Assembly (NCBI RefSeq): GCF_027587195.1 | Contig: NZ_JAPDDP010000030.1 | Location: forward strand, 1-64,000 | Length of the DNA stretch: 64,000 nucleotides | Direction of reading: 5' to 3' | From: Solirubrobacter phytolaccae | GTDB lineage: Bacteria; Actinomycetota; Thermoleophilia; Solirubrobacterales; Solirubrobacteraceae | Position numbers and translations under genes: made by a program | Shown here: positions 1 to 64,000 of the stretch, one piece after another | Layout: each line of letters opens with the position of its first letter | Position numbering within the stretch: position 1 is the first letter of the stretch | The notes under the pieces: model-generated | What the model was told of the DNA's origin: nothing | Databases searched by the model: none | Seen by the model: only the letters and a program-made list of their open reading frames with translations

Positions 1-95
1 GGCCTCCGACTTCGCCAGCCGCCACGCCGCCCGCCGCCACGCCGCCCGCCGCCACGCCGCCCGCAGCCGGCCCGTCGCCCGAGGCGGCCGCGTGA
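1..95 (+). CDS. C-terminal tail of an upstream gene (partial)
   Basis: Only the last 30 codons of this gene lie in the window, read from base 3 to a TGA at 93-95. The tail is almost pure Pro/Ala/Thr, with the pentapeptide ATPPA repeated three times, encoded by three 15-bp tandem units at 21-65. The stop overlaps the GTG of cobA (GTGA), so the gene is probably the preceding member of the cobalamin operon. A low-complexity tail like this is usually a linker or disordered extension. The product cannot be identified from what is visible. Confidence 0.6.
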   Translation, partial: PPTSPAATPPAATPPAATPPAAGPSPEAAA

Positions 96-817
96 CCGTC
101 CATCTCGTCGGCGCCGGTCCCGGCGATCCCTCGCTGCTCACGGTCGCGGCCGCGGAGCTCATCCGGCGCGCGCGCGTGGTCGTGTACGACCGGCCGTCGA
201 TGGACGCGATCGTGGCGCTCGCGCCCGCCGACGCCGAGCGGCACGTCGTCGGCCTCGCGCCCGGGCAGCGCGCGCTCTCGCAGCCCGAGGTCAACGCGCT
301 GCTCGTGGAGCTCGGCCGCACCCATGACGAGGTCGTGCGGCTCAAGAGCGGCGACCCGTTCGTGGCGTCCCGCGGCGGCGAGGAGGCGCTCGCGCTGCAA
401 ACCGCGGGCGTGCCCGTCAACGTCATCCCCGGCGTGTCCTCCGCGCTCGCCGCGCCCGCCGCGGCCGGCATCCCGCTGATGATGCGGCAGAGCTCGGTGA
501 CGGCCACGTTCGTGTCCGGCGACGATGACGACGAGCACGCCGAGCCGCCCGACTGGCACGCCCTCGGCGCGCTCGGGGGCACGCTCGTGATCCTCACCGG
601 CCGCGCGCGCATCCGGCGAATCGCGGCGAAGCTGATCGAGGGTGGCCGCGCGCCGGACACGCCGATCGCCGCCATCAGCGCCGCCTCACGTGACCGCCAG
701 CGGATCCTGCGCGGCACGCTCACCGACCTACCCGCCCCGCTGCCGCCGCCGGTCACGTTCGTGGTCGGCCACGCGGCCGCCCTGGAGCTCACGTGCACAT
801 CCCCGAAGGCTTCCTGA
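92..817 (+). CDS. cobA: Uroporphyrinogen-III C-methyltransferase
   Basis: A 241-residue SUMT that would methylate uroporphyrinogen III at C2 and C7 with S-adenosylmethionine to give precorrin-2, the entry step to corrinoids. It has the tetrapyrrole methylase signatures: VGAGPGDP near residue 6, RLKSGDPF near residue 84 and IPGVSSALAAPA near residue 113. The length fits a stand-alone SUMT with no fused HemD or siroheme domain. The GTG at 92 overlaps the previous stop, and the 3' end overlaps cbiM by 25 bases, so translation is probably coupled. The other C-methyltransferases nearby share the fold, but position and motifs favour CobA. Confidence 0.9.
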   Translation: MTVHLVGAGPGDPSLLTVAAAELIRRARVVVYDRPSMDAIVALAPADAERHVVGLAPGQRALSQPEVNALLVELGRTHDEVVRLKSGDPFVASRGGEEALALQTAGVPVNVIPGVSSALAAPAAAGIPLMMRQSSVTATFVSGDDDDEHAEPPDWHALGALGGTLVILTGRARIRRIAAKLIEGGRAPDTPIAAISAASRDRQRILRGTLTDLPAPLPPPVTFVVGHAAALELTCTSPKAS

Positions 818-1434
818 CCGGCGAGGCCGCCGCGCTCGGCTGGGCCACCGCGGTGGTCGGGGTCGGCGTGTGCCTGCGCGGCGCGTCCCGCACGGCCCGC
901 GAGCGCGACCTGCCCGTCGCCGGCCTGGCGACGGCGTTCTTCGTCGTCGGCGAGGCGCCCGCGATCCCGATCACGATCGGCACCAACGCGCACCTGCTCG
1001 GCGGCGCGCTCGCGGTCGCCCTGCTCGGTCCGTGGCTCGGCGGGCTCACGATCACGACGGTCTGCATCCTGTCCGCGTTGCTGTTCGGCTCGGGCGGGAT
1101 CACGACCCTCGGCGCCACGATCATGCTGCTCGCGCTCGTGCCCGCGTTCGTCGGCTACCCGCTGCTGGTCGCGCTGCGCAAGCCGCTGCCGCTGCCCGTC
1201 GCCGCCGGGATCACCGCGGTCGTGAGCGTGATGGTCAGCGCGGTGCTGTTCGTGGCGGTGATGACGCTCGGCGCCGACCACCAGATCGACCGCGGCACGC
1301 TCGCCGCGTCGATCCTCGGCCCGTACGCGGTCGTCGCGCTGATCGAAGGCGTGATCACGGCGCTGCTCGTCCGCGCCCTGCTGTCCATCCGTCCCGATCT
1401 CGTCCGTGCCCGCCGGAGGCCCGTTCCCGCATGA
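793..1434 (+). CDS. cbiM: CbiM-family energy-coupling-factor transporter subunit
   Basis: A 213-residue multi-pass membrane protein starting MHIPEGFL. This N-terminus is typical of CbiM, where the N-terminal Met-His region takes part in cobalt binding. Later motifs such as TNAHLLGG and GGITTLGA also match the family. It would be the substrate-specific component of a cobalt ECF transporter in the membrane. The GTG at 793 is chosen because the conserved N-terminus begins there; it lies inside cobA. The ATGA at 1431-1434 couples it to cobM. No cbiN, cbiQ or cbiO follows, so the energising module must be encoded elsewhere, or the protein works alone. Confidence 0.8.
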   Translation: MHIPEGFLTGEAAALGWATAVVGVGVCLRGASRTARERDLPVAGLATAFFVVGEAPAIPITIGTNAHLLGGALAVALLGPWLGGLTITTVCILSALLFGSGGITTLGATIMLLALVPAFVGYPLLVALRKPLPLPVAAGITAVVSVMVSAVLFVAVMTLGADHQIDRGTLAASILGPYAVVALIEGVITALLVRALLSIRPDLVRARRRPVPA

Positions 1435-2222
1435 GCACTGTGTTCTTCGTCGGCGCCGGCCCAGGCGCGGCCGACCTCCTGACTCTGCGCGCCGCGCGCA
1501 TCCTGGGCGAGGTCGACATCGTCATCTGGGCCCGTTCCCTGGTCGACCCCGAGGTGCTCACGCACGCGCCCCAGGCCGAGCAGATCCCGTCGGACGACAA
1601 GACGTTCGACGACGTGCTCGCGGTCTACAAGCGCGCCGCCGAGGAGGGCCTCGACGTCGCCCGCGTGCACTCCGGCGACCCGACGCTCTACGGCACCCTG
1701 CACGAGCAGCTCGGCGCCTGCCGCGCGCTCGGGCTGGACACCGTGATCGTCCCGGGCGTGTCATCGCTCTCGGCTGCCGCGGCGAGCCTCGGCCAGGAGC
1801 TGACGGTCCCCGACGTGAGCCAGTCGCTGATCATCACCCGCCGCGCGCAGCGCACGAACATGCCGGCCAACGAGCAGCTGCAGGCGATGGCCGCGCACGG
1901 CACGACGATGGCGCTGTTCCTCTCGGTGCGCCGCCCGCGCGAGCTCCAGCAGGACCTGCTCGACGGCGGCTACGCGCCCGACACGCCGACCGCCGTGGTC
2001 TACAAGGCGAGCTGGCCGGACGAGATCGTCTTCCGCTGCCGCCTGGACGAGCTCGGCGTGCGGATCCGCGAGGAGAAGATCACGACGCAGGCGCTCGTGC
2101 TGCTCGGCCCCGCCCTCGGCGACGGCGCGGGCGCGGGCCAGTCGCACGTCTACGACCCGGGGTATGGGCACCGCTACCGCCGCCTCGGCGCGCCGAGCCG
2201 GTACAAGAAGAAGCGTGCCTGA
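1431..2222 (+). CDS. cobM: Precorrin-4 C11-methyltransferase
   Basis: A 263-residue tetrapyrrole methylase with VGAGPGAADLLT at the N-terminus, VHSGDPTLYG near residue 82 and VPGVSSLSAAAA near residue 105. The pattern fits CobM/CbiF, which transfers a methyl group from S-adenosylmethionine to C11. Given CobF and CobK downstream, the substrate is probably precorrin-4 (aerobic route) rather than cobalt-precorrin-4. The ATG at 1431 overlaps the cbiM stop and the 3' end overlaps cobL by 8 bases. A long reading frame extends upstream of 1431, but the methylase homology begins exactly at this ATG. Confidence 0.9.
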   Translation: MSTVFFVGAGPGAADLLTLRAARILGEVDIVIWARSLVDPEVLTHAPQAEQIPSDDKTFDDVLAVYKRAAEEGLDVARVHSGDPTLYGTLHEQLGACRALGLDTVIVPGVSSLSAAAASLGQELTVPDVSQSLIITRRAQRTNMPANEQLQAMAAHGTTMALFLSVRRPRELQQDLLDGGYAPDTPTAVVYKASWPDEIVFRCRLDELGVRIREEKITTQALVLLGPALGDGAGAGQSHVYDPGYGHRYRRLGAPSRYKKKRA

Positions 2223-3360
2223 GCTCCACGTCCTGGGCGTGTCCGGCGGCGCCGTGCCGCCGGGTACCGAAGCGCTGCTCGCTGACGCCGCCGTCGTCGC
2301 GGGCGGCCGCGCCGTGCTGGAGCAGCTCGCGCCGGGCAAGGAGCACGTGGTGCTCGGCAAAGATCTCCTCCGCGCCCTGCCCGACCTGGTGACGCGCACC
2401 GGCGTGGTCGTGCTCGCGTCGGGTGATCCGGGCTTCTTCGGCATCGTCCGCACGCTTCGTAAGTTCACCCACGAGCTCGTCGTCCACCCCGCGCCGTCTT
2501 CCGTCGCGGTGGCGTTCGCGCGGCTCGGCCTCCCGTGGGACGACGCGCTCGTCGTCTCCGCCCACGGCCGTGACCCGCACCCGGCGATCAACGCCGCGCT
2601 GCGCCACCCGAAGGTCGCGATCCTCACCCAGCCCGGCAACACGGAGCTCGTCTTCGAAGCCCTAGCGGCGCGCAATCCGGTCGTGCTCGAGGCCCTCGGC
2701 ACGCCGGACGAGCGGATCGCCACGGCGCCGCCGTTCAACGACCCGAACGTCGTGATCGTGCACGCGCCGACGGACGGCCGCCCGACGATCTGGCCGCCCC
2801 GCACCCCCACCCGCTGGGCGCTCCCCGAGGACGCCTTCGAGCACCGCGCGGGGATGATCACCAAGACCGAGGTGCGCGCGCTCGCCCTGGCCGCGCTCGG
2901 CCCGGGCACCGGCGACCACGTGTGGGACGTCGGCTGCGGCAGCGGCAGCGTCGCGGTCGAGTGCGCCCGTCTCGGCGCGGCCGTGACCGCGATCGACCAT
3001 GACCCCGACGCCGTCGGCCTGACTGCCCGCAACGCCTTCGCCCACGGCGTCCCGATGACGACGGTCTGCGGAGCCGCTCCCGACGCGCTGCGCACCCTGC
3101 CCGAGCCCGACGCCGTCTTCGTCGGCGGCGGTGGCGCGGCGCTCCCGGACATCCTCGAGCTCGTGGCCGACACGGACTCCCGCGTGGTCGTCGTCACGCT
3201 CGCACTCGTGGACCGGATCGCGCCGACGCTCGCGCAGCTCGACGACGAGTTCGAGCACGTCAGCGCGACCACGCTCCAGGCCAACCGCGTCAAGCCGCTC
3301 GCGGGCGGCCACCGCCTCGCCGCCGAGAACCCGGTGACCGTGATCGTGGGCCGCCGATGA
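2215..3360 (+). CDS. cobL: Precorrin-6Y C5,15-methyltransferase (decarboxylating), CbiE-CbiT fusion
   Basis: A 381-residue fusion. Residues 1 to about 195 form a CbiE-type tetrapyrrole methylase (GVSGG near the N-terminus, LASGDPGFFG near residue 66). Residues about 205-381 form a CbiT-type methyltransferase with the SAM-binding motif VWDVGCGSGSVAVE. Together these methylate C5 and C15 and decarboxylate the acetate side chain at C12. The fused form is characteristic of CobL. The GTG at 2215 is preferred to an ATG at 2164 because the domain begins there and the upstream frame is deep inside cobM. The stop at 3358-3360 overlaps the start of cobE. Confidence 0.9.
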   Translation: MPELHVLGVSGGAVPPGTEALLADAAVVAGGRAVLEQLAPGKEHVVLGKDLLRALPDLVTRTGVVVLASGDPGFFGIVRTLRKFTHELVVHPAPSSVAVAFARLGLPWDDALVVSAHGRDPHPAINAALRHPKVAILTQPGNTELVFEALAARNPVVLEALGTPDERIATAPPFNDPNVVIVHAPTDGRPTIWPPRTPTRWALPEDAFEHRAGMITKTEVRALALAALGPGTGDHVWDVGCGSGSVAVECARLGAAVTAIDHDPDAVGLTARNAFAHGVPMTTVCGAAPDALRTLPEPDAVFVGGGGAALPDILELVADTDSRVVVVTLALVDRIAPTLAQLDDEFEHVSATTLQANRVKPLAGGHRLAAENPVTVIVGRR

Positions 3361-3764
3361 CCGCGGCCGGGGAACCGCGGCCGCGCGCGGCCGACCGGCG
3401 CGGCGCCGCGCCGTGGCTCGTCGCCGGCGTCGGCTGCTCGCTCGGGTGCCCGCCTGAGGAGCTGCGCGCGCTGATCGAGACCACGCTGCCCGACGGGACG
3501 CTCCGCGCGCTCGCGACCGTCGACCGCCGCGCCGAGGAGCCCGCGATGCTCGAGGCGGCCGCGCACTTCGGCGTGCCGCTGCGCACGTTCCCCGCGCACG
3601 AGCTCGCGCGCGTCGACGTGCCCACGCCGAGCGCCGTCGTCGCGCGGCACGTCGGCACGCCGAGCGTCGCCGAGGCCGCGGCCCTGCTCTCCGGCACGCG
3701 GTTGCTCGTGCCCAAGACCCGTTCCGAACACGCAACTTGCGCGGTGGCCGAATGCCCAGAGTGA
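3357..3764 (+). CDS. cobE: CobE / CbiG C-terminal-domain cobalamin protein
   Basis: A 135-residue protein with VAGVGCSLGCPPEEL near residue 22 and TPSVAEAAALL near residue 100, the signatures of the CbiG C-terminal (CobE) fold. CobE is needed for aerobic cobalamin synthesis in several organisms, but its biochemical role is not settled; binding of the methylated intermediate has been suggested. The first ~18 residues are basic and poorly conserved, so the start may be slightly downstream. It is coupled to cobL by ATGA and overlaps cobH by 13 bases. Being free-standing, not fused to a CbiG N-terminus, supports the aerobic assignment. Confidence 0.8.
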   Translation: MTAAGEPRPRAADRRGAAPWLVAGVGCSLGCPPEELRALIETTLPDGTLRALATVDRRAEEPAMLEAAAHFGVPLRTFPAHELARVDVPTPSAVVARHVGTPSVAEAAALLSGTRLLVPKTRSEHATCAVAECPE

Positions 3765-4333
3765 TCCATCCGATCGAAGTCGAGAGCTACCGCATCCTGC
3801 GGTCGCGGATCGACCTCAGCCATCTCCCGCCGCTCTCGCGCGCGGTGGCTGAGCGCGTCATCCACGCGGCCGCCGACTTGAGCTTCGGCGACAGCCTCGT
3901 GCTGGACGAGGACGCGCTGGCCAAGGGCCGGGAAGCGCTGCTGAGCGGCGCGCCGATCTACTGCGACGCGCGCATGGCCGCCGCCGGGATCACGTCCCGG
4001 AAGCCGATCGTCCCGCTCGACGACCCGCGCGCGAAGACGCCCGAGCCCGGTCTCACACGCTCGGCGACCGCGATGCGCCTCGCCACGAAGGAAGCGCCCG
4101 CCGGCGCGATCTGGGTGATCGGCAACGCGCCCACCGCGCTGTTCGAGCTGCTCGAGCACCCGCCGACCGACCCGGCGCTGATCGTCGGCCTGCCGGTCGG
4201 CTTCGTCGGCGCGGCCGAGTCCAAGGCGGCGCTCGCCGCCACCGACCTGCCGTTCGTCACCAACCGGGGCGAGCGCGGCGGGTCGTCGGTGGCCGTGGCG
4301 GCCGTCAACGCGCTCCTGTATTACGAAGCATGA
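3752..4333 (+). CDS. cobH: Precorrin-8X methylmutase
   Basis: A 193-residue protein beginning [16 protein letters not shown], a hallmark of CobH/CbiC. The enzyme moves the C11 methyl group to C12, converting precorrin-8X to hydrogenobyrinate. The histidine at about residue 38 (RVIHAAAD) corresponds to the family's catalytic His. Later motifs [10 protein letters not shown] and [10 protein letters not shown] are also typical. The ATG at 3752 is chosen over an upstream TTG at 3737, and a GTG at 3761 is possible. The stop overlaps the cobU/P start (ATGA). Confidence 0.92.
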
Positions 4334-4857
4334 GCCTGACCCTCGTCCTGGGCGGCCGCCGCAGCGGCAAGAGCTCGTACGCGGAGTCGCTGATCCGCGG
4401 CGGAACCTACCTCGCCACGGCCGCCGCGAACGATGAGGAGATGCGCGAGCGCATCGCCGTGCACCAGGCGCGCCGCGGGCCCGAGTGGACCACGATCAAC
4501 GTCGAGGACGACCTCGCCGGCGCCCTGGCGGAGGCCACGGGTCCGGTCCTGCTCGACGGCCTCGGCGTCTGGATCGCGGGCGTCATGTACCGTCACGGCG
4601 CGTTCGACGGCGGCGACTCGGACGCGATCGACCCGATCGTGAACGCCGGCATCGCGGCGCTCCAGGGCCACGCCGAGCCGGTGGTCGTCGTCGCCGAGGA
4701 GGCCGGGCTCGGCCCAGTCCCCCCGGACCCCACCACCCGCCGCTGGCTGGACCTGCTCGGTGACGCGAATCAGACGCTCGCCAAGACGGCCGACCGGGTG
4801 GTGCTTGTGGTCGCCGGACGAACCCTCAACCTAGATAAAGACCCAGGGCCTTTATGA
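4330..4857 (+). CDS. cobU: Adenosylcobinamide kinase / guanylyltransferase
   Basis: A 175-residue bifunctional enzyme of nucleotide-loop assembly. It phosphorylates adenosylcobinamide and then transfers GMP to it. The P-loop GGRRSGKS occupies residues 8-15, and the fold is CobU/CobP. In aerobic clusters the gene is usually called cobP. The last codons include an AT-rich patch just before the ATG of the next gene, overlapping as ATGA at 4854-4857. Its product feeds CobS encoded two genes downstream. Confidence 0.92.
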
Positions 4858-5810
4858 AAGCGCCGCACGGGGACAAGATGGTCCGGCCGGGCGACGAGGA
4901 CTTCGCGGTCAACGTCGTCGCCGGTCCGCCGCCGCGGTGGCTCACGGACGCCGTCCAGGCCGCGTGGGCCAACATCGGGCCGTATCCGGACGAGACGCAC
5001 GCCCGGCAAGCCCTCGCGAACCGGCACGGCGTCACCCCCGAGCAGGTCCTCGTCCTCAACGGCGCCGCCGAGGGCTTCTGGCTGCTCGCGGCGACGGTCG
5101 AAGGCCGGGCCGGAATCGTCATGCCCGCGTTCGGGGAGCCGCGGGCGGCGCTCCGGGCCCACGGCCGCACGCCGACGTTGATCGACCGCCCGCCGCCGTT
5201 CACGCTGCCGGAGGTCGACGACGAGGTCGCGCTGGTGTTCGTCACCAACCCCTGCAACCCGACCGGAACGCTGCACCGCCGCGAAGCGATCCACTCGCTC
5301 GCCCGCCCCGACCGCACGCTCGTCGTCGACGAGAGCTTCATGGACTTCGTCGCGCACCCGCAACCAACTGTCGCCGGCGCGCCCCACACGGTCGTCCTGC
5401 GCAGCCTCACGAAGGCCTTCTCGATCGCCGGCCTGCGCGCGGGGTACCTGATCGCCGACCCCGACCTCGTAGAGCGCCTCGACGCGCGCCGCCAGGCCTG
5501 GCCCGTCAATGCGCTCGCGCTCGCCGCGATGACCGCCTGGGCCGAGCGCCCCCAGGACGACGGCGTGATCGAGCGCACCACGGCCCAGCGCGACCGGCTC
5601 ACCCGCCAACTGCAAGCCGCCGGCCTGTACGTCCACCCCGGCGCCGCCAACTTCCTGCTCGTCAAGGTCCCGCCCGGCACGACCGAGCGCCTCCGCACGC
5701 ACGGCATCGCCGTCCGCCCCACCGAGGACCTCGGCCTCGACGACGAGCACATCCGCGTCGCCGTCCGCGAGGACGCCGACCGCCTGATCGCCGCGCTCTC
5801 CAGCCCGTGA
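4854..5810 (+). CDS. cobC: PLP-dependent L-threonine-O-3-phosphate decarboxylase-like protein (CobC/CobD)
   Basis: A 318-residue fold-type-I aminotransferase relative. The PLP-binding lysine is at about residue 187 in [15 protein letters not shown]. The Asn/Pro motif TNPCNPTG near residue 131 and DESFMDF near residue 159 are typical of histidinol-phosphate-aminotransferase-like folds. The operon context points to the cobalamin member, which makes (R)-1-amino-2-propanol phosphate for the linker. HisC is the main alternative by sequence alone. It is coupled to the genes on both sides by ATGA and GTGA overlaps. Confidence 0.82.
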
Positions 5811-6520
5811 GGACCGCGCTCGCCTTCCTCACGCGGCTGCCGGTCCCGCTCCCCAGCGACCCGGACCTGAGCCGCGCCGCGTGGACGTTCCCGCTCGTCG
5901 GCCTCGTCGTCGGTGCCGCAGCGGCCGGCACGAGGGCCGTGGCCGACCAGGTCCTCCCGCCGCTCCCCGCGACCATCCTCGCGATCGCCGTCGCGGTGCT
6001 GATCACGGGCGCGCTGCACGAGGACGGCCTCGCCGACGTCGCCGACGCCACCGGCGCGCACGTGGACCGGACAAGACGCCTCGAGATCCTCAAGGACCCG
6101 CGCGTCGGCGCGTTCGGCGCCACGGCGCTGATCCTCGCCCTCCTGCTCACGGCAACCTCCGTCGCCGCGCTCGACACCACCGAAGCCGTCAAGACGCTGA
6201 TCGTCGCCCACGTCCTGAGCCGCTGGGCGATCCTCCCCGTCGGCTTCCTCGAGCCCGCGAAGCCCGGCGGCGCCGGCAGCCTCCTGCGCCCCACCCCGAC
6301 CCGCCTCGCCGCAGCGACCGTGATCGGCGCCGCGATCGCGCTCGGAGTGGCCGGCCCGGCCGCGGGCGCGGTCGCCTTGGCGGCGGCCGCGATCACCACC
6401 GCGGCGGTCGCGCTCTTCCTCCACCGGACCCTCGGCGGCATCACCGGCGACGGCTACGGGGCCAGCGCGAAGCTCACCGAAATCGTCGTGTGCGTGACCC
6501 TGGTCGCATTCTGGGTGTGA
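5807..6520 (+). CDS. cobS: Adenosylcobinamide-GDP ribazoletransferase (cobalamin synthase)
   Basis: A 237-residue polytopic membrane protein that joins alpha-ribazole to adenosylcobinamide-GDP. Recognisable features are TRLPVP at the N-terminus, [16 protein letters not shown] near residue 64 (acidic metal-binding motif) and [10 protein letters not shown] near residue 212. The GTG at 5807 overlaps the previous stop (GTGA). It is the last gene of the overlapping cob operon; the riboswitch begins immediately after its stop. No cobT (lower-ligand phosphoribosyltransferase) is in the window. Confidence 0.92.
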
Positions 6521-6672
6521 CGTGCACTAGCATCCAGCCGTCAATAGCGAGGTGCGAGGAAAGCCGGTGCAAGTCCGGTGCGGTCGCGCCACTGTGACCG
6601 GGACCGCCCGGAAGCCAGGAACTTCACCGTCGCAACACGTCGCACTCTGCACCCGGGACGCACGATCCCGAG
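6521..6672 (+). ncRNA. Cobalamin (B12) riboswitch
   Basis: The core includes GGTGCAAGTCCGGTGCGGTC at 6566-6585, GCCACTGTGACCGGG at 6588-6602 and the B12-box-like AAGCCAGGA at 6612-6620, in the usual order. A closing P1-like stem can form between GTGCA at 6522-6526 and TGCAC at 6648-6652. Downstream, CGGGA/TCCCG at 6654-6670 can form a short hairpin directly against the Shine-Dalgarno AGGGAGGA (6671-6678). This suggests translational control of cbtB-cbtA: adenosylcobalamin binding would shut down cobalt uptake. The element starts at the cobS stop, so read-through operon transcripts would carry it too. The fold was inferred by eye. Confidence 0.88.
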
Positions 6673-6688
6673 GGAGGACCACAACTTG
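6671..6688 (+). promoter_or_regulatory. Ribosome binding site deciding the TTG start of cbtB
   Basis: AGGGAGGA at 6671-6678 lies 7 bases before TTG at 6686-6688. It is one of the strongest Shine-Dalgarno sequences in the window, in keeping with a translational riboswitch, and it supports TTG over any upstream codon inside the aptamer. Confidence 0.75.
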
Positions 6689-6904
6689 TCGGACACCACT
6701 TTCACACCGGAACTCGAGGCCCCCAGCGTCCCGCTGATGCCGCTGAGCGACCTGATCCCCTACGCGCTGCTCACGGCGCTGCTGGCGATCATCCTCTTCT
6801 ACTTCGTCGGCGCCGAAGAGGGCGCGACGTCGGTCTTCCCGGGCATGACCATGCACGAGTGGGTCCACGACGCCCGGCATCTGCTGGGCTTCCCCTGCCA
6901 CTAG
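6686..6904 (+). CDS. cbtB: Cobalt transporter subunit CbtB
   Basis: A 72-residue protein with one membrane helix (about residues 21-40) and a C-terminal His-rich metal motif, HEWVHDARHLLGFPCH, diagnostic of CbtB. With CbtA it is thought to form a cobalt uptake system. It begins with a TTG behind a strong ribosome-binding site directly after the B12 riboswitch. The gene ends 8 bases before cbtA. The combination of riboswitch, CbtB and CbtA is a recognised arrangement, which strengthens all three calls. Confidence 0.9.
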   Translation: MSDTTFTPELEAPSVPLMPLSDLIPYALLTALLAIILFYFVGAEEGATSVFPGMTMHEWVHDARHLLGFPCH

Positions 6905-6912
6905 GCAGCCCC

Positions 6913-7689
6913 GTGGACAGCCAGAAGATCGTCCGCGGACTGCTGATCCGTGGGATGCTCGCCGGCCTCGCGGCCGGCGTGCTGATGTGGGCCTTCGGCT
7001 ACCTGTTCGGGGAGCCGCACATCCGTGACGCGATCGCGTTCGAGGAGTCGATCAGCCCGCCCTCGAACGAGGCGCCGCTCGTCAGCCGCACGATGCAGGA
7101 GAGCCTCGGCCTCCTCACCGGCACGGTGGTCTACGCCATCGCCGCCGGCGGCGTGTTCGCGCTCGTCTTCGCCGCGGTCTTCGGCCGCGTCGGCCACGCC
7201 CGCCCGCGGGTCACCGCCGCGACGCTCGGCCTCGTCGCCTTCGTCGTGATCGTCTTCGTCCCGTTCCTGAAGTACCCGAGCAACCCGCCCGCGGTCAGCC
7301 TGGACGAGACGATCGGGTTCCGCACGCGGACCTACTTCGTGATGCTGCTGCTCTCGCTCGTGGCGGCGTTCGCCGCGCTGCGGATCGGTCGCGACGCGGT
7401 CAAGCGCCTCGGCACGTGGAACGGCACGCTGGTCGCCGTCGCGGGCTACGTCGTGCTGGCCGGCATCGCCTCGGTGCTGATGCCCGCCGTCAAGGAGATG
7501 CCCGAGGGCTTCAGCCCGGAGCTGCTCTACTCGTTCCGCCTCTCCACGCTCGGCACCCACGCGGTGCTCTACGCGACCCTCGGCCTGGGCTTCGGCGCCC
7601 TCGCCGAGCGCTGGATCAGCCAGGTGCGGCCCGCCGCAGCAGGTACGTATCGAACATCCAGCCTTTCCGCCGGCGCGCCTCACTCCTGA
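6913..7689 (+). CDS. cbtA: Cobalt transporter subunit CbtA
   Basis: A 258-residue membrane protein with about six helices. The N-terminal RGLLIRGMLAGLAAGVL segment and the loop FLKYPSNPP near residue 117 fit CbtA. The GTG at 6913 is preferred because sequence upstream overlaps cbtB and lacks membrane character. The last ~25 codons (7616-7689) overlap the 3' end of cobF on the other strand by 74 bases. The C-terminal tail after the last helix is low-complexity, so the overlap probably arose by extension of this end. Confidence 0.85.
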   Translation: MDSQKIVRGLLIRGMLAGLAAGVLMWAFGYLFGEPHIRDAIAFEESISPPSNEAPLVSRTMQESLGLLTGTVVYAIAAGGVFALVFAAVFGRVGHARPRVTAATLGLVAFVVIVFVPFLKYPSNPPAVSLDETIGFRTRTYFVMLLLSLVAAFAALRIGRDAVKRLGTWNGTLVAVAGYVVLAGIASVLMPAVKEMPEGFSPELLYSFRLSTLGTHAVLYATLGLGFGALAERWISQVRPAAAGTYRTSSLSAGAPHS

Positions 7690-8338
7690 CGCGCTCGATC
7701 TCGTCTGACACCTCGGCCACCACGCCGGACAGCAGCAGCTCGTCCGGCGTGCCGAGGTAGGCGCCCCAGTAGATCTCGGCCTCCGGGAAGCGCTTGAAGG
7801 TCAGGTCGGCGTCGAGCATCACGACGACGTCGCCCACACCGGTCGGCCAGCCCTCGGCCACCAGCCGCCGTCCGCTCGTGATCAGCACCGAGCCGCCGAC
7901 GCGGTTCAGCGGGATCCCGAACTGCGCGCACAGCGCGGACACGGCCGAGATCCCCGGCACCACGCGCACGCCGAGCCCGGCCTCACGCAGCACGTCGATC
8001 AGCCCGTCGTACAGCGACGGATCGCCCCAGGCGAGGAACGCGGCCTCGCCCGCCTCCGCGGCGACGGCCTCCTGCACCAGCGCCACGCGCCGGGCCCGCC
8101 AGGCCGCGACCGCGGCCGCGCCCCGGCCCCGCGGCGGATCCTCGATGACCACCTCGCGCACGCCTTCCGGCAGCAGCGAGCGCCGCGCCAGCGCCAGCTC
8201 GTCGTCGTCACCCTTCTGGAAGACGAACACGACGTCCACCGTCTCCAGTGCCCGTACCGCGGCGAGCGTCATCCAGGCGGGATCCCCCGCCCCGATTCCG
8301 ATCACCCAGACGCGTCGCGTGTCAGCATCGCCTTCCAT
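7616..8338 (-). CDS. cobF: Precorrin-6A synthase (deacetylating)
   Basis: A 240-residue tetrapyrrole methylase with VIGIGAGDPAWMT at the N-terminus, AWGDPSLYDG near residue 105 and VPGISAVSALCAQFGIP near residue 130. CobF methylates C1 with loss of the acetyl fragment and is specific to the aerobic route. The ATG at 8338 is chosen because the conserved Rossmann-like strand begins shortly after; upstream codons are antisense to cobK. Its start codon overlaps that of cobK on the other strand in the tetranucleotide CATG (8336-8339), so its promoter must lie within cobK. Confidence 0.9.
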   Translation of the reverse strand: MEGDADTRRVWVIGIGAGDPAWMTLAAVRALETVDVVFVFQKGDDDELALARRSLLPEGVREVVIEDPPRGRGAAAVAAWRARRVALVQEAVAAEAGEAAFLAWGDPSLYDGLIDVLREAGLGVRVVPGISAVSALCAQFGIPLNRVGGSVLITSGRRLVAEGWPTGVGDVVVMLDADLTFKRFPEAEIYWGAYLGTPDELLLSGVVAEVSDEIERVRSEARRRKGWMFDTYLLRRAAPG

Positions 8339-8984
8339 GGCCGTGCTGATCTTAGGCGGGACGCAGGAAGCCCGGGAGCTGAAGGCGCTGCTGGGCGACG
8401 ACGCGATCCTCGCGCTCGCCCGCACGACGCGCTTCGGCGGCGCGGAGGGCCTGGCCGCCTACGTCGAGCAACACGGCATCACGACGATCGTCGACGCCAC
8501 CCACCCGTTCGCCACCCGCATCAGCGCCAACGCCCAGCACGCGGGCGTGCGCGTGATCCGGCTCGAGCGCCCCGGGTTCGTCCCGGAGCCCGGCGACGAC
8601 TGGACCTACGTCGACACCCTCGCGCACGCCGAGCTGCCGGCCGACGCCCGCGTCTTCCTCACCACCGGCCACCACGAGGTCGAGGCGCTCGACGCGCATC
8701 CCGCGTTCTTCCTCGTCCGCGCCCTCAACCCACCGCCGACGCTCCCACCGCACCACGAGCTGATCCTCGCCAAGGGTCCGTTCGACCTCAGCACTGAGCT
8801 TGCCCTCATAGAACGTCACCAGCTGACCCATCTGGTGACCAAGGACAGCGGCGGCCCGGACGCGAAGCTGCAGGCCGCGCGCGCGAAGTCCCTGCGTGTG
8901 GTGTTGATTCGCCGACCGCTCAAGCCGCCCGTAGCGACCACCGCCGAAACGCCAGAAGCGGTCAGTCTCCTCCTATCGGACTAA
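8337..8984 (+). CDS. cobK: Precorrin-6A reductase
   Basis: A 215-residue NADPH-dependent reductase of the CobK/CbiJ family. It has VLILGGTQEARELK at the N-terminus, VDATHPFATRISANA near residue 55 and VTKDSGGPDAKLQAA near residue 168, all strongly conserved in the family. It reduces precorrin-6A to the dihydro form used by CobL. It is divergent from cobF with overlapping starts, so the two partner steps are expressed back to back. The stop is 31 bases before the response regulator at 9016. Confidence 0.92.
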   Translation: MAVLILGGTQEARELKALLGDDAILALARTTRFGGAEGLAAYVEQHGITTIVDATHPFATRISANAQHAGVRVIRLERPGFVPEPGDDWTYVDTLAHAELPADARVFLTTGHHEVEALDAHPAFFLVRALNPPPTLPPHHELILAKGPFDLSTELALIERHQLTHLVTKDSGGPDAKLQAARAKSLRVVLIRRPLKPPVATTAETPEAVSLLLSD

Positions 8985-9002
8985 CGATTTCCTGACATCC
9001 GT

Positions 9003-9008
9003 CGATAC
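9003..9008 (+). promoter_or_regulatory. Putative -10 element for the response regulator at 9016
   Basis: GATACT lies 7 bases before the GTG and there is no Shine-Dalgarno, consistent with a leaderless transcript. No convincing -35 is seen. Confidence 0.35.
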
Positions 9009-9015
9009 TGGGGAC

Positions 9016-9723
9016 GTGCCCGATCCGCGCCGTGCCCTTGTGGTGGAGGACACTCCCTCCGCCCGAATGCTGGTCACCGCCCTGCTGACCCAACAGGGTT
9101 TCGCCGTGGAGACGGCCGAGAACGGCGAGAGCGGGCTCGACGCCGCCCGGACGTTCGACCCCGAGCTGATCGTCCTCGACATCGGCCTGCCCGGCACCGA
9201 CGGCTTCACCGCCTGCCGCTCCCTGCGCGAGTTCAGCGACGCCTACGTGCTGATGCTCACCGCCCAGGACTCCGAGCTCGACAAGGTGATCGGGTTCGAC
9301 GCCGGCGCCGACGACTACATCACCAAGCCGTTCTCGACGCCGGAGTTCATCGCCCGCGTGCACGCGATGCTGCGCCGCCCACGGCGGATGCAGACCGAGC
9401 CGGCCCCGGAGCCCGAGCCGGTCCGCGCGTTCGGCGGGCTCGTCGTCGACCCGGGCGCCCGTGAAGCGCGGCTGGACGGCGCCGTGGTCAACCTCACGCG
9501 CCGCGAGTTCGACCTGCTCGACGTCCTCAGCGGCTCCCCGCGCGTCGCCTTCACCCGCTCCCAGCTGCTCGAGCGCGTCTGGGGCGAGAACTGGTTCGGC
9601 GACGACCACCTCGTCGGCGTCCACGTCTCCAACCTGCGGCGCAAGCTCGGCGACGACGGCCGCAACCCCCACTTCGTGCTCACCGTGCGCGGCATAGGCT
9701 TCCGGATGGGTCCGGGCCGGTGA
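9016..9723 (+). CDS. OmpR/PhoB-family response regulator
   Basis: A 235-residue two-domain regulator. The receiver (about 7-118) has the phosphoacceptor Asp55 in IVLDIGLPG and the conserved Lys104 in YITKPF. A winged-helix DNA-binding domain (about 140-232) has NLTRREFDLLDVL and the typical ending HVSNLRRKLGDDGRNPHFVLTVRGIGFRM. It should be a phosphorylation-controlled transcription factor. The GTG start is the only early one. Its TGA overlaps the GTG of an HPt protein, so the partner phosphotransfer protein is co-translated, but no kinase gene follows. Target genes are unknown; the catalase downstream is an obvious candidate. Confidence 0.9.
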   Translation: MPDPRRALVVEDTPSARMLVTALLTQQGFAVETAENGESGLDAARTFDPELIVLDIGLPGTDGFTACRSLREFSDAYVLMLTAQDSELDKVIGFDAGADDYITKPFSTPEFIARVHAMLRRPRRMQTEPAPEPEPVRAFGGLVVDPGAREARLDGAVVNLTRREFDLLDVLSGSPRVAFTRSQLLERVWGENWFGDDHLVGVHVSNLRRKLGDDGRNPHFVLTVRGIGFRMGPGR

Positions 9724-10007
9724 ACCTGGCCGACCTCGACGCCACGCTCGGCCGCGTCACCGTCGACGAGCTCCTCACCGTGTACCGCCAGGACCTCGCG
9801 ACGCGCCTCGCCCAGCTGCGCGCCGCGACGACCCCCGACGAGGTCCGCCACCACGCGCACGGCCTGCGCTCGGGGGCGGCGAGCTTCGGCGCGATGGCGC
9901 TCGCCGACGCCGCACGCGACGTCGAGCGGGGCGACGGCTCGCTGGCCGCCGTCGAGCACGCCGCGTCCGCGCTGGACGCCGCCCTCGCCACGCGACTGCA
10001 CCACTGA
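9720..10007 (+). CDS. HPt domain phosphotransfer protein
   Basis: A 95-residue single-domain protein. AHGLRSGAASFGA near residue 46 matches the HPt phosphorylation motif, with His47 as the likely phosphorylated residue. The rest is helical and Ala-rich, as expected for a four-helix bundle. The GTG overlaps the regulator's stop (GTGA). It would relay phosphate between a hybrid kinase encoded elsewhere, for example the kinase-receiver protein at 16349-17419, and the upstream regulator. Partner identity is inference. Confidence 0.78.
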   Translation: MNLADLDATLGRVTVDELLTVYRQDLATRLAQLRAATTPDEVRHHAHGLRSGAASFGAMALADAARDVERGDGSLAAVEHAASALDAALATRLHH

Positions 10008-10043
10008 GGTTTGACCACCGGCCCGGCCGGTGACAGACCCTGC

Positions 10044-11561
10044 ATGAGCGACGAGCGACGGCCCACGACGACCACCGACTCCGGCATCCCGGCGCCGAGC
10101 GACGAGTTCTCGCTCACCGTCGGCCCGCAGGGCCCGACCGTCCTTCACGACCACTACACGGTCCAGAAGATCCAGCACTTCAACCGTGAGCGCGTGCCCG
10201 AGCGGGTCGTGCACGCGAAGGGCAGCGGCGCGCACGGGTTCTTCGAGGTCACCAACGACGTCAGCCAGTTCACCAAGGCCGACCTGTTCCAGCCGGGCAA
10301 GCGCACGCCGATGTTCGCGCGCTTCTCGACCGTGGCCGGCGAGCAGGGCTTCGCCGACACCGTCCGCGACCCGCGCGGCTTCGCGCTGAAGTTCTACACC
10401 GAGCAGGGCAACTACGACCTGGTCGGCAACAACACGCCGGTGTTCTTCGTCCGCGACGCGTCCAAGTTCCAGGACTTCATCCACTCCCAGAAGCGCCTGC
10501 CCGACACCGGCATGCGCTCCAACGACATGCAGTGGGACTTCTGGACCCTGTCCCCGGAGTCGGCGCATCAGGTCCTGATCCTGATGAGCGACCGCGGCAT
10601 CCCGCGCACCTACCGGCACATGCACGGCTTCGGCAGCCACACGTTCAGCTGGATGAACGCGGGCGGCGAGAAGTTCTTCATCAAGTACCACTTCAAGACG
10701 GCCCAGGGCATCGAGAACTTCACGCAGGCCGAGGGCGACGCCATGTCCGCCGAGGATCCGGACTTCCACCGCCGCGACCTGCGCACCGCGATCGACAGCG
10801 GCAACGCCCCTGAGTGGCGGCTCGAGGTCCAGGTCATGCCGTTCGAGGAGGCGGAGAACTACCGCTTCAACCCGTTCGACCTCACGAAGGTCTGGCCGCA
10901 CGGCGACTACCCGGCGATCGAGGTCGGCCGGATGGTGCTCGACCGCAACCCGGCGAACTTCTTCGCCGAGGTCGAGCAGGCGGGCTTCTCCCCCGCGAAC
11001 CTCGTGCCCGGCATCGGCCTGAGCCCGGACAAGATGCTGATGGGCCGGATCTTCTCCTACCACGACACGCATCTCCACCGGATCGGCGCCAACCACGAGC
11101 AGCTGCCGATCAACGCGCCGAAGGTCCCCGTGCACTCCTACAACAAGGACGGGCAGATGACCTACCGGCACGCGGGCGACCAGCCCGTGTACGCGCCGAA
11201 CTCACACGGCGGGCCGGCGGCCGACCCGGCGGGCGCGGCCGACATCACCTGGTCCGTCGCCGGGGATGAGATCGGCCGCTACGCGAACGCCAAGCACGCC
11301 GAGGACGACGACTTCGGCCAGGCGGGCACGCTCTACCGCGAGGTCATGAGCGATGCCGATCGGGATCACCTGGTCGAGAACGTCGTCGGCCACGCGAGCG
11401 ACGAGGTGGCGACCTCCACGCAGGAACGCGTCGTCGCCTACTGGAGCGCGGTCGACCCCGGGTTGGGCACTCGCATCGCGAGCGGCCTGGGGATCAATCA
11501 GCGCGAAGGACGATTCGCGCGCTCGAGCCAGACGGTGGCCGAGCACGCGAACCGAGCCTGA
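10044..11561 (+). CDS. katA: Haem catalase
   Basis: A 505-residue monofunctional catalase that breaks hydrogen peroxide into water and oxygen. The distal His is at residue 57 (RVVHAKGSGAHG), the conserved Asn at 130 (VGNNTPVFF), and the proximal haem-ligand Tyr at 339 in RIFSYHDTHLHRIGAN. The length fits a small-subunit catalase. The ATG at 10044 follows a 36-base gap after the HPt gene, so it may be read from the same transcript. The 3' end lies 3 bases from the convergent cheY stop, leaving no room for a separate terminator. Confidence 0.95.
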   Translation: MSDERRPTTTTDSGIPAPSDEFSLTVGPQGPTVLHDHYTVQKIQHFNRERVPERVVHAKGSGAHGFFEVTNDVSQFTKADLFQPGKRTPMFARFSTVAGEQGFADTVRDPRGFALKFYTEQGNYDLVGNNTPVFFVRDASKFQDFIHSQKRLPDTGMRSNDMQWDFWTLSPESAHQVLILMSDRGIPRTYRHMHGFGSHTFSWMNAGGEKFFIKYHFKTAQGIENFTQAEGDAMSAEDPDFHRRDLRTAIDSGNAPEWRLEVQVMPFEEAENYRFNPFDLTKVWPHGDYPAIEVGRMVLDRNPANFFAEVEQAGFSPANLVPGIGLSPDKMLMGRIFSYHDTHLHRIGANHEQLPINAPKVPVHSYNKDGQMTYRHAGDQPVYAPNSHGGPAADPAGAADITWSVAGDEIGRYANAKHAEDDDFGQAGTLYREVMSDADRDHLVENVVGHASDEVATSTQERVVAYWSAVDPGLGTRIASGLGINQREGRFARSSQTVAEHANRA

Positions 11562-11564
11562 GAA

Positions 11565-11924
11565 CTACGCGAGCGCCTTCTCGACGGCTTCCTGCACGCG
11601 GTCGGCCTTGAACGGCTTGACCACGAAGTCACGGGCGCCGAGCTTGATCGACTCCATGACCTTGGACTCCTGGCCCAGCGCCGAGCACATGATCACGCGG
11701 GCGCTGGGGTCCAGGGACATGATCTCCGCGAGGGCGGCGAGGCCGTCCTTCTCGGGCATGGTGATGTCGAGGGTCGCCAGATCAGGCTTGAGCGCCTGGA
11801 ACTGATCGACGGCCTCCTGGCCGTTGGTGGCTTCGGCGATCACTTCGTGACCAGCCTTGACGAGGGCGTCCGACACCATCTTGCGCATGAACGCGGCATC
11901 GTCGACGACGAGAACGCGGGCCAT
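11565..11924 (-). CDS. cheY: CheY-like chemotaxis response regulator
   Basis: A 119-residue single receiver domain with VLVVDDAAFMRKMVSDAL at the N-terminus, the phosphoacceptor Asp in LATLDITMPEKDG and the Lys in FVVKPF. It is the output of the cheA operon and would carry the signal to the flagellar switch. A Shine-Dalgarno AGGAGGTGG lies just upstream, inside the 3' end of cheD. It is the last gene of the cheA-cheC-cheD-cheY operon, separated from cheD by one base. A longer frame upstream is antisense and noncoding. Confidence 0.9.
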   Translation of the reverse strand: MARVLVVDDAAFMRKMVSDALVKAGHEVIAEATNGQEAVDQFQALKPDLATLDITMPEKDGLAALAEIMSLDPSARVIMCSALGQESKVMESIKLGARDFVVKPFKADRVQEAVEKALA

Positions 11925-11925
11925 C

Positions 11926-12459
11926 TCAGGCCACCTCCTGAAGTACACGGGAATGGGAAGAAGTCTTGGGAACTGCGGGGTACAGCTGCTCGTCCTTCGA
12001 GCCCGCCTTGCGGACCGTGACGATGCCGGTGATCGGGTCGACGCGCACGGTGCGGCCCTTGGTGCCGCCCGTGTCCTCCGCGTGGATCCGGATGCGCTCC
12101 TTGGCGAGCGCCTCCTTGACCGCGGCGGCGTTGCGGACGCCGACCTCGAGGGTCGAGCCCGCACCGGCGAACATGCTCGCGCCGCCGACGAGGATGGCCT
12201 CGAACATCGGCTTGCGACCACCGAGCGCCGTCACCTGACGGATCAGCTCGGGAACCGCCTTGTCGGCGAACTTGAGCGGGTTGAGCTCTTTGTTGTGCCC
12301 TTCGGCCGCCGGCAGCACGATGTGTGCGAGTCCGGCGACGCCCTTACGACGATCCAACAGGACCAGGCCGATGCAGGAGCCGAGGCCGAGCGCGACGAGT
12401 GAGTCCCCGGGGGTGCCCGAGGCGCACAGCTCGCCCATGCGTGCCATCAGATCGCTCAT
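11926..12459 (-). CDS. cheD: Chemoreceptor glutamine deamidase
   Basis: A 177-residue CheD. The catalytic Cys29 is in GLGSCIGLVL and His46 in GLAHIVLP. CheD deamidates glutamines on chemoreceptors and binds CheC to stimulate its phosphatase activity. Its start overlaps the cheC stop (ATGA on the minus strand), which fits the physical CheC-CheD partnership known from Thermotoga and Bacillus. No receptor gene is in the window, so its substrates are encoded elsewhere. Confidence 0.92.
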   Translation of the reverse strand: MSDLMARMGELCASGTPGDSLVALGLGSCIGLVLLDRRKGVAGLAHIVLPAAEGHNKELNPLKFADKAVPELIRQVTALGGRKPMFEAILVGGASMFAGAGSTLEVGVRNAAAVKEALAKERIRIHAEDTGGTKGRTVRVDPITGIVTVRKAGSKDEQLYPAVPKTSSHSRVLQEVA

Positions 12460-13046
12460 GCGAGACCAATGCGATCAAGCAGCTCCTCCGCCCCACCGTG
12501 GTCGGGGACGAGCAGGAAGACGATCGAGCAGTCCTCACCTTCGACGATGAGGCTCGAGTCCAACAACAGGGTGCGGTCGCTCGACGCGGCACGCACCGCG
12601 AGGATCGACTCCACGATCGCGCCGAGCATGTCGGTCACGGTCGTAGGCGGGGTGGGCTCGACGGCGATGCCGGTCATGCCGGCCAGCGCGTTGAGGTAGG
12701 ACGTGCCGACGACGTTGCCGATCTCACCGAGCGCCGACGGCGCCAGCTCCGAGTCGGCTTCCAGGCCGAGCATCACGCAGATCTTCTCCGCGTTCTCGGG
12801 CGTCAGCAGCATCAGGACGGTGCCCGGGAGCTCACCTTCGACACCGAGCATGATGCCCGTGATGTCCTGCTCGGCCGGGCCAAGCTGGTCGACGGCGTCG
12901 GCCATCGGCAGGACGGAGACGTCCGGCACGGCCAGGTCGATCGAACGACCCAGCATCTCCGACAGGGCGGTCGAGGCCGTGCCGGCGCCGATGTTGGCCA
13001 GCTCGCGCAGCGCGTCAAGCTGCACCTCGTTGTACGAAGCGCTCAT
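12456..13046 (-). CDS. cheC: CheY-P phosphatase
   Basis: A 196-residue CheC with both characteristic active helices: LRELANIGAGTASTALS near residue 14 and ALGEIGNVVGTSYLNAL near residue 113, each with the conserved Glu/Asn pair. It dephosphorylates CheY-P and is enhanced by CheD. The ATG at 13046 is preferred to an upstream codon that would add an Arg-rich extension inside cheA. It overlaps cheA upstream and cheD downstream by 4 bases. Confidence 0.92.
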   Translation of the reverse strand: MSASYNEVQLDALRELANIGAGTASTALSEMLGRSIDLAVPDVSVLPMADAVDQLGPAEQDITGIMLGVEGELPGTVLMLLTPENAEKICVMLGLEADSELAPSALGEIGNVVGTSYLNALAGMTGIAVEPTPPTTVTDMLGAIVESILAVRAASSDRTLLLDSSLIVEGEDCSIVFLLVPDHGGAEELLDRIGLA

Positions 13047-15037
13047 GCGACTCCTTCTGCGACGGCGTCGCAATCGACGATCAGGGCGATCTGCCCGTCG
13101 GACAGGACGGCGGCGCCCGAGAGGGCCGAGCCGTCGGAAACTTCCGGCGGCAGCGGCCGGGTGACCAGCTCGCGCTGGCCGTCCAGAGCGGACACCGCGA
13201 ACGCGAGGCGCTGGCCGTTGCCGCGCACGATCACGGCGAACGCCGCCTCGCTGTCGCGCGAGCCGCCGAACTGCTCGGACGCGTCGACGAGCGGCATGAC
13301 GCCGTCGCTCATGACCAGCATGCGCTTGCCCGCGACCGACCGCACGGTCTGGTCGGCGAGGCGCACGGTGCGCTCGATGCGGTCCAGCGGGATCGCGAAC
13401 GCGCGCCCGTCGACCTGCACCAGCAGGGCGGCCATGATCGCCAGCGTCAGCGGCAGGCGGATCTCGGACGTCGTGCCCTGGCCCAGCACGGAGGTCATCG
13501 TGACCTCGCCGCCGAGGCCGCGGATGGCGACGCGCACGGCGTCCATGCCGACGCCGCGGCCGGAGATGTCGGACGTGACGTCGGACGTGGAGAAGCCGGG
13601 ATGGAACAGCAGCTCGGTGGCGCGGGCCATGTCCATCGAGTCGACGGCCTCAGCGGTGATGAGGCCACGCTCGAAGGCCTTCTTGGCCACGCGCGTCGGG
13701 TCGACGCCGCGGCCGTCGTCCTTGACGGAGATGACCACGTTGCCGCCGGCGTGGCGCGCGGAGATCTCGAGCTTGCCGGTCTCGGGCTTGCCCGCGGCCT
13801 TGCGCTCCTCCGGGCCTTCCAGGCCGTGGTCGAGCGAGTTGCGGATGAGGTGCACCAGCGGGTCGCCGAGCGAGTCGACGACGCTGCGGTCGAGCTCGGT
13901 GTCCTTGCCGATGAGCTCGAGCTCGACCTGCTTGGAGAGCTTGACCGAGAGGTCGCGCACGAGCCGCGGGAAGCGCAGCAGCACGGCCTCGACGGGGATC
14001 ATGCGGACCTGCATGACCATCGCCTGCAGGGCGTGCGAGGTGCGGGTCAGCGCCTGCAGGGCCTGCGGCAGGCCCGGCACGTCGGCGTGGGCGGCGAGGC
14101 CCTCGACGTGCGTGCGGTGCAGGACGAGCTCGCCCATGGCGTGCATGAGCTGGTCGAGGCGCTCGGCGTCGACGCGGACGGTCGACGAGCCGTGGTTGCC
14201 ACGCGGCGCGGCGGCGGCAGCGGCCTTGGCGGGCTCGGCCGCGGCGGCGGCCTTGGGGGCCTCCGGGGAGGCGTCGTCCGGCGCGTCGACGGCGGCGTCC
14301 GGCACGGCCTCGGTGGCCTGGGCGTCGGCGACTTCGGCCACGGACGCGGCGGCCTCGGCCAGCTCCGCGTCGGTCCGGTCGCTCACGAGCCAGGCGACGA
14401 TGTCGGTGCCCTTGAAGGTCTCCACGTCGTCCGGGGCGGGCCGGCAGGCCAGCGTCTCGCCGAGCTCGGCGAGGGTCGAGAGGATCATGTAGGCCCGCAC
14501 GGAGGGGATCGAGGCGTCCTCGATCAGCTCGGCGTGCACCTGGACGACGCGCCGGCCCTGGGCCAGCTCGCTCAGGTTCTCCGGCTGCTCGATCACGGTC
14601 GCGAGGGCGGTCGGGGCCTCGGCGCCGGCGGCATCGCCGGCGTGCTCGGACTCGTCGTCGCGCACCAGGGTGCGCAGACGCACGATCAGCGGCTCGGGCT
14701 CGATCGACTCGGAGCCGGTGCTCTCGATCGCGTCGGTAGCGGCCTCGAGCGCATCGAGGCACTCGAGCAGCACGTCGACGGCGGAGCGCTCGAGCCCACC
14801 CGCGCGCTGGCGCAGGAGCTCGAACACGTCTTCCATCTCGTGCGTGAGCGCCGCCATGCCGGCGAAGCCCATGGTCGCGCTCATGCCCTTCATCGAGTGC
14901 GCGATCCGGAAGATCTCGTCGACGGTCGCCTGATCATCAGGCGTCTCCTCGATGCGCACCACGGCAAGGTTGAGCTCCTGCAGGTGCTCCCGGCCCTCGG
15001 CCAGGAACATCGGGAGATATTCGGCGGTCTCGTCCAC
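13043..15037 (-). CDS. cheA: Chemotaxis histidine kinase
   Basis: A 664-residue CheA. The order is: N-terminal HPt domain with phosphorylatable His47 (FRIAHSMKGMSATMGF); an acidic and Ala-rich linker with a probable P2 region (about 130-290); a dimerisation segment; an ATPase domain with HLIRNSLDHGLE, DDGRGVD and GRGVGMDAV; and a C-terminal CheW-like domain with LALAVQ-like core GRAFAIPLDRIERTV. It phosphorylates CheY. It is the first gene of the operon. There is no cheW, cheR, cheB or receptor gene beside it. The Ala-rich linker around 270-295 is unusually long. Confidence 0.93.
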   Translation of the reverse strand: MDETAEYLPMFLAEGREHLQELNLAVVRIEETPDDQATVDEIFRIAHSMKGMSATMGFAGMAALTHEMEDVFELLRQRAGGLERSAVDVLLECLDALEAATDAIESTGSESIEPEPLIVRLRTLVRDDESEHAGDAAGAEAPTALATVIEQPENLSELAQGRRVVQVHAELIEDASIPSVRAYMILSTLAELGETLACRPAPDDVETFKGTDIVAWLVSDRTDAELAEAAASVAEVADAQATEAVPDAAVDAPDDASPEAPKAAAAAEPAKAAAAAAPRGNHGSSTVRVDAERLDQLMHAMGELVLHRTHVEGLAAHADVPGLPQALQALTRTSHALQAMVMQVRMIPVEAVLLRFPRLVRDLSVKLSKQVELELIGKDTELDRSVVDSLGDPLVHLIRNSLDHGLEGPEERKAAGKPETGKLEISARHAGGNVVISVKDDGRGVDPTRVAKKAFERGLITAEAVDSMDMARATELLFHPGFSTSDVTSDISGRGVGMDAVRVAIRGLGGEVTMTSVLGQGTTSEIRLPLTLAIMAALLVQVDGRAFAIPLDRIERTVRLADQTVRSVAGKRMLVMSDGVMPLVDASEQFGGSRDSEAAFAVIVRGNGQRLAFAVSALDGQRELVTRPLPPEVSDGSALSGAAVLSDGQIALIVDCDAVAEGVA

Positions 15038-15095
15038 GACCTTGGTGGTCGGCGGGAGCCGCGTTTTCTTTCACCCGGTTAAGGCAAAGGTTTCG

Positions 15096-15761
15096 TCAAA
15101 CCTCGAAGCGGAGCCCTACACCGCGCACCGTGACGACGTATCTTGGCGCGCGCGCATCGTCCCCCAACTTCCGGCGCAACGCGACGACGTTCATGTCCAG
15201 CGTCTTGTTCGAGCCGAGCCACTCGCCGTCCCAGACCGCGTTCATGACCTCTTCACGCGTGACGGTGCGGCCGGCGTTCTGCACGAGAAACGTCAGCAGG
15301 TCGAACTCGCGCGGGCTCAGCGCGAGCTCGTCCTCGCCGTGCCAGACGCGGCGGGCGAGCTTGTCGACGCGGACGTCGCCGGCCGCGAGCAGGTCGGGAT
15401 TGGATCTGCGCACGTGCGCGCGCACGCGCGCGAGCAGCTCCTGCAGCCGGAACGGCTTGGCCACGTAGTCATCGGCGCCGGCGTCGAGCCCGCGGATCGC
15501 GTCCAGCTCGGTGTCACGGCCCGTGAGCATCATGATCGGGACGCTCGGGCGCGCGGCGCGGATTCGCCGGCAGACCTCTACCCCGTCCAGCCCGGGCATC
15601 TCGACGTCGAGCAGCACGAGCGCGTGGTCGCCCTCGACGCCGAAGCGCTCGGCCTCGATCCCGTCACGCGCCTCGTCGACCTCGTAGCCCTCCACGCGCA
15701 GGACATGGGAGAGCGACAGCCGCGTCCCATCCTCGTCCTCCGCCACCAGCACGCGCACCAC
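15096..15761 (-). CDS. OmpR/PhoB-family response regulator
   Basis: A 221-residue regulator. The receiver has Asp52 (LLDVEMPG) and DDYVAKPF. The winged-helix domain has LSPREFDLLTFLVQN and ends with NVVALRRKLGDDARAPRYVVTVRGVGLRF. It lies 9 bases after the kinase-like gene at 15771 on the same strand and is probably its partner. The start is GTG, preceded by TAGGAT 6 bases upstream, so it may also be expressed from its own leaderless promoter overlapping the kinase stop codon. Its targets are unknown. Confidence 0.88.
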   Translation of the reverse strand: MVRVLVAEDEDGTRLSLSHVLRVEGYEVDEARDGIEAERFGVEGDHALVLLDVEMPGLDGVEVCRRIRAARPSVPIMMLTGRDTELDAIRGLDAGADDYVAKPFRLQELLARVRAHVRRSNPDLLAAGDVRVDKLARRVWHGEDELALSPREFDLLTFLVQNAGRTVTREEVMNAVWDGEWLGSNKTLDMNVVALRRKLGDDARAPRYVVTVRGVGLRFEV

Positions 15762-15767
15762 GCGATG

Positions 15768-15773
15768 ATCCTA
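15768..15773 (-). promoter_or_regulatory. Putative -10 element for the response regulator at 15761
   Basis: TAGGAT on the minus strand, 6 bases before the GTG and overlapping the TAG stop of the upstream kinase-like gene. No -35 is clear and no Shine-Dalgarno is present. Confidence 0.4.
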
Positions 15774-16331
15774 GGGAGTTGTGAACGGGATGGAGAGCAG
15801 TACCGGTTCGCCGGCGCCCGTGATCGTCAACCTGGCGCACCCGTCGTCGTGCGTGGTCGCGAAGCGCAGCTGTCCGCCTTCCGGGAGCGCGTCCCGGGCC
15901 GTCGCCACCACGTCGAGCAGGAACCACTGCAGGTGGGCGGGCTCGATCGCGACGAGCGTGAGGGCGGACGCGGGCTCGTCGATGAGCGTCAGCCGGGGGC
16001 CGGCGAGGCGCTCGCGGGCGGGTCGGCTCGCGGCGATCACCTCGTCCAGGTCGACGATCTGGACGGCGCCGGGCTGCAGGCGGCAGTAGGTCTGCAGCCG
16101 AGCGGTGAGCACGCCGGAACGCTGCGCGGCGAGCGAGATCTGCTCCACGTCGGCGCGGAGCGCGTCGGAGAGCGCCGGGTCGGCGGCGGTCAGGTCGGCG
16201 AAGCCCATGATCGCCGTCAGCTGCGTGTTGAGGTCGTGCGCGATTCCGCGCGCGAGCCGCTCGAGCAGCTGCAGCCGGCGCTCGGGCGGGAGCCCCTCGA
16301 ACGGCGGATCGGGTATGTCTCCAGTACTCAA
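15771..16331 (-). CDS. Short histidine-kinase-like protein with degenerate ATPase domain
   Basis: A 186-residue soluble protein. The dimerisation/His-phosphotransfer motif ARGIAHDLNTQLTAIMGFADL lies near residue 27. The remaining ~110 residues have the length and position of a kinase ATPase domain, but I cannot find the N, G1 or G2 boxes; only a partial strand pattern near DGCARLTITGAGEPVLLSIPF. It may therefore be a phosphotransfer or scaffold protein rather than an active kinase. The start appears to be TTG at 16331; no better codon is nearby. Its stop is 9 bases before the response-regulator gene, and it is divergent from a complete hybrid kinase 17 bases away. Confidence 0.65.
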   Translation of the reverse strand: MSTGDIPDPPFEGLPPERRLQLLERLARGIAHDLNTQLTAIMGFADLTAADPALSDALRADVEQISLAAQRSGVLTARLQTYCRLQPGAVQIVDLDEVIAASRPARERLAGPRLTLIDEPASALTLVAIEPAHLQWFLLDVVATARDALPEGGQLRFATTHDDGCARLTITGAGEPVLLSIPFTTP

Positions 16332-16335
16332 GGGC

Positions 16336-16341
16336 TATAAC
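16336..16341 (+). promoter_or_regulatory. Putative -10 element for the hybrid kinase at 16349
   Basis: TATAAC within the 17-base gap between divergent kinase genes, 7 bases before the GTG, with no Shine-Dalgarno. This is consistent with a leaderless transcript. Confidence 0.4.
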
Positions 16342-16348
16342 TCAACGG

Positions 16349-17419
16349 GTGGATACGGCGCCGGACGCGCATGACGCACTCGCGCGGGCCAACGCCGCCA
16401 GTCGGCTGGCCGGAGGTGTGGCTCACGACTTCAACAACGCGCTGACGAGCATCTCGGCCTACGCGCACCTCGCGCTCAGCCGCCTGGAGCCGCAGGACCC
16501 GGTGCACGCCGACGTGCGCGAGATCGTGCGGGCGGCCGAGCACGCCGGACGGCTCGTGAGCCAGCTGATGGCGTTCAGCCAGGGCGAGCAGGCGCAGGTC
16601 GAGGTCGTCGACGTCAACCGCTCGGTCCGCGACGTCGGGCGGCTGCTGACGGTCGTGCTCGGCGAGCAGGTCGAGCTGGACCTGCGGCTGGCGAACGCGC
16701 TCCCGGGCGTGCACGTCAACCTCGGCGCGCTCGAGCAGGCCGTGATGCAGCTCGCGCTCAACGCGCGCGACGCGATGAGCGGCGGCGGCCGGCTCGTGAT
16801 CGAGTCGGCGGTCACGGACGGGCGGGTGCTGCTGGTGTTCGCCGACGACGGGCCGGGGATGGACGCCGAGACCGCGCTGCACGCGGTCGAGCCGTTCTTC
16901 TCCACCAAGGGCGCGGTCGGGCTCGGCCTGACGACGGTCAACGCGCTGTGCGAGCGGCTCGGCGGGGAGCTCGAGCTCGAGTCGGCGCCGGGCATCGGGA
17001 CGACCGTGCGCCTGCACCTGCCCGCGGTCGAGCCGCCGCCCAGCCCGGTCGCCGGCCGCCGCCCGCACGCGGCGGGCACGGTGCTGATGGTCGAGGACGA
17101 GGAGACCGTGCGCACCGTCGTCGAGCGGCTGCTGTCCGCCGAGGGCTACCGGGTGCTCGTCGCGTCCTCGGGCGAGGAGGCGCTGGAGCTCGCGGCCGCC
17201 GAACCGGGGCCGATCGACCTGCTCGTGAGCGACGTCGTGCTCGGCGGAATCACCGGCCCGGAGCTCGCCGCCAAGCTCAAGACGCGCCGGCCCGCGCTCA
17301 AGACGCTGCTGATGTCCGGTTATGCCGGCACCCCCGTCGGGCCCGTCGACGACTTCCTGCCCAAGCCGTTCAGCCCTTTCGAGCTGGCTCGACGGGTGCG
17401 CCGGATCCTGCGTCCCTGA
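16349..17419 (+). CDS. Hybrid histidine kinase with C-terminal receiver
   Basis: A 356-residue cytoplasmic protein with no membrane segment or sensor domain. It has a HisKA motif GGVAHDFNNALTSISAYAHL with His26, an ATPase domain with LALNARDAM, DDGPGM and VGLGLTTVNAL, and a receiver (about 243-356) with MVEDEETVR, the Asp in LLVSDVVLGG and LPKPF. It belongs to the NtrB-like class often found as soluble hybrids. It is divergent from the short kinase gene. The last 50 bases overlap the 3' end of the GGDEF/EAL gene on the other strand. Confidence 0.88.
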   Translation: MDTAPDAHDALARANAASRLAGGVAHDFNNALTSISAYAHLALSRLEPQDPVHADVREIVRAAEHAGRLVSQLMAFSQGEQAQVEVVDVNRSVRDVGRLLTVVLGEQVELDLRLANALPGVHVNLGALEQAVMQLALNARDAMSGGGRLVIESAVTDGRVLLVFADDGPGMDAETALHAVEPFFSTKGAVGLGLTTVNALCERLGGELELESAPGIGTTVRLHLPAVEPPPSPVAGRRPHAAGTVLMVEDEETVRTVVERLLSAEGYRVLVASSGEEALELAAAEPGPIDLLVSDVVLGGITGPELAAKLKTRRPALKTLLMSGYAGTPVGPVDDFLPKPFSPFELARRVRRILRP

Positions 17420-20180
17420 GGAAGCTGGGCCGCAGCTCCACGGGCTGCGGGCGGCCGACGTGGTAGCCCTGCGCGTAGTCGACGCCGAGCTCACCCAGCA
17501 GGCGCAGCGTGGCGTCGCGCTCGACGAACTCCGCGATCGTGGGCTTGCCGAGGCCGCGGGCGATGTGGACGATCGCCTGCACCGTGAGCCGGTCCGCGTG
17601 GCTGTGCTCGAGCTCGCGGATGAACTCGCCGTCGATCTTGACGACGTCGAACGGCAGGTGCTTGAGGTAGTAGAAGGAGCCGAAGCCCGAGCCGAAGTCG
17701 TCCAGCGCGAAGCGGCAGCCGAGGTCGGCGAGGCTGGTGGCGAGCGCGCGGGCGCGGTCGAGGTTGGTGATCGCGGCGGTCTCGGTGACCTCGATCGTGA
17801 GGCAGCGCGGGTCGATCGGCGCGTTGCGGACCTCGGCGACGATGAAGTCGATCACGCCCGGGTCACTGATCGAGCCGCCGGAGAGGTTGACCTCGACGTC
17901 CAAGTGCAGCCCGGCGGCGTGGCGGGCGGCGAGCAGCTCGAGCGCGCGGCCGAGCACCCAGCGGTCGATCGCCTGGATCTGGCCGAAGCGCTCCGCGATC
18001 TCCAGGAACGCGCCGGGCGCGATCAGGCCGCCGTCGTCGCCGCACATCCGCAGCAGCAGCTCCGAGCTCTCCACCTGGTCGTTGCCGATGTGCAGGATCG
18101 GTTGCTCGTGCAGCGCGAACCCGTCGTGGTGGAGCGCGTCGCGGATCCGGTCCGACCAGCCGATGCGCGCCCGTAGGCGGTCGGTCACGGCGCTGCCGTC
18201 GCCCGTGACCGACAGGCGGTCGCGGCCGCTCTCCTTGGCGTCGTACAGCGCGATGTCGGCGTCGGAGAGGATCTCCTCGGCGGTCTGCTCGGTCTCGGGG
18301 CCGATCAGCCGGACGCCGATCGACGCCGTGGCGCGGACCGTCCGCTCCCCCACCGGCACGCGCACGCCGTCGCGGACCGCCTCGAGCAGCGCCTGGGCGA
18401 CGATGTCGGCCTCCTCCTTGCCGCTGTGGGGCAGGACGACGCCGAACTCGTCGCCGCCCAGCCGGCCGACGATGTCGGAGTTGCGGCAGCGGGCGCGGAG
18501 CGCCTCGGCGATCGCGACGAGCAGCGCGTCCCCGGTCGCGTGGCCGTAGGTGTCGTTGACGAACTTGAAGTTGTCGACGTCGACCGCGATCACCACCGAC
18601 GGGCTGCGGTAGCGGCGGCTGTAGGCCAGGACCCAGTCGAGCTCCTCGGCGAAGCGGCGGCGGTTGTAGAGGCCGGTGAGCGCGTCGTGGTCGGCGAGGT
18701 ACTGCAGCTGGCTCTCGTGCCGCTTGCGGTCCGTGATGTCCTGCACGAGCAGGACGACGTGGGCGCCGGCGGGCGCGACCCGCACCTGCACCCAGACGGT
18801 CTCGCCGTCGGGGCGGGCGAACGGGCGCTCGGTCTCCTCGGCGCCCACGTGGTTCGGGTCGTACAGCTCCGGCAGGCGCGCGCCGACGAGCTGCGCGAGA
18901 CCGGTGATCTGGGCGAGCTCCGGGTTGGCCTCGGTGATCACGCCGGTCGCGTCCGCGAGCGCCATCCCGATCGGCGCGTGCTCGAACGCGGCGGTGAACC
19001 GCTCACGCGCCTGGGTGGACTGGGCGTGCAGGCGCGCGTTCTCGAGCGCCTGCCCCGCGCGGTCGGCGAGCGCGGTCATCAGCCGCAGCTCGCGCGCGTC
19101 CGGCTCCGGCCGGCGGTCGCTGCGACCCAGCACGAGCAGGCCCCAAACGCCACCGTTCGAGCGCAGCGGGAGCGCGGTGCGCCACACGTCGCCGAGCTTG
19201 GCGGCCACGACGGGCGGCTCGTCGGCCATGCTGCGGTGGCCGTGCAGGTACGGTCGCTGCCCGGTCACCAGCGCGCCCTCGACGTGCGCCTCCAGCGGGC
19301 GCTGCATGCCGATCGCGCGGCGCGAGAACTCCCGCACCTCGGCGTCCGCCGCCTCCGCGGCCCGCAACGTCAGCGTCTTCCCGTCGGGCTCGAGCGAGAA
19401 GATCACGCACAGGTCCGCGAGGTCGGGCACGAACGTCTCCGCGGCGCGCTTGAGGGTCGCGTCCAGGTCGAGCGACTCCGCGAGCGCGCGCGAGGTCCGC
19501 TCGATCTGCCGCGCCTCGCGCTCCTCGCGCTCACGCGCGGCCGCGGCGCCGCGCTGGGCGGTGACGTCGCTGAAGATCGCCGTGGCGCCGACGACCTCGC
19601 CGGTGTGATCACGCAGCGGCAGCGCGCTGATGAGCGTGAGCTGGCCCGGCGTCCGCGTCTGCTCGGTGTGGACGGGGTGCCCGCTGAGCACCTGCTCGGG
19701 GAGCGTCTCGTCTCCGAGCACCTCGGCGAGGGAACACCCGAGCGCGGACTTCAGCGTGCAGCCCAGCAGCCGCTCGGCGGCGGGGTTGAGCCCGATCACG
19801 TGCCCCGCGCGGTCGGCGCTCACCACCGCGTCGGTGGCGAACTCCCGCGCGGCGAGGTCGGCGCGCAGCACGGCCGGCTCACGCCGGTGCGCGACCTCGT
19901 GGGCGCGGCAGGCGAGCGTGCCGTCCTCGTCGGTGGCGGCGAAGCGCACGGCGAGGGCGATCCGCTCGCCGTCCGCACGGACCGCGACGGTCTCGACCGC
20001 CGTGTCCGGACGCAGCGGCGCGTCGGGCAGCAGCGCGCGCACGTGCCGGCCGACGATCTGATCCGCCTCGTGGCCGAAGAGCCGCGTCGCCGCGCGCGAC
20101 CAGGTGCGGACCACGCCGTCCGCACCGATGTCGCAGGTCGAGAGCGCTCTCTCCTCCTTGGCACTGCGCAGCAAATCCAA
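17370..20180 (-). CDS. PAS-PAS-GAF-PAS-GGDEF-EAL cyclic-di-GMP protein
   Basis: A 936-residue soluble protein. PAS-like domains lie at about 10-100 and 105-210, a GAF at about 225-385, a third PAS at about 390-485, a GGDEF at about 490-660 and an EAL at about 680-925. The cyclase motif RLGGDEFG (573-580) is intact, with an RxxD inhibition site at 566-569. In the EAL domain the signature reads ELLLR (Glu kept). The metal-site motifs EVTET, DDFGSGFGSF, AEFVE and QGY are present, so the phosphodiesterase may also be active. The start is probably TTG at 20180. It overlaps the hybrid kinase 3' end by 50 bases. Confidence 0.88.
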   Translation of the reverse strand: MDLLRSAKEERALSTCDIGADGVVRTWSRAATRLFGHEADQIVGRHVRALLPDAPLRPDTAVETVAVRADGERIALAVRFAATDEDGTLACRAHEVAHRREPAVLRADLAAREFATDAVVSADRAGHVIGLNPAAERLLGCTLKSALGCSLAEVLGDETLPEQVLSGHPVHTEQTRTPGQLTLISALPLRDHTGEVVGATAIFSDVTAQRGAAAAREREEREARQIERTSRALAESLDLDATLKRAAETFVPDLADLCVIFSLEPDGKTLTLRAAEAADAEVREFSRRAIGMQRPLEAHVEGALVTGQRPYLHGHRSMADEPPVVAAKLGDVWRTALPLRSNGGVWGLLVLGRSDRRPEPDARELRLMTALADRAGQALENARLHAQSTQARERFTAAFEHAPIGMALADATGVITEANPELAQITGLAQLVGARLPELYDPNHVGAEETERPFARPDGETVWVQVRVAPAGAHVVLLVQDITDRKRHESQLQYLADHDALTGLYNRRRFAEELDWVLAYSRRYRSPSVVIAVDVDNFKFVNDTYGHATGDALLVAIAEALRARCRNSDIVGRLGGDEFGVVLPHSGKEEADIVAQALLEAVRDGVRVPVGERTVRATASIGVRLIGPETEQTAEEILSDADIALYDAKESGRDRLSVTGDGSAVTDRLRARIGWSDRIRDALHHDGFALHEQPILHIGNDQVESSELLLRMCGDDGGLIAPGAFLEIAERFGQIQAIDRWVLGRALELLAARHAAGLHLDVEVNLSGGSISDPGVIDFIVAEVRNAPIDPRCLTIEVTETAAITNLDRARALATSLADLGCRFALDDFGSGFGSFYYLKHLPFDVVKIDGEFIRELEHSHADRLTVQAIVHIARGLGKPTIAEFVERDATLRLLGELGVDYAQGYHVGRPQPVELRPSFLRDAGSGAPVEPARKG

Positions 20181-20245
20181 ACCAACCTACCCATGGGTCG
20201 GTCAGCCAAGGCCGAGCGTCCGGATTGGCCGGATTTCGGGAGGTT

Positions 20246-21046
20246 TCAGACGCCCGGGCCGGTGATCCGCCGCGCGCCTTGGGGCGTGCGGACGAAGACC
20301 TGCCAGGCGTAATACGTGCGGAAGACGCGTTCGTCGGCGCGCATGCGGGCCGCGTAGCGACGGACCGCGCGCACGTAGGCCGTGGAGTGGTTGTAGGCGT
20401 AGAGCGCGCGGTCGAGGTCCTTCGGGGCGCCGGCGGCCTGCAGGTAACGGGCGGCGGCGAGGATCGCGTCGTGCGGGTCCTCGATGTCGCCGCCCGCGCC
20501 GTACGCGTCCCAGGTCGCGGGCATGAACTGCATCGGGCCACGGGCGCCGGACTCGCTCGCGGAGCGGACTCGACCGAACGCCGACTCGACGAAGTTGATC
20601 GAGGCGAGCACGGTCCAGTGGATGCCGAAGCGGCGCTCAGCTTCGGCGTAGTGCTGCCTGAGGGTCGCGGCGGGCGCGGCAGACGCCACGCGGACCTTCG
20701 GCGGCTTGCCGCGCGGGATCGAGTCGAGCAGGCGGCGGGCCTGGACGGTGTCGCGGGCCTCGCCACGCACGTCGCTGGGCAGCGCGGCGAGGGTGGCGTC
20801 GCCGAGCGGGCGGCGTTCGGCCATCAGGCGCAGGATGCGCTGGTGGTGCAGCGCGTAGAGCGTGACGTCCGCGGGGACCGTCTCGCCGGTCCCGTCCCAG
20901 GGCGTCGCCCGCAGTTGACGCGTGGAGGCGGTGAAGGCCTCCGCGAGCTTGGCGGGCTCTCGCGGGAGGGGCGCGTCCGCCGCCGGGGGTGCCGGGGCGT
21001 GCGACGGCGCCGCCATCGCGAGGATCAGAGCCAGCAGGCCGCGCAC
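20246..21046 (-). CDS. Secreted lytic transglycosylase (SLT domain)
   Basis: A 266-residue protein with an N-terminal signal peptide (MRGLLALILAMAAPSHA) and a Pro/Ala-rich stretch. The C-terminal SLT domain (about 130-240) has the catalytic Glu in INFVESAFGRVRSASESGA and the GPMQFMPATW and YAYNHS motifs. It would cleave peptidoglycan outside the membrane. The start is GTG at 21046. It is monocistronic by spacing. The family includes resuscitation and cell-separation enzymes, and nothing here identifies the exact role. Confidence 0.85.
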   Translation of the reverse strand: MRGLLALILAMAAPSHAPAPPAADAPLPREPAKLAEAFTASTRQLRATPWDGTGETVPADVTLYALHHQRILRLMAERRPLGDATLAALPSDVRGEARDTVQARRLLDSIPRGKPPKVRVASAAPAATLRQHYAEAERRFGIHWTVLASINFVESAFGRVRSASESGARGPMQFMPATWDAYGAGGDIEDPHDAILAAARYLQAAGAPKDLDRALYAYNHSTAYVRAVRRYAARMRADERVFRTYYAWQVFVRTPQGARRITGPGV

Positions 21047-21194
21047 GGAGTGCGCAGGCTAGCTAACGGCCCGGCTTGATTTCTTTTACTTGGGGGAGCT
21101 TGTACGAGTGCATGTGCTTAAGAAGAACCTTCCCAGGCGTCGTGCTCGCACACATCACCCGAAGGTATGAAGATTGCCCACCCCTTTTCGACGT

Positions 21195-22370
21195 TCAGTC
21201 GTCATCCACCTGCGGAAAGCGTGCGCCGCTGGGCAGATCGTCCTCCACGACCGCGTGCAGGCCGACCAGCGCGATGTCGCCGCCGTGCTCGCCGACGTTC
21301 GCGCGCACGTCCACGTGGTCGTCGATGATCGCGTTGCGGACGGTCGCGCCGGCGCGGACGATCGCGCCCGGCAGCAGCACCGAGTCCTCGACGGTCGCGC
21401 CCCGCTCGACGATCGCCCCGCGACCCAGCACGCTGCGGGTGACGGCGCCGGCGACGGTCGCCCCCGGCGCGACGATCGCGCAGTCGATCTGCGCGCCCTT
21501 GCCGATCCGCGCTGAGGCGCGATTGGCGATCGCGCGGGTGAGGACCGGCCAGCCGGGATCGTCGAGGTCGATCGGCGGCTCGTCCCCCAGCAGCTCCATG
21601 TGCGCGGCGTGGAAGGCGGGGATCGTGCCGACGTCGCGCCAGTAGTCCTCGAAGCGGTGCGCACGCACCTCGCCCGCGTCGGTCAGGCGCGGCAGCAGGA
21701 AGTGGCCGAGGTCCTGCAGGTCGTCCTGCCCCTTCTCCTCCACGAGCTCGTCCAGGACGGCGAGGACCGGCTCGGGCGTGAACACGAAGACCTCGTTGGA
21801 GATCAGGTTGCCCTTGGCCTCGTCGGGCTTGTAGACGTACTCGGTGACCTTGTCGCCCTTGACCTGCACCACGCCGTAGCGGTCCGCGTCGTCCGGGTCG
21901 ACCTCGGTCGTGACCATCGTGACCGCCTTGCCGGACTCGCAGTGCTCCTCGGCGACCGCGCGATAGTCGAGCTTGTAGACGGCGTCGGCGCTGACCACCA
22001 CGAGCGCGTCCGGAGCGAACTCGCGGATCAGGTCCGCTTGGCTCCAGAGCGCCTCCCCCGTGCCCTCCTGGAACCCGGTCCCGGCCTCGTTGCCCTGCCG
22101 CGGATGCAGCACCAGCAGCCCGCCGGACGTGCGGTCCAGGTCCCATGGCCGCCCGTTCGCGAGGTGGTCGCTGAGCGACACGGGGTTGAACTGCTGGGAC
22201 ACCCACACGTCGTCGATCTGCGCGTTGAAGCAGTTGCTGAGCGGGAAGTCGATCAACCGGTGGGTCCCGGCGAACGGCACGGCGGGCTTCGCGCGCGTGT
22301 GCGTGAGCAGCTCCAGGCGGCCGCCGGCGCCGCCGGCGAGGATCAGTACGAGGGTCTTGATTCGGGGCAC
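21195..22370 (-). CDS. glgC: Glucose-1-phosphate adenylyltransferase
   Basis: A 391-residue enzyme making ADP-glucose, the first committed step of glycogen synthesis. The nucleotidyltransferase signature AGGAGGRLELLTHTRAKPAV is at the N-terminus, followed by LIDFPLSNCFNA. The region around YWRDVGTI near residue 265 matches the sugar-binding segment. A left-handed beta-helix with hexapeptide repeats begins near residue 290. The start is GTG, preceded by a GGGGGAG stretch. No other glycogen genes adjoin it in the window. Confidence 0.92.
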   Translation of the reverse strand: MPRIKTLVLILAGGAGGRLELLTHTRAKPAVPFAGTHRLIDFPLSNCFNAQIDDVWVSQQFNPVSLSDHLANGRPWDLDRTSGGLLVLHPRQGNEAGTGFQEGTGEALWSQADLIREFAPDALVVVSADAVYKLDYRAVAEEHCESGKAVTMVTTEVDPDDADRYGVVQVKGDKVTEYVYKPDEAKGNLISNEVFVFTPEPVLAVLDELVEEKGQDDLQDLGHFLLPRLTDAGEVRAHRFEDYWRDVGTIPAFHAAHMELLGDEPPIDLDDPGWPVLTRAIANRASARIGKGAQIDCAIVAPGATVAGAVTRSVLGRGAIVERGATVEDSVLLPGAIVRAGATVRNAIIDDHVDVRANVGEHGGDIALVGLHAVVEDDLPSGARFPQVDDD

Positions 22371-22742
22371 GGACTCCCCCTACCCCGTGAGCGCGGGATG
22401 AGAGCCTGCGAGCACGGCGGGCACAGCGACGCACTCGCTGTATCAAGCTGCCGGCGACTCCAGGGTGACGTCGTCCGGAGCCTGCAGGCAACATGACCTA
22501 CTCGCATCACGCAGTATGGGGCCGAATCGGACGACGCTGCACGCCTTGGAGAGCTGGGCGCCCTGGTCGCGACGGGATCTCGCATCGGCCCCTACCGTCG
22601 TCCACGTCGAGACGGGCACGCGCTCAGATGTCGTGCGAAGCGCTACGAAGCGGCCGCGAACCTTTCAGGCATCGCTCGCGTAAGTCAGCCATGGGGAACG
22701 AGCGACCGCCCGAGCGTCGATGCTTCACAACGACAACCGCGA
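22371..22742. other. Gene-poor intergenic stretch of lower G+C
   Basis: These 372 bases lie between the glgC start and the 3' end of the RelA/SpoT gene. Short frames exist on both strands, but none has a recognisable product or the third-position G+C bias of neighbouring genes. An 8-bp inverted repeat (22518-22525 with 22585-22592) is present but weak. The G+C drops here and stays low through the next gene. The glgC promoter must lie near the left edge. Confidence 0.5.
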
Positions 22743-23828
22743 TTAGGTAACCGTCTCTTTTGACGCGTGCCGAGCCTCTCTGGCGGCTCGCAGACCCGCC
22801 TGTACTGGCGCGACGAACTGAGTGTCGTCGATGACGGCAGCTTCATCAGCGTCAATAAGCGCGATCGCAGCCAACGTGTCTGCTGCAACCGCGAAGAACT
22901 CTCCGCCGGCTTCGTGCGCCTCCCGAGCTGCCGTAGCCAGCGCATCGACGCCCCAGGAGTCGGCCGACGTCAACAGATCATCAAGCTGGTTCAGGGTCCG
23001 GATGTTCGACGCTCGGAGCAGAGATAGGAGTCGATCCATTGCAGTGTCATCAAAGATGTCGCCGTCCCAGGGTTCTAGGCCAGCTTCAAGAGCGCGTTGT
23101 TGCCAGATGCTCGCGGCGTCGGTGTCTTCGAGAAATGCGCGCAGTGACAGCGCATCGACCTCAGCGCTTAGATCCCCACGCGCCACGCGGTCTGCGTAAG
23201 CCTGCTGAATATCCGCACTGAGTGCACGTAAGGCGCTGAATTGATCGTCTGCGACCTCAAGCAAGGCACTCAGCGTGAACAATCTGCGCTGAAGATCGCG
23301 TGGCAAGTCTTCCTTCTTGTATCGGATCTTGTGGTCGACTGCTGCCCACGCATGCTGCATCGCGGTACGGACTTGGATCTCTGCGCACACGTCAGCGAAG
23401 CGTCGCCATTCGGGCAGGGCCGCTCGCGCCGCCGGCAGTCTGATCACGTAGTGGTCAGAGCGATAGCCGAACCGATCGGGGTCGCGATCTGCACCCTGAC
23501 GAAGCGAATGGTTCCAGTCGACTGCAAACTCGCGCTCGATCAGCTTTCCGACATCTACGACATCGTCCGCGTAATACAAGATGATCCGTAGTCCCGTCAG
23601 GTCCGTGATGTCCTCAAGCGGGTCCGGGTACTTCGAGTTCTTGCGTTCGATCTTCTCTGTGAAGCTCGAGACTGTCTTCGTGCGTTTCTCCAGCTGAACG
23701 TAGTCGACATCTTCAATCTCCAACAGGCGCTCAAAGAGCCGCGCAAGTTCTGCGGTGAAGGCGATCCGCTGCGACCGGACCTCCGCGTATTGTTCACCCC
23801 ATTCCGTGGCCGACGGGCGTTCTGGCAC
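22743..23828 (-). CDS. RelA/SpoT-domain (p)ppGpp synthetase-like protein
   Basis: A 361-residue protein. Residues 1 to about 210 match the RelA/SpoT nucleotidyltransferase: EDITDLTGLRIILYYADDV near residue 72, FGYRSDHYVIR near residue 119 and AEIQVRTAMQHAWAAVDH near residue 149. There is no HD hydrolase, TGS or ACT domain. The C-terminal ~150 residues are helical and unassigned. It may be an alarmone synthetase or a toxic small synthetase (toxSAS-like); no obvious antitoxin frame adjoins. Codon use is clearly AT-richer than its neighbours (60 bases from 23281 are 50% G+C, versus 68% from 24001), indicating recent transfer. The start is GTG. Confidence 0.8.
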   Translation of the reverse strand: MPERPSATEWGEQYAEVRSQRIAFTAELARLFERLLEIEDVDYVQLEKRTKTVSSFTEKIERKNSKYPDPLEDITDLTGLRIILYYADDVVDVGKLIEREFAVDWNHSLRQGADRDPDRFGYRSDHYVIRLPAARAALPEWRRFADVCAEIQVRTAMQHAWAAVDHKIRYKKEDLPRDLQRRLFTLSALLEVADDQFSALRALSADIQQAYADRVARGDLSAEVDALSLRAFLEDTDAASIWQQRALEAGLEPWDGDIFDDTAMDRLLSLLRASNIRTLNQLDDLLTSADSWGVDALATAAREAHEAGGEFFAVAADTLAAIALIDADEAAVIDDTQFVAPVQAGLRAAREARHASKETVT

Positions 23829-23856
23829 GAGCGCAGCATGCCAGATCCGCCTAGCC

Positions 23857-23862
23857 TAGGCT
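23857..23862 (+). promoter_or_regulatory. Putative -10 element for ltrA at 23870
   Basis: TAGGCT ends 7 bases before the GTG start, and no Shine-Dalgarno is present. It is part of the recurring leaderless pattern. Confidence 0.4.
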
Positions 23863-23869
23863 CCGGCTC

Positions 23870-25054
23870 GTGACCGCCAGCCAGGAGCCCCGCCGCCGCA
23901 TCGTGCGGGCCGACCCGCGCGACGCGACCGTCTCCCCGCTTGAGCTGTTCTTCGACCTCGTGTTCGTGTTCGCGCTCACGCAGGTCACGGCCTTCCTCGC
24001 CGAGGACCCGACGTTCGCGCAGCTCGGTCGCGGGCTCGTGATCCTGGCGATCATCTGGTGGGCGTGGTCGGGGTACGCCTGGTTGACGAGCACGGTCGAC
24101 CCGGAGCTGCTGCTGCCGCGGCTGGTGATGTTCGCGGCGATGGCGGCGATGCTCGTGATGACGCTCGCCACCCCGGGGGCGTTCGCGGACGACGGCGTGG
24201 TCTGGGGGCTCGGCTACCTGGCGGTGCGATTGCTGCACGCCGCGCTGTTCGCGCTCGCGGCGCGGGGGGACACGGCGCTGAGCAAGGCCGTGCTTAGCCT
24301 CGTCGGCTCGCTGATCCCCGGCGCGGGTCTGATCATCCTCGCGTCCGCGGCCTTCGAGCCGGGCACCACGCGCGACCTGCTGTGGATCGCGGCGCTGGTG
24401 CTCGACTACGGCATCGTGCTCAGCCGCGGCATCGGCGGCTGGCACGTGCACGCCGCGCACTTCGCCGAGCGGTTCGGGCTCGTGCTGATCATCGCGCTCG
24501 GGGAGTCGATCGTCGCCATCGGCGTCGGAGCCGAGGACATCGAGCTCACCGGGCAGGTCATCCTCGCTGGCGTGCTCGCGGTCGGCATCGCGTGCGTGCT
24601 GTGGTGGCTGTACTTCGACGTCGTCGCGGTGGTCGCGGAGCACCAGTTCGTCGAGGCGAAGGGGCTCGCGCAGCTGAAGATCGCGCGCGACTCCTACGCG
24701 CTGCTGCACCTGCCGATGATCGCCGGCATCGTGCTGTTCGCGCTCGGCGTGAAGAAGATCGTCGAGCACACCGCGGACCCGCTGAAGGACATGCCCTCGG
24801 TCGCCCTGTGCGGCGGGCTCGCCCTCTACCTGCTCGCGCACGTCGCGTTCCGGCTGCGCAACGTCGGCTCGGTCAACGTGCCCCGGATCGTCACCGCGCT
24901 CGTGTGCCTCGCGCTGATCCCGGTCGCGACGAGCGCGGCGGGCGTGGTCACGCTCGGCGTCCTGCTCGCCGTCTTCGCGGCGCTCACCGCGTTCGAGGTC
25001 GTCCGCTACGCCGAAGCCCGCGCGCGCATCCGCGCGGACCGCGTCGGGCGATAG
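23870..25054 (+). CDS. Low-temperature-requirement A (LtrA) family membrane protein
   Basis: A 394-residue polytopic membrane protein with about 10-12 helices. The family signature SPLELFFDLVFVFALTQV lies near residue 24, and a second signature, HFAERFGLVLIIALGESIVAIG, near residue 197. LtrA was named from a cold-growth mutant of Listeria; the molecular function is unknown. The GTG start is preceded by a -10-like element. A frameshifted second copy lies at 31549-32352. The hairpin at 25065-25085 follows the stop. Confidence 0.88.
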   Translation: MTASQEPRRRIVRADPRDATVSPLELFFDLVFVFALTQVTAFLAEDPTFAQLGRGLVILAIIWWAWSGYAWLTSTVDPELLLPRLVMFAAMAAMLVMTLATPGAFADDGVVWGLGYLAVRLLHAALFALAARGDTALSKAVLSLVGSLIPGAGLIILASAAFEPGTTRDLLWIAALVLDYGIVLSRGIGGWHVHAAHFAERFGLVLIIALGESIVAIGVGAEDIELTGQVILAGVLAVGIACVLWWLYFDVVAVVAEHQFVEAKGLAQLKIARDSYALLHLPMIAGIVLFALGVKKIVEHTADPLKDMPSVALCGGLALYLLAHVAFRLRNVGSVNVPRIVTALVCLALIPVATSAAGVVTLGVLLAVFAALTAFEVVRYAEARARIRADRVGR

Positions 25055-25064
25055 CTCAGACGCG

Positions 25065-25085
25065 CCGCGTTCCCGCATAACGCGG
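25065..25085 (+). terminator. Hairpin after ltrA
   Basis: CCGCGTT (25065-25071) pairs perfectly with AACGCGG (25079-25085) across a 7-base loop, beginning 10 bases after the ltrA stop. There is no T-run, as is common for actinobacterial terminators. Confidence 0.45.
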
Positions 25086-25157
25086 ACGTTCGCTGGGCAG
25101 GACTGGGCGGTCGGCCAGTTCCAACCGTCCTCACGCCCGCCTAGGATCGACCCAGTC

Positions 25158-25313
25158 TTGTTCGAACGCCGTACCCCACCGCCCCGCCTGAGCGTCTTGG
25201 AGCCGGGGCGGCAGGCCACGCGCCGGCGTCGAAGAGTCCCGCTGCTGGTGCTGGTCCCGGTGGTGCTCGCCGTCGCCCTGACGACGGCGGCCGTGCTGGG
25301 CTCGCTGGCCTAG
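25158..25313 (+). CDS. Small single-pass membrane protein (51 residues)
   Basis: A short frame from TTG at 25158 to TAG at 25311-25313. The first 30 residues are basic and hydrophilic, with RRRRR just before a hydrophobic helix (about residues 28-50) that ends two residues before the stop. This is a typical N-in topology. TAGGAT at 25142-25147 could be a -10 element 10 bases upstream. I do not recognise a family. Supporting evidence is the coding-like third-position G+C bias and the clean basic-then-hydrophobic layout. It could still be chance. It is convergent with the DUF2188 gene, whose stop begins 5 bases later. Confidence 0.5.
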   Translation: MFERRTPPPRLSVLEPGRQATRRRRRVPLLVLVPVVLAVALTTAAVLGSLA

Positions 25314-25317
25314 CGAG

Positions 25318-25524
25318 CTATCCGCGGTCTGAGACCGCGATCTCGCGCGTGCGGCGGTAGCGGTCGTGAAGCACGACGCTGCTGCACGAGAACCGGCGGG
25401 CGGCGAGGCGCGCGGCGCGCTCGGCGTCCGTAGCCGTGTGGTGTTCCGAGACCCGCTCCGCTTCGTGGCGCACGAGCCACGATCCGCGCTGGTCAGGTTC
25501 GACGTGAATGGTGCTGGTGCTCAT
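25318..25524 (-). CDS. DUF2188-family small protein
   Basis: A 68-residue protein with the layout of DUF2188: an N-terminal beta strand, GSWLVRHEAERVSEHHTATDAE, an Ala-rich helix and VVLHDRYRRTREI at the end. The function of the family is unknown; members occur as single copies or fused units in many bacteria. The ATG at 25524 gives the full domain; longer upstream reading is antisense to nothing known and unlikely to be coding. An inverted repeat at 25542-25560 lies just upstream. Confidence 0.7.
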   Translation of the reverse strand: MSTSTIHVEPDQRGSWLVRHEAERVSEHHTATDAERAARLAARRFSCSSVVLHDRYRRTREIAVSDRG

Positions 25525-25541
25525 GAGGACGGGCTCTCCGC

Positions 25542-25560
25542 TGGACTCCGGGTGAGTCCA
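25542..25560 (-). other. Inverted repeat between araC-type gene and DUF2188 gene
   Basis: TGGACTC (25542-25548) and GAGTCCA (25554-25560) form a perfect 7-bp stem with a 5-base loop. It lies between the stop of the AraC-type regulator (25566) and the start of the DUF2188 gene. It may be a terminator for the former or an operator for the latter. Confidence 0.4.
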
Positions 25561-25565
25561 CTGTG

Positions 25566-26426
25566 TCAGGCGTTCGAGGGATGACGGTGAAGATCGCGAT
25601 ACGACCGAGGCGCCACACCGTAGCGCCGTTTGAACGCGCGAGAAAAATAAAGTTGGTCCTCGAATCCGGTGCGATAGGAAACCTCGCCGACCGCTAGATC
25701 CGTGAACCGCAGCAATCGTGCCGCTTCCAGCATCACGCGTCCAGTTATGAGCTGTTTCGTCGTCTGCCCGGTGACGGTCGCGAGGGTACGTGAGAGCGCC
25801 GCGGCGGGCACGGCGAGCTCGTCCGCGTACCAGGCCGCGTCGTGGTGCGCCGCGAACGACCGCTCCAGCAGCGCGACGAAGCGGCGGTAGAGCGCGACGT
25901 CCGCGTCGTCGCCGCGCTCGGCGTGAGCGCCCTCGTACCAGCGCTCGATCCACAGCAGCAGCGCCGAGAGGAAGTGGCGCACCAGCTCGGCGCTGCGGAC
26001 GTCGGCGGGCCGCGCGGCCTCCGCGCCGAGGATCGCGATCGTCGCCTCCAGCCCCGCCACGGACGACGGTGGCACCTCGACGGTCAGCGCTCCACGCCCG
26101 CCGACGAGCCACGCCGGCGCGTCCAGCACCAGCTCGCTCTCGAACCGCACGACCGCGCCCGAGAAGACCGCGCGCTCGAGCACGTGCACGCGCCCCTGGC
26201 CGATCACGGTGAGCGTCCCGGGCCGGATCGGGAACGCCTCGCCGTCGACCGCGTGGGTGCCCTCACCCCGGCGCGTCCACAGCAGCTCGTGGTAGCCGTG
26301 CCGGTGCGGAGCCCGCGCGCCCCGCTCGGCCGCCGCGCCCGCCGCGAAGTCCTCGAGCTGGACGACCTGCAGCGCGCCCGACAGGTGGTCGACGGGAAAG
26401 TCCATGTGTCCGCGAGGGGTTGCCAT
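25566..26426 (-). CDS. AraC-family transcriptional regulator
   Basis: A 286-residue regulator. The N-terminal cupin-like sensor domain (about 25-130) has HRHGYHELLWTRRGEGTH. The C-terminal pair of helix-turn-helix motifs includes WYADELAVPAAALSRTL and FEDQLYFSRAFKRRYGVAPRSYR, the standard AraC ending. It is divergent from the VOC-protein gene, so that gene is the likely target. The ATG at 26426 is used; an ATG at 26405 is an alternative. The ligand is unknown. Confidence 0.9.
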   Translation of the reverse strand: MATPRGHMDFPVDHLSGALQVVQLEDFAAGAAAERGARAPHRHGYHELLWTRRGEGTHAVDGEAFPIRPGTLTVIGQGRVHVLERAVFSGAVVRFESELVLDAPAWLVGGRGALTVEVPPSSVAGLEATIAILGAEAARPADVRSAELVRHFLSALLLWIERWYEGAHAERGDDADVALYRRFVALLERSFAAHHDAAWYADELAVPAAALSRTLATVTGQTTKQLITGRVMLEAARLLRFTDLAVGEVSYRTGFEDQLYFSRAFKRRYGVAPRSYRDLHRHPSNA

Positions 26427-26460
26427 GTGAAAGTGACCCGCGCGACGCGATCCTAGTGGC

Positions 26461-27312
26461 ATGACCGCGACTTCCCAGACCCCGACGCTCCCCGCCACGC
26501 TCACGCTCGGCGCGGTCCACCTGACGGTGTCCGACCTCGACCGCTCCGTCGCCTGGTACCAGCGCTCGCTCGGCTTCCGCGTGCACACGCACGAGCCCAC
26601 CCATGCCACTCTCGGCGACGGCACGACCGTCACGCTCGAGCTGTTCGAGGATCCGGCCGCGAAGCCCGCCGGGCGCCACGCCGGCCTCTACCACTACGCG
26701 CTGCTGTACCCGACGCGCGAGGAGCTCGCCCGCGTCGCCGTGCGCCTGAGCATCACCGAGACCCCGATCGAGGGCGCTTCAGATCACCGCACGCACGAGG
26801 CGATCTACCTCCCCGACCCGGACGGCAACGGCATCGAGCTCGCCGCCGACCGCGCGAAGACCGAGTGGCCGACGGACCTCGGCTACAGCCGCGGCCCCGC
26901 GCCGCTGGACTTCCAGGCGCTCCTGGGCACGATCGCCGGCGAGACGCCCGAGGCGCACGTCCGCGAAGGCCTGAAGATGGGCCACCTGCACCTGCACGTC
27001 GGCGATGTCGACCAGGGCCTCGCCTTCTACCGCGACGTGCTCGGCTTCGAGGAGCAGGCGAACCTCGGCACGGCCGCGTTCGTGAGCGCGGGCGGCTACC
27101 ACCATCACCTCGGCTTCAACGTCTGGCGCGGCCGCGGCGTCGGGCCCGCGCCCGAGCACACCGTCGGCCTGCGTCACTGGACGGTCGAGCTGGCCACGCC
27201 GGAGGACGTCGCGGACGTGCGCGCCCGCGTCGAGACCGCCGAGGAGATCGACGGCGGCTTCCTCACCCGCGACCCGTGGGGCACCGCGGTCGCGTTCACA
27301 GCGCGTTCGTAG
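26461..27312 (+). CDS. Two-domain VOC (glyoxalase/extradiol dioxygenase-like) protein
   Basis: A 283-residue protein with two vicinal-oxygen-chelate modules. The first begins AVHLTVSDLDRSVAWYQRSL near residue 19, with DPDGNGIELA near residue 120. The second begins MGHLHLHVGDVDQGLAFYRD near residue 178, with YHHHLGFNVW near residue 215. It resembles CatE-type catechol 2,3-dioxygenases/glyoxalases. The His residues at the module starts are plausible metal ligands. It is divergent from an AraC regulator, which probably controls it. The last 17 bases overlap the convergent zinc peptidase gene. The substrate is not predictable. Confidence 0.85.
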   Translation: MTATSQTPTLPATLTLGAVHLTVSDLDRSVAWYQRSLGFRVHTHEPTHATLGDGTTVTLELFEDPAAKPAGRHAGLYHYALLYPTREELARVAVRLSITETPIEGASDHRTHEAIYLPDPDGNGIELAADRAKTEWPTDLGYSRGPAPLDFQALLGTIAGETPEAHVREGLKMGHLHLHVGDVDQGLAFYRDVLGFEEQANLGTAAFVSAGGYHHHLGFNVWRGRGVGPAPEHTVGLRHWTVELATPEDVADVRARVETAEEIDGGFLTRDPWGTAVAFTARS

Positions 27313-28147
27313 CGAACGTGTCGCAGCGGCGCGCGTCGCCGCCGCGGAAGCCGGTGTTGAACCACTTCTGGCGCGAGGCGGCCGAGCCGTGGGTCCAGCT
27401 CTCACGGTCCACGCGCCCGGTCGCGCGCTCCTGGATGCGGTCGTCGCCGACGGCGGCCGCCGCGTCCAGCCCGTCGGCGATGTCCTGGTCCGTCAGCTCC
27501 TCGATGAACTCGGTCTCGACGGCGTTCGCCGCCCACACGCCGGCGTAGCAGTCGGCCTGCAGCTCCAGCCGGACCGAGCCGGAGGTCTCGCCCTCGCGAT
27601 CACCGCCGACCTTCGCGTCCGTGCCGAGAAGGTGCTGGACGTGATGGCCGTACTCGTGCGCGATCACGTACGCCTCGGCGAACGGCCCACCCTGCGCGCC
27701 GAACCGCGAGCGCAGGTCGTCGTAGAAGTTCAGGTCGATGTAGATCTGCTGGTCGGCGGGGCAGTAGAACGGGCCGACCGCCGATGTCGCGCCGCCGCAA
27801 CCCGTCTGCGTCTGCCCGCTGAAGAAGTTCGTGGGCGCCTCGCGGTAGCCCTCGACGGTGTCGCCCCAGTAGGCCTGCACGGAGTTGACGACGCCGACGA
27901 TCCGGCAGTCCTCGTTCTGGTTGGCGTCCGCGCCGGTGCGGCAGCTCGACGAGAGCTGCTGGTTGTCCTCCAGCGACACCGAGTCCGTTCCGCCGCCGAC
28001 CGGCACGTCGACGCCGAGCAGCGCGAGCACGACGACCACCACGATCGTCCCCACACCGCCACCGACGGCGACGCCACGGCCGCCGCCACCACCGCGCCGG
28101 TCACGGACCTGGCCGGTGTCGAGCTTGGATCCTGGACGAAAGCGCAT
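27296..28147 (-). CDS. Neutral zinc metallopeptidase (YpfJ family)
   Basis: A 283-residue membrane-anchored protein. A Gly-rich cytoplasmic segment is followed by one helix (about 30-47) and an external domain with the zinc motif AHEYGHHVQHLLG near residue 160. The downstream Glu-containing stretch RLELQADCYAGVWA fits the family's third ligand region. Several Cys pairs suggest disulfides, for example in CRTGADANQNEDC. The physiological substrate of YpfJ proteins is unknown. The ATG at 28147 gives the conserved MRFRPG start; upstream codons lie in the divergent promoter. Confidence 0.88.
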   Translation of the reverse strand: MRFRPGSKLDTGQVRDRRGGGGGRGVAVGGGVGTIVVVVVLALLGVDVPVGGGTDSVSLEDNQQLSSSCRTGADANQNEDCRIVGVVNSVQAYWGDTVEGYREAPTNFFSGQTQTGCGGATSAVGPFYCPADQQIYIDLNFYDDLRSRFGAQGGPFAEAYVIAHEYGHHVQHLLGTDAKVGGDREGETSGSVRLELQADCYAGVWAANAVETEFIEELTDQDIADGLDAAAAVGDDRIQERATGRVDRESWTHGSAASRQKWFNTGFRGGDARRCDTFATNAL

Positions 28148-28217
28148 GCGAACCGCGTCCTTCCCGGCCGCGAGGCGAACCACGCATCGGGTCTGGATGA
28201 CCGCGCGCCGAGCGGGG

Positions 28218-28223
28218 TAGGGC
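28218..28223 (+). promoter_or_regulatory. Putative -10 element for the CDGSH gene at 28230
   Basis: TAGGGC lies 6 bases before the GTG, a weak match to the recurrent leaderless pattern. No Shine-Dalgarno is visible. Confidence 0.3.
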
Positions 28224-28229
28224 CGGCAT

Positions 28230-28448
28230 GTGACCGAACCTTCCATCACCGTCTATCGCGACGGCCCGTTGCTGCTCCGCGGGGACGTCCAGATCGTCGA
28301 TCAGGACGGCAACGTGATCGAGCCCGGCCGTGAGAAGACCGTCGCGCTGTGTCGCTGCGGCAAGTCCCGGATGCGGCCGTTCTGCGACGGCACGCACAAC
28401 GTCATCCGGTTTCGAGCGCCCGGCGCGCAGGAGCGCGGACGGGAGTGA
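28230..28448 (+). CDS. CDGSH iron-sulfur domain protein
   Basis: A 72-residue protein with the signature CRCGKSRMRPFCDGTH: Cys41, Cys43, Cys52 and His56 bind a [2Fe-2S] cluster. The N-terminal ~35 residues form a beta-rich cap. It is soluble, unlike the mitochondrial forms. It probably acts in electron or cluster transfer. Its 3' end overlaps the carboxylate-amine ligase gene on the other strand by 47 bases, and a diiron oxygenase-like gene follows, so all three may serve one process. Confidence 0.92.
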   Translation: MTEPSITVYRDGPLLLRGDVQIVDQDGNVIEPGREKTVALCRCGKSRMRPFCDGTHNVIRFRAPGAQERGRE

Positions 28449-29481
28449 GGAAGCGGTCGGCGAGATACGCCGCCGCGCCTTCCACGCCCACCGCGCGCTG
28501 TCGCAGCGCCCCGTTGCGGATGACCATGCGCGGGACCTGCGCGAGCTCGTCCGCGCAGCCGATCCGCTCGGCGACGGGCATGAGCGTCTCGACCCGCTCG
28601 AGCAGGACGTAGCGCACCGGGCGTTCCTCGCCGCTGTCGTAGTCCTTGAACGTCGCCTCGACGCCGTCGCGCAGCGCCGCCCAGCGGTTCTCGCCAATCT
28701 TCCACGACGGCACCACCGGCCGCTCCTCCTGCTCGGCCAGCCAGGCGACGAGCGCGTGCGCGTAGGCGGTCACCGCCGCGGTCTCCTCGAGCGTCGTCTG
28801 CGCGTCGCAGACGCGGATCTCGAGCGTGCCGAACGTCAAGTGCGGCCGCAGTTCCCACCACCAGGAGCCGGGCTCGGGCACGGCCCAGGCCAGCGCGTCC
28901 GCGTAGGCGTCCCAGGACTCGAAGGCGGGCGGGACGTTCTGGCGCGGGAGCAGCCCGTTGATGAGCGGGCGCACGGACGCGAAACCGGTGTCGCGCCCGG
29001 CGTGGAACGGCGCGTTGGCCGCGAGCGCCGCCAGCTCGGGCAGGTAGCCGCGCAGCGCGTTGTAGACCGCGAGCGAGCGCTCCGCGGTGCCGACGGCGAC
29101 GTGCACCTGCAGCGCGCACACGAGCTGCGCGCGGGCGACGTCGCCGTAGCGCGCGAGGATGTGCTCGTAGCGCTCGTCCGTGTTGAGCTCGCCGAGCGGG
29201 GCGGCGAAGGGATGGACGCCCGCGACGCCGAGCCGCGCGATCCCGTCCGCGGCGTCCGCGGCCGCCTGGCGCGCGTCGGCGAGCGCGCTGATCGCCGCCC
29301 CCACGGTGGCCGTGGGCGGCGTGTTGAGCTCGAGCTGCGAAGCGGGCAGCTCCAGCTTGGCGTCGGGGATCCGTTGGGCCACCGGCGCCAGGTCGAGCGT
29401 CGCCGGATCCAGGAGCATGACCTCCTCCTCGAGCCCGACGGTCAGCGGCTCGTCCGTCTCGAACGCGTCGCGGAGCGTCAC
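28402..29481 (-). CDS. Carboxylate-amine ligase, GCS2/YbdK family (copy 1)
   Basis: A 359-residue ATP-grasp-like ligase related to plant-type glutamate-cysteine ligase. Landmarks are TVGLEEEVMLLDP near residue 13, LQVHVAVG near residue 125, WWWELRPHLTFGTLEIRVCDAQ near residue 210 and ENRWAALRDG near residue 264. YbdK-type members have weak glutamate-cysteine ligase activity; the true substrates are mostly unknown. The GTG at 29481 overlaps the stop of the diiron-protein gene (GTGA), so the two are translationally coupled. A paralogue is at 43043-44176. Confidence 0.85.
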   Translation of the reverse strand: MTLRDAFETDEPLTVGLEEEVMLLDPATLDLAPVAQRIPDAKLELPASQLELNTPPTATVGAAISALADARQAAADAADGIARLGVAGVHPFAAPLGELNTDERYEHILARYGDVARAQLVCALQVHVAVGTAERSLAVYNALRGYLPELAALAANAPFHAGRDTGFASVRPLINGLLPRQNVPPAFESWDAYADALAWAVPEPGSWWWELRPHLTFGTLEIRVCDAQTTLEETAAVTAYAHALVAWLAEQEERPVVPSWKIGENRWAALRDGVEATFKDYDSGEERPVRYVLLERVETLMPVAERIGCADELAQVPRMVIRNGALRQRAVGVEGAAAYLADRFLTPVRAPARRALETG

Positions 29482-30473
29482 GGAAGCGCCAGCACGCTTC
29501 CGTCGTGCAGTGACGATTCGCCGGCCTGGAACCGCTCCATCACGTGCCGTGCCCAGCGCCCGTCGATCGCCGTGAGCGCGCGGGCGCCCCACAGCACGTC
29601 GGCGCCCAGCTGTCGGTCCTGCAAGGCGAGCCCGCCCGCGAGGTCGACGGCGGCGATGCTCTCGTGCACGGCGTCGGCGACCACGTGCACGTCGAAGAAC
29701 ACGACGGCGTCCTCGCGCTCCCAGCCGAGCCGGCGCAGGCCGCTGCCGTAGCGGCGGTTGGGCACCGAGGAGGTCATCTCGAACAGCGCGAGGTGGCCGA
29801 CGATCGCGCCGCGGCGGGATCGATGCAGGCCCATCCACGACATCAGGTTCACGGTGGCGAGCGTCACGCCGGGGATCCGATCCAGGTAGGCGCCGTACGT
29901 CGAGTCGAGCCCGACGGCGTCCATCGTACGCGCGAACAGCTGCGCGTGAACCTGCTCGGGGCGGCCCTCGCCGTACTCGTCGGCCTGGATCTCGACCAGC
30001 GCGGCCTTCGGCGCGCCGTGCAGGCGCGGGATCGCCCAGGAGTGCGGATCGGCTTCCTTGAGCTGGTAGGCGGAGCGGTGGATCAGGAACTCGAGCACCT
30101 GCTCGCGCGTGGCGTCGCGCTCGATGAACGTGGAGACCGACGGCGCGTCGTCGGCCTGCATCAGCTCGCGCAGCTCGACGTCGATCTGCGCGGGGTCGGG
30201 CGGCTCGCCGGGCGTGCCCGCCAGCGCGCGCACGTCGGCCTCGAAGGCGGCTTCCAGGACGGCGCGGAACGCCAGCAGCCCCGGATTCCACTCCCAGGCG
30301 TCGTCGACGCCGTCGAACCCGCGGTAGTGCAGCTCGTAGCAGCAGTACAGGGCGAGCTGCAGGTCCTCGAAATCGATCGGGTCCGTGGGGAGCTCGATCG
30401 CGTCTGGTGGGTGCCGGAGGGCCGTCAGCAGCACCTCGCTCACGGGCCCGCGCGGCTGGGGAAGGGTGGCCAT
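29478..30473 (-). CDS. Haem-oxygenase-like diiron protein (iron-containing redox enzyme family)
   Basis: A 331-residue all-helical protein. It has the spaced Glu/His pattern of haem-oxygenase-like diiron enzymes: YELHYRGF near residue 46, FLIHRSAYQLKEADPHSWA near residue 129, EIQADEYGEGRPEQVH near residue 162 and VVFFDVHVVADAVHE near residue 260. Related enzymes oxidise amino-acid-derived substrates with O2. The specific reaction here is unknown. It is coupled by GTGA to the carboxylate-amine ligase, which could make or modify its substrate. The ATG at 30473 is followed directly by the divergent SIMPL gene region. Confidence 0.82.
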   Translation of the reverse strand: MATLPQPRGPVSEVLLTALRHPPDAIELPTDPIDFEDLQLALYCCYELHYRGFDGVDDAWEWNPGLLAFRAVLEAAFEADVRALAGTPGEPPDPAQIDVELRELMQADDAPSVSTFIERDATREQVLEFLIHRSAYQLKEADPHSWAIPRLHGAPKAALVEIQADEYGEGRPEQVHAQLFARTMDAVGLDSTYGAYLDRIPGVTLATVNLMSWMGLHRSRRGAIVGHLALFEMTSSVPNRRYGSGLRRLGWEREDAVVFFDVHVVADAVHESIAAVDLAGGLALQDRQLGADVLWGARALTAIDGRWARHVMERFQAGESSLHDGSVLALP

Positions 30474-30563
30474 GCGGAGGCCCTACCCATCCCGCCGAGG
30501 TTTCCCCACGCCGCCGATCGGTCACAAAACCGCTTCCCCGCGACACCAATGATCAGGTATCGA

Positions 30564-30579
30564 TCACTGAGGAGGAAGC
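30564..30579 (+). promoter_or_regulatory. Ribosome binding site and promoter end of the SIMPL gene
   Basis: GAGGAGGAAG just before the ATG at 30580 is a strong Shine-Dalgarno. Upstream, TGATC-N7-GATCA forms a short inverted repeat enclosing TATCGAT, which could be a -10 or an operator. Confidence 0.5.
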
Positions 30580-31053
30580 ATGCCCAAGTCCATGACGCTG
30601 GTCGCGGTGGTAGGTCTGTTGCTGCTCGCGGCGCCGGCCGCGCAGGCCCAGGCGCCGGCCACGTTGAGCGCGACGGGGCTCGCGCAGGAGCCGGTGACGC
30701 CGGAGGACAACAAGAGCGAGACGTCGATCCGCGAGGCGCTGGAGGCCGCGCGGGCGAAGGCGCTGCCGCGGGCGATCACGGACGCCAAGCGGCGGGCGCA
30801 GGAGCTCGCGACGGCCGGGAGCGTGACGCTCGGGACGCTGGTCGGGATCACCGACGGCGGCCAGGCCAGCGCGTTCGGTCCCTACGTCTACGGGTCCTTC
30901 GGACCGAACAAGTACTGCGGGAACGTGGCGAACTACAAGACCGTCACCCGCAACGGCCGGCGCCAGCGCGTGCGCGTGAAGGGCACGCACCGGGTGTGCC
31001 GCTACCCGCGGCAGGTCTACGCGAGCGCGACGGTGACGTTCACGATCAGCTAG
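30580..31053 (+). CDS. Secreted SIMPL (DUF541)-like protein
   Basis: A 157-residue protein with a clear signal peptide (MPKSMTLVAVVGLLLLAAPAAQAQA). The mature part opens with ATLSATGLAQEPV, and EALEAARAKALPRAITDAK followed by GSVTLGTLVGITDGG is typical of SIMPL domains. Two Cys residues near the C-terminus could form a disulfide. It is roughly half to two-thirds of the usual SIMPL length. The family is periplasmic or exported, of unclear function. It is divergent from the diiron-protein gene, which has no obvious link to it. Confidence 0.7.
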   Translation: MPKSMTLVAVVGLLLLAAPAAQAQAPATLSATGLAQEPVTPEDNKSETSIREALEAARAKALPRAITDAKRRAQELATAGSVTLGTLVGITDGGQASAFGPYVYGSFGPNKYCGNVANYKTVTRNGRRQRVRVKGTHRVCRYPRQVYASATVTFTIS

Positions 31054-31080
31054 AAGGTCGCTTGCCCCAGCGCACGCCGC

Positions 31081-31479
31081 TCACGGCCGCACCGCGGCGA
31101 GCGGGCCGTCGAGGTACTCGGCGCTGCGGCGCAGGGCGACGGCGGTCTCGTCGAACGCGCCGGTCTCCTGCACGGCGGACGCGGCGCTGACCATGGTCTG
31201 CTGGAGGCCGGCGATCGCGATCGCGGCGTCGGCCCGCTGGTCGCGGTCGAGGTCGGCCGTGTCGAGCTCCTCGACCAGCCACGCGACCTCGCCCGTCGCC
31301 GCGTCGGCGCCCTTGGCGAGCTCGGCGAGGCTGGCCTCGGCGCGCTGCGGATCGCCGTACGCGTCGTGGCGGCCGGCCTCCATGGCGGACTGGACGGCGA
31401 AGGCGGTCGTGAGCTCGGTCAGGGAGACGATCGCGTCAAGGACCTCGCTGGGGATTCGGATGGTGGACTTGAACGGCAT
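31081..31479 (-). CDS. Small helical protein of unknown function
   Basis: A 132-residue acidic, Ala-rich protein predicted to be almost entirely helical, with no signal or membrane helix. The start MPFKSTIRIPSEVLDAIV looks like a ribbon-helix or coiled-coil beginning. I do not recognise a family. The ATG at 31479 is preferred; a TTG at 31506 is possible. The upstream 31500s contain a GGTTC-N5-GAACC inverted repeat (31519-31533), a possible operator. Confidence 0.6.
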   Translation of the reverse strand: MPFKSTIRIPSEVLDAIVSLTELTTAFAVQSAMEAGRHDAYGDPQRAEASLAELAKGADAATGEVAWLVEELDTADLDRDQRADAAIAIAGLQQTMVSAASAVQETGAFDETAVALRRSAEYLDGPLAAVRP

Positions 31480-31548
31480 GTCCCTGGTATCGGACCGCAC
31501 CGTCAAGTTGGGGTGGGCGGTTCCTCAAGAACCAGTCAAGCTACGGCT

Positions 31549-32352
31549 GTGCACGAGGGTGGAAAGCGGGTCTCGTGGGTCGAGCTCTACCTCGACCTCG
31601 TGGGGGTGACCACGGCGACGACGACCGGCCGGAGCACCTGCTGTTCCTCGCCGGATCGATCCCGATCGGCGTTGCCGCGGTGGCGATCGAGCCCGCCGCG
31701 CACGGCGACCCCGCGGTGTTCGCGGGTGCGCTCGCCGCGGTGCGCGTGCTCCTGGCGCTGGCGCACGGCGGCGCCCGTCGCGAGCACCGGCTCGCGGCCT
31801 TCGCGCCCAAGGATCCACGCGAGGCGCTGGACCCGCACCACTTCGCCGAGCGCTTCGGCCTGTTCTGATCATCCTGCTCGGCGAGGTGCTGGTCGAGGCG
31901 GGGCAGGCGCCGGTCGAGGGCACGTCGGGCTGGGTCGCGCTCGCCGCCGCGATGGTGCTGGCCGGAGCGCTCTGGTGGCTGTACTTCGACTCGTCGGCGG
32001 CGATCAACCTGCGCGTGCTCGAGCTCGCCGGCGGGTCGCCGACGCTGGCGCGGGCGACGTTCGCCGTCGGGCACATGATCCCGGCCTTCGCGCTGATCGG
32101 GATCGCGGCGGGCGTCGGCCTGCTGCTCGAGGAGGAGCCGCCGGACTTCGCCTACTTCCTCGTGGCGACCGGCGCCGGGCTCTACATGCTCGGCACCCAC
32201 GCGTTCCTGCGCGCCCGCCGCGGGCCGTTCGCCGCGCGCATCCTGATCGTGATCGCCACGTTCAACCTCGGCCGCCTGCACGAGGTGTTCTCGCCGCACG
32301 AGTACGTCGTGTTCGTCGCGGCGTGGGTGACCGTGTGCGCGGCCCTATCGAC
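31549..32352 (+). pseudogene. Frameshifted LtrA-family gene
   Basis: Homology to LtrA runs through three reading frames. The N-terminal KRVSWVELYLDLVGV is in the frame of GTG 31549. The middle, LAGSIPIGVAAVAIEP to HFAERFGLF, is in a second frame ending with TGA near 31866. The rest, VLVEAGQAPVEG through HEVFSPHEYVVFVAAWVTV, is in a third frame. The intact paralogue at 23870 reads HFAERFGLVLIIALGES at the equivalent place, so a single base appears missing near 31866; another indel, or a larger loss, lies near 31600. It is probably inactive unless these are sequencing errors. Confidence 0.75.
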
Positions 32353-32879
32353 GCAGTTCGGCGCGGACGGCCATGTGGGCGCGGCCGAGAAGGTTGGTGC
32401 CGGCGAAGCGCCCCGTCGCGGGTGCGGATGCCCCAGATCGCGTCGGTGGGTGAGTCCTCGAGGATCAGCACGTCGCCGGTCGCGACGAGCCTGGCGGCGT
32501 AGTCGGGGTTGGCGGCGTACCAGTGGCGGAGGATCTCGACCATCACGCCGAGCTTGACCTCGTCCCAGTCGGGGCGCAGCTGGACCTTGCGTCCGCGCGC
32601 CTTCGCCGTCTTGGGCTCCTTGGCGGTGCGGATCGACTCGTGCTCGTCGTGGGTCACCGTCTTGTGCGCCATCAGCGCGTGCTCCTTCGACGGGTAGGTG
32701 GTCGTGCGGCCCGTGTGCGGGTCGGGCATCTTCACCGGGCCGCCCTCGAAGTTGCTCAGCCACGCCCACTCGGGCGCGCTGCGGCGGCCGTAGAAGACGA
32801 CGGCGTCCTCCGGCAGCGCGTCCAGCTCGACCGCGGGCGGCGCGTCGAACGGCTCGAAGCTCAGCTCGGGCGCCGGCAT
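32345..32879 (-). pseudogene. NADAR (YbiA-like) gene with a C-terminal frameshift
   Basis: The reading frame from ATG 32879 gives a NADAR-fold protein: VVFYGRRSAPEWAWLSNF near residue 27, YPSKEHALMAHKT near residue 62, and ILEDSPTDAIWGIRTRDG near residue 148. Family members cleave N-glycosidic bonds in riboflavin-pathway intermediates or ADP-ribose-like compounds. After DGA the family ending is found one frame over: FAGTNLLGRAHMAVRAELRR then TAG at 32345-32347. The junction GCGC at 32408-32411 has one base too many. As read, the protein runs on without its conserved C-terminus. It could be a real mutation or a base-call error. Confidence 0.75.
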
Positions 32880-33904
32880 CAGCCGAGCGTGCGGTCGCGC
32901 TGGTCGAGGCCGAGCTCGCCGTACGGGTAGTCGGGCGGCGCGGGGTCGCTCGCGGCGTCCAGCGCGGCCGTCTCCTCGGCGGTGAGGTGCACGTGGGCGG
33001 CCGCGAGGTTGGCCTCGAGCTGCTCGAGCGTGCGCGCGCCGAGGATCACGGAGGTGACCTGCGGGCGGTCGTGGACCCACGCGAGCGCAACCTGGGCCAT
33101 GCTGATCCCGCGGTCCTCCGCGATCCGCTCGACCGTCTCGATCACGTCCCACGTGCGCTGCGCGCCGCCGCGCCGATCGTAGGCCTCCATGCCGCGGCCC
33201 GGGTCCTCCCCCAGCCGCGTCGTGCCGGACGGCCGCGCGTCGCGCTTGTACTTGCCGGTCAGCCAGCCGCCGCCGAGCGGCGACCACGGCAGCAGGCCGA
33301 GCCCGTTCTCCACGCACGCGGGCACGATCTCCCACTCGATCTCGCGCACGAGCAGGCTGTACTGCGGCTGCAGCGTGACGGGACGGGCGAGGTGGCGGTG
33401 CTCGGCGAGGCCGGCGACCTTCTGCACCTGCCAGCCCGCGTAGTTGGAGAGCCCGAGGTAGTGCACCTTGCCCGCGCGGACCGCGTCGTCCAGGAACGCC
33501 CACGTCTCCTCGAGCGGCGTGAGCGGGTCCCACGCGTGCACCTGGTAGAGGTCGATCTGGTCGACCTGCAGGCGCTTCAGCGACGCGTCGAGCGCCTGGC
33601 TGAGGTGGCGGCGCGAGAGGCCGACGTCGTTCGGCGCGTCGCCCATCGGGAAGCGGCCCTTCGTGGCGAGCACGAGCCGGGCGCGGGTCTCGGCGCTCTG
33701 GCGGGCGAGCCAGCGACCGATGATCGCCTCGGACGCGCCGCGGGTGTACACGTCGGCGGTGTCGATCAGCGTGCCGCCGGCGGCGACGAACGCGTCGAGC
33801 TGCGCGTGCGATCCGGCCTCGTCGGTCTCGTTGCCGAACGTCATCGTGCCCAGCGCGAAGCTCGAGACCGCGCAGCCGCTGCGGCCCAGGGTGCGGTGCT
33901 CCAT
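32879..33904 (-). CDS. Aldo/keto reductase
   Basis: A 341-residue NADPH-dependent oxidoreductase. The tetrad residues sit in LIDTADVYTRGASE (Asp, Tyr), VLATKGRF (Lys) and DLYQVHAWDP (His). The C-terminal coenzyme region includes VILGARTLEQLEANL. It is closest in pattern to the general stress-type AKRs (YajO/Tas-like). The ATG at 33904 starts MEHRTLGRSG, the classic AKR opening; a longer upstream frame overlaps the divergent gene. The stop overlaps the NADAR start by one base (TGATG), so the two are probably co-transcribed. Confidence 0.9.
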   Translation of the reverse strand: MEHRTLGRSGCAVSSFALGTMTFGNETDEAGSHAQLDAFVAAGGTLIDTADVYTRGASEAIIGRWLARQSAETRARLVLATKGRFPMGDAPNDVGLSRRHLSQALDASLKRLQVDQIDLYQVHAWDPLTPLEETWAFLDDAVRAGKVHYLGLSNYAGWQVQKVAGLAEHRHLARPVTLQPQYSLLVREIEWEIVPACVENGLGLLPWSPLGGGWLTGKYKRDARPSGTTRLGEDPGRGMEAYDRRGGAQRTWDVIETVERIAEDRGISMAQVALAWVHDRPQVTSVILGARTLEQLEANLAAAHVHLTAEETAALDAASDPAPPDYPYGELGLDQRDRTLG

Positions 33905-33998
33905 GCCCGCGATCATCGCACCGACGTCCGCGTGCAGACGTCGCACCGCCGACGGTGCGGGTGGACGCGGCGCCGGCGGCGAGCGAGGCTGCGCGCTC

Positions 33999-34478
33999 AT
34001 GCACCCCGCCGCCGGACGCATCCTCACCGAGCTCCAGCGCGCGCTGACCGCGCCGGAGCCGCTCGAAGCCCTCGCCGCGCTCACGCAGCTGCGCGGCGCG
34101 CTCGACGCCTACGAGCACGAGCAGGTGCGCCGCGCGCTCCGGCAGGGCGAGAGCTTCGCCGCGATCGCCCGCGAGGTCGGCATCTCCCGCCAGGCGGCGC
34201 ATCGTCGCTACCGCGGGCTCACCACCGCCGAGCCCGTCTACACGCCGCGGATGCTGCGCGTGCTCCAGCTGGCGCGAGGCGAGGCCGCGCGGATGCACGC
34301 GGAGTTCGTCGAGGTCGAGCACGTGGCCCGGGTCCTCGCCGGACGGGCGCGACCGCTCAGCGCCGGCATCGGGCCGACCCGCGTCGGTCCGGAGCTGCGC
34401 GCGCTGCTACGCGAACTGGAACGACCGATCGAGGTCGAAGACCTACGACGTGCCATTCACGCCGCCGCGGCGGCGTGA
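33999..34478 (+). CDS. Helix-turn-helix protein with Clp-N-like repeat
   Basis: A 159-residue protein. A central helix-turn-helix GESFAAIAREVGISRQAAHR (about 49-68) resembles a sigma-like HTH. The following region YTPRMLRVLQLARGEAARM then VEVEHVARVLAG resembles the N-terminal Clp repeat (ClpC/ClpB substrate or adaptor domain). There is no ATPase domain. It may be a transcription factor that borrowed a Clp-type recognition domain. The ATG at 33999 is used; an upstream GTG is possible. It is divergent from the aldo/keto reductase. Confidence 0.65.
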   Translation: MHPAAGRILTELQRALTAPEPLEALAALTQLRGALDAYEHEQVRRALRQGESFAAIAREVGISRQAAHRRYRGLTTAEPVYTPRMLRVLQLARGEAARMHAEFVEVEHVARVLAGRARPLSAGIGPTRVGPELRALLRELERPIEVEDLRRAIHAAAAA

Positions 34479-34739
34479 CCCGTCTCTCGCTAGCCGCGAC
34501 CGGGGCAGGCGAGCAAGGACATCGCGACCAGCTCACGCTGTGTGAGCGGACGACGCTGCTCGTCTTCCGGCTTGACCGGCGATGCGACTTCGCGCACCTG
34601 CGGGACGTTGTACTGATGAGGCGAGGTGGACAGCCCTGCGTTCATATTGCGGCGAAGTTAGCCGCACTCCTGCTGCTGGTCAAGCGAAAGTTGGTCACCT
34701 TGCGTACGACAAACGTCCAAAAGGGGTGTGCTTAACGCC
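34479..34739. other. Intergenic region upstream of the dapB-like gene
   Basis: The 261 bases have no convincing gene. The G+C is lower than average in 34600-34730, as expected for a promoter region. I could not identify a confident -35/-10 pair or a structured RNA. Confidence 0.4.
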
Positions 34740-35498
34740 ATGTCCATAAGAGTGCTCATCGCGGGAGCGACCGGATGGACGGGCGGGCCGCTCGTCGAGG
34801 CGGTCGTGGCGGCGGACGATCTGGAGCTGGCCGGCGGTGTCGCGCGGAGCGGCGGCGCGACGTTCCGCTCGGTTGACGAGGCGCTCGCCGCGGGTGGCGC
34901 GGACGTCTTCGTCGACTACACGAGTGCTGCCGTTGTGCGGGGAAATGTCGATGCGGCGCTGGCCGCGGGGCTCCACGTCGTGGTCGGCTCGTCGGGGCTG
35001 ACCGAGGACGACTTCGCCGAGCTCGATGCCGCCGCGCGGGCGGCGGGCCGGGGCGTGATCGCGGCCGGCAACTTCTCCGTGCTGGCCGCGACGTTGTTGC
35101 ACGCGGCAACACTCGCCGCCCAGCACGTCGAGCATTGGGAGGTGCTCGACTACGGGTCCTTCAGCAAGCCCGACGTACCGAGCGGTACGTCCCGTGAGCT
35201 GGCCGAGCGGCTCGCCGGGGTGCGCGCGCCGCAGCCCGCCGCGCACGACCACGACGTGATCGGGCCGCCCGAGGCGCGAGGCGCCGACGTCGCCGGCACA
35301 CGGGTGCATTCGCTGCGGCTGCCGAGCTACGCGCTCTCGACCGAGGTCGTGCTGGCCACGCCCGACGAGCGCCTGCACATCCGCCACGAGGCGGGCGCGT
35401 CCGCGGCGCCCTACATCGCCGGGACGCTACTCGCGATCCGGCGCGTGCCGGAGGTCACGGGCGTCATTCGGGGTCTGGATCGCCTGCTGTTCGGCTGA
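34740..35498 (+). CDS. dapB: DapB-like dihydrodipicolinate reductase homologue
   Basis: A 252-residue Rossmann-fold protein. GATGWTGGPLVEAV at the N-terminus is a variant nucleotide-binding motif, where canonical DapB has a GRMG-type turn. VDYTSAAVVRGNVDAAL near residue 60 and GNFSVLAATLLHAA near residue 112 are DapB-like. KPDVPSGTSRELAERL near residue 145 is the substrate loop. The usual His-His before the Lys is replaced by DYGSFS. It may catalyse the lysine-pathway reduction or a related one. The ATG at 34740 is about 13 bases after AAGGGG; a GTG at 34728 is an alternative. No other lysine gene adjoins it. Confidence 0.72.
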   Translation: MSIRVLIAGATGWTGGPLVEAVVAADDLELAGGVARSGGATFRSVDEALAAGGADVFVDYTSAAVVRGNVDAALAAGLHVVVGSSGLTEDDFAELDAAARAAGRGVIAAGNFSVLAATLLHAATLAAQHVEHWEVLDYGSFSKPDVPSGTSRELAERLAGVRAPQPAAHDHDVIGPPEARGADVAGTRVHSLRLPSYALSTEVVLATPDERLHIRHEAGASAAPYIAGTLLAIRRVPEVTGVIRGLDRLLFG

Positions 35499-36024
35499 CT
35501 TCGAGCGAGTCCTCGAGCGCTCGCGCGACCTGCTCGCGCGAGCGTGCCTTGACCGCGCCGGCGATCGCGGCGCGCCAGCTGTCCTCGTCCACGTCGGCGG
35601 CCGGCTCGAGCCCGAGGTCCTTCAGCACCCGCGCCTGGTCGACGTGCGGCGCGATCTCCTCCGCCCGCCGCTGGGCCGCGAGGTGCTGCGCGCGGTGCAG
35701 CGGCGTCCGGCCCTCGGCGCCCGAGAGCGAGAGCAGGTCCGCGGCGACGAGCGGGATCGCACGCCGAGCGCACTTCTCCCATGGCGTCGCGTCGGCCGCG
35801 GAGTCGACGACGACCTGCCGCACCACCCGCCAGCCCGCATGGTGCGACTCGCACCGTGCCACCAGGAACCGCGCGAGCGCATCCGCCAACACCGGTGCCT
35901 CCGGGCTCGATCCGTAGTTGTCGAGATGCCGCAGCGCCTCCCCCACGGACCGCCCGCTCTCCACGGCACGAGCGAGCTCACGCGCGCTCTTCCGGGGTGG
36001 CCGGTGCCCGGCGATTCGCGTCAA
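35464..36024 (-). CDS. Conserved-looking protein of unknown function
   Basis: A 186-residue soluble, helical protein rich in Ala, Arg and Glu. RTPLHRAQHLAAQRRAEEIAPHV near residue 105 has an ankyrin-like feel (PLH...A), but a single motif is not enough to call it. No signal or membrane segment is present. The start appears to be TTG at 36024. Its 3' end overlaps the dapB-like gene by 35 bases. It is divergent from the glycolipid-binding gene. Third-position G+C bias supports it being coding. Confidence 0.6.
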   Translation of the reverse strand: MTRIAGHRPPRKSARELARAVESGRSVGEALRHLDNYGSSPEAPVLADALARFLVARCESHHAGWRVVRQVVVDSAADATPWEKCARRAIPLVAADLLSLSGAEGRTPLHRAQHLAAQRRAEEIAPHVDQARVLKDLGLEPAADVDEDSWRAAIAGAVKARSREQVARALEDSLEVSRTAGDPDPE

Positions 36025-36064
36025 GCGGTGATCACGTTCTGCTGCATCAACCGTTCATGGAAGC

Positions 36065-36640
36065 ATGGATGGCCTCATGTCGACGTTCGCCGATCCGCCC
36101 AGGCAGGTCGCCTGGCGCCACAAGGACCTCCGCGAAGGCTTCGAGGTCGTCTTCATCGAACCGCGCTGGACCGTCGAGGGCGCGACCACCGCGGTCGAGG
36201 ACGGCGCGGCCTTCGCCGTCCAGTACGCGATCGACCTCACTCCGGACTGGGTCACCCGCGGCGCCCGCGTGGCGTCGTTCGGGCGCGAGGTGCAGCTGCT
36301 CGCCGACGGCGACGGAAGGTGGTTGGTCGACGGGGTCGCGGTGCCGTCGTTGGACGGTGTGTTCGACGTCGACCTGGAGTCGTCCTCGTTCACCAACGCG
36401 TTCCCGGTGCACAGGTTGGCTCTGGCCGTCGGCGAGACGGCCGACGCGCCCGCGGCGTGGGTGCGCCGTGACACGCTCGCTGTGGAACGTCTGGAGCAGC
36501 GGTACACGCGGCTCCCGGATGACGCGGACGGGCGTTCGCGGTTCGACTACTGGTCGCCGGACCTATCGTGCGAGCTGCTGTACGACGAGTTCGGGCTGGT
36601 TCTGGACTACCCGGGAATCGCAGAGCGCGCGGCGGTCTGA
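36065..36640 (+). CDS. Putative glycolipid-binding protein
   Basis: A 191-residue soluble beta-rich protein. It fits the putative glycolipid-binding family (formerly DUF1089): EGFEVVFIEPRWTVEG near residue 24, FPVHRLAL near residue 113, and the C-terminal RFDYWSPDLSCELLYDEFG and LVLDYPGIAERA. Its structure resembles lipoprotein-localisation folds; its role in cells is unclear. ATG 36065 is used; ATG 36077 is a good alternative. The gene stops 2 bases before the large palindrome at 36643. Confidence 0.78.
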   Translation: MDGLMSTFADPPRQVAWRHKDLREGFEVVFIEPRWTVEGATTAVEDGAAFAVQYAIDLTPDWVTRGARVASFGREVQLLADGDGRWLVDGVAVPSLDGVFDVDLESSSFTNAFPVHRLALAVGETADAPAAWVRRDTLAVERLEQRYTRLPDDADGRSRFDYWSPDLSCELLYDEFGLVLDYPGIAERAAV

Positions 36641-36642
36641 AA

Positions 36643-37094
36643 AACGGCCATCGAGGGGGAAGGGAGCTGGAGCGCCGCCCGCGCCGGCTTCGGTGGGCGT
36701 CCGCTCGGGCTCCGCGCGGTGTTCCCTCGTGCCCGGGTGCCGGGATACCGTCAAGTTACGGGCACCGGAGAATCCGAGGAGCGTTCGTGGTCACATTGAT
36801 CCGCTACACGTCCGGTCGACCAAGGCCGCGCACGACCGCGCTTCGAACAAAGGGGGTGCCGCAATCTACTTCCGCCAGGTGGAAGTAGATTGCGGCACCC
36901 CCCTCCCCGCGCCCGTTCATCGACCGGAAATCGATCACGCCGAGCCCAGGAGCGACGGACGAGGGACGATCTTCGATGACCGTAACTTGACGGTAGGCCT
37001 GCACGCCAACCCGACCATGCCGCGCGGAGCCCGAGCGGGCGCCAACCGGAGCCGCGCGAGTGAAACGCAGCTCCCTTCCCCCTCGATGGCCGTT
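36643..37094. repeat. 452-bp imperfect palindrome: two inverted copies of a ~220-bp repeat
   Basis: Left copy 36643-36873 and right copy 36881-37094 are inverted relatives sharing blocks of perfect identity: 36643-36669 with 37068-37094 (27 bp); 36702-36719 with 37020-37037 (18 bp); 36746-36761 with 36980-36995 (16 bp, containing AACTTGACGG); 36812-36819 with 36920-36927 (8 bp); and the central 36852-36873 with 36881-36902 (22 bp). Intervening segments differ in sequence and length by amounts that are not multiples of 3, so a shared protein is unlikely. It fills the whole gap between two convergent genes. It could be a pair of related 3'-end elements, a bidirectional terminator or a mobile palindrome. 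Confidence 0.85.
36852..36902. terminator. Perfect 22-bp hairpin at the centre of the palindrome
   Basis: Arms 36852-36873 and 36881-36902 pair without mismatch around a 7-base loop that could add two more pairs. The outer ends are GGGGG/CCCCC. Placed between convergent genes, it is symmetrical and would form in RNA from either strand, so it fits a bidirectional terminator. No T-run is present. Confidence 0.6.
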
Positions 37095-37102
37095 GTTCGT
37101 CC

Positions 37103-38125
37103 CTAAGCCACTCGGCGTCGCACCCAGAAGAACGTCAGGCCCAGCAACGCACCCGAGACCAGCACGAACCCGATCGTCTCCACCGCCTGCAGCGTCCAGT
37201 AGCGACCCGCCGGCTGGTACACGACCCGCTGCCGGTACCCGAGATCGGCGAAGCGCTTGAAGCACGCCGGGTCGGCGAGCGGCGCCATCCGCTCCGGGTC
37301 CGGCTGCACGCACGAGGCCAGCCACGACGGGTACTCACCGACCGCGTTCCCATCCTTGTCGACCGTCTCGTTGGCGATCATCCAGGCGCCCGGCTGGGCG
37401 CTCTGCACGCGGACCTCCTTCACGACGCCGCCGGCCTCGGGCGGGCCGTCGAGGAGGAAGCCGCCGAGGTTCTCACCCGTGACGGTCATGGTCTCGGTCA
37501 CCGGGCTCAAGTGCGCGCGGATCAGCGGCGGCACGGTCAGCTGGACGGCGGCGAACACGGCCGCGGTGATCGCCATCGCGGGCACGGTGCGGCGCAGGAC
37601 GGTGCCGAGGAGCACGCCCAGCGTGAACGCGAACGCCGCGTACCCGGCGGGCACGATCCCTCTTGAGGCGTACAGCACCGGAGACATGCGCGGCTGGCCG
37701 GCGATGCCCTGGCCGTCGGCGCCGGCGATGAGCGCGTCGTCGATCACGTGCGTCCACCAGGTGAGGACGAGGCCGAGCGCGACGGTCGCGGCCATCGCGG
37801 CGCCGCCGATCAGGAGCACCTTGGTCAGCAGCCAGCGGGTGCGGGTCACGCTCTGGTTCCAGACGAGCCGGTGGGTGCCGGCCTCGAGCTCGCGCGCGAC
37901 GAGCGGGGCGCCCCAGAACATGCCGATGACCGCGGGCAGCAGGAGCATCGCGATCGTCACGAACGTGTAGGCGTTCACGCGCGTCTTGTCGGCCATCAGC
38001 AGCTCGACGGCCTGCTGACCGGCGGCGGGCGCGCCGACCACGAGCAGCAGGAGCGCGAGCAGCGCGGCGGCCGCGCCGACGACCGCCGCCGGGAACCGGA
38101 ACTGGCGCCAGGTGAGCCAGATCAT
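37103..38125 (-). CDS. ABC transporter permease
   Basis: A 340-residue membrane protein with about six helices: one at the N-terminus (about 12-35), a cluster at 60-230, and one at the C-terminus (about 308-330). A long external loop lies between about 235 and 300 and contains Cys residues. The N-terminal MIWLTWRQFRFP is typical of permeases paired with YtrA-regulated ATPases. The substrate is unknown. A Shine-Dalgarno GGAGGTGG precedes the ATG, which overlaps the ATPase stop (ATGA). The stop is 8 bases from the palindrome edge. Confidence 0.85.
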   Translation of the reverse strand: MIWLTWRQFRFPAAVVGAAAALLALLLLVVGAPAAGQQAVELLMADKTRVNAYTFVTIAMLLLPAVIGMFWGAPLVARELEAGTHRLVWNQSVTRTRWLLTKVLLIGGAAMAATVALGLVLTWWTHVIDDALIAGADGQGIAGQPRMSPVLYASRGIVPAGYAAFAFTLGVLLGTVLRRTVPAMAITAAVFAAVQLTVPPLIRAHLSPVTETMTVTGENLGGFLLDGPPEAGGVVKEVRVQSAQPGAWMIANETVDKDGNAVGEYPSWLASCVQPDPERMAPLADPACFKRFADLGYRQRVVYQPAGRYWTLQAVETIGFVLVSGALLGLTFFWVRRRVA

Positions 38126-39000
38126 CGGGCCACCTCCAGGGCGCGCGGGGCGGGTTCGGTGCGACGTTCCATGTAGGCCAGGACGATGTCCTCCAGGCTC
38201 AGCTGCCCGACGGTCCAGCTCGGATCGGCGATCGGGCCGCTGTACCGCACGACGTAGGTCGACTGCACGTCGGTGTGGCGGGCGGTGACGAGCTCGCCCG
38301 GGTGCCCGGCGTCGCGCGGACCGGACAGCCGCACGTGCGAGCTCACGATGTCCTCGAGGTCGCCCGCGAGGCGCACGCGCGAGTCCACGAGCACGACCAG
38401 GTAGTCGCACGTGCGCTCGAGGTCCGACACGAGGTGCGAGGACAGGATCACGCTCAGCTCGTGCTCGGCGACCGCCTCCATCAGGTCCTGCAGGAACTCG
38501 CGGCGGGCGAGCGGGTCCAGCGACGCGACCGGCTCGTCCAGGATCAGCAGCTCCGGCCGCTTCGCGACGCCGAGGGTGAGCGCGAGCTGCGCGCGCTGGC
38601 CGCCGGAGAGCTTGCGGGCCTTCTGGTCGAGCGACAGGCCGAGCCGCGCCACGCGGCGCTCCGCGAGCTCCGTGTCCCACGCCGGGTTCAGCCGCGCGCC
38701 GAGCTCCAGGTGCTCGCCGACCGTGAGGTGCGCGTACGTCGGCGTGTCCTGCGCGACGTAGCCGACCTTCGCCAGCTGTGCGGGCGAGGACGCGGGCTCG
38801 CCGCCGAGGACCGAGATCGTGCCGGTCGTCGGCGCGAGCATGCCGACCGCGAGGTTGAGCAACGTGCTCTTGCCCGCCCCGTTCGGGCCGACCAGCCCGA
38901 CGACGCGGCCCGCCGGCACCTCCAGCGTGCAGTCCTCGAGCGCGAACCGCTTGCCGTAGCGCTTGCCCAGCCCATCCGCCCGCAACGCGACCGTGCTCAT
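38122..39000 (-). CDS. ABC transporter ATP-binding protein
   Basis: A 292-residue ATPase. Walker A is GPNGAGKST near residue 38, the signature LSGGQRAQLAL near residue 131, Walker B LLILDEPVASLDP near residue 153 and the switch His in ILSSHLVSDLE near residue 185. The C-terminal ~80 residues are a non-conserved extension typical of bacitracin/lantibiotic-type exporters. It is encoded between a GntR repressor and the permease with 4-base overlaps on both sides, so the three form one operon. Confidence 0.92.
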   Translation of the reverse strand: MSTVALRADGLGKRYGKRFALEDCTLEVPAGRVVGLVGPNGAGKSTLLNLAVGMLAPTTGTISVLGGEPASSPAQLAKVGYVAQDTPTYAHLTVGEHLELGARLNPAWDTELAERRVARLGLSLDQKARKLSGGQRAQLALTLGVAKRPELLILDEPVASLDPLARREFLQDLMEAVAEHELSVILSSHLVSDLERTCDYLVVLVDSRVRLAGDLEDIVSSHVRLSGPRDAGHPGELVTARHTDVQSTYVVRYSGPIADPSWTVGQLSLEDIVLAYMERRTEPAPRALEVAR

Positions 39001-39386
39001 GCCACGCTCCTCATCTCCGTACGAAAGGTGTCCTGGAAGAGCGCCTCGATGCTCTCCTCGTCGAGGCCGGCGCCGCGGGCCTTGCCGAGCCAGCGGCGCA
39101 GATCGGCGCGCAACGGCCCGTGGGCGGCGAGCGTCGTGTCGGCGAGCGTGCGCGTGACGAACGTGCCGACCCCCGGCCGCGCCGCCACGAGCCCTTCGTG
39201 CTCGAGCTCGCGATAGGCCTTCAGGACCGTGTTCGGGTTGATGGCGAGCGCGGCCACGACGTCCTTGACCGTCGGGAGCTGCTCCCCCTCGTTCAGCAGG
39301 CCCAGGCGCAACGCGTGCCGGACCTGCCGGACGATCTGCTGGTACGGCGAAAGCCCGGAGCCGCCGTCGAGGTGGAACTCAATCAT
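38997..39386 (-). CDS. GntR-family repressor, YtrA subfamily
   Basis: A 129-residue regulator with a winged helix: SPYQQIVRQVRHALRLGLL near residue 13, LPTVKDVVAALAINPNTVLKAYRELEHEG near residue 37, and GTFVTR. The short C-terminal helical tail (about 50 residues) is the YtrA type, which dimerises but has no large effector domain. These proteins commonly repress adjacent ABC exporters that respond to cell-envelope stress. A perfect palindrome covers its own start codon, indicating autoregulation of the whole operon. Confidence 0.92.
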   Translation of the reverse strand: MIEFHLDGGSGLSPYQQIVRQVRHALRLGLLNEGEQLPTVKDVVAALAINPNTVLKAYRELEHEGLVAARPGVGTFVTRTLADTTLAAHGPLRADLRRWLGKARGAGLDEESIEALFQDTFRTEMRSVA

Positions 39387-39408
39387 TGTGCTAGCAAGCT
39401 AGCACAAT
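39385..39408 (-). promoter_or_regulatory. GntR/YtrA operator palindrome on the start codon
   Basis: TTGTGCTAGC and GCTAGCACAA (39386-39395 and 39398-39407) are perfect inverted arms around AA, with one further flanking A/T pair. The right end on the minus strand contains the ATG of gntR (39384-39386). TAGCTT inside the palindrome could be a -10, in which case the transcript would be nearly leaderless and repressor binding would block it directly. Confidence 0.8.
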
Positions 39409-39474
39409 AGTTCGCTGTCTTGACGCGCGTGAAATGCTCGCGGCAACGAGGTTCCACGCCTGGAGGGGGTCGGG

Positions 39475-41331
39475 ATGAGTCGGGGGTTGGTGGCTTTGGC
39501 TAGACGCCAGAGCGGTTGGGTCGTCGCGGCGGCGTCGCTCGCGGCGGTCGGCGGCATGTGGATCGCGGGGTACGGCGCCGAAGGTGCACCGCCGCCCGCA
39601 AAGGTCGCGGCGGTCGCGTCCGCGCCGCCCGGGCCGTGCCTACAAGGCTCGGGTGACCTGGGCGAGACCTACTACCCGGGGATCGGGAACAGCGGCTACG
39701 ACGTCAGCCACTACGACCTGAACCTCAAGTACGACCCGGCCACCAAGTGGCTGGACGGCAAGGCGACGATCACCGCCTCCGCGACGCAGCACCTGTGCCG
39801 CTTCAACCTCGACCTGCGCGGGCTGAAGGTGAACTCGGTCAAGGTCGACGGCGTCAGCGCGACGTTCGTGCGCGACGGCCGTGAGCTGATCATCACGCCG
39901 GCCACGCCGCTGCTGCCCTCGACGGGCTTCGCGGTCGAGGTGCTCTACGAGGGCGAGCCCGGCCCCGCGCCGCGCGACCCCGACGGCTTCCTCGACGGCT
40001 GGAACTACACCGAGCACGGCGCGTACACGTCGACGCCGCCGCAGGGCGCCGACACCTGGTACCCGAACAACAACACGACCACCGACAAGGCCGCGTTCAC
40101 CTTCACGGTGACCGTCCCGGCCGACCGCCAGGTGATGTCCAACGGCATCCTGATCTCCAACACGATCAACGAGGCCGCGGGCACGTCGACCTGGGTCTGG
40201 GACGCGCCCGACCCGATGGTCACCTACCTCGCGACGCTCCAGATCGGCAAGTACACGATCCAGAAGTACACGACGCCGTCCGGGCTGCCGATCATCAACG
40301 GCATCCGCCCGGACCAGCTGACCGCGCAGGCGCAGCAGCGGCTGGACACGATCCCGGCGATCCTGGACTTCTTCGGCTCCAAGTTCGGCCCGTACCCGTT
40401 CTCGGCCTCCGGCGCGATCGTCGACCTCGTCAACGCCGGCTACCAGATGGAGCAGCAGACGCGGCCGATCTTCACCAGCGCGAACGGCCTCTCCGCGCTC
40501 GCCCACGAGCTCGCCCACCAGTGGTTCGGCGACAGCGTGGCCTGGCGCCGTGCGCGTGACGTCTGGTTGAGCGAGGGCTTCGCGACGTTCGCCGCCTGGA
40601 TGTGGACCGAGAACACCGGCGGCATCACCGCGCGCCAGGCGTTCCTGAACGCCTGGAACCGCGCCTCGCTCTCGTGGGCGAACACGGTCGTCGACCCGGG
40701 CGTCGTCAACCAGTACCAGAACGCCACGGTCTACACCCGCGGCGGCATGACCCTGCAGGCGCTGCGGATGAAGATCGGCGACGACGCGTTCTTCCGCACC
40801 CTGCGCGCCTACCACGAGACCTACAAGGGCTCGACAGCCGAGACGCAGGACTTCATCGCGGTCGCCCAGCGCGAGTCCGGCCAGGACCTGCGCGACTTCT
40901 TCAAGGTCTGGCTCTACCAGCCGGGCAAGCCGAGCGAGGCCTACTGCTCCTGCCTCACCCCGCCCGCGACGCCGGGCAACGTGAGCGGCACGGTCCCCGC
41001 GACGCTGTCGCTCACGCTCGACGGGCCGGCGTCGTTCGCGCCGTTCACGCCCGGCGTGGAGAAGGACTACACCGCGACCACGAAGGCGACCGTGACCTCG
41101 AGCGCCGCCGACGCGACGCTGTCGGTCTCCGAGCCCGGCTTCATGACCAACGGCCCGTTCTCGCTGGCGGAGCCGCTGCGGATCGAGCTCTCCAAGTCGG
41201 CCTGGACCGGACCGGTCTCCAACGACGAGGTGACCGTCACGGCCAAGCAGCTCGTGAAGGCCAAGGACCCGTTGCGGACCGGCAGCTACTCCAAGACGGT
41301 GACGTTCACGCTGAGCACCACGTCGCCCTAG
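39475..41331 (+). CDS. Secreted M1-family zinc aminopeptidase with C-terminal module
   Basis: A 618-residue exported protein. A signal or anchor helix is at about 16-33. An N-terminal beta domain (50-230) precedes the catalytic domain with HELAHQWFG (His344, Glu345, His348) and WLSEGF (Glu367), the M1 zinc site. The exopeptidase loop reads YQMEQQTRP, as in actinobacterial relatives, rather than GAMEN. Residues about 505-618 form a separate beta-rich module, GTVPATLSLTL to DPLRTGSYSKTVTFTLST, also found at the end of the ThuA protein (56916-61178). A GGAGG Shine-Dalgarno lies 8 bases before the ATG. Confidence 0.9.
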   Translation: MSRGLVALARRQSGWVVAAASLAAVGGMWIAGYGAEGAPPPAKVAAVASAPPGPCLQGSGDLGETYYPGIGNSGYDVSHYDLNLKYDPATKWLDGKATITASATQHLCRFNLDLRGLKVNSVKVDGVSATFVRDGRELIITPATPLLPSTGFAVEVLYEGEPGPAPRDPDGFLDGWNYTEHGAYTSTPPQGADTWYPNNNTTTDKAAFTFTVTVPADRQVMSNGILISNTINEAAGTSTWVWDAPDPMVTYLATLQIGKYTIQKYTTPSGLPIINGIRPDQLTAQAQQRLDTIPAILDFFGSKFGPYPFSASGAIVDLVNAGYQMEQQTRPIFTSANGLSALAHELAHQWFGDSVAWRRARDVWLSEGFATFAAWMWTENTGGITARQAFLNAWNRASLSWANTVVDPGVVNQYQNATVYTRGGMTLQALRMKIGDDAFFRTLRAYHETYKGSTAETQDFIAVAQRESGQDLRDFFKVWLYQPGKPSEAYCSCLTPPATPGNVSGTVPATLSLTLDGPASFAPFTPGVEKDYTATTKATVTSSAADATLSVSEPGFMTNGPFSLAEPLRIELSKSAWTGPVSNDEVTVTAKQLVKAKDPLRTGSYSKTVTFTLSTTSP

Positions 41332-41696
41332 CCGCTGACGGTGCGGCCGGCCACGCCTGGCGTGGCCGGTCGCCGCGGGCGCTCGCGGTACTTGCTGATC
41401 CCGATCCCTACGGCGAGCGGGATCGCGAACAGCAGCGAGAACACCAGGCTGAGGATGCCGTAGAAGAGCGGGTCGGCCTCGCCACTGGTGTCGTCGGACA
41501 CCGCGCCGGTGATGAGCCAGAAGACGCCGAGCCCGACCGGCGCGGCCAGCGCCCACCAGCGCCCGATCAGCGCACCCGCGAGGATCGAGACGGCCACGGC
41601 CGCGACCCACGCGACGGCGGAGGTGCTCGCGAGCAGGATCGCGAACACGGCGACGACCCAGGCGATCACTCCGACGATCCGCAGCAGCGTGCTCAT
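41328..41696 (-). CDS. Small membrane protein (paralogue A)
   Basis: A 122-residue protein with about four membrane helices. WVVAVFAILLASTSAVAWVAA is the first pair, then AGALIGRWWALAAPVGLGVF, and a last helix before a basic tail (SKYRERPRRP). I recognise no family. It shares length, topology and the motif ALIxRWWALxAPxG with the next gene, so the two are tandem paralogues. Start and stop overlap by ATGA with the neighbour. It is convergent with the M1 gene (4-base overlap). Confidence 0.7.
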   Translation of the reverse strand: MSTLLRIVGVIAWVVAVFAILLASTSAVAWVAAVAVSILAGALIGRWWALAAPVGLGVFWLITGAVSDDTSGEADPLFYGILSLVFSLLFAIPLAVGIGISKYRERPRRPATPGVAGRTVSG

Positions 41697-42010
41697 CGTG
41701 CGGGTGTACCCACTTTCGGCTCTCCAGGTCGCGCCAGACGGGCGAGCTTGCCGAGCCCGATCCCGAGCACGAGCACGATCCCGAAGACGAGCGTGATCGT
41801 CCCCACGCCGACCTCGGTCTCGTCGCGCTCGACGACGAAGGCGACGGCCGCGATGCCGATCGGGGCGAGCAGCGCCCACCACCGCGCGATCAGCGCGCCG
41901 ACGACAAGCGTGAACGCGAGCACGGCGACCCACGTCGCGGTCGACCCGTCGATCAGCGCGACGGCGCCCACCACCGCGACCAGTCCGGCGATCCGCAGCG
42001 CTACGGCCAT
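41693..42010 (-). CDS. Small membrane protein (paralogue B)
   Basis: A 105-residue protein with about four membrane helices, sharing VGALIARWWALLAPIGIAAV with its neighbour. A short polar loop (ERDETEVGVG) separates the second and third hydrophobic parts. ATG 42010 is chosen because GGCAGG lies 9 bases upstream; ATG 42019 is the alternative. The pair probably arose by tandem duplication and may form a heteromer. The function is unknown. Confidence 0.7.
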   Translation of the reverse strand: MAVALRIAGLVAVVGAVALIDGSTATWVAVLAFTLVVGALIARWWALLAPIGIAAVAFVVERDETEVGVGTITLVFGIVLVLGIGLGKLARLARPGEPKVGTPAR

Positions 42011-42033
42011 GTCCGGCATCCTGCCCGCTCGGG

Positions 42034-42540
42034 TCAGCGCGTATGCCAGGTCATCTCGAGCGTGCCGCCCTCGGGGACCTGGTTCCAGCGTGCGGCCGAG
42101 TTGCGCAGCTGCCCGCCCATGAGCTCCAGCTGCTCACGCGTGACGGGCACCGCCCAGCGCTCGCCCATGTGCCCGGCGAGGGAGGAGCCGGCGGTGCCGG
42201 CCAGCGCGTCGGCGACCGCGCGCACGACGACCTCCGCCTGGCGCAGCGTCTCCCCCGCGGCGTCGGTGATCGCCCACGAGCGCTGCTCGGCGTGCGCCGG
42301 CTTCTTGCCGCCGACGTACTCGAGGTTCATGACGAGCCCGCCGGCCGCGATCACGCCCCACAGCCCGCCGCGCAGCGCGAGCGTCTGCTCGACGATCAGG
42401 TGCGCGATGTCGTGCGGGACGCGCACGCCGCCGCCGAGCTTGTTGTAGGAGCCGCCCTGGAGCTTCAGGACCGCGCCGTCGGGGCGGGTGAAGATCGAGT
42501 GGTAGCGGCCGCGGGGTTCTCTGTGAAAGGCGATGATCAA
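42034..42540 (-). CDS. Conserved-looking protein of unknown function coupled to ogt
   Basis: A 168-residue soluble protein with striking motifs VRVPHDIAHLIVEQTL and RGGLWGVIAAGGLV near residue 40-65, preceded by FTRPDGAVLKLQGG. The C-terminal half is helical. I cannot assign a family. The His and Asp in VPHDIAH could bind metal. The start is most likely TTG at 42540, overlapping the ogt stop (TTGA), because homology-like character begins there. It is therefore probably co-translated with the DNA-repair gene. Confidence 0.6.
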   Translation of the reverse strand: MIIAFHREPRGRYHSIFTRPDGAVLKLQGGSYNKLGGGVRVPHDIAHLIVEQTLALRGGLWGVIAAGGLVMNLEYVGGKKPAHAEQRSWAITDAAGETLRQAEVVVRAVADALAGTAGSSLAGHMGERWAVPVTREQLELMGGQLRNSAARWNQVPEGGTLEMTWHTR

Positions 42541-43028
42541 GCGAAGAGCGACTGCTGGGTGAAACCGGGCGCGCGCTCGATCTCCAGCATCCGCCGCTTC
42601 GTGACGATCCCGCCGGGCGCCGAGAAGCCGTGCAGCGCGCCGGTCGATGACAGCACACGGTGGCACGGCACGACGATCGGGAACGGGTTCGAACCCATGG
42701 CCCGCCCGACGGCCTGCGCACCGTTCGGCGCGTCCACCGCCCGCGCCAGGTCGCCGTACGTGCACAGCTCGCCCGGCCCGACCTCGCGCAACGCCGCGTA
42801 GACACGCGCGTGGAACTCCGGCACTGCCGAGCAGTCCAGCACCACCTCGCGCAGGTCGCGCGGCTCGCCGTCGAACAGCGCGGCGATGGCCTTCACCGCC
42901 TCACGCACGAACGCCGGCGGTTCTCCCGCCGGCGCCTCCGACGGCATCCGCGGGAGGTACACGCGAGTGATCCCCGCTTCGCTCCAGCGGAGCCCGCACT
43001 CGCCGATCGCCGTCTCGAACCGCAGCAC
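42537..43028 (-). CDS. ogt: Methylated-DNA-[protein]-cysteine S-methyltransferase
   Basis: A 163-residue single-domain repair protein that removes alkyl groups from O6-guanine onto Cys122 in the motif PFPIVVPCHRVL. The helix-turn-helix-like GELCTYGDLARAVDAPNGAQAVGRAM and the Asn in MGSNP are conserved. There is no Ada N-terminal domain, so it is of the Ogt type. The GTG at 43028 is the start. Its stop overlaps the next gene (TTGA). Confidence 0.92.
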   Translation of the reverse strand: MLRFETAIGECGLRWSEAGITRVYLPRMPSEAPAGEPPAFVREAVKAIAALFDGEPRDLREVVLDCSAVPEFHARVYAALREVGPGELCTYGDLARAVDAPNGAQAVGRAMGSNPFPIVVPCHRVLSSTGALHGFSAPGGIVTKRRMLEIERAPGFTQQSLFA

Positions 43029-43042
43029 CTACCGAAGGCTAC

Positions 43043-44176
43043 TCAGCCCACCGGCGTCAGCTCACCGCGCGTCGCGCCGACGTTCGCCGTCTCGTTCGCC
43101 AGGCGCCGCAGCATCAGCTCCAACCCGCCCTCCTGCGCGTTCATCCGCTGGCGCGCGGCGCCGTTGCCGCGCTCGAGCAGCCGGTGCACGAGCATCAGCT
43201 CCTCCCAGCAGCCGAGGTCGGCGGCGTACGCGCTCGCGATCCCGACCGCGTTGTAGGCCACCTCGCGCACGGGCCGGAGCGAGCCGTCGAGCGCGAGCTT
43301 CGCGTCCAGGCCGTCGCGGGTCGCGCGGAAGCTCAGCTCGCGCAGCACCTCGGGGCCGGGGACGCGGCTCGGCGGCGAGCTCGCCTCGTGCACCGCCAGG
43401 CAGTGGACGAGCGCGACGAGCGCGACCAGGTCCTCGAGCGAGGACTGCGCGTCGAGCGCGCGGATCTCGAGCGTGCCGAGCCGCGGGTGCGGGCGCAGGT
43501 CCCACCACAGGTAGGAGTCGTCCGGGCACTCGCCGAGCGCGCGCAGGTCCTCGACCGTGGCCGCGTAGTCGGCATAGTCGGCGAACGCGCGCGGGATGCC
43601 GGACCGCGGCAGCGAGTTGCAGATCACCGAGCGCGCGCTCGCGAGGCCGGAGTCTCGCCCGTACCAGTAGGGCGAGTTCGCGCCGAGCGCCTGCAGCAGC
43701 GGCACCCACGCGCGCATGCCGTTGGCGGCGCGCACCGCGGTCTCGCCGTCGGGCATGCCGACGTGCACGTGGACGCCGCAGTGCGCGGTCTGGCGCATGA
43801 GCGAGCGCAGGGAGTCGCCGATCAGCTCGTAGCGCTCCCCGCCGCGCAGCTCGACGTCCGCGAAGCGCGCGAGCGGGTGCACGCCCGCGCCGACCAGCGG
43901 CGTGACCTCGACCAGCTCGGTGCGCAGCGCGCCGAGGATGCCGACCGCCTCGCCGGCGTCGTCGCACACCGGCGTCCGCAGCTCCAGCACGCCGTCCGTC
44001 ATCTCGCCGGTCACGTGCTCGGGCGCGAGCGCGGCTCGCTCCAGCAGGGTCTCCGTCCCGCCGCACGGCAGCAGCGTGCGGGGGTGGACCGCGATCAGCT
44101 CTTCCTCGACCCCGAGGCTGTAACGAGCGGATCCCTTGAAGCTCAATGGCGAAGTCACGGCGGAAGTAATCGGCAT
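43043..44176 (-). CDS. Carboxylate-amine ligase, GCS2/YbdK family (copy 2)
   Basis: A 377-residue ligase of the plant-type glutamate-cysteine ligase superfamily. Landmarks are SLGVEEELIAVHP near residue 20, GVHVHVGMPDGE near residue 133, WWDLRPHPRLGTLEIRALDAQ near residue 223 and VAYNAVGIASAYAADLGC near residue 308. It is a diverged paralogue of the gene at 28402-29481. Spacing to ogt is 14 bases, so it may be the first gene of that operon. The substrate is unknown. Confidence 0.85.
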   Translation of the reverse strand: MPITSAVTSPLSFKGSARYSLGVEEELIAVHPRTLLPCGGTETLLERAALAPEHVTGEMTDGVLELRTPVCDDAGEAVGILGALRTELVEVTPLVGAGVHPLARFADVELRGGERYELIGDSLRSLMRQTAHCGVHVHVGMPDGETAVRAANGMRAWVPLLQALGANSPYWYGRDSGLASARSVICNSLPRSGIPRAFADYADYAATVEDLRALGECPDDSYLWWDLRPHPRLGTLEIRALDAQSSLEDLVALVALVHCLAVHEASSPPSRVPGPEVLRELSFRATRDGLDAKLALDGSLRPVREVAYNAVGIASAYAADLGCWEELMLVHRLLERGNGAARQRMNAQEGGLELMLRRLANETANVGATRGELTPVG

Positions 44177-44218
44177 GCGCGGCGCCAGCTCTACCCGTGG
44201 TTCCGAGATTTCACTCCC

Positions 44219-45352
44219 GTGGCTTATGCTCCGGCCATCGACGTCTCAGATGAGCGACCGGACGGCGATCCGCTGCCCCAGTGGTACCGGACCGCGGCCG
44301 CGGCGAGCTGGCGCTTCCTCGTCATCGTCGCCGCCGCCGGAGCGCTCGTGTACGTCCTCGTGCACCTGCGGATCGTCGTGCTGCCGATCATCCTCGCGCT
44401 GCTCATCAGCACGCTGCTGTTGCCGGTGGTGCGCTGGCTGAAAGCCAAAGGCGCGCCGGACGCGCTCGCCGCGGCGGGCGCGCTGCTCGGCGCGCTCCTG
44501 CTGATCGTCGCCATCGGCACCGCGATCGCCCCGTCGATCGGCGACCAGTTCGACGAGCTGCGCCCGCGCGCCGAGGACGGCCTGCGCGAGGCGACCGACT
44601 ACCTCGCCGACCCGCCGTTCAACCTGAGCGAGCGTGACATCCGCGACACCGTGGACGAGGGCCTCGCGCGGCTGCGCGAGAACAGCGGCCCGCTCGCCCG
44701 CGGACTGTCCAGCGGCGCGGTGATCCTCGGCGAGGTCCTCACCGGCCTGATCGTCACGATCCTGCTGACGTTCTTCTTCCTGAAGGACGGCGCGCGCATG
44801 TGGGGCTACCTGCTGGCCTTCACCGGCAAGCGCAGCCGCGAGCACGCCGACGCGATCGGCACCCGCATCTACGCCGCGCTGTCGGGCTACGTGCGCGGGA
44901 TCGCGTTCATCGGCCTCGTCGACGCGATCCTGATCGGGCTCGCGCTGCTGATCATCGGCGTTCCGCTGGTCGTGCCGATCATGGTCATCACGTTCTTCGC
45001 GGCGTTCGTGCCGCTCATCGGCGCCTTCCTCGCCGGACTGGTCGCGGTGCTGATCGCGCTCGTCTCCGGCGGTCTGCTCGACGCCGCGCTCGTGCTCGGC
45101 GCGATCATCCTCGTCCAGCAGGTCGAAGGCCACCTGCTGTACCCGATCCTGATGGGCCGCACGGTCCACCTGCACCCGGCGGTGATCGTGATCGCGCTGG
45201 CCGCGGGCGGCATCCTCGGCGGGATCGTCGGCGTCTTCCTCGCCGTGCCGCTCGCGGGCGTGCTGTCCGTCGTGCTCGAGTACGTGCGCGAGGAGCCACC
45301 GCCCGAGTCACCACTGGTCGAAGCGTCCGCGGTCAGCGCACCCGAAAGCTGA
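44219..45352 (+). CDS. AI-2E/PerM-family transporter
   Basis: A 377-residue membrane protein. The helices are grouped as two near the N-terminus (about 22-60), one at 80-100, then a soluble helical domain (about 105-180) and a C-terminal bundle. The conserved signature FVPLIGAFLAGLVAVLIAL near residue 262 and EGHLLYPILMGRTVHLHP near residue 302 mark the family, which includes AI-2 exporter candidates and Na+/H+ antiporters. The substrate cannot be told. The GTG at 44219 is used, since upstream sequence is antisense to the ligase gene. Confidence 0.85.
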   Translation: MAYAPAIDVSDERPDGDPLPQWYRTAAAASWRFLVIVAAAGALVYVLVHLRIVVLPIILALLISTLLLPVVRWLKAKGAPDALAAAGALLGALLLIVAIGTAIAPSIGDQFDELRPRAEDGLREATDYLADPPFNLSERDIRDTVDEGLARLRENSGPLARGLSSGAVILGEVLTGLIVTILLTFFFLKDGARMWGYLLAFTGKRSREHADAIGTRIYAALSGYVRGIAFIGLVDAILIGLALLIIGVPLVVPIMVITFFAAFVPLIGAFLAGLVAVLIALVSGGLLDAALVLGAIILVQQVEGHLLYPILMGRTVHLHPAVIVIALAAGGILGGIVGVFLAVPLAGVLSVVLEYVREEPPPESPLVEASAVSAPES

Positions 45353-46433
45353 ACGTCCCGGCCGGCTTGAGCGCTCGTGGCGCGCGCACGATCCCGCGGT
45401 AGACGCCAGGACACCAGGACGCGTTGCTCAGGTCCCCGAACATCGGCGTGACCGGCATCCGGTACTCGTCCGAGCTCCCGCCGGCGAACTCCCGCACGCG
45501 GCGCTTGCCGGCACAGGCGGGGCGCTGGAGCACGACGTAGTAGCCGTGCTCACGCATGCGCAACCGCAGCTCGTACTGGGCGGCGCGCCCGGAGCCGCGG
45601 ACGCCGACGCGCTCGACGACGCCGCTGTGTCGCGCGCCGAGCGCCGGCGCCGGGGGCGGTGGCACCGTGCCGCCGCCGGTCGGGCGCTCGATCACGCGCA
45701 CGGACCTGCCGTCCGCGTCCAGCCAGACCGTGCGGCGTTCGTCGACGCGGCCCTCGGGCGCGGTGAAGATCGCGGCGTTGTCGCGCACGGCGGCGACGAC
45801 CGGGTCACGGTCGCCGTACTCCGTGCGCACGGACGCGACGCCGTCGGGGACGATCCACAGCGACCGGTGGCCGAGCATCCCCCACGCGCGGCCTTCCTTG
45901 ACGTCCGCGCTCGAGTAACACGCGACGCCGGCCCCGTCGACCGAGTCGAGGTGATAGATGCAGAGCGCGTCGTCGATCGTCCGCTCCACGCGCTTGCGCA
46001 ACTCCTCCGGGATCTCGCCGGGCAGCCGGTGCTCGTAGCGCTCGACGGGCACCAGCACGACGCCCCGATCCTCCTTCGACTGGGCGAGCAGGCGGATGCT
46101 GTCCGTGCGCACGCCCTTCAGGCCCGGGCTGTCGACGAACTTCAGCGCGTAGCGCGTGGCGACGCCGCGGTCGGCCTCGGTCTGCTCGCGCCGGAGCACG
46201 CCGAGCAGCGCGAGCTGGTCGGGCGGCGGCGCGTCGGCGGAGATCGCGGGCGCCGGCCCTTCGCCGTCACCGAGCGTCGGCTGCCACACGCCGGTCGCGG
46301 CGAGCGCGGGCGGCGTGACGAGCACGACGAGCGCCGCGCACACCGCACCGCGCCGGCGGGCCCTTCGGCGCCGGGCGCGCGAGAGCTCGCGACTGGCCTG
46401 GACAAGCCGCTGCTGCAGGGTGTCGAGGCTCAT
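45333..46433 (-). CDS. Membrane-anchored protein downstream of an ECF sigma factor
   Basis: A 366-residue protein. About 30 cytoplasmic, very Arg-rich residues are followed by one helix (about 29-48), then a large external domain. Two Cys-containing parts (LCIYHLDSVDGAGVACY and RPACAGKRR) may be disulfide-bonded. There is no zinc-binding anti-sigma motif (HxxxCxxC), so it is not a canonical anti-sigma factor. Its start overlaps the sigma gene stop (ATGA), which suggests it either regulates or is controlled by that sigma factor. Convergent overlap with the AI-2E gene is 20 bases. Confidence 0.65.
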   Translation of the reverse strand: MSLDTLQQRLVQASRELSRARRRRARRRGAVCAALVVLVTPPALAATGVWQPTLGDGEGPAPAISADAPPPDQLALLGVLRREQTEADRGVATRYALKFVDSPGLKGVRTDSIRLLAQSKEDRGVVLVPVERYEHRLPGEIPEELRKRVERTIDDALCIYHLDSVDGAGVACYSSADVKEGRAWGMLGHRSLWIVPDGVASVRTEYGDRDPVVAAVRDNAAIFTAPEGRVDERRTVWLDADGRSVRVIERPTGGGTVPPPPAPALGARHSGVVERVGVRGSGRAAQYELRLRMREHGYYVVLQRPACAGKRRVREFAGGSSDEYRMPVTPMFGDLSNASWCPGVYRGIVRAPRALKPAGTFSFRVR

Positions 46434-46960
46434 CGTTGCTTCTCCAGGTCGGTCCGCAGTCGGCGCAGCGCGCGGGAGACGCGCTGACGCACCGCGGGCT
46501 CGGCCGTGTCCATGTCGCGCGCGATGTCCTCGTACGGCTGCTCGTCCAGCACCCGCGCGCGCAGCGCCGCGCGGTCCGCCGGCGGCAGCGTGCTGAGCGC
46601 CGCCTCGACGTCCATGCCCACCGCCTCGAGCTCCTCGTAGTCGGGCTCCACGCGCTCGAGCGCGAGCCGGCGGCGTGCGCTGTCCTCCACGCGCCCGCGC
46701 CGGTGCGCGTCGAAGCGCTTGTTCCGCGCGATCGTGAGCAGCCACGGCGCGGCCGTCGCACCGCGCGGCGCGCGCCCGTCGTGGACCGCGATCAGCGCCG
46801 CCGCAAACGTCTCGGCGAGCAGGTCGGCGGCGTCCTCCCGCGTGCAGCGCCGCACGAGGTAGGCGAGCACGAGCGCGCGATGGCGGGCGAACAGCTCACC
46901 GAAGGCCTCCGCCTCGCCGCGCCGGGTGGCGGCCATGAGCTGCTCGTCGGTTCGGGCCAT
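46430..46960 (-). CDS. ECF-type RNA polymerase sigma factor
   Basis: A 176-residue sigma-70 family protein. Region 2 spans about 12-80 (AFGELFARHRALVLAYLVRRC, then PWLLTIARNKRFDAHRR). Region 4 spans about 115-170, with LPPADRAALRARVLDEQPYEDIAR and the helix VRQRVSRALRRLRTDL. It has no C-terminal extension. It is encoded directly before a membrane-anchored partner with a 4-base overlap. The regulon is unknown. Confidence 0.9.
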   Translation of the reverse strand: MARTDEQLMAATRRGEAEAFGELFARHRALVLAYLVRRCTREDAADLLAETFAAALIAVHDGRAPRGATAAPWLLTIARNKRFDAHRRGRVEDSARRRLALERVEPDYEELEAVGMDVEAALSTLPPADRAALRARVLDEQPYEDIARDMDTAEPAVRQRVSRALRRLRTDLEKQR

Positions 46961-46997
46961 CTGCCCTACCTAACGCGGTCCCTCCGCGTTTGTGACA

Positions 46998-47987
46998 TCA
47001 GTCGGGCCAACCGAAGAACCAGAGCGGGTCGCTCGGCAGCGACGCCTCCTCGTCCGGCGCGACCAGCGACAGCTCGGCCTCCAGACGGCGGGCCTCGGCT
47101 CCCCTCGGTCGCCCAGCGGGCGCCAGGGTGGCGATGCCCGGTCCGACCTCGACCAGCATCGCGCCGTAGCGGTCCTCCCACGAGCGCATGACCGCCGTGA
47201 TCATCGACGGCGGGTGGATCTCGCTCCAGGTGAAGCCGGTCACGGTGAGCGCGTCCGCCGGCCGGTGGACGGGCACCAGTACGAGCACCCTCGGGGACGG
47301 GCCGTCGTCTGAGTGGTCAGCCAGCCGGCCGAACGGGTCGAACGCCGCGTCGAGCGCCACACCACGCGCGAGGCGGTCGAGCCGCACCTGCCAAGCCTTC
47401 GCGCGTTCGCGCAAGTCGGCCTCGACGTCGATGTCGTCGGCGCGGGCCGGGTTGCCCGGCGTGTAGTAGTTGTCCGGGCCTTCGTCGGCCCAGTTCCAGA
47501 GCACCGGCCAAAGGCCCGTGTCGGGGAACTTGGCCGCGAGCCGCCGCGCGAGGTCGATCGCGTCCTTGGCCGGCAAGTCGGTCGCCCAGTAGGCCTCGCA
47601 CTTGCTGCCCTGCGGCAGCTGAACGCCGGCGACGATCGGCTTGCCGGTCTCCGGCAGCGTCCCGCGCACGCGCGCGAGGAACGGGCCTTCACGCGTCGGC
47701 GGGCGGACGGTACGCCGCGTCACCGGCTCCACCGGCTCCCCGGGTTCGGCGCAGCCGGGCTGCGCGACCGGGCTCGGCGTCGGCACTTCAGGCACGCGGT
47801 GCCACCCGCGGCAGACCTCCTCGGAGAGCCGCCGGCGCCCTTCCTCGGGGAAGTCGCGCGGGAGCTGCTCGACGGCGGCGCGCAGAGCCGCGCAGTCCCG
47901 CGGGTAGAGCTCGTCGTCGCGCCGGTCGAGCATGATCGCCAGCCCCGCGAACGCGACGACCGCGACTGTCAACAGCATCCCCTTCAC
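46998..47987 (-). CDS. Membrane-anchored DUF4253-like protein
   Basis: A 329-residue protein with an N-terminal helix (MLLTVAVVAFAGLAIML) and then a soluble domain. The C-terminal part, with FPDTGLWPVLWNW near residue 153 and WEDRYGAMLVEVGPGIATL near residue 268, matches the layout of DUF4253, a domain of unknown function in actinobacteria. The two Cys near the N-terminus of the mature part may pair. The start is GTG at 47987. It is not clearly linked to the sigma operon, from which it is separated by 37 bases. Confidence 0.65.
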   Translation of the reverse strand: MKGMLLTVAVVAFAGLAIMLDRRDDELYPRDCAALRAAVEQLPRDFPEEGRRRLSEEVCRGWHRVPEVPTPSPVAQPGCAEPGEPVEPVTRRTVRPPTREGPFLARVRGTLPETGKPIVAGVQLPQGSKCEAYWATDLPAKDAIDLARRLAAKFPDTGLWPVLWNWADEGPDNYYTPGNPARADDIDVEADLRERAKAWQVRLDRLARGVALDAAFDPFGRLADHSDDGPSPRVLVLVPVHRPADALTVTGFTWSEIHPPSMITAVMRSWEDRYGAMLVEVGPGIATLAPAGRPRGAEARRLEAELSLVAPDEEASLPSDPLWFFGWPD

Positions 47988-48012
47988 CGATCAGGGGATC
48001 GGCACGCGCCCC

Positions 48013-49170
48013 TCAGGCTTGAGCGACGAACGCGCCGCGCGGGTCCAGCCGGGCCGCGAGCGTCTCGAAGTCGTCCGCGCGCTCGTAGGTGCCGGGCTTC
48101 AGGTGCAGCTTGCCGGGATGCGGGCGCGGGTCGAACGGGGCGAGCGCCGCCTCGATCGCGCGCAGCACGCCGTCGACCGGCACCCGCTCGAGCGTGAAGT
48201 GCAGGCCGACCGAGTCGCGCCCGTAGGCCGGGCTCATCCACAGCGCGTCGGCGGCGATCGTGCGGATCTCGCTCACGAGCAGGTGCGGGAGGGTGAGCGC
48301 ACGGAGCGCCTGGATCGCGGCGACGGCGTGCTCGCGCGGGATCAGGTACTCGGCCTGCACCTCCGCGCCGTGGCTCGGCGTGAAGCCCATCCGGAAGTGC
48401 GGCAGCCGGTCCCACCACGGGCCGGGCCGGCCGAGCTGGGCCGTGCAGTTGACGGGGTCGAGCTCGATGATCGGGTGACGCTCGACGGTGGCCGGCGTCG
48501 CGTCGTAGAGCGTCTCCGGGAGCGCGTCGCGCCCTTTGAGCCAGACCATGTCGACGTCCTTCCAGCGCGTGAAGACGCTCACGCTGTACGCGGCGGAGAA
48601 CAGCGCGTCGAAGTGCTCGGACAGCGCTTCCCAGCTCAGGCCTTCGAAGACGCGCTGGGCGACCGCGAACGGCGGTTCGGTGTCGAGCGTCAGGCGGGTG
48701 AGCACGCCGAGCCGGCCGAGGTGGACGACCATGCCGTCGAAGTCCGGGTCGCCGCGCCGCGCGGTCACGACCTCGCCGTCGCTCGTCACGAGCTCGAGCG
48801 CCCGTACCGCCGTGGCGAGGTTGCCGGTGCCGGACCCGTGCGTGCCGGTTCCGATCGCGCCCGCGACGGAGATGTGCGGGAGCGAGGCGAGGTTGTGCAG
48901 CGCCGCCCGGCCCTCCAGGTGCTCCGCCAGCTCGCCGTACGTGAGCCCCGCGTTGAACGACACCGTGTCCCCGTCCAACATCACATCCGCCGGGAGCCCG
49001 TCCAGCACGACCTGCTCACCGGCGTCGGCGATCGCGGTGAACGCGTGCCGCGAGCCGAGCGCGCGCAGCGACGGCGCGGCGGCCACGACCGCGCGCAGCT
49101 CGTCGAGCGTCGTGGGCCGGTGCAGACGCGCCGCCCGGTACGCGTGGTTGCCGGCCCAGTTCGTCCTCAC
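48013..49170 (-). CDS. FAD-linked alditol oxidase-like enzyme
   Basis: A 385-residue oxidase of the VAO type. The motif LRALGSRHAFTAIAD near residue 36 carries the His that in alditol oxidase binds FAD covalently. SVAGAIGTGTHGSGTGN near residue 103 is the FAD-binding loop. The C-terminal HPGKLHLKPG matches the ALO-type domain of alditol/xylitol and sugar-lactone oxidases. It probably oxidises a polyol or sugar lactone and produces hydrogen peroxide. The GTG at 49170 overlaps the GH31 gene's stop (GTGA). It is the last gene of a four-gene operon. Confidence 0.82.
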   Translation of the reverse strand: MRTNWAGNHAYRAARLHRPTTLDELRAVVAAAPSLRALGSRHAFTAIADAGEQVVLDGLPADVMLDGDTVSFNAGLTYGELAEHLEGRAALHNLASLPHISVAGAIGTGTHGSGTGNLATAVRALELVTSDGEVVTARRGDPDFDGMVVHLGRLGVLTRLTLDTEPPFAVAQRVFEGLSWEALSEHFDALFSAAYSVSVFTRWKDVDMVWLKGRDALPETLYDATPATVERHPIIELDPVNCTAQLGRPGPWWDRLPHFRMGFTPSHGAEVQAEYLIPREHAVAAIQALRALTLPHLLVSEIRTIAADALWMSPAYGRDSVGLHFTLERVPVDGVLRAIEAALAPFDPRPHPGKLHLKPGTYERADDFETLAARLDPRGAFVAQA

Positions 49171-51398
49171 AGCGTCACGCGCAGTCCGGTGCCGGCGTTC
49201 TCGACCGTCTGCCGCGTGCCCTCGCACACGAGCACGAACCGCCGCCGCGCGAACTCGGGGTAGCCGTCACCCGTCACCTCCGCGGACAGCTCGCGCCCGC
49301 GCAGCGTGAACGTCGTCCGCAGATGCCCGCCGTCGAACGTGAGCCCGTCGTCCTCGTGCAGGAACGACTCGCCGTCGCCGGGGAACACGCGCAGCTCGAG
49401 CTCCTCCGGGTGGTAGCCCGCGGTCGAGGGCGGCGCCTCCGGCCACAGCGGGATGACCGACCCGGCGCGCGCGTACAGCGGGATCCGCTCCATCGGCGTC
49501 GCGGCGACGATCCAGCGCCCGCCCTCCAGCCGCTCGCCCGTGTGCCAGTCGTGCCAGTCGCCGGCGGGCAGGTAGACGTGGCGCGCGGTCATCCCCGGCT
49601 GCGTGACCGGCGCGACGAGCAGGTCCGGGCCGAGCAGGTACTGGTCGTCGAGGTCGCGCACGGTGACGTCGTCCTGGAAGTCGAACACCAGCGGGCGCTG
49701 CACGGGCGCGCCGGTCTCGCACGCGCGCAGGAACGCGGCGTACAGGTACGGCAGCAGCCGGTAGCGGAACCGGATCGCCTCGCGCGCGAGCTCCAGCGTG
49801 GCCTCGCCCCACGCCCACGCGTACTGGTCGACGCTGCCCATCATCGAGTGATTGCGGCAGAACGGCGTGAGCGCGCCGTACTGCATCCAGCGCACGAACA
49901 GCTCGCCGCTCGAGTCGCCCTGGAAGCCGCCGACGTCCGCGCCCACGAACGGCTGCCCGGACACGCCGAAGCCGTTCGCCATCGGGATGCTCACCCACAG
50001 GTGGTCCCAGCGCGCCTGGTTGTCCCCCATCCAGTTCGCGGCGTACCGCTGGATGCCGGCGGACCCCGCACGGCTGAGCACGAACGTCCGCAGCGACGGC
50101 ATCGCCGAACGCAGCCCTTCCACCGTCCCCATCGCCATCAGCAGCGCGTACTGGTTGTGGAAGCGCTCGTGGCTCTGCGTGCCGTGGTCGAACCGCATCC
50201 GGCCGGGCGGGATCGAGCCCGTCGCTGGCTCGTTCATGTCGTTCCAGATGCCCGCGAGCCCTGACTGCACGTGCGCGGCGTTCAACTCGCCCCACCACGC
50301 GCGGCCCTCCTCGGTGGCGAAGTCCGGGAACGCGGTGTCGCCCGGCCAGACCTCGCCGACGTAGACGTCGCCGCCCTCGGTCCGGCACAGCACGTCGCGC
50401 TCGAGCCCTTCGTCGAACACCGCGTAGCCGGGCTCGTGCTTGACGCCCGGGTCGATGATCGTGATCACCTTGAAGCCGGCGTCGTCGAGCCGCGCCAGCA
50501 TGCCGGGCGCGTCCGGGAACCGCTCCGTGTTCCAGGTGAAGACGCGGTAGCCGTCCATGTACTCGATGTCGAGCCACAGGGCGTCGCACGGCACGCCGAG
50601 CTCGCGGTGGCGCGCGCCCAGCGCCTCGACCGCGTCCTGCATGTAGTCGAACCAGCGGCACTGGTGGTAGCCGAGCGCCCACAGCGGCGGCGGGGCGGCG
50701 CGGCCGGTCAGCCACGTGTACGCCTCGAGGATCTCCGGCATCGAAGGCCCCGCGAACACGTACTCCGTGTACTGACCGCCCTCGAAGCGGATCGCGATCT
50801 CCTCGCCGAAGTCGTACGCGGCGCGGTAGCCGTTGTCGACGAACGAGCCGCTCATCCGCCCGCCCGTGGCGTGGTGGTAGAAGAACGGGATCGAGACGTA
50901 GTACGGGTCGAACTCGATGTCGTCGCCGCCTCCACCGAACTCGGCGGCCGCGGTCGGGTTCAGGATGTCCGTGTTCCAGAGCGTGTACGAGCGCCCGCGC
51001 CGGTTCCCCGGGCCACCCTTCTCCCCCAGCCCGTAGATCGCGTCGCCGGGCGCGCACGTGCGGCGCAGCTCGAACGCGTCGTTGAGCGTCGCGTACGCGC
51101 GCGTGGTCTCGAGCACGGGCGAGCCATCGGAGCGATGGACGTCGATCCCGAACGGGTCGAGCCGCAGCGTGACGGTCAGCGCGGCGGTGCGCAGCACGTT
51201 GCCCTCGACGGTGAACGCGGCACCGCCGTCCGCGATCACGGCGTGCGTCGGCGCGTCGTCGAACACGCCGCCGCGGCTGAGCTTGATCCGCACCACGTCC
51301 TCGCGCACCGGCTCGATCCGCAGCTGCTCGCCGTGCAGCGAGGCGAGCAGCCCGCGCTCGGTCACCTCCACCGAGTCCACACGCGTGAAGGCGATCAC
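49167..51398 (-). CDS. GH31-family alpha-glucosidase
   Basis: A 743-residue cytoplasmic glycoside hydrolase. The catalytic nucleophile is Asp387 in GIWNDMNEP and the acid/base Asp459 in WMGDNQARW. The N-terminal beta domain (1-200), including [14 protein letters not shown], precedes the (beta/alpha)8 barrel (about 205-560). The C-terminal beta domains follow, with [11 protein letters not shown]. It hydrolyses terminal alpha-glucosidic bonds; the exact linkage is unclear. The GTG start overlaps nadE's stop and its own stop overlaps the oxidase gene. There is no signal peptide. Confidence 0.9.
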
Positions 51399-53395
51399 GG
51401 CACGTTCCGGCGCAGCTCCTCGAGCCAGGCGGCACCCGTGGCGTCGCTCGGCGCGCGCCAGTCCCCGCGCGGAGACAGCGAGCCGCCCGAGCCGACCTTC
51501 GGCGCGTTCGGGATCGCCGTGCGCTTGAACTGGCTCAGGCGGAAGAAGCGGTCCAGGAAGACCTCGAGCCAGTGCTTGATGTCGGCGCGCGAGTACTTCT
51601 CGCCCCACGCGTGCTCGGCCATGAACGCCACCTTGCTCGGCCGGTACCCGAAGCGCAGGATGTAGAACAGGAAGAAGTCCTGCAGCTCGTACGGGCCGAC
51701 CTTGCTCTCGCTGTCGGCGGTCGGCTTGTCGCCGTCGCCCGGGATCAACTCCGGCGAGATCTCCGTGTCCAGCACGGACTGCAGCACGACGTTGACGTCG
51801 TCGCCGAACTGGTGCGTGTCGATCGCCCAGCGCAGCATGAAGCTGATCAGCGTCTTCGGGACGGACGCGTTGACCGCGTAGTGGGACATCTGGTCGCCGA
51901 CGCCGTACGTGCTCCAGCCCAGCGCCAGCTCGCTCAGGTCACCCGTGCCGATCACGAGCCCGCCCTGGTAGTTCGCCAGCCGGAACAGGTGCGAGGTGCG
52001 CTCGCCGGCCTGCACGTTCTCGAACGTGATGTCGTAGACCTTCTCGCCGCGGCTGTACGGGTGCTCGAGGTCGGCGAGCATCTGCTGCGCCGAGGCCGTG
52101 ATGTCGATCTCCTTGGCCGTGACGCCGAGCGCCTCCATCAGCTTCCAGGCGTTGCCCTTGGTGTGGTCGGAGGTGGCGAACCCCGGCATCGTGTAGGCGA
52201 GGATGTTCTCGCGCGGGAGGCCGAGGCGGTCCATCGCGCGGGCGATCACGATCAGCGCGTGCGTGGAGTCCAGCCCGCCGCTGACGCCGATCACCGCCTT
52301 CTTGATCCCGGTCGCGCGCAGCCGCTGCTCGAGCCCGTGGACCTGGATGTTGTAGACCTCGTAGCAGCGCTCGTCGCGCGTCTTGGCGTCGGCCGGCACG
52401 TACGGGAAGCGCTCGATCGTGCGCTCCAGCGCGAGCTGCTCCGGCCGCGCGCCGAGCTCGAAGCGCACGTGCCGGAAGGCCGCGATCCGCTCACGGTGGT
52501 CGTGGATCGAGTCGCCGTAGCTGTTCGTGCTCGAGCGGTCCGACAGCATCCGGTGCAGGTCCAGGTCGGCGAACAGCAGCTGCTCGTCCTCCGCGAAGCG
52601 CTCGGCCTCCGCCACGTTGTCGCCGTTCTCGAAGATCATCGCCTGCCCGTCCCAGGCGAGGTCGTTGGTCGACTCGCCCTGACCGGCGGCGGTGTAGATG
52701 TAGGACGCGATGCAGCGGCCGGACTGCGCGGCGCACAGCGTGCGGCGGAAGTCGGCCTTGCCGATCGTGATGTTGCTCGCCGACAGGTTGGCGAGGATCG
52801 TCGCGCCCGCGAGCGCGCCGAACGTGGACGGCGGCACCGGCACCCACACGTCCTCGCACACCTCTGCGTGGATGGCGAAGCCCACCAGGTCGGACGCCTC
52901 GAACACGAGGTCGTTGCCGAACGGCACGGTCTGGCCGAGGATCTCCACGTCGGCGCCGACGAACTCGCGCGCCGCGCGGAACTGGCGCTCCTCGTAGTAC
53001 TCGCGGTACTCGGGCAGGTAGCTCTTGGGCACCGCGCCGAGGATGCGGCCGCGGTGAATCACGAAGCCCGTGTTGAACAGCCCGCCCTGCGCGCGCAGCG
53101 GACCGCCGACGATGATCACCGGCGCGAGCTCCCGGCTCGCCGCGACGATCTCGCCCAGCGCGAGCTCCACCGCGTCGTTGAGCGCGTCCTGCTGGAGCAG
53201 GTCGTCGATCGCGTAGCCGGACAGGCCGAGCTCGGGGAACACGACGAGCGCGGCGTGACGCTCGGCCGCCCGGCGGATCAGCCCGAGGGTGCGCTCGCCG
53301 TTGAACGTCGGATCGGCGGGCTTGAGGTGCGGGACCGCCGCGGCCACGCGCGCGAACCCGTGCGTGTAGAGGGACTCGTACGCCACAGCGCTCAT
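51395..53395 (-). CDS. nadE: Glutamine-dependent NAD+ synthetase
   Basis: A 666-residue two-domain enzyme that amidates nicotinic acid adenine dinucleotide. The N-terminal nitrilase-type glutaminase has the catalytic triad Glu55 (FPELGLSGY), Lys124 (VPKSYLPEY) and Cys180 (AEVCEDVW). The C-terminal synthetase has the ATP loop [15 protein letters not shown] and [13 protein letters not shown]. The length matches the long actinobacterial form. The ATG follows the HAD gene's TAG directly, with zero spacing. It heads towards a glucosidase and an oxidase in the same operon, an unusual company. Confidence 0.93.
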
Positions 53396-54106
53396 CTACG
53401 CCGTGGCCAGCTCTGCGAAACGCTCGAGGGTCGGCACGGTCAGATCGGGCACGGCCGCGGCCGGCGGGGTCGCGCCGCCGCCGTCCCTGCCGGCGCGACG
53501 GTCGATCCACACGGTCGTCATCCCGAGCGCCTTCGCGGGCACGTGGTCGTGGAACAGCGACTGCGCGACGTGCAGGATCCGGTCCCGCGGCACGTCGATG
53601 CGCGCGAACGCGAACTCGAAGTTCTCCAGGCGCGGCTTGTAGCCCTCCGCCTGCTGCGCGGTGATCACGTAGTCGAACTCGACGCCCAGCTTCGCGTTGG
53701 ACGCCGCGAACAGGTCGTCGTCGCAGTTGGTGATCACGCCGAGCTTGAACCGCTCCTTGAGCTGGGCGAGCGCGGCCGCGCTGTCGTCGAACGCCGGCCA
53801 GTCGCTGACCGAGCCGCCGAACGTCTCCTGCTCCTCCACGGTCGGCTCGAACCCGATGTCCTTGCCGATGCCGCGCAGCGCGCCCGCCAGCACCTCGCGA
53901 TAGCGCAGGTACGGACCCGCTTCCAACGCCGCCTCGTGATGCGCGAACAGCTCGAGCAGCTGCTCGTCGTCGCGGGAGGCGCCATGGGCTCCGAGGACCG
54001 GCCGGAGCGCGGCGAGGATGCCGCTCTCCCAGTCGATCATCGTCCCGTAGCAATCGAAGGTGAGTGCGTCGAAGGCACCGAAGTCCAGGTCGGCCACGCG
54101 CTCCAT
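53396..54106 (-). CDS. HAD-superfamily hydrolase (type II haloacid dehalogenase-like)
   Basis: A 236-residue hydrolase. Motif I is FDALTFDCYGTMIDWE with the nucleophilic Asp. GVITNCDDDLF near residue 123 is motif II, and KPRLENFEFAF near residue 158 motif III. The acidic motif IV lies near LHVAQSLFHDHVPAKALGM. The pattern resembles L-2-haloacid dehalogenases, though many such proteins are general phosphatases. It is the first gene of the HAD-nadE-GH31-oxidase operon and is divergent from the secreted protein at 54177. Confidence 0.85.
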   Translation of the reverse strand: MERVADLDFGAFDALTFDCYGTMIDWESGILAALRPVLGAHGASRDDEQLLELFAHHEAALEAGPYLRYREVLAGALRGIGKDIGFEPTVEEQETFGGSVSDWPAFDDSAAALAQLKERFKLGVITNCDDDLFAASNAKLGVEFDYVITAQQAEGYKPRLENFEFAFARIDVPRDRILHVAQSLFHDHVPAKALGMTTVWIDRRAGRDGGGATPPAAAVPDLTVPTLERFAELATA

Positions 54107-54139
54107 CCAATCACGTCGCCCGCTCGGCAGATGGCCGAC

Positions 54140-54167
54140 TTGCGTGGCGGCGCGTTCAACCTACCTT
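54140..54167 (+). promoter_or_regulatory. Putative promoter of the secreted-protein gene at 54177
   Basis: TTGCGT at 54140-54145 and TACCTT at 54162-54167 are spaced 16 bases apart. The expected transcription start lies within a few bases of the ATG at 54177, and no Shine-Dalgarno is present. Confidence 0.45.
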
Positions 54168-54176
54168 GAGCGACCG

Positions 54177-56120
54177 ATGCTCGCCGCCCTTGCCGCCTCC
54201 ACCCTCGCGCTCACGCCGGCGTTCGGCGAGGCGCCGCTGCGGCCGCTGCCGAGCGACGTCGCGCCGTACTGCGTCCACGCCACCGGGGTCCCGGGCGAGG
54301 TCGCGATCGAGTCCGAGACCGGGGCGCGCTTCCTCGAGGCGACGCGGACCGGGTACCGCGTGCGCGGCGACGTGGACCTCGGCGGCAAAGGCTGCCCGGA
54401 GACGGCGGCGCGTCGCAGCGGCGCGGGCGTGGCCGCGAAGGTGGTCGACCGGCGGCTGCTGGTGGCGGTCCGCGACCCCGGCGGAGGCTGGAGCCCGCCG
54501 GCGCAGGTCGCCGGGGTCGATCCGCTCGCCGACCCCTTCACCGACACGAAGACGTGGAACATCGAGGACGTCCTGGTGGCCGTCGCCGAGTCGGGCGACG
54601 CGATCGTGGGCTGGACGGAGCACGAGCCGCGCGAGGACGTGCGCCGGTTCCGGGTCGCCCGCCGCGCCCCGGGCGGCGCGTTCGGCGCCGTCGAGACGAT
54701 CGGCTCGCCGCAGGCGCAGGAGGGCGAGCTGGCGGTCGGCGTGGCCTCGACGGGTGAGGCGTTCGCGTTGACCGCCACCGTGGAGGCGCCGCGGCCACCG
54801 TTGCGCATGCCTGTCCGCGTCGCGCTCGCGCCCCGGGGCGGCGGCTTCGCGGCGCCGGTCGGCGTCGGCGTGGTCCCGTGGCGCTCGCACCCCTCGCTCG
54901 CGGTGGCCGACGACGGTCGCGCCCTGGTCACGTTGCCGGACGGCGGGGCGCTGCTCGTCGCCGAGCGCGAGCCCGGCGCGGGCTTCGGCGCACCCGTGTC
55001 CGTCGGCCGCACGGACGACGCGGTCGGCGTGCGCACGCGGGTGGCGCTCGGGGCCGCGGGTGAAGCCGCGGTCGCGTGGATCGGCACCGACGAGGACGGC
55101 GTCGGCATCGCGACGCGCCGCGCGCCCGGGGCGTTCACGCCGCTCGTCCCGGTCGTGGCGCCCGTGAAGCTGACCGGCGATCCGTTCTACCGCTCCGAGC
55201 TCTACGCGTGGTACACGGACGACTCGCCGTTCTACGGCCAGAACGCCGAGCGGCTCGCGCTGACCGGCGACGGGCACGCGCTGCTCGGCGGCGCGCGGAT
55301 GGCGGACGTGGACCGAGTGTCCCGCACGAGCGCCACGCTGGCGAAGCTCCCGCTCGGAGGCGATCGCGTGGAGACCGACGTGTTCGGCGGAGTCATGGGC
55401 CTCGCCGCGTCGGTGAACCCGATCCAGCTCGCCGACGGCACGCCCGCACTGGCCTGGGGCGAGCGACTGGAGCAGGAGGGCACGCTCCGGCTCGCCGCGC
55501 CCGGCGCCACCGCTCCCGCCGACCCGCCGCCGCCCGCCGTCACCGTCGGCCGCCCCGCCGATCGCGAGCTGCGCGCGAACGAGCGGCTCGTGCTCCCGGT
55601 GCGCTGCGGCGGACCGTGCGAGCTGCACGCGCAGGTCGTCAATGACTCGCGCGCGTACGCGCGACTCCGGCTCCCTCGCGGCGGCAAGGGCCGCCTGCGC
55701 TTCTACATCGGCGGCACGCCGATCGCGCCGAAGCGCCTCGGCCCGGTGCGCATCCGCCTCACCTACGGCCGCCCGGACGCGCAGACCCCGCGCGTAAAGA
55801 CGCTCACGCTCCGGCTCGTCCGCGCGCCCGAGCCGCCGCCCGCGCGTCCCCACCGCGTGGAGGCGCTGCAGGCCGTCCGTCGCAACGGGACGATCCAGGT
55901 CAGCTGGCGCGTGCGCCGCCCCGGCGACCTCGCGCTGTTCTTCGTGACCGGCGCCGCCACGCGCGAGTGGAGCGGCGAGCCGCTCGCGATCGCCGGCGAC
56001 TACGCGCTGGACGGCCCCAAGCGCGCATATCGCGTCACCCTCAGGCCCGCCGACCGCGTGCGCTGGGTGACGCTCCGCGACGCCGTTCACAGGACCCGCA
56101 CCACGATCCCCGTGCGCTGA
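54177..56120 (+). CDS. Exported protein of unknown function (beta-propeller-like repeats)
   Basis: A 647-residue protein with a signal peptide (MLAALAASTLALTPAFG). The central part has repeated blocks of the type 'VAVAESGDAIVGWTE' and 'LAVADDGRALVTLPD' with strand-turn-strand spacing. This suggests a beta-propeller such as a sialidase/BNR-like fold, but there is no complete Asp-box. The C-terminal ~170 residues include Pro-rich linkers (PPPPAVTVGRP, PEPPPARPHR) and beta-sandwich-like segments. No catalytic motif is visible. The ATG is chosen for the signal peptide. Confidence 0.65.
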   Translation: MLAALAASTLALTPAFGEAPLRPLPSDVAPYCVHATGVPGEVAIESETGARFLEATRTGYRVRGDVDLGGKGCPETAARRSGAGVAAKVVDRRLLVAVRDPGGGWSPPAQVAGVDPLADPFTDTKTWNIEDVLVAVAESGDAIVGWTEHEPREDVRRFRVARRAPGGAFGAVETIGSPQAQEGELAVGVASTGEAFALTATVEAPRPPLRMPVRVALAPRGGGFAAPVGVGVVPWRSHPSLAVADDGRALVTLPDGGALLVAEREPGAGFGAPVSVGRTDDAVGVRTRVALGAAGEAAVAWIGTDEDGVGIATRRAPGAFTPLVPVVAPVKLTGDPFYRSELYAWYTDDSPFYGQNAERLALTGDGHALLGGARMADVDRVSRTSATLAKLPLGGDRVETDVFGGVMGLAASVNPIQLADGTPALAWGERLEQEGTLRLAAPGATAPADPPPPAVTVGRPADRELRANERLVLPVRCGGPCELHAQVVNDSRAYARLRLPRGGKGRLRFYIGGTPIAPKRLGPVRIRLTYGRPDAQTPRVKTLTLRLVRAPEPPPARPHRVEALQAVRRNGTIQVSWRVRRPGDLALFFVTGAATREWSGEPLAIAGDYALDGPKRAYRVTLRPADRVRWVTLRDAVHRTRTTIPVR

Positions 56121-56122
56121 CG

Positions 56123-56128
56123 TATCGT
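56123..56128 (+). promoter_or_regulatory. Putative -10 element for the dehydrogenase at 56136
   Basis: TATCGT lies 7 bases before the ATG, overlapping the end of the previous gene region. No Shine-Dalgarno is present. Confidence 0.4.
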
Positions 56129-56135
56129 CCGGCAC

Positions 56136-56861
56136 ATGAAGCGCGTCGGCATCCTGCACCCCGGCGCGATGGGCGCCGCCATCGGGGGCGCGCTCCTCAG
56201 CGCCGGCCACGAGGTCCTCTGGGACGCCCGCGGGCGCTCGGAGGCGACCGCCGCCCGCGCCGCCCGCTTCACCGACGCGGGCGCGGACCTGTTCACGCGC
56301 AGCGAGGTCGTGCTCTCGATCTGCCCGCCCGACCGCGCGCTGGACGTCGCCGCGAGCGCCGCCGGCTTCGGCGGCGTGTACGTGGACGCGAACGCGATCG
56401 CGCCCGCCACCGCGGCGCGGATCGCGCTCGAGCACTACGTCGACGGCGGGATCGTCGGCTCCCCCGCCGCCCCGCGCCTGTACCTGAGCGGCGCCCGCGC
56501 GGCCGAGGTCGCCGCGCTGTTCGCCGGCACGACCGTCGACGCCCGCGTGCTCGAAGGGGATCCCTACTCGGCCTCGGCGCTGAAGATGCTCTACGCGGCC
56601 TGGACGAAGGGCACCGCGGCGCTGCTGCTCGCGATCGAGGCCGCCGCGGGCGAGTTCGGCGTGGCGCCGGAGCTGCACGCGGAGTGGGCCGACTCGCAGC
56701 CCGACCTGGCCGGGCGCCTCGAACGCGCGCAGTCCGCCGCGGACACCAAGGGCTGGCGCTGGGCCGGGGAGATGCGCGAGATCGCGGCGACGTTCGGCGC
56801 GGCCGGGCTGCCGCCCGGGTTCCACACGGCCGCCGCCGAGGTCTACGAGCGCGACCGCTGA
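56136..56861 (+). CDS. NAD(P)-dependent oxidoreductase (6PGDH-like, DUF1932)
   Basis: A 241-residue protein. GILHPGAMGAAIGGALLSAGHEV is the N-terminal Rossmann dinucleotide motif, followed by ICPPDRALDVAA and VDANAIAPATA. The C-terminal domain, KMLYAAWTKGTAALLLAIEAAA and beyond, resembles DUF1932. It probably reduces or oxidises a hydroxy acid. The ATG at 56136 is 15 bases after the previous stop. A strong hairpin follows the stop. Confidence 0.85.
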   Translation: MKRVGILHPGAMGAAIGGALLSAGHEVLWDARGRSEATAARAARFTDAGADLFTRSEVVLSICPPDRALDVAASAAGFGGVYVDANAIAPATAARIALEHYVDGGIVGSPAAPRLYLSGARAAEVAALFAGTTVDARVLEGDPYSASALKMLYAAWTKGTAALLLAIEAAAGEFGVAPELHAEWADSQPDLAGRLERAQSAADTKGWRWAGEMREIAATFGAAGLPPGFHTAAAEVYERDR

Positions 56862-56870
56862 AACGGCGAA

Positions 56871-56900
56871 GCCGCCGCGACCCCGAGGGGCCGCGGCGGC
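56871..56900. terminator. Bidirectional GC-rich hairpin between convergent genes
   Basis: GCCGCCGCG (56871-56879) pairs with CGCGGCGGC (56892-56900), and CCCC with GGGG inside, separated by one mismatch and a two-base turn. It starts 9 bases after the dehydrogenase stop and ends 15 bases before the ThuA protein stop. It is symmetrical, so it could serve both strands. Confidence 0.65.
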
Positions 56901-56915
56901 CTCATGCCTGCTCGC

Positions 56916-59900
56916 CTACGGTGTCGTCGTCGACAACGTGAAGGTGAGCGTCTTGCTGTAGGACCCCGTACGCAGCGGGTCGTTGGCGCCGATGACCTGC
57001 TTGAACGTGACCGGCACCTTCTCGTTCGCGGTCGGTGCGGTCCACGTCTTCACCACGCCCAGGCCCTGCAGCGGCTGGGCCAACGCGAACGCGCCGTTGA
57101 CCAGCTTGCCGGTGTTCGTCGGGCTCGGGTCGGCGACCGTCAGGGTCGCGTCGCCGGCGCTCGAGATGACCGTGGCGTCGGTGGTGGCCGTGTACTCCCT
57201 GGCCACGCCCGGCGTGAACGTGCCGAACGTCGCCGGCGCGCCGAGCGACAACGCCAGGGTCGCCGGCACCGTGCCGCCGACCGTGCCGTCGACCGGCGGG
57301 GCCTTCACGACCGTGATGCCCTCACCCTCGAACTGGACCCAGTTGAGGTTCATGACGTTCGAGCTGCGGAACGTCAGGTAGAGCTGGTTCGTGCCCGTGA
57401 CGCTGAGCGGGAACGACTTGCTCTCCCACTTGCCCTCGGCCGCGGTCGGCGAGCCGGTGGCGGTGAGCTGGAACGAGCCGACCACCGGGCCGGTGTTCGA
57501 GCCGGTGCGCAGGTCCACGATCCCGAGGTTCGTGCCCGGCACCCGCGGGACGCCGCCCTGAGCGGGCAGGTCCGCGTAGCGGAACGTGATCGCGTTGATC
57601 CCCGTGAGGTTGAACGGACCGTTGAGGCGGATGAACTCCGGCGGGGTGCCGAGGCTCGACATGTGCAGGCCGGCGCCCACGTCGTCGGTGGCCGTCGGCA
57701 GGATGCCGTTGGTCAACGTGGCGTGCTCGACCTCCTGCTTGCGCTGGCGGATCTTGACCTGGCCGACGACGGTGATGCCGGGGACGGCACCGTTGCCGCG
57801 GTCGGTGTAGGTCGCGTTGATCACGCCGAACACGTTGCCGCCGTGGGCGACGTCCTCCTCGATCGTGGAGAGGTAGCCGGAGCAGCCCAGCTTCTCCTCC
57901 TCGCCGTGGCCGTGCTCGTCGTGGCCGAGCACGAACTCGACCTCGACGTCGTCGCAGTCGATGAGCTTGTCCTCTTCGTCGGTGACCTCGACCACGTACG
58001 GGATCCGGTCGCCGAACGCGAACGTGCCGCCCTCGATCGGGGTCTTGATCGTCACGGTCGGAGCGTTGTTGCCGGCCGTGATGATCGTGCTCGTCGACGT
58101 GCGCTTGCCCGAGGAGTCGATCACCGTCAGCACGACGGTGTAAGCGCCGGCCGTGGTGAACGTGTGGGTCGGGTTGGCTTCCTCGGAGATCGGGGAGCCG
58201 TCGCCGAAGTTCCACTCGTAGCGGATCGAGTCGCCCGGGTCCGAGTCGCCGGAGCCCGCGCTGGAGAAGTTCACCGTCAGCGGCACGCTGCCGGAGATCT
58301 TGTCCGTGGTCAGCACGGCCTTCGGCGCGCGCTCGCCCTTCACGTACTCCCACTTGTACATGCCGGCGTCGAAGTTGGCCGTGAAGAAGCCATTGCCGTA
58401 CGTCAGCAGGTAGAACGCGCCGTCCTTGCCGAACGCCATGTCCATCGGGTGGTCGCACTCGAACATCGGCGGGTTCAACGCGTTGACCTCGCCGCAGGTG
58501 GTCATGAACCCGTTGACCTTCTGGATGCGGTTCTGGTCGTCCAGCTTCATCTCACGCAGCTGGTTGATCTGGAACTCGCCCAGGATCACCGAGTTGTCGT
58601 AGTACGGCGGGAACTTGTTCGGGTTCGGGTTCGCCGGGTTGTACTCGTACTTCGACATGCCGTGCGGGCCGACGCCGCCCCCGTAGAGCTCGGGGAACAG
58701 GCGCGCGCACTCGGTGGTCGAGCCGGGGGCGTTCGGCCCCGGCGTCAGTTCCGTCGACGCCTGGCACGGCGTGCCCAGCGGCGAGGCCGCGTTGTCGCTG
58801 TAGGAGTACCAGACGTCCGGGTCGGTGACCGGCGGCAGGTTCTCCAGGCCGGGCTCCACCGACGGGCCGCCCTGGAGGTTCCACCACGAGTCGTTCGTCT
58901 GCGACGCGGCGCCGCAGTCGAACTTCTTCGCGCCCGACAGCGGGATGCGGCCCGGCGTGGTGCTGTTGTCCGGGAACTCGCTGTACTCCCACTCCCAGTA
59001 GCCGAGCTTGCTCGAGTAGCAGGTCGGCCAGCCGTAGTTGGACGGCTTGCGCAGGATCTCGTAGCGACCGACGCCGGCCGGGCCACGGCCACGCACGGGG
59101 GTGCGGCCGTCCGGCGAGTAGTCGGACACGTAGATCACGTCGTCGGAGTCGACGTCGACACGGAACGGGTTGCGGAAGCCCATCGAGTGGACCTCCGGGC
59201 GGGTCTTGGCCTGCGGCGCGCCGGCCACGAGCGGGAACAGGTTCCCGGCCGGGATCGTGTACGCGCCACCGGAGCCGTAGTCGGCCTTGTTGCCGTCGGC
59301 GGCCGCGAAGTCGCCCTCCTTGACCTTGATCTTGATGATCTTGCCGCGGAGGTCGTTCGTGTTGCCGGCCGACCGGCGGGCGTCCGCGATCGGGGCGAGG
59401 AACCAGCCACCCTCGACCGTGGTCGAGGTGTTGACCGTCGTGCCGCCGGTGAGGCCGGAGCCGTCGATCGTCAGCTGCGGCTGGTTCTTCTGCGCGCGGG
59501 CGCGGCGGAAGAACACGTTGATCGGCGTCGTGTTGATCGTGTTCGCCTGCTGCTGCGTCGGCAGCGGGCTGGTCTGGATCTCGTTGGCCTCGATGTTCGA
59601 CAGGGCCTCGAGCGCGGCGTCGATGACCGGGCCGGTCGCGTTCCAGGCGATCGGCGCGGTCGTCTGGCCGTCGAACGTCAGCGTGAACGTGCCGGCCGTC
59701 GCGCCGGTGGCGCGCACGACCTGCTGCTCGTCGGCGTACTGGTCGTTGTGCACGCCCCAGCCGCCGCCGCCCACGCCACTGGCCTCGTTGTCGTCGCCGG
59801 TGCCCATGATCAGGTTGTTCTGGGAGTCGAAGACGATGTCGCCGCCGATGTGGCAGCACATGCCGCGGTTCTGCGCGACGCGCAGGATCTGCTGCTCGGA

Positions 59901-61178
59901 GTTGAAGTCGAGCCGCTCGACGCCGTTGGCGTCCGTGACGAGCTTGAAGCGCGAGAGCTGGTTGTAGCCCACCCACGGGTCCCACGCCGTCAGCGACGCC
60001 TGCGGCGCGTTGGCGCCCGGAGCGGTCGGGATCGGCGTCGTCTGCGTGACGGTCTGCCCGGTCGAGAGCTTGACGTTCTCGACGGTCAGCGGCGCGTAGT
60101 ACAGGTACACCCACTTGTTCTGGGCGAAGTTGTTGTCCACGGCCGGGCCGTACAGGCCGTCCTCGGACACGGTGTAGAGCCGGAACTTGGCCGGCGTGGA
60201 GGCGGCCTGGAAGTCGGCGATGGTCTTGGTCGTGCCGCTGGTCGGGTCGTGCATGCGGACCTGGCCCGAGCGCAGCGTCTGGATGATGCGGCCGTCGTCG
60301 AGGCGGTGGAAGCCGATCGGCTCACCGACGTTCGGCGGGGCGGCGATCTTCGTCTGCTGGTAGTTCGTCAGCACGGTGGCGCCGCAGTCGCTGTACTCGG
60401 GGTCGGCCTGACCCGCGGCCCAGCCGATGGCGCCCTTCAGGTGCTTGTTCAGGTCGGCGTCGAACGCGGCGGCGGTCGTGCCGAGGCCGGTGTAGAACGA
60501 GCGACCGGAGTTGAGGTCCTTGCACCACGAGATCGGGTGGTCGGCGCCCATGGTGCCGCCGGCGATGCCGTCGAGCACGTTGCCCTGCGGCTGCGGGCCG
60601 AACGGATCCTCCACGACGGAGGCCAGCACGTGCGACTGGCCGCGCACGTTGGCGGCGAAGTTGTACCAGGCCTCGGAGCGGTCCCAGTAGTGCCCGAGGT
60701 TCTTGGTCGCGTCGTGGACGCGGTCGATGACCTTGACGGTGGCGCTCTGCGCCGCCGTGCGGCCGGACGAGCGGGTGCCGAGCAGCTCGGTCAGGAACGG
60801 CCAGGACGAGTCGGTCTCGATCGCGGAGCCGATGCCGACGAAGCCGCCGCCCTTCTTGTAGTACGCCTCGAAGGCGCTGCGCTGCGTGTCGTTGAGCGGG
60901 CTCGCCTGGCCCGTGTTCAGGAACACGACCGCGCGGTAGGCGTCCAGGCCGGCCGCGGTGAACTTGGCTCCGACGTCGGCCGGAGCGGGCGCCTCGACGA
61001 CGCCGTCGGCGCCGACGGCGGACGTGATCGCGCTGATGCCGGCCGTGGAGACCTCATCGGCGGTGCTGGTCACGACCAGCACCTTGTACGGCTCGACCGC
61101 CTGCTCCTTGGCAGACGCGGTCGCGGGAATGGCCAAGGCCAGGCTCATCAGAGCCACGCCCCAACTTCTTCTCCCCAT
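56916..61178 (-). CDS. Secreted ThuA / PQQ-dependent sugar dehydrogenase / PKD multidomain protein
   Basis: A 1420-residue exported protein. It has a signal peptide (1-23) and a ThuA-like domain (about 30-255, with VVFLNTGQASPLN, GGGFVGIGSA and HPISWCKDLNSGRSFYTGLG). A GSDH-like sugar dehydrogenase propeller follows (about 285-945, with GGDIVFDSQNNLIMGTGDDN, RGKIIKIKVK and SMGFRNPFRVD). It is interrupted at about 488-598 by an unrelated GTFTLTF-type domain. A PKD domain (about 953-1035, EWNFGDG), a CBM-like region (about 1150-1290) and a C-terminal module (1302-1420) shared with the M1 peptidase complete it. It probably oxidises sugars of extracellular glycans. Confidence 0.87.
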   Translation of the reverse strand: MGRRSWGVALMSLALAIPATASAKEQAVEPYKVLVVTSTADEVSTAGISAITSAVGADGVVEAPAPADVGAKFTAAGLDAYRAVVFLNTGQASPLNDTQRSAFEAYYKKGGGFVGIGSAIETDSSWPFLTELLGTRSSGRTAAQSATVKVIDRVHDATKNLGHYWDRSEAWYNFAANVRGQSHVLASVVEDPFGPQPQGNVLDGIAGGTMGADHPISWCKDLNSGRSFYTGLGTTAAAFDADLNKHLKGAIGWAAGQADPEYSDCGATVLTNYQQTKIAAPPNVGEPIGFHRLDDGRIIQTLRSGQVRMHDPTSGTTKTIADFQAASTPAKFRLYTVSEDGLYGPAVDNNFAQNKWVYLYYAPLTVENVKLSTGQTVTQTTPIPTAPGANAPQASLTAWDPWVGYNQLSRFKLVTDANGVERLDFNSEQQILRVAQNRGMCCHIGGDIVFDSQNNLIMGTGDDNEASGVGGGGWGVHNDQYADEQQVVRATGATAGTFTLTFDGQTTAPIAWNATGPVIDAALEALSNIEANEIQTSPLPTQQQANTINTTPINVFFRRARAQKNQPQLTIDGSGLTGGTTVNTSTTVEGGWFLAPIADARRSAGNTNDLRGKIIKIKVKEGDFAAADGNKADYGSGGAYTIPAGNLFPLVAGAPQAKTRPEVHSMGFRNPFRVDVDSDDVIYVSDYSPDGRTPVRGRGPAGVGRYEILRKPSNYGWPTCYSSKLGYWEWEYSEFPDNSTTPGRIPLSGAKKFDCGAASQTNDSWWNLQGGPSVEPGLENLPPVTDPDVWYSYSDNAASPLGTPCQASTELTPGPNAPGSTTECARLFPELYGGGVGPHGMSKYEYNPANPNPNKFPPYYDNSVILGEFQINQLREMKLDDQNRIQKVNGFMTTCGEVNALNPPMFECDHPMDMAFGKDGAFYLLTYGNGFFTANFDAGMYKWEYVKGERAPKAVLTTDKISGSVPLTVNFSSAGSGDSDPGDSIRYEWNFGDGSPISEEANPTHTFTTAGAYTVVLTVIDSSGKRTSTSTIITAGNNAPTVTIKTPIEGGTFAFGDRIPYVVEVTDEEDKLIDCDDVEVEFVLGHDEHGHGEEEKLGCSGYLSTIEEDVAHGGNVFGVINATYTDRGNGAVPGITVVGQVKIRQRKQEVEHATLTNGILPTATDDVGAGLHMSSLGTPPEFIRLNGPFNLTGINAITFRYADLPAQGGVPRVPGTNLGIVDLRTGSNTGPVVGSFQLTATGSPTAAEGKWESKSFPLSVTGTNQLYLTFRSSNVMNLNWVQFEGEGITVVKAPPVDGTVGGTVPATLALSLGAPATFGTFTPGVAREYTATTDATVISSAGDATLTVADPSPTNTGKLVNGAFALAQPLQGLGVVKTWTAPTANEKVPVTFKQVIGANDPLRTGSYSKTLTFTLSTTTP
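59381..59717 (-). other. Inserted GTFTLTF-type domain inside the dehydrogenase propeller
   Basis: This segment encodes residues about 488-600 of the ThuA protein. It begins ATGATAGTFTLTFDGQTT, continues with AWNATGPVIDAALEALSNI and ends before ADARRSAGNTNDLRGKI. This resembles the GTFTLTF/ALEALSNI repeat seen in other surface and phage proteins. In other dehydrogenases of the class the two flanking strands are contiguous, so it looks like a domain inserted in a loop. Confidence 0.65.
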
Positions 61179-61372
61179 CTCTCCTCCTATGTATGTGGGC
61201 GACCCTTCGCCGCGCGCGCTCGCCCTCCCGAGTCTCGTCGCGCGGGGTACGGCTCACTCGGACCATCTGCCGACTGCTGGACAGAAGTCATGGTCCTTAC
61301 GGCGAATCCTCTCCACAAACCCACATGAGAGTCAAGTGCAAGTTACATGAGTAAGCGGGACGCCCGGTCCGG
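61179..61372 (-). promoter_or_regulatory. Upstream region of the ThuA-protein gene
   Basis: These 194 bases lie between the 3' end of the hybrid kinase gene and the ThuA start (ATG at 61178), both on the minus strand. The ribosome-binding site is AGGAGGAGAG just before the start. A lower-G+C stretch near 61330-61355 is the likely promoter zone. No clear -35/-10 pair was identified. Confidence 0.5.
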
Positions 61373-64000
61373 CTAGGCGTAGCGAGCGAGCGTGAGCTCG
61401 CACCACACGGACTTGCCGTCGCGCAATGGGCGCGTGCCCCACCGGTGAGCGACGGCCGCCGTGAGCTGCAATCCGCGCCCGTGATCGTCCTCCGGAGTCG
61501 GGCGCAGCTTGCGCGGAATCGCCGCCGCGCCGTCGTCGACCTCGATCCGCAGGTGCTCCGGATCACGCCGCAGACGCAGCTCGACCGGTGCGCGGCCGTG
61601 CCGGATGGCGTTGGTGACGAGCTCCCCACCGATCAGCAGGACGTCGTCGAGCAGCCGCTGCGAGAAGCCCCACTCGCGGAGCGTCTCGGTCGTGAAGATC
61701 CGCGCGCGCTGGATCTCGCGCAGGTCGTGCTCCAGACGCAACGCGGCGGCGGTCTGCGGCGGTGCGGGACGCACGCGGGCGACGAGCAGCGCGACGTCGT
61801 CGTCGCTCCCGTCCGGGACGAGCGCGTGCACGAGGGCGTCCGGGATCCGCTCGATCGGGCCGTCGCCGTCGGCCGCGGCGAGCGCGGCGGCCAGCTGGTC
61901 GATGCCGGCGTCGATCACGCGGTCGCGTCGCTCGACGAGCCCGTCGGTGTAGAGCGCGAGCCGCGAGCCGGCGATCAGGTCCGCGCGGGCCTCCGTGAAT
62001 AGCGGCGAGCCGGTCCCGAGCGGCGGGCCGGCGGACTCGTCCAGCCGCGTGGGCGGTTCACCGGGCGTGACCAGCAGCGGCGGCAGCGCGCCGGCGTTGG
62101 CGTACGTCAGCGAGCAGTCGCGGGGGTCGAAGACGGCGACGAGGCAGGTGACGATCTGCTCCGCCCCGAGCTGGCCGACGACGTGGTCGAGCATCTCCAG
62201 CACGTCCGCGGGTGAGAGCTCGAGCTGCGCGTAGGCGCGCACCGCGGCGCGCAGCTGGCCCATGACCGCCGCCGCGCGCACGCCGCGGCCGATCACGTCC
62301 CCGAGTACGAGCCCGGTCCTTCCCGCGCCGAGGTCGATCACGTCGTACCAGTCGCCGCCGACCTGGGTGCCGGCGACACCCGCGTGGTAGTAGGCGGCGA
62401 CGTCGAGCTGCTCGGCGTCGAAGGACCGCTCGGGCATCAGGCTCTGCTGGAGCTCGTCGGCGATCCGCCGCTCACGCGCGGCGGCTTCACGTTCGGCCTC
62501 GGCCTGCGCCACCGCCCGCTCGGCGGCCCGCTGCTCGGTGACGTCCTGGACGCTGCCGCGCAGGATCGCCGGCTCGCCGTGCTCGTCGTGATCGACCTCG
62601 CCCAGCGCGTGGTGCACGCGCGTGCCGTTGGTCGGCGTCACGAACCGCATCTCGATCTCGAAGCCACCGTCGGTGAGGCCCGCCTGGATCGCGGCGAGCA
62701 CGCGCTCGAGGTCGTCGGCGTGCACCCGCTGGATCGCCTGCTCGAACCCGCCCGCCCGCAGCTCCTCCAGCGTCATGTCCACCTGGCGCAGGTACTCCGC
62801 CGACGCCGTCATCTCGTTCGTCGCCAGGTCGATCTCCCAGCTGCCCACACGCGCGAGCCGCTGCGCCTGGTCGAGCAGGTCGCCGCTGCGTCGGAGCGCG
62901 TCGCGGGTGCGGCGGGCGCGGTCGAGCTCGATGTTCGCGTGCACCCGCGCGAGCAGCTCGCGCGCCGCGAACGGCTTGATCAGGTAGTCGTCGGCGCCCG
63001 CCTCGAGCCCTTCGATCGTGCCCTCCTCACCGGCGCGCGCGGAGACCATGATCACGGGGATGTCCGTCGTCGCCGGGTCGGCCTGGAGGCCGGCGAGCAA
63101 CCCGAAGCCGTCCAGGTTGGGCATCATCACGTCGGTCACGACCAGCTCGGGCGGGTCGCGCCGGGCGAGCTCCAGCGCGACCGCGCCGTCGGGCGCCGTC
63201 TGCACCGCGTAGCGGCCGTCGAGCAGCGACGCGATGTAGGAGCGCATGTCCGCGTTGTCGTCGACGACGAGCACGCTGGGACGTTCACCGGCGTGCGCGG
63301 CGAGCGTCGACTGGGTGTCGTCGGGTGTGAGCCAGCGCATCGCCTCCGCGACGAAGTCCTCCGCGTAGCGCTCCGCCGCCGTCTGCCCGGACGGCTGGGT
63401 GACGACCTGGTCGGCGGGCAGGTGCTCGGCGCCGTACGGGATCGTGACGGTGAACGTCGAGCCTTCGCCGGAGACGGAGTGCACGGCCGCGCCGCCGCCG
63501 TGGAGCTCGGCGAGCTCCGTCACGAGCGCGAGCCCGACGCCCGTGCCCTCGTGGCTGCGCGAGCGGGCGCCGACGACCCGATGGAAGCGCTCGAACAGGC
63601 GCTCCTGCTCGCCGGGCTCGATGCCGATGCCGGTGTCGCGCACCTTCAGCTCGGCCCCACCGTCGTGCCCGCGCAGCGTCACGGTGACGCCGCCCGAGAA
63701 CGTGAACTTGAGCGCGTTCGAGAGCAGGTTCATGACGATCTTCGCCCACATTTCGGCGTCCACGTACACCGGGGCCGGAAGCGCCTCGGTCTCGACCGTG
63801 AGCGTGAGCCCGGCGCGCTCGTAGGCCGAGTCGAACATGCTCGCCAGCTCGGCCGTGTAGCGGCCGAGTTCGATCGGCGCGTAGGCGGCGTTGATGCGCC
63901 CGGACTGCAGGCGCGAGAAGTCCAGCAGCGTGTTGACGAGCTTGAGCAGGCGCTGCGCGTTGCGGTGGATGCGCTCGACGCGGACGCGCTGGTCGCCGTC
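61373..64000 (-). CDS. Hybrid kinase-receiver-PAS-PP2C-RsbW signalling protein (5' end outside the window)
   Basis: The last 875 residues are visible; the N-terminus lies past 64000. At the edge is a HisKA tail (NAQRLLKLVNTLLDFSRLQSG), then an ATPase domain (LLSNALKFT, DTGIGI, GTGVGLALV), a receiver (VLVVDDNADMRSYI, Asp in VVTDVMMPN, LIKPF) and a PAS domain (ARVGSWEIDLATNEM). A PP2C-type SpoIIE phosphatase (GGDWYDVIDL, GDVIGRG, LYTDGLVE) and a C-terminal RsbW-like ATPase (LLIGGELVTNAIRHG, GRGLQL) follow. It could sense, phosphorylate, dephosphorylate an anti-anti-sigma factor and act as an anti-sigma factor in one chain. No membrane segment is visible. Confidence 0.9.
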   Translation of the reverse strand, partial: DGDQRVRVERIHRNAQRLLKLVNTLLDFSRLQSGRINAAYAPIELGRYTAELASMFDSAYERAGLTLTVETEALPAPVYVDAEMWAKIVMNLLSNALKFTFSGGVTVTLRGHDGGAELKVRDTGIGIEPGEQERLFERFHRVVGARSRSHEGTGVGLALVTELAELHGGGAAVHSVSGEGSTFTVTIPYGAEHLPADQVVTQPSGQTAAERYAEDFVAEAMRWLTPDDTQSTLAAHAGERPSVLVVDDNADMRSYIASLLDGRYAVQTAPDGAVALELARRDPPELVVTDVMMPNLDGFGLLAGLQADPATTDIPVIMVSARAGEEGTIEGLEAGADDYLIKPFAARELLARVHANIELDRARRTRDALRRSGDLLDQAQRLARVGSWEIDLATNEMTASAEYLRQVDMTLEELRAGGFEQAIQRVHADDLERVLAAIQAGLTDGGFEIEMRFVTPTNGTRVHHALGEVDHDEHGEPAILRGSVQDVTEQRAAERAVAQAEAEREAAARERRIADELQQSLMPERSFDAEQLDVAAYYHAGVAGTQVGGDWYDVIDLGAGRTGLVLGDVIGRGVRAAAVMGQLRAAVRAYAQLELSPADVLEMLDHVVGQLGAEQIVTCLVAVFDPRDCSLTYANAGALPPLLVTPGEPPTRLDESAGPPLGTGSPLFTEARADLIAGSRLALYTDGLVERRDRVIDAGIDQLAAALAAADGDGPIERIPDALVHALVPDGSDDDVALLVARVRPAPPQTAAALRLEHDLREIQRARIFTTETLREWGFSQRLLDDVLLIGGELVTNAIRHGRAPVELRLRRDPEHLRIEVDDGAAAIPRKLRPTPEDDHGRGLQLTAAVAHRWGTRPLRDGKSVWCELTLARYA

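What the first reader, a model, noticed from the sequence alone, without database searches (positions are those of the whole stretch)
28230..30473. CDGSH / carboxylate-amine ligase / diiron oxygenase-like cassette
A CDGSH iron-sulfur protein, a GCS2-type amide-forming ligase and a haem-oxygenase-like diiron protein lie together. The last two are coupled by GTGA and the first overlaps the ligase tail to tail. An amide-bond-forming enzyme, an O2-activating diiron enzyme and a small electron carrier could form a short pathway that makes and oxidises an amino-acid conjugate. The product is unknown.
Basis: inference. Interest (0 to 1): 0.62.

Follow-up and report, generated by a model that had tools for sequence, protein, structure and literature searches.

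The report
Oxygen enzyme with dedicated iron-sulfur partner
A soil bacterium carries a compact, conserved gene set pairing an oxygen-activating di-iron enzyme with its own subfamily of small iron-sulfur protein and an amide-forming (elsewhere sugar-transferring) enzyme, which probably makes an unknown small molecule and may show how this enzyme class gets its electrons.

Summary
The three genes are real and correctly placed: CDGSH (28230-28448 +), a YbdK/GCS2-type ligase (28402-29481 -) and a haem-oxygenase-like diiron protein (HDO, 29478-30473 -). Their linkage is not chance: 40 of 44 HDO genomes in the order, and 23 of 34 in the phylum sample, have CDGSH within 3 kb. Of 79 relatives' loci, 70 have CDGSH, 39 GCS2, 35 all three. 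HDO-linked CDGSH proteins separate from unlinked ones in a tree (17 of 18). The HDO model matches N-oxygenases best (HrmI, Z 33.5), with seven SznF-type ligand positions invariant in 45 sequences. Best reading: an N-oxygenase with a dedicated NEET-type partner, making a modified amino-acid metabolite. Chemistry, substrate and product are inferred; a stress role is only hinted at. New variant of a known kind.

The parts
29478..30473 (-). Haem-oxygenase-like diiron protein (HDO), 331 aa; predicted N-oxygenase; predicted metal ligands E140, E166, H176, E232, H263, D267, H270
   Evidence: PF14518 184 bits; model pLDDT 96, best structural match HrmI Z 33.5; ligands align with SznF E189/E215/H225/E281/H311/D315/H318 and are invariant in 45 of 45 sequences
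28402..29481 (-). YbdK/GCS2-type carboxylate-amine ligase, 359 aa, GTGA-coupled to the HDO
   Evidence: PF04107 127 bits, TIGR02050 206.5 bits over cut-off; model pLDDT 93 matches YbdK and glutamate-cysteine ligases; tree groups it with the other Thermoleophilia cassette ligases
28230..28448 (+). Small CDGSH (NEET-type) [2Fe-2S] protein, 72 aa, convergent with the ligase, predicted redox or iron partner of the HDO
   Evidence: PF09360 69.5 bits; within 3 kb of the HDO in 40 of 44 HDO genomes of the order; separate subfamily from unlinked CDGSH
28171..28229 (.). Deletion scar: both congeners carry a HemK2-type methyltransferase gene between CDGSH and the zinc peptidase, lost here with about 0.7 kb
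   Evidence: no methyltransferase match in the window; 77.8% and 100% matches to the L032 protein in L128 and L129; window 27900-28170 and 28230-28460 align to L128 8235-7966 and 7239-7009
28215..28220 (+). GGGTAG motif just upstream of the CDGSH start (possible -10 element of a stress-type sigma factor; function inferred)
30483..30488 (-). GGGTAG motif just upstream of the HDO start; inside the same 10-mer GGGTAGGGCC as the CDGSH one, the only two copies in the window; GGGTAGGGC also seen upstream of the HDO in L128, L129 and L034

Best explanation
The locus is a compact biosynthetic module whose core is an HDO-family diiron N-oxygenase and a dedicated CDGSH [2Fe-2S] protein. The HDO binds two irons with a SznF-type 3 His/4 carboxylate set, activates O2 and oxygenates a nitrogen of an amino-acid-derived substrate. 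The CDGSH protein re-reduces the diiron site between turnovers (or keeps it loaded with iron). The ATP-dependent YbdK-type ligase makes an amide (gamma-glutamyl type) on the substrate or product; in many relatives a HemK2-type methyltransferase adds a methyl group, and in other lineages a glycosyltransferase takes the ligase's place. Shown: families, conserved ligand positions, folds, linkage, subfamily separation, the methyltransferase loss. Inferred: N-oxygenation, electron transfer, order of steps, product.
For: HDO-CDGSH linkage in 40 of 44 HDO genomes in the order, 23 of 34 in the phylum sample, 70 of 79 loci, in both orientations and on both sides. HDO-linked CDGSH proteins group apart from unlinked ones (17 of 18, support 98/96). 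The HDO model is nearest to HrmI (Z 33.5, rmsd 2.2, 305 residues), SznF (29.6) and RohS (27.3), then FlcD (25.7); CADD, BesC and UndA come well below (20.2 or less). Seven ligand positions invariant in 45 of 45. Precedent: MboA needs its partner MboB and mediators cannot replace it (PMC13185094, passages). GCS2 with methyltransferase in 31 of 39 loci against 3 of 40 without GCS2. Natural methyltransferase-CDGSH fusion in L081.
Against: 11 of 34 HDO genomes in the phylum sample have no CDGSH nearby and 6 of those none anywhere, so the partner is not obligatory for the family. The fusion and the operon overlap tie CDGSH to the methyltransferase rather than to the HDO. The ligase and methyltransferase are dispensable: L034 has neither, and the window and L033 lack the methyltransferase. 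Structural likeness to N-oxygenases does not show N-oxygenation. MboB is a flavin/Fe2S2 reductase, not a CDGSH protein. The 79 loci are the best matches to the query and related to each other, so the Fisher values are not independent tests.
Confidence: 0.4

Rival explanations
1. The HDO is a stress protein that limits iron- or peroxide-driven damage (one possibility raised for Acinetobacter DtpC); CDGSH handles iron or Fe-S clusters under the same stress and the ligase adds to a thiol or gamma-glutamyl buffer. No dedicated product.
For: DtpC is an HDO-domain protein needed, redundantly with KatE, for desiccation survival, and E143A, H153A and H232A each abolish its effect (PMC13232832, abstract, introduction and passages). 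Some loci sit beside sigma, STAS, DUF892 or MpsC genes. GGGTA[TCG] near the start codon: 31 of 150 cassette genes against 41 of 468 other genes (p 1.4e-4).
Against: A matched control showed no clear excess of stress families: Sigma70_r2 in 4 of 150 neighbours and not among the first 25 families listed (each with 2 or more members) for 149 control proteins; Sigma70_r4_2 in 3 of each. The full sigma-type pattern GTTT...GGGTA was not enriched (2 of 134 against 11 of 434). The DtpC authors themselves leave a biosynthetic role open.
Confidence: 0.25
2. Conserved gene neighbourhood without one pathway: HDO and CDGSH act together, while the ligase, methyltransferase and glycosyltransferase are separate functions that travel with them.
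For: 19 of 79 loci have HDO and CDGSH only; the ligase is dispensable and exchangeable; the genome has a ligase of the same clade elsewhere (L126) with none of the cassette families among the neighbours scanned.
Against: GCS2 and methyltransferase are tightly associated with each other (31 of 39 against 3 of 40) and GCS2 and glycosyltransferase nearly exclude each other (1 locus with both, a distant GCS2), which fits alternative tailoring of one product; ligase and HDO are translationally coupled here.
Confidence: 0.2
3. A protein- or peptide-modifying system: the HemK2/MTQ2-type methyltransferase and a GCS2 ligase (fold shared with Pup ligase) modify a protein or peptide that the HDO oxidises.
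For: The methyltransferase passes the HemK2/MTQ2 cut-off (TIGR00537 98.4 and 119.2 against 87) and has an invariant NPPY motif; PafA and Dop are among the weaker fold matches of the ligase.
Against: No small conserved peptide gene was found among the recurrent neighbours (genes of 60 aa or more only); characterised HDOs named in the papers read act on amino acids, short peptides, fatty acids or their own residues.
Confidence: 0.1

Closest known systems
HrmI (lysine N-oxygenase, HDO)
   Same: Same fold over 305 of 331 residues, Z 33.5, 18% identity; metal-ligand motif region aligns
   Different: HrmI is described as 3H/3C (PMC13108848, passage); this family has an invariant extra Glu (E232); HrmI's cluster partners were not examined here
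SznF HDO domain (N-methylarginine N-oxygenase)
   Same: All seven ligand positions match; Z 29.6
   Different: No C-terminal cupin domain; different neighbours
MboA/MboB (mangotoxin HDO with dedicated redox partner)
   Same: HDO encoded with a [2Fe-2S] protein and amide-forming ligases (PMC13185094, passages)
   Different: MboB is an NAD(P)H-flavin-Fe2S2 reductase; MboC and MboD are amino acid ligases of another kind; MboA is a desaturase
YbdK family carboxylate-amine ligase
   Same: TIGR02050 over cut-off; TM-score 0.84 to the Salmonella homologue 1tt4 and 0.82 to 1r8g
   Different: Forms a clade apart from 5 of 6 paralogues of the same genome
DtpC of Acinetobacter baumannii
   Same: HDO-domain protein, protective role shown by others (PMC13232832)
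   Different: Its operon partner is a catalase; sequence relation untested

Membership tests
HDO superfamily (PF14518) | Haem-oxygenase-like helical fold | tested here: met
   PF14518 184 bits; Z 33.5 to HrmI
HDO superfamily (PF14518) | 3 His/3 carboxylate metal ligands (3H/4C in the SznF subset) | tested here: met
   seven positions invariant in 45 of 45
HDO superfamily (PF14518) | Bound diiron (or Fe/Mn) cluster and O2 activation | not testable with these tools
   needs protein
HDO N-oxygenases (HrmI, SznF, RohS) | Nearest structural group | tested here: met
   top four entries HrmI, then SznF and RohS
HDO N-oxygenases (HrmI, SznF, RohS) | Oxygenation of a substrate nitrogen | not testable with these tools
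   needs assay
CDGSH / NEET proteins (PF09360) | C-X-C-X2-(S/T)-X3-P-X-C-D-G-(S/T)-H motif | tested here: met
   CRCGKSRMRPFCDGTH
CDGSH / NEET proteins (PF09360) | [2Fe-2S] cluster with 3 Cys-1 His ligation | not testable with these tools
   needs spectroscopy
YbdK-type carboxylate-amine ligase (TIGR02050) | Curated score | tested here: met
   206.5 against 176.4
YbdK-type carboxylate-amine ligase (TIGR02050) | ATP-dependent amide formation | not testable with these tools
   needs assay
EgtA of ergothioneine synthesis | Curated score TIGR03444 | tested here: not met
   27 against 370.8
HemK2/MTQ2 methyltransferase (relatives only) | TIGR00537 cut-off | tested here: met
   98.4 and 119.2 against 87 in L032 and L113; gene absent in the window
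MboA/MboB-type HDO-redox pair | Partner is a flavin/Fe2S2 NAD(P)H reductase | tested here: not met
   the 72-aa partner matches only PF09360
DtpC-type protective HDO | Sequence kinship to DtpC | not tested

The most novel reading that the evidence does not exclude
HDO oxygenases across Actinobacteria have a co-evolving NEET-type [2Fe-2S] partner, the first of its kind for the superfamily, in a self-contained module with interchangeable tailoring (amide ligase plus N-methyltransferase, or glycosyltransferase) that makes an undescribed N-oxygenated, possibly stress-protective metabolite.
Probability: 0.3. Interest if true: 0.8.

Novelty: new variant of a known kind. Interest (0 to 1): 0.56.

Why it matters
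How HDO enzymes are re-reduced in the cell is open: a 2026 paper calls MboAB possibly the first characterised dedicated HDO-redox partner pair (PMC13185094, passage), and a 2026 review says HDOs studied to date need no protein effector (PMC13108848, passage). A dedicated, conserved CDGSH partner would be a second, different answer, would give a bacterial NEET protein a concrete job, and points to an unknown, widespread actinobacterial metabolite. It is directly testable with a few small soluble proteins.

Tried and rejected
Rejected: chance adjacency. Rejected: a 'no known family' cluster of long ORFs in 17 loci, which was antisense to the glycosyltransferase gene. Rejected: weak 'GT' hits below 100 bits, which I take as an artefact of a seed overlapping the CDGSH gene on the other strand; one search uses alignment profiles instead, with cut-offs of 60 bits for GCS2 and HDO, 40 for MT, 80 for GT and 20 for CDGSH. 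Rejected as a member: EgtA. Weak and not relied on: sigma-B type promoters (the full pattern was not enriched; GGGTA alone was) and a stress-gene neighbourhood. Weak: an arginine-derived substrate, suggested only by one dimethylargininase gene between GCS2 and HDO in Kitasatospora (L113; 386.7 against 300; 1 locus). Literature searches that found no paper joining CDGSH and this enzyme family: (listings only); one search did not return even the DtpC paper, probably because of hyphenation, so absence is weak evidence. Viral and metagenome contigs were not searched. Rows dropped: L064 (same strain as L032) from the tallies, 41 proteins (cassette genes and CDGSH matches) before the neighbour test; 2 of 152 case and 26 of 175 control proteins left out to fit the 150 limit. 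The 850-base cut was chosen after seeing the data.

Full report
Observation. CDGSH is 28230-28448 (+), the ligase 28402-29481 (-), the HDO 29478-30473 (-). Pfam and NCBIfam scores are far over the cut-offs. The GTGA coupling and the 47-base tail-to-tail overlap are exact. The window lies in a 7.74 Mb genome that has a single PF09360 gene and a single PF14518 gene, and these are the two neighbours here. GCS2 is not special by itself: the genome has 7 TIGR02050 copies and 117 of 121 genomes of the order have one. By kin the window is a Solirubrobacter (best named relatives; inference).

Linkage. In 121 genomes of the order, 44 have an HDO match at E 1e-10 or better and 63 have a CDGSH gene. In 40 of the 44, a CDGSH gene lies within 3 kb of the HDO; the 4 others have a short or weak HDO match. 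Of 94 CDGSH copies 40 are near an HDO, and 21 genomes have CDGSH without HDO, so CDGSH also has other uses. In 198 genomes of the phylum, 34 have the HDO and 23 of these have CDGSH within 3 kb; 11 do not, 6 of them having no CDGSH at all. In 79 distinct loci (the best 80 of 287 named matches, less one duplicate strain): CDGSH 70, GCS2 39, methyltransferase 34, glycosyltransferase 17; HDO, CDGSH and GCS2 together 35; HDO alone 3. CDGSH lies on either strand and either side of the HDO, and GCS2 before it, after it or on the other strand, so the set has been rearranged and kept.

The missing member. In the congener L032 the order is HDO, ligase, then CDGSH and a PF05175 methyltransferase on the other strand, overlapping by 4 bases. 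The methyltransferase passes the HemK2/MTQ2 cut-off, 25 aligned copies share an invariant NPPY motif (that this motif marks N-methyltransferases is recalled), and 31 of 39 loci with GCS2 have it against 3 of 40 without. In Conexibacter arvalis it is fused to CDGSH in one 364-aa frame (L081:6004-7098). In the window it is gone: 27900-28170 and 28230-28460 align to both sides of it in L128, leaving out about 0.7 kb, and the genome has only a weak 37-bit match elsewhere, itself a short PrmC-like methyltransferase. L033 and L034 also lack it.

The exchangeable slot. In 17 loci a protein of about 320-390 aa, often directly downstream of the HDO, has an invariant DDD motif and weak family-2 glycosyltransferase matches. 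GCS2 and this gene occur together in only 1 locus, L093, where the GCS2 is a distant one. This either-or pattern suggests alternative tailoring (inference).

Dedicated partner. I fetched 20 stretches with CDGSH copies not near an HDO (of 54 such copies, mostly the best scoring); 18 motif copies came out. In a tree with 70 linked ones, 17 of the 18 fall on one side of a branch (support 98/96) and 1 on a very long branch falls on the other. Only 70 columns were used, so finer forks are unresolved. The commonest linked motif is CRCGKSRMRPFCDGTH (11 of 70), the commonest unlinked one CRCGGSTTKPFCDGTH (9 of 18).

Structure. The HDO model (pLDDT 96) matches HrmI best (Z 33.5, rmsd 2.2, 305 residues, 18% identity), then SznF 29.6, RohS 27.3, 3bjd 26.5, FlcD 25.7, with CADD at 20.2, BesC 17.5 and UndA 16.6. 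E140, E166, H176, E232, H263, D267 and H270 align with SznF E189, E215, H225, E281, H311, D315 and H318 and are invariant in 45 of 45; that these SznF residues are the metal ligands is recalled, while the 3H/4C class of SznF is from PMC13108848 (passage). The ligase model (pLDDT 93) matches YbdK and glutamate-cysteine ligases. In the ligase tree the Thermoleophilia cassette ligases form a supported group apart from 5 of 6 paralogues of this genome; one paralogue (L126) falls inside it, and the ligases of L093, L102, L110 and L113 fall outside.

How it probably works. An N-oxygenase fed with electrons or iron by its CDGSH partner, acting with an amide ligase (and often a methyltransferase) on an amino-acid-derived molecule. 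Only the anatomy is shown. The closest working precedent is MboA with MboB, where mediators cannot replace the partner (PMC13185094, passages). DtpC shows that an HDO can matter for drying and oxidative stress (PMC13232832, abstract, introduction and passages); I looked for a stress signature here and found only hints: GGGTA[TCG] near starts in 31 of 150 against 41 of 468, but no enrichment of the full pattern and no clear excess of stress families against control regions.

Verdict. What is new is the combination and the dedicated CDGSH subfamily; each family is known. Searches that found no paper on it: (open-access library only).

Noticed in passing
window 31525-32434 (+): A homologue of an LtrA-like gene that is open in L128 matches here in pieces in different frames, so it looks frameshifted: a pseudogene or an assembly error.
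   Followed up: partly
window 43043-44146 (-): A second GCS2 ligase in the window, next to an AI-2E family transporter; it is outside the cassette clade (L124).
   Followed up: partly
L160:6589-7689 (G000 contig 77): A ligase of the cassette clade elsewhere in the genome, beside an epimerase and a GGDEF-EAL gene, without HDO or CDGSH.
   Followed up: partly
L113:5094-5915 (Kitasatospora plasmid): A gene passing the dimethylargininase cut-off sits between the ligase and the HDO; a possible hint of an arginine-derived substrate.
   Followed up: partly
window 28215 (+) and 30488 (-): The 10-mer GGGTAGGGCC occurs twice in the window, just upstream of the CDGSH and HDO starts.
   Followed up: partly
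L112 (Curtobacterium plasmid pW21): HDO and CDGSH genes overlap by 4 bases on a 62-kb plasmid, so the pair may move between cells.
   Followed up: no
L068: A record titled Bifidobacterium breve carries an HDO 62% identical to the window's and a ligase grouping with Solirubrobacteraceae; probably a misnamed metagenome bin.
   Followed up: no

What the first reader, a model, noticed from the sequence alone, without database searches (positions are those of the whole stretch)
36643..37094. A 452-bp imperfect palindrome of two inverted ~220-bp repeats between convergent genes
Perfectly matching blocks (27, 18, 16, 8 and 22 bp) alternate with diverged stretches of unequal length in two inverted copies. 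Length differences between blocks are not multiples of 3, which argues against a duplicated coding region. Each copy begins within 8 bases of a gene stop codon and points into the same gap. This could be a pair of homologous 3'-end elements, a bidirectional terminator, a structured RNA pair or a palindromic mobile element. I know of no named family matching the blocks.
Basis: partly seen in the sequence, partly recalled or inferred. Interest (0 to 1): 0.72.

Follow-up and report, generated by a model that had tools for sequence, protein, structure and literature searches.

The report
Repeated long palindrome between convergent genes
The 460-base palindrome is one copy of a previously undescribed family of large fold-back DNA repeats scattered through Solirubrobacter genomes, mostly filling the gap between the ends of two genes that face each other, and probably a mobile, REP-like element that may also act as a two-way transcription stop.

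Summary
The imperfect palindrome (36639-37098) lies between two convergent stop codons and folds far better than shuffled sequence (RNA z -15.7, DNA z -13.3). It is not unique: it is one of about 16 copies in its genome, and related copies occur in S. taibaiensis, S. deserti and S. soli. No Rfam match was found.

The element is mobile or was: in three congeners the same two genes abut or overlap with nothing between them. Of 48 scored copies, 36 sit between convergent genes, often within 10 bp of a stop codon.

Its centre is a 51-nt hairpin whose stem sequence differs between copies but keeps pairing (19 of 24 pairs show double-sided changes). The same hairpin type also occurs alone or in pairs in all seven Solirubrobacter genomes, and inside long palindromes with different arms.

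The closest known kind is REP/BIME/REPIN repeats. Size, hairpin type and the lack of a linked transposase gene differ, so membership is not claimed.

Best explanation: a non-autonomous palindromic repeat that spread by insertion at gene 3' ends and is kept there, probably as a bidirectional terminator or 3'-end element. Insertion is shown by empty sites; the enzyme and the termination function are inferred.

The parts
36639..37098 (.). whole palindromic element (family A copy C93)
   Evidence: inverted repeats; fold z-scores; homologous copies
36643..36669 (+). outer arm block, left (AACGGCCATCGAGGGGGAAGGGAGCTG)
   Evidence: same tip in most copies
37068..37094 (-). outer arm block, right (inverted copy of the left one)
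36685..36719 (+). second arm block, left
37020..37054 (-). second arm block, right
36748..36761 (+). signature 14-mer CCGTCAAGTTACGG in the left arm; 13 exact sites in the genome, all in copies of this family
36980..36993 (-). signature 14-mer in the right arm
36852..36902 (.). central 51-nt hairpin GGGGGTG...CACCCCC, the most structurally conserved part; also dispersed on its own
36844..36851 (-). T-rich tract TTTGTTCG next to the hairpin on the minus strand, conserved in most copies outside S. soli; the only terminator-like tail found
36065..36640 (+). left neighbour gene, Glycolipid_bind (PF06475); its 3' end meets the element
37103..38125 (-). right neighbour gene, ABC-2 type membrane protein (PF12679); its 3' end meets the element

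Best explanation
The feature is one copy of a non-autonomous, interspersed long-palindrome repeat (fold-back, MITE-like and REP-like) of the genus Solirubrobacter. SHOWN: it occurs in many copies; the unit that was copied is the whole palindrome; at the window locus it was inserted between two genes whose stops overlap or abut in three relatives; copies lie mostly between convergent genes, close to stop codons; the central 51-nt hairpin is kept by compensatory change while its sequence diverges. INFERRED: it moves by a transposase acting in trans, possibly on folded single-stranded DNA; insertion at gene 3' ends is favoured or is the only place tolerated; once there, the hairpin serves as a bidirectional 3' end (terminator or barrier to read-through) for both genes, which would explain why the hairpin survives when the arms decay.
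For: About 16 copies in the own genome at 68-86% identity (sequences). Copies in S. taibaiensis, S. deserti and S. soli. C93 versus C66 85% and versus C33 83%, but C93 left versus right arm 68%. Window locus: overlapping or abutting convergent genes and no element in G003, G002/G001 and G006; C66 and C92 sites are also empty in G003. Context 36 convergent / 9 tandem / 3 divergent of 48, against 12 / 37 / 11 gaps in the window (binomial p 6e-5 for the own-genome 9 of 12). S. soli copies have sharp tips, usually 1-8 bp from both stops. Central hairpin: 84.8% of cells paired, 19 of 24 pairs changed on both sides, covariation 0.511 versus 0.168 in shuffles and at most 0.139 in slid controls. Hairpin kept in an eroded copy of G003 (C96b site) and alone at a convergent site in S. 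deserti (L046).
Against: No target-site duplication was found, even at sharp-ended copies. No autonomous partner or transposase with matching ends was found; Y1 transposase genes are not flanked by these repeats. The hairpin has no classical U-tract on the plus strand, and only TTTGTTCG on the minus strand. Isolated hairpins are not concentrated between convergent genes (7 convergent, 10 tandem, 3 divergent), and three S. soli copies lie between divergent genes. At the C92 site the element is present in three species but absent from the closest relative, so loss or repeated insertion must also occur.
Confidence: 0.6

Rival explanations
1. It is a giant REPIN/BIME-type repeat spread by the genus's own single-copy Y1 (RAYT-like) transposases, which act on the folded single strand; any effect on transcription is a by-product.
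For: Y1_Tnp (PF01797) genes, 1-3 per genome, in six of seven Solirubrobacter genomes. Full-length tips of families A, B and the S. soli type begin with GTGG, a REP guide tetranucleotide is GTAG or GTGG (PMC6006769). REPs between convergent genes lie under 20 bp from both 3' ends, may supply the stop codon, and in some species sit inside longer palindromes (PMC3733652).
Against: None of ten Y1 loci examined carries a family A, B or C repeat or the central hairpin within about 3 kb. Units are 450-560 bp, not 20-110 bp. No REP-type hairpin directly follows GTGG in most tips. G004 has no Y1 hit but still has the hairpins.
Confidence: 0.25
2. It is a decayed MITE of a classical DDE insertion sequence; palindromy is only long terminal inverted repeats, and convergent gaps are where insertions do no harm.
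For: Dispersed, palindromic, gained and lost between species; two arm families share the same outer tip GTGGAGCTCAGCTCGGGTGGCGCGC.
Against: No target-site duplication; tip pairs in S. soli lie about 375-780 bp apart, with no longer transposase-bearing version seen. Convergent gaps are the shortest gaps of the genome (several negative), so harmless-space alone predicts few hits there. The covariation of the central hairpin is not expected of a dead MITE.
Confidence: 0.15
3. It is a DNA-level structural site (cruciform or gyrase/nucleoid-protein target) that absorbs supercoiling between convergent genes, comparable to what is known for E. coli BIME-2 (from general knowledge).
For: Position between convergent genes. 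Changes in the hairpin stem restore Watson-Crick pairs; G-T pairs (20) are about as rare as A-C mismatches (17), so there is no sign of selection on one RNA strand only.
Against: The same lack of wobble bias follows if both strands are transcribed. Position does not separate this from termination. No protein binding motif was tested.
Confidence: 0.1
4. It encodes or is a structured non-coding RNA with a function in trans.
For: Extreme fold stability and conserved structure.
Against: No promoter-like site in the element, no Rfam family, fold is symmetrical on both strands, and the arms diverge freely.
Confidence: 0.05

Closest known systems
REP / BIME / REPIN repeats with RAYT (TnpAREP) transposases (PMC3733652, PMC3116915, PMC6006769)
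   Same: Dispersed, intergenic, palindromic; next to 3' ends and commonly between convergent genes within a few bases of both stops; single or paired hairpins; tip GTGG in full-length copies; Y1 transposase genes exist in the same genomes; nesting inside longer palindromes is described for a few REP families.
   Different: 450-560 bp nested palindromes instead of 20-110 bp; tens rather than hundreds of copies; 51-nt hairpin of fast-changing sequence; no association with the Y1 gene; most described REPs are in Proteobacteria.
MITEs and other small mobile repeats of bacteria such as RU/ERIC-type units (PMC2229807, PMC2759123)
   Same: Non-autonomous, inverted-repeat ends, intergenic, insertion polymorphism between species.
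   Different: Fully palindromic with a conserved central hairpin; no target-site duplication; no known partner element; strong preference for convergent gene ends.
Intrinsic bidirectional terminators
   Same: Strong GC-rich hairpin just after both stop codons; on one strand followed by a short T-rich stretch.
   Different: Far larger than needed; no U-tract on the other strand; dispersed as a mobile family.

Membership tests
REP/REPIN-RAYT | short (20-40 bp) palindromic unit at high copy number, alone or as inverted pairs | tested here: not met
   the window element is 460 bp with about 16 copies; only its central 51-nt hairpin occurs alone and in pairs, tens of sites per genome
REP/REPIN-RAYT | GTAG or GTGG tetranucleotide 0-2 nt before a hairpin | tested here: inconclusive
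   full-length tips begin with GTGG but no fully paired 7-20 bp stem follows in most; the window copy lacks the tip
REP/REPIN-RAYT | RAYT gene flanked by the repeat | tested here: not met
   Y1_Tnp genes present, but no repeat within about 3 kb at ten loci
REP/REPIN-RAYT | location at 3' ends, convergent gaps, under 20 bp from stops | tested here: met
   36 of 48 convergent; many gaps to the stop under 10 bp
MITE of a DDE insertion sequence | terminal inverted repeats | tested here: met
MITE of a DDE insertion sequence | target-site duplication | tested here: not met
   none at sites compared with empty orthologues or at sharp-ended S. soli copies; old copies could have lost it
MITE of a DDE insertion sequence | autonomous element with the same ends | tested here: inconclusive
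   tip searches of the own genome and S. soli found no long version; draft assemblies break at repeats
Intrinsic terminator | GC-rich hairpin followed by U-tract | tested here: inconclusive
   one hit on the minus strand with tail CCTTTGTTCG; 0.4 expected in shuffles
Intrinsic terminator | RNA 3' ends at the hairpin in vivo | not testable with these tools
   needs Term-seq
Rfam RNA families | covariance-model match at gathering score | tested here: not met
   no match in the element or in seven related loci

The most novel reading that the evidence does not exclude
Solirubrobacter carries a modular class of mobile palindromes in which one fast-evolving hairpin module is housed at the centre of several arm families, inserts at convergent gene ends and installs a two-way 3' end there, so that a mobile repeat rewires transcription boundaries genus-wide.
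Probability: 0.25. Interest if true: 0.75.

Novelty: new variant of a known kind. Interest (0 to 1): 0.55.

Why it matters
Long palindromes are normally unstable in bacteria, yet here 450-560 bp nested palindromes are kept in many copies, sit between convergent genes and hold a hairpin whose sequence turns over while its pairing is preserved. If the hairpin ends transcription on both strands, this would be a mobile repeat that acts as a ready-made convergent terminator. If the Y1 transposases move it, the REP/RAYT concept would extend to much larger units and to a deep-branching actinobacterial lineage.

Tried and rejected
Known RNA family: no Rfam match. Transcription-factor operator: the palindromic 14-mer CCGTCAAGTTACGG occurs only inside these repeats in the own genome, so it is a family signature rather than a regulator's operator. 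Duplicated coding region: no protein family, and open frames across it are artefacts of high GC. Phage origin: no match to the 24-nt signature in the viral contig collection. Association with Y1 transposase genes by adjacency: none found. Another palindrome in the window: the 511-bp convergent gap at 25054-25566 has no inverted repeats and folds like shuffled sequence (z -1.7). A first named-genome pattern with two motifs found nothing. Literature searches for Solirubrobacter palindromes returned only incidental papers. One hairpin row was misanchored in the script; the count supersedes it.

Full report
OBSERVATION. The window holds an imperfect palindrome at 36639-37098, in four inverted blocks, between a Glycolipid_bind gene on the plus strand (stop 36638-36640) and an ABC-2 membrane-protein gene on the minus strand (stop 37103-37105). 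Its fold is far outside the shuffled range as RNA (z -15.7) and as DNA (z -13.3). The centre, 36852-36902, is a 51-nt hairpin with a 24-bp stem.

A DISPERSED FAMILY. A search of the own genome gave 70 matching segments that fall into about 16 copies, the best 85% identical over 469 bp (sequences). Several copies are cut by contig ends inside the repeat. Copies are more alike (83-85% for the two other long ones) than the two arms of the window copy are to each other (68%), so the palindrome existed before it was copied. Left and right arms differ in the same way in most copies. The 14-mer CCGTCAAGTTACGG, once in each arm, is found 13 times in the genome, always inside copies. An extended 24-nt signature is found in the named genome collection only in Solirubrobacter soli, S. 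deserti (and the same strain as sp. CPCC 204708) and S. taibaiensis. The species of the window itself is not named.

INSERTION. In G003, the closest relative seen, the two flanking genes overlap at a shared CTAG (both stops TAG) and there is no element. In G006 and G002/G001 the same two genes also overlap or abut without an element. So the window copy was most simply gained in the own lineage. The C66 and C92 sites are empty in G003 too (22-bp gap and overlapping ends). Other sites in G003 hold remnants: at C96b the central hairpin, a piece of arm and a tip survive. At the C92 site G000, G006 and G002 all carry an element and G003 does not, so losses or repeated insertions also occur. No target-site duplication was seen, also not at S. 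soli copies, which have sharp ends GSCGTGGCATCGG...CCGATGCCACGSC.

POSITION. Genes were called with a codon-usage script trained on the window. In the own genome 9 of 12 copies with both neighbours are between convergent genes, 3 tandem, none divergent. For S. taibaiensis, S. deserti and S. soli the counts are 11/3/0, 3/2/0 and 13/1/3. The total is 36 convergent, 9 tandem, 3 divergent of 48. The window background is 12, 37 and 11 of 60 gaps, and its convergent gaps are mostly near zero or negative in length. Limits: one 64-kb window as background, gene calls not curated, and two sites counted in more than one species.

THE CENTRAL HAIRPIN. Twenty-five hairpins from five genomes, oriented by their flanks, were aligned. 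With the 24-pair stem, 84.8% of cells pair against 64.1% in shuffles; 19 pairs have changes on both sides; 132 such cells against 51; covariation score 0.511 against 0.168, and at most 0.139 when the partner is slid. Wobble pairs are rare, and G-T is about as frequent as A-C, so there is no sign that only one RNA strand matters. This fits pairing in DNA or in both transcripts. Frequent quasi-palindrome correction during replication could also produce double changes without selection; this was not excluded. A covariance model of the hairpin finds it in all seven genomes of the genus, including G003 and G004 where the arms were not detected, often in pairs about 70 bp apart, and more weakly in 12 of 94 other genomes of the family, where the examples read are single hairpins without the arms. 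Its isolated copies lie in convergent (7), tandem (10) and divergent (3) gaps.

OTHER ARMS. The outermost tip of full-length family A copies, GTGGAGCTCAGCTCGGGTGGCGCGC, also begins a second family (B) of about 500 bp palindromes with different arms and other central hairpins. A further type (C), whose outer arms resemble B, contains one or two of the 51-nt hairpins at its centre and folds as strongly (z -20.2 for L322). The S. soli type folds with z -16.2. So the window element belongs to a class of nested palindromes with a modular centre.

MECHANISM. Shown: amplification of the whole unit, insertion between genes, preference for convergent 3' ends, conserved hairpin. Inferred: trans-acting transposase, choice of target, termination. 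The genus has one to three Y1_Tnp genes per genome in six of seven genomes, the kind that handles REP repeats, but none is flanked by these repeats or by the hairpin. The terminator scan finds the hairpin with tail CCTTTGTTCG on the minus strand only; this flank is conserved in most copies outside S. soli.

COMPARISON. REP repeats are the nearest known kind: most REPs between convergent genes lie under 20 bp from both 3' ends, their termini often supply the stop codon, and in some species they are nested within longer palindromes (PMC3733652). REPINs are inverted REP pairs that move with RAYTs (PMC3116915), and typical REPs carry GTAG or GTGG next to a hairpin (PMC6006769). The present elements behave similarly in position and share GTGG tips, but fail on size and on linkage to the transposase. 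They are therefore reported as a new variant of interspersed palindromic repeats, not as REPINs.

Noticed in passing
window 6504-6645 (+): Cobalamin riboswitch (RF00174, 35.1 bits).
   Followed up: no
L145-L150, L156, L159, L160, L162 (own genome): A second family (B) of about 500-bp nested palindromes after stop codons, sharing only the outer tip GTGGAGCTCAGCTCGGGTGGCGCGC with the window's family; centres hold hairpins such as GATCCGTCAGTTGACCCCC...GGGGGTCAAGTGACGGATGACGG, up to three in a row.
   Followed up: partly
L313, L322, L326, L329 (own genome and G003): A third arm type (C) with GTGAGGAGGGTTCCCCTCAC hairpins and one or two of the 51-nt hairpins at the centre.
   Followed up: partly
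L236-L245: Single-copy Y1_Tnp (RAYT-like) genes; several (L236, L239, L241, L243) lie in the same gene order in different species, suggesting vertical inheritance.
   Followed up: partly
L013, L015, L025, L027: Four contig ends of the own assembly lie inside element copies at mirror-image positions near the CCGTCAAGTTACGG motif, so the repeat breaks the draft assembly.
   Followed up: no
L247 positions 1499-2283 (S. soli): One element followed directly by a second copy that lacks its left end, a tandem arrangement with three tips.
   Followed up: no
L036 near 1604 (S. deserti): An element end seems to supply the start codon (CTCGATG) of the next gene, and some other ends seem to supply the stop codon of a neighbour.
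   Followed up: no
window 25054-25566: A 511-bp gap between convergent genes with no inverted repeat; it may hold small genes missed by the gene calls.
   Followed up: partly
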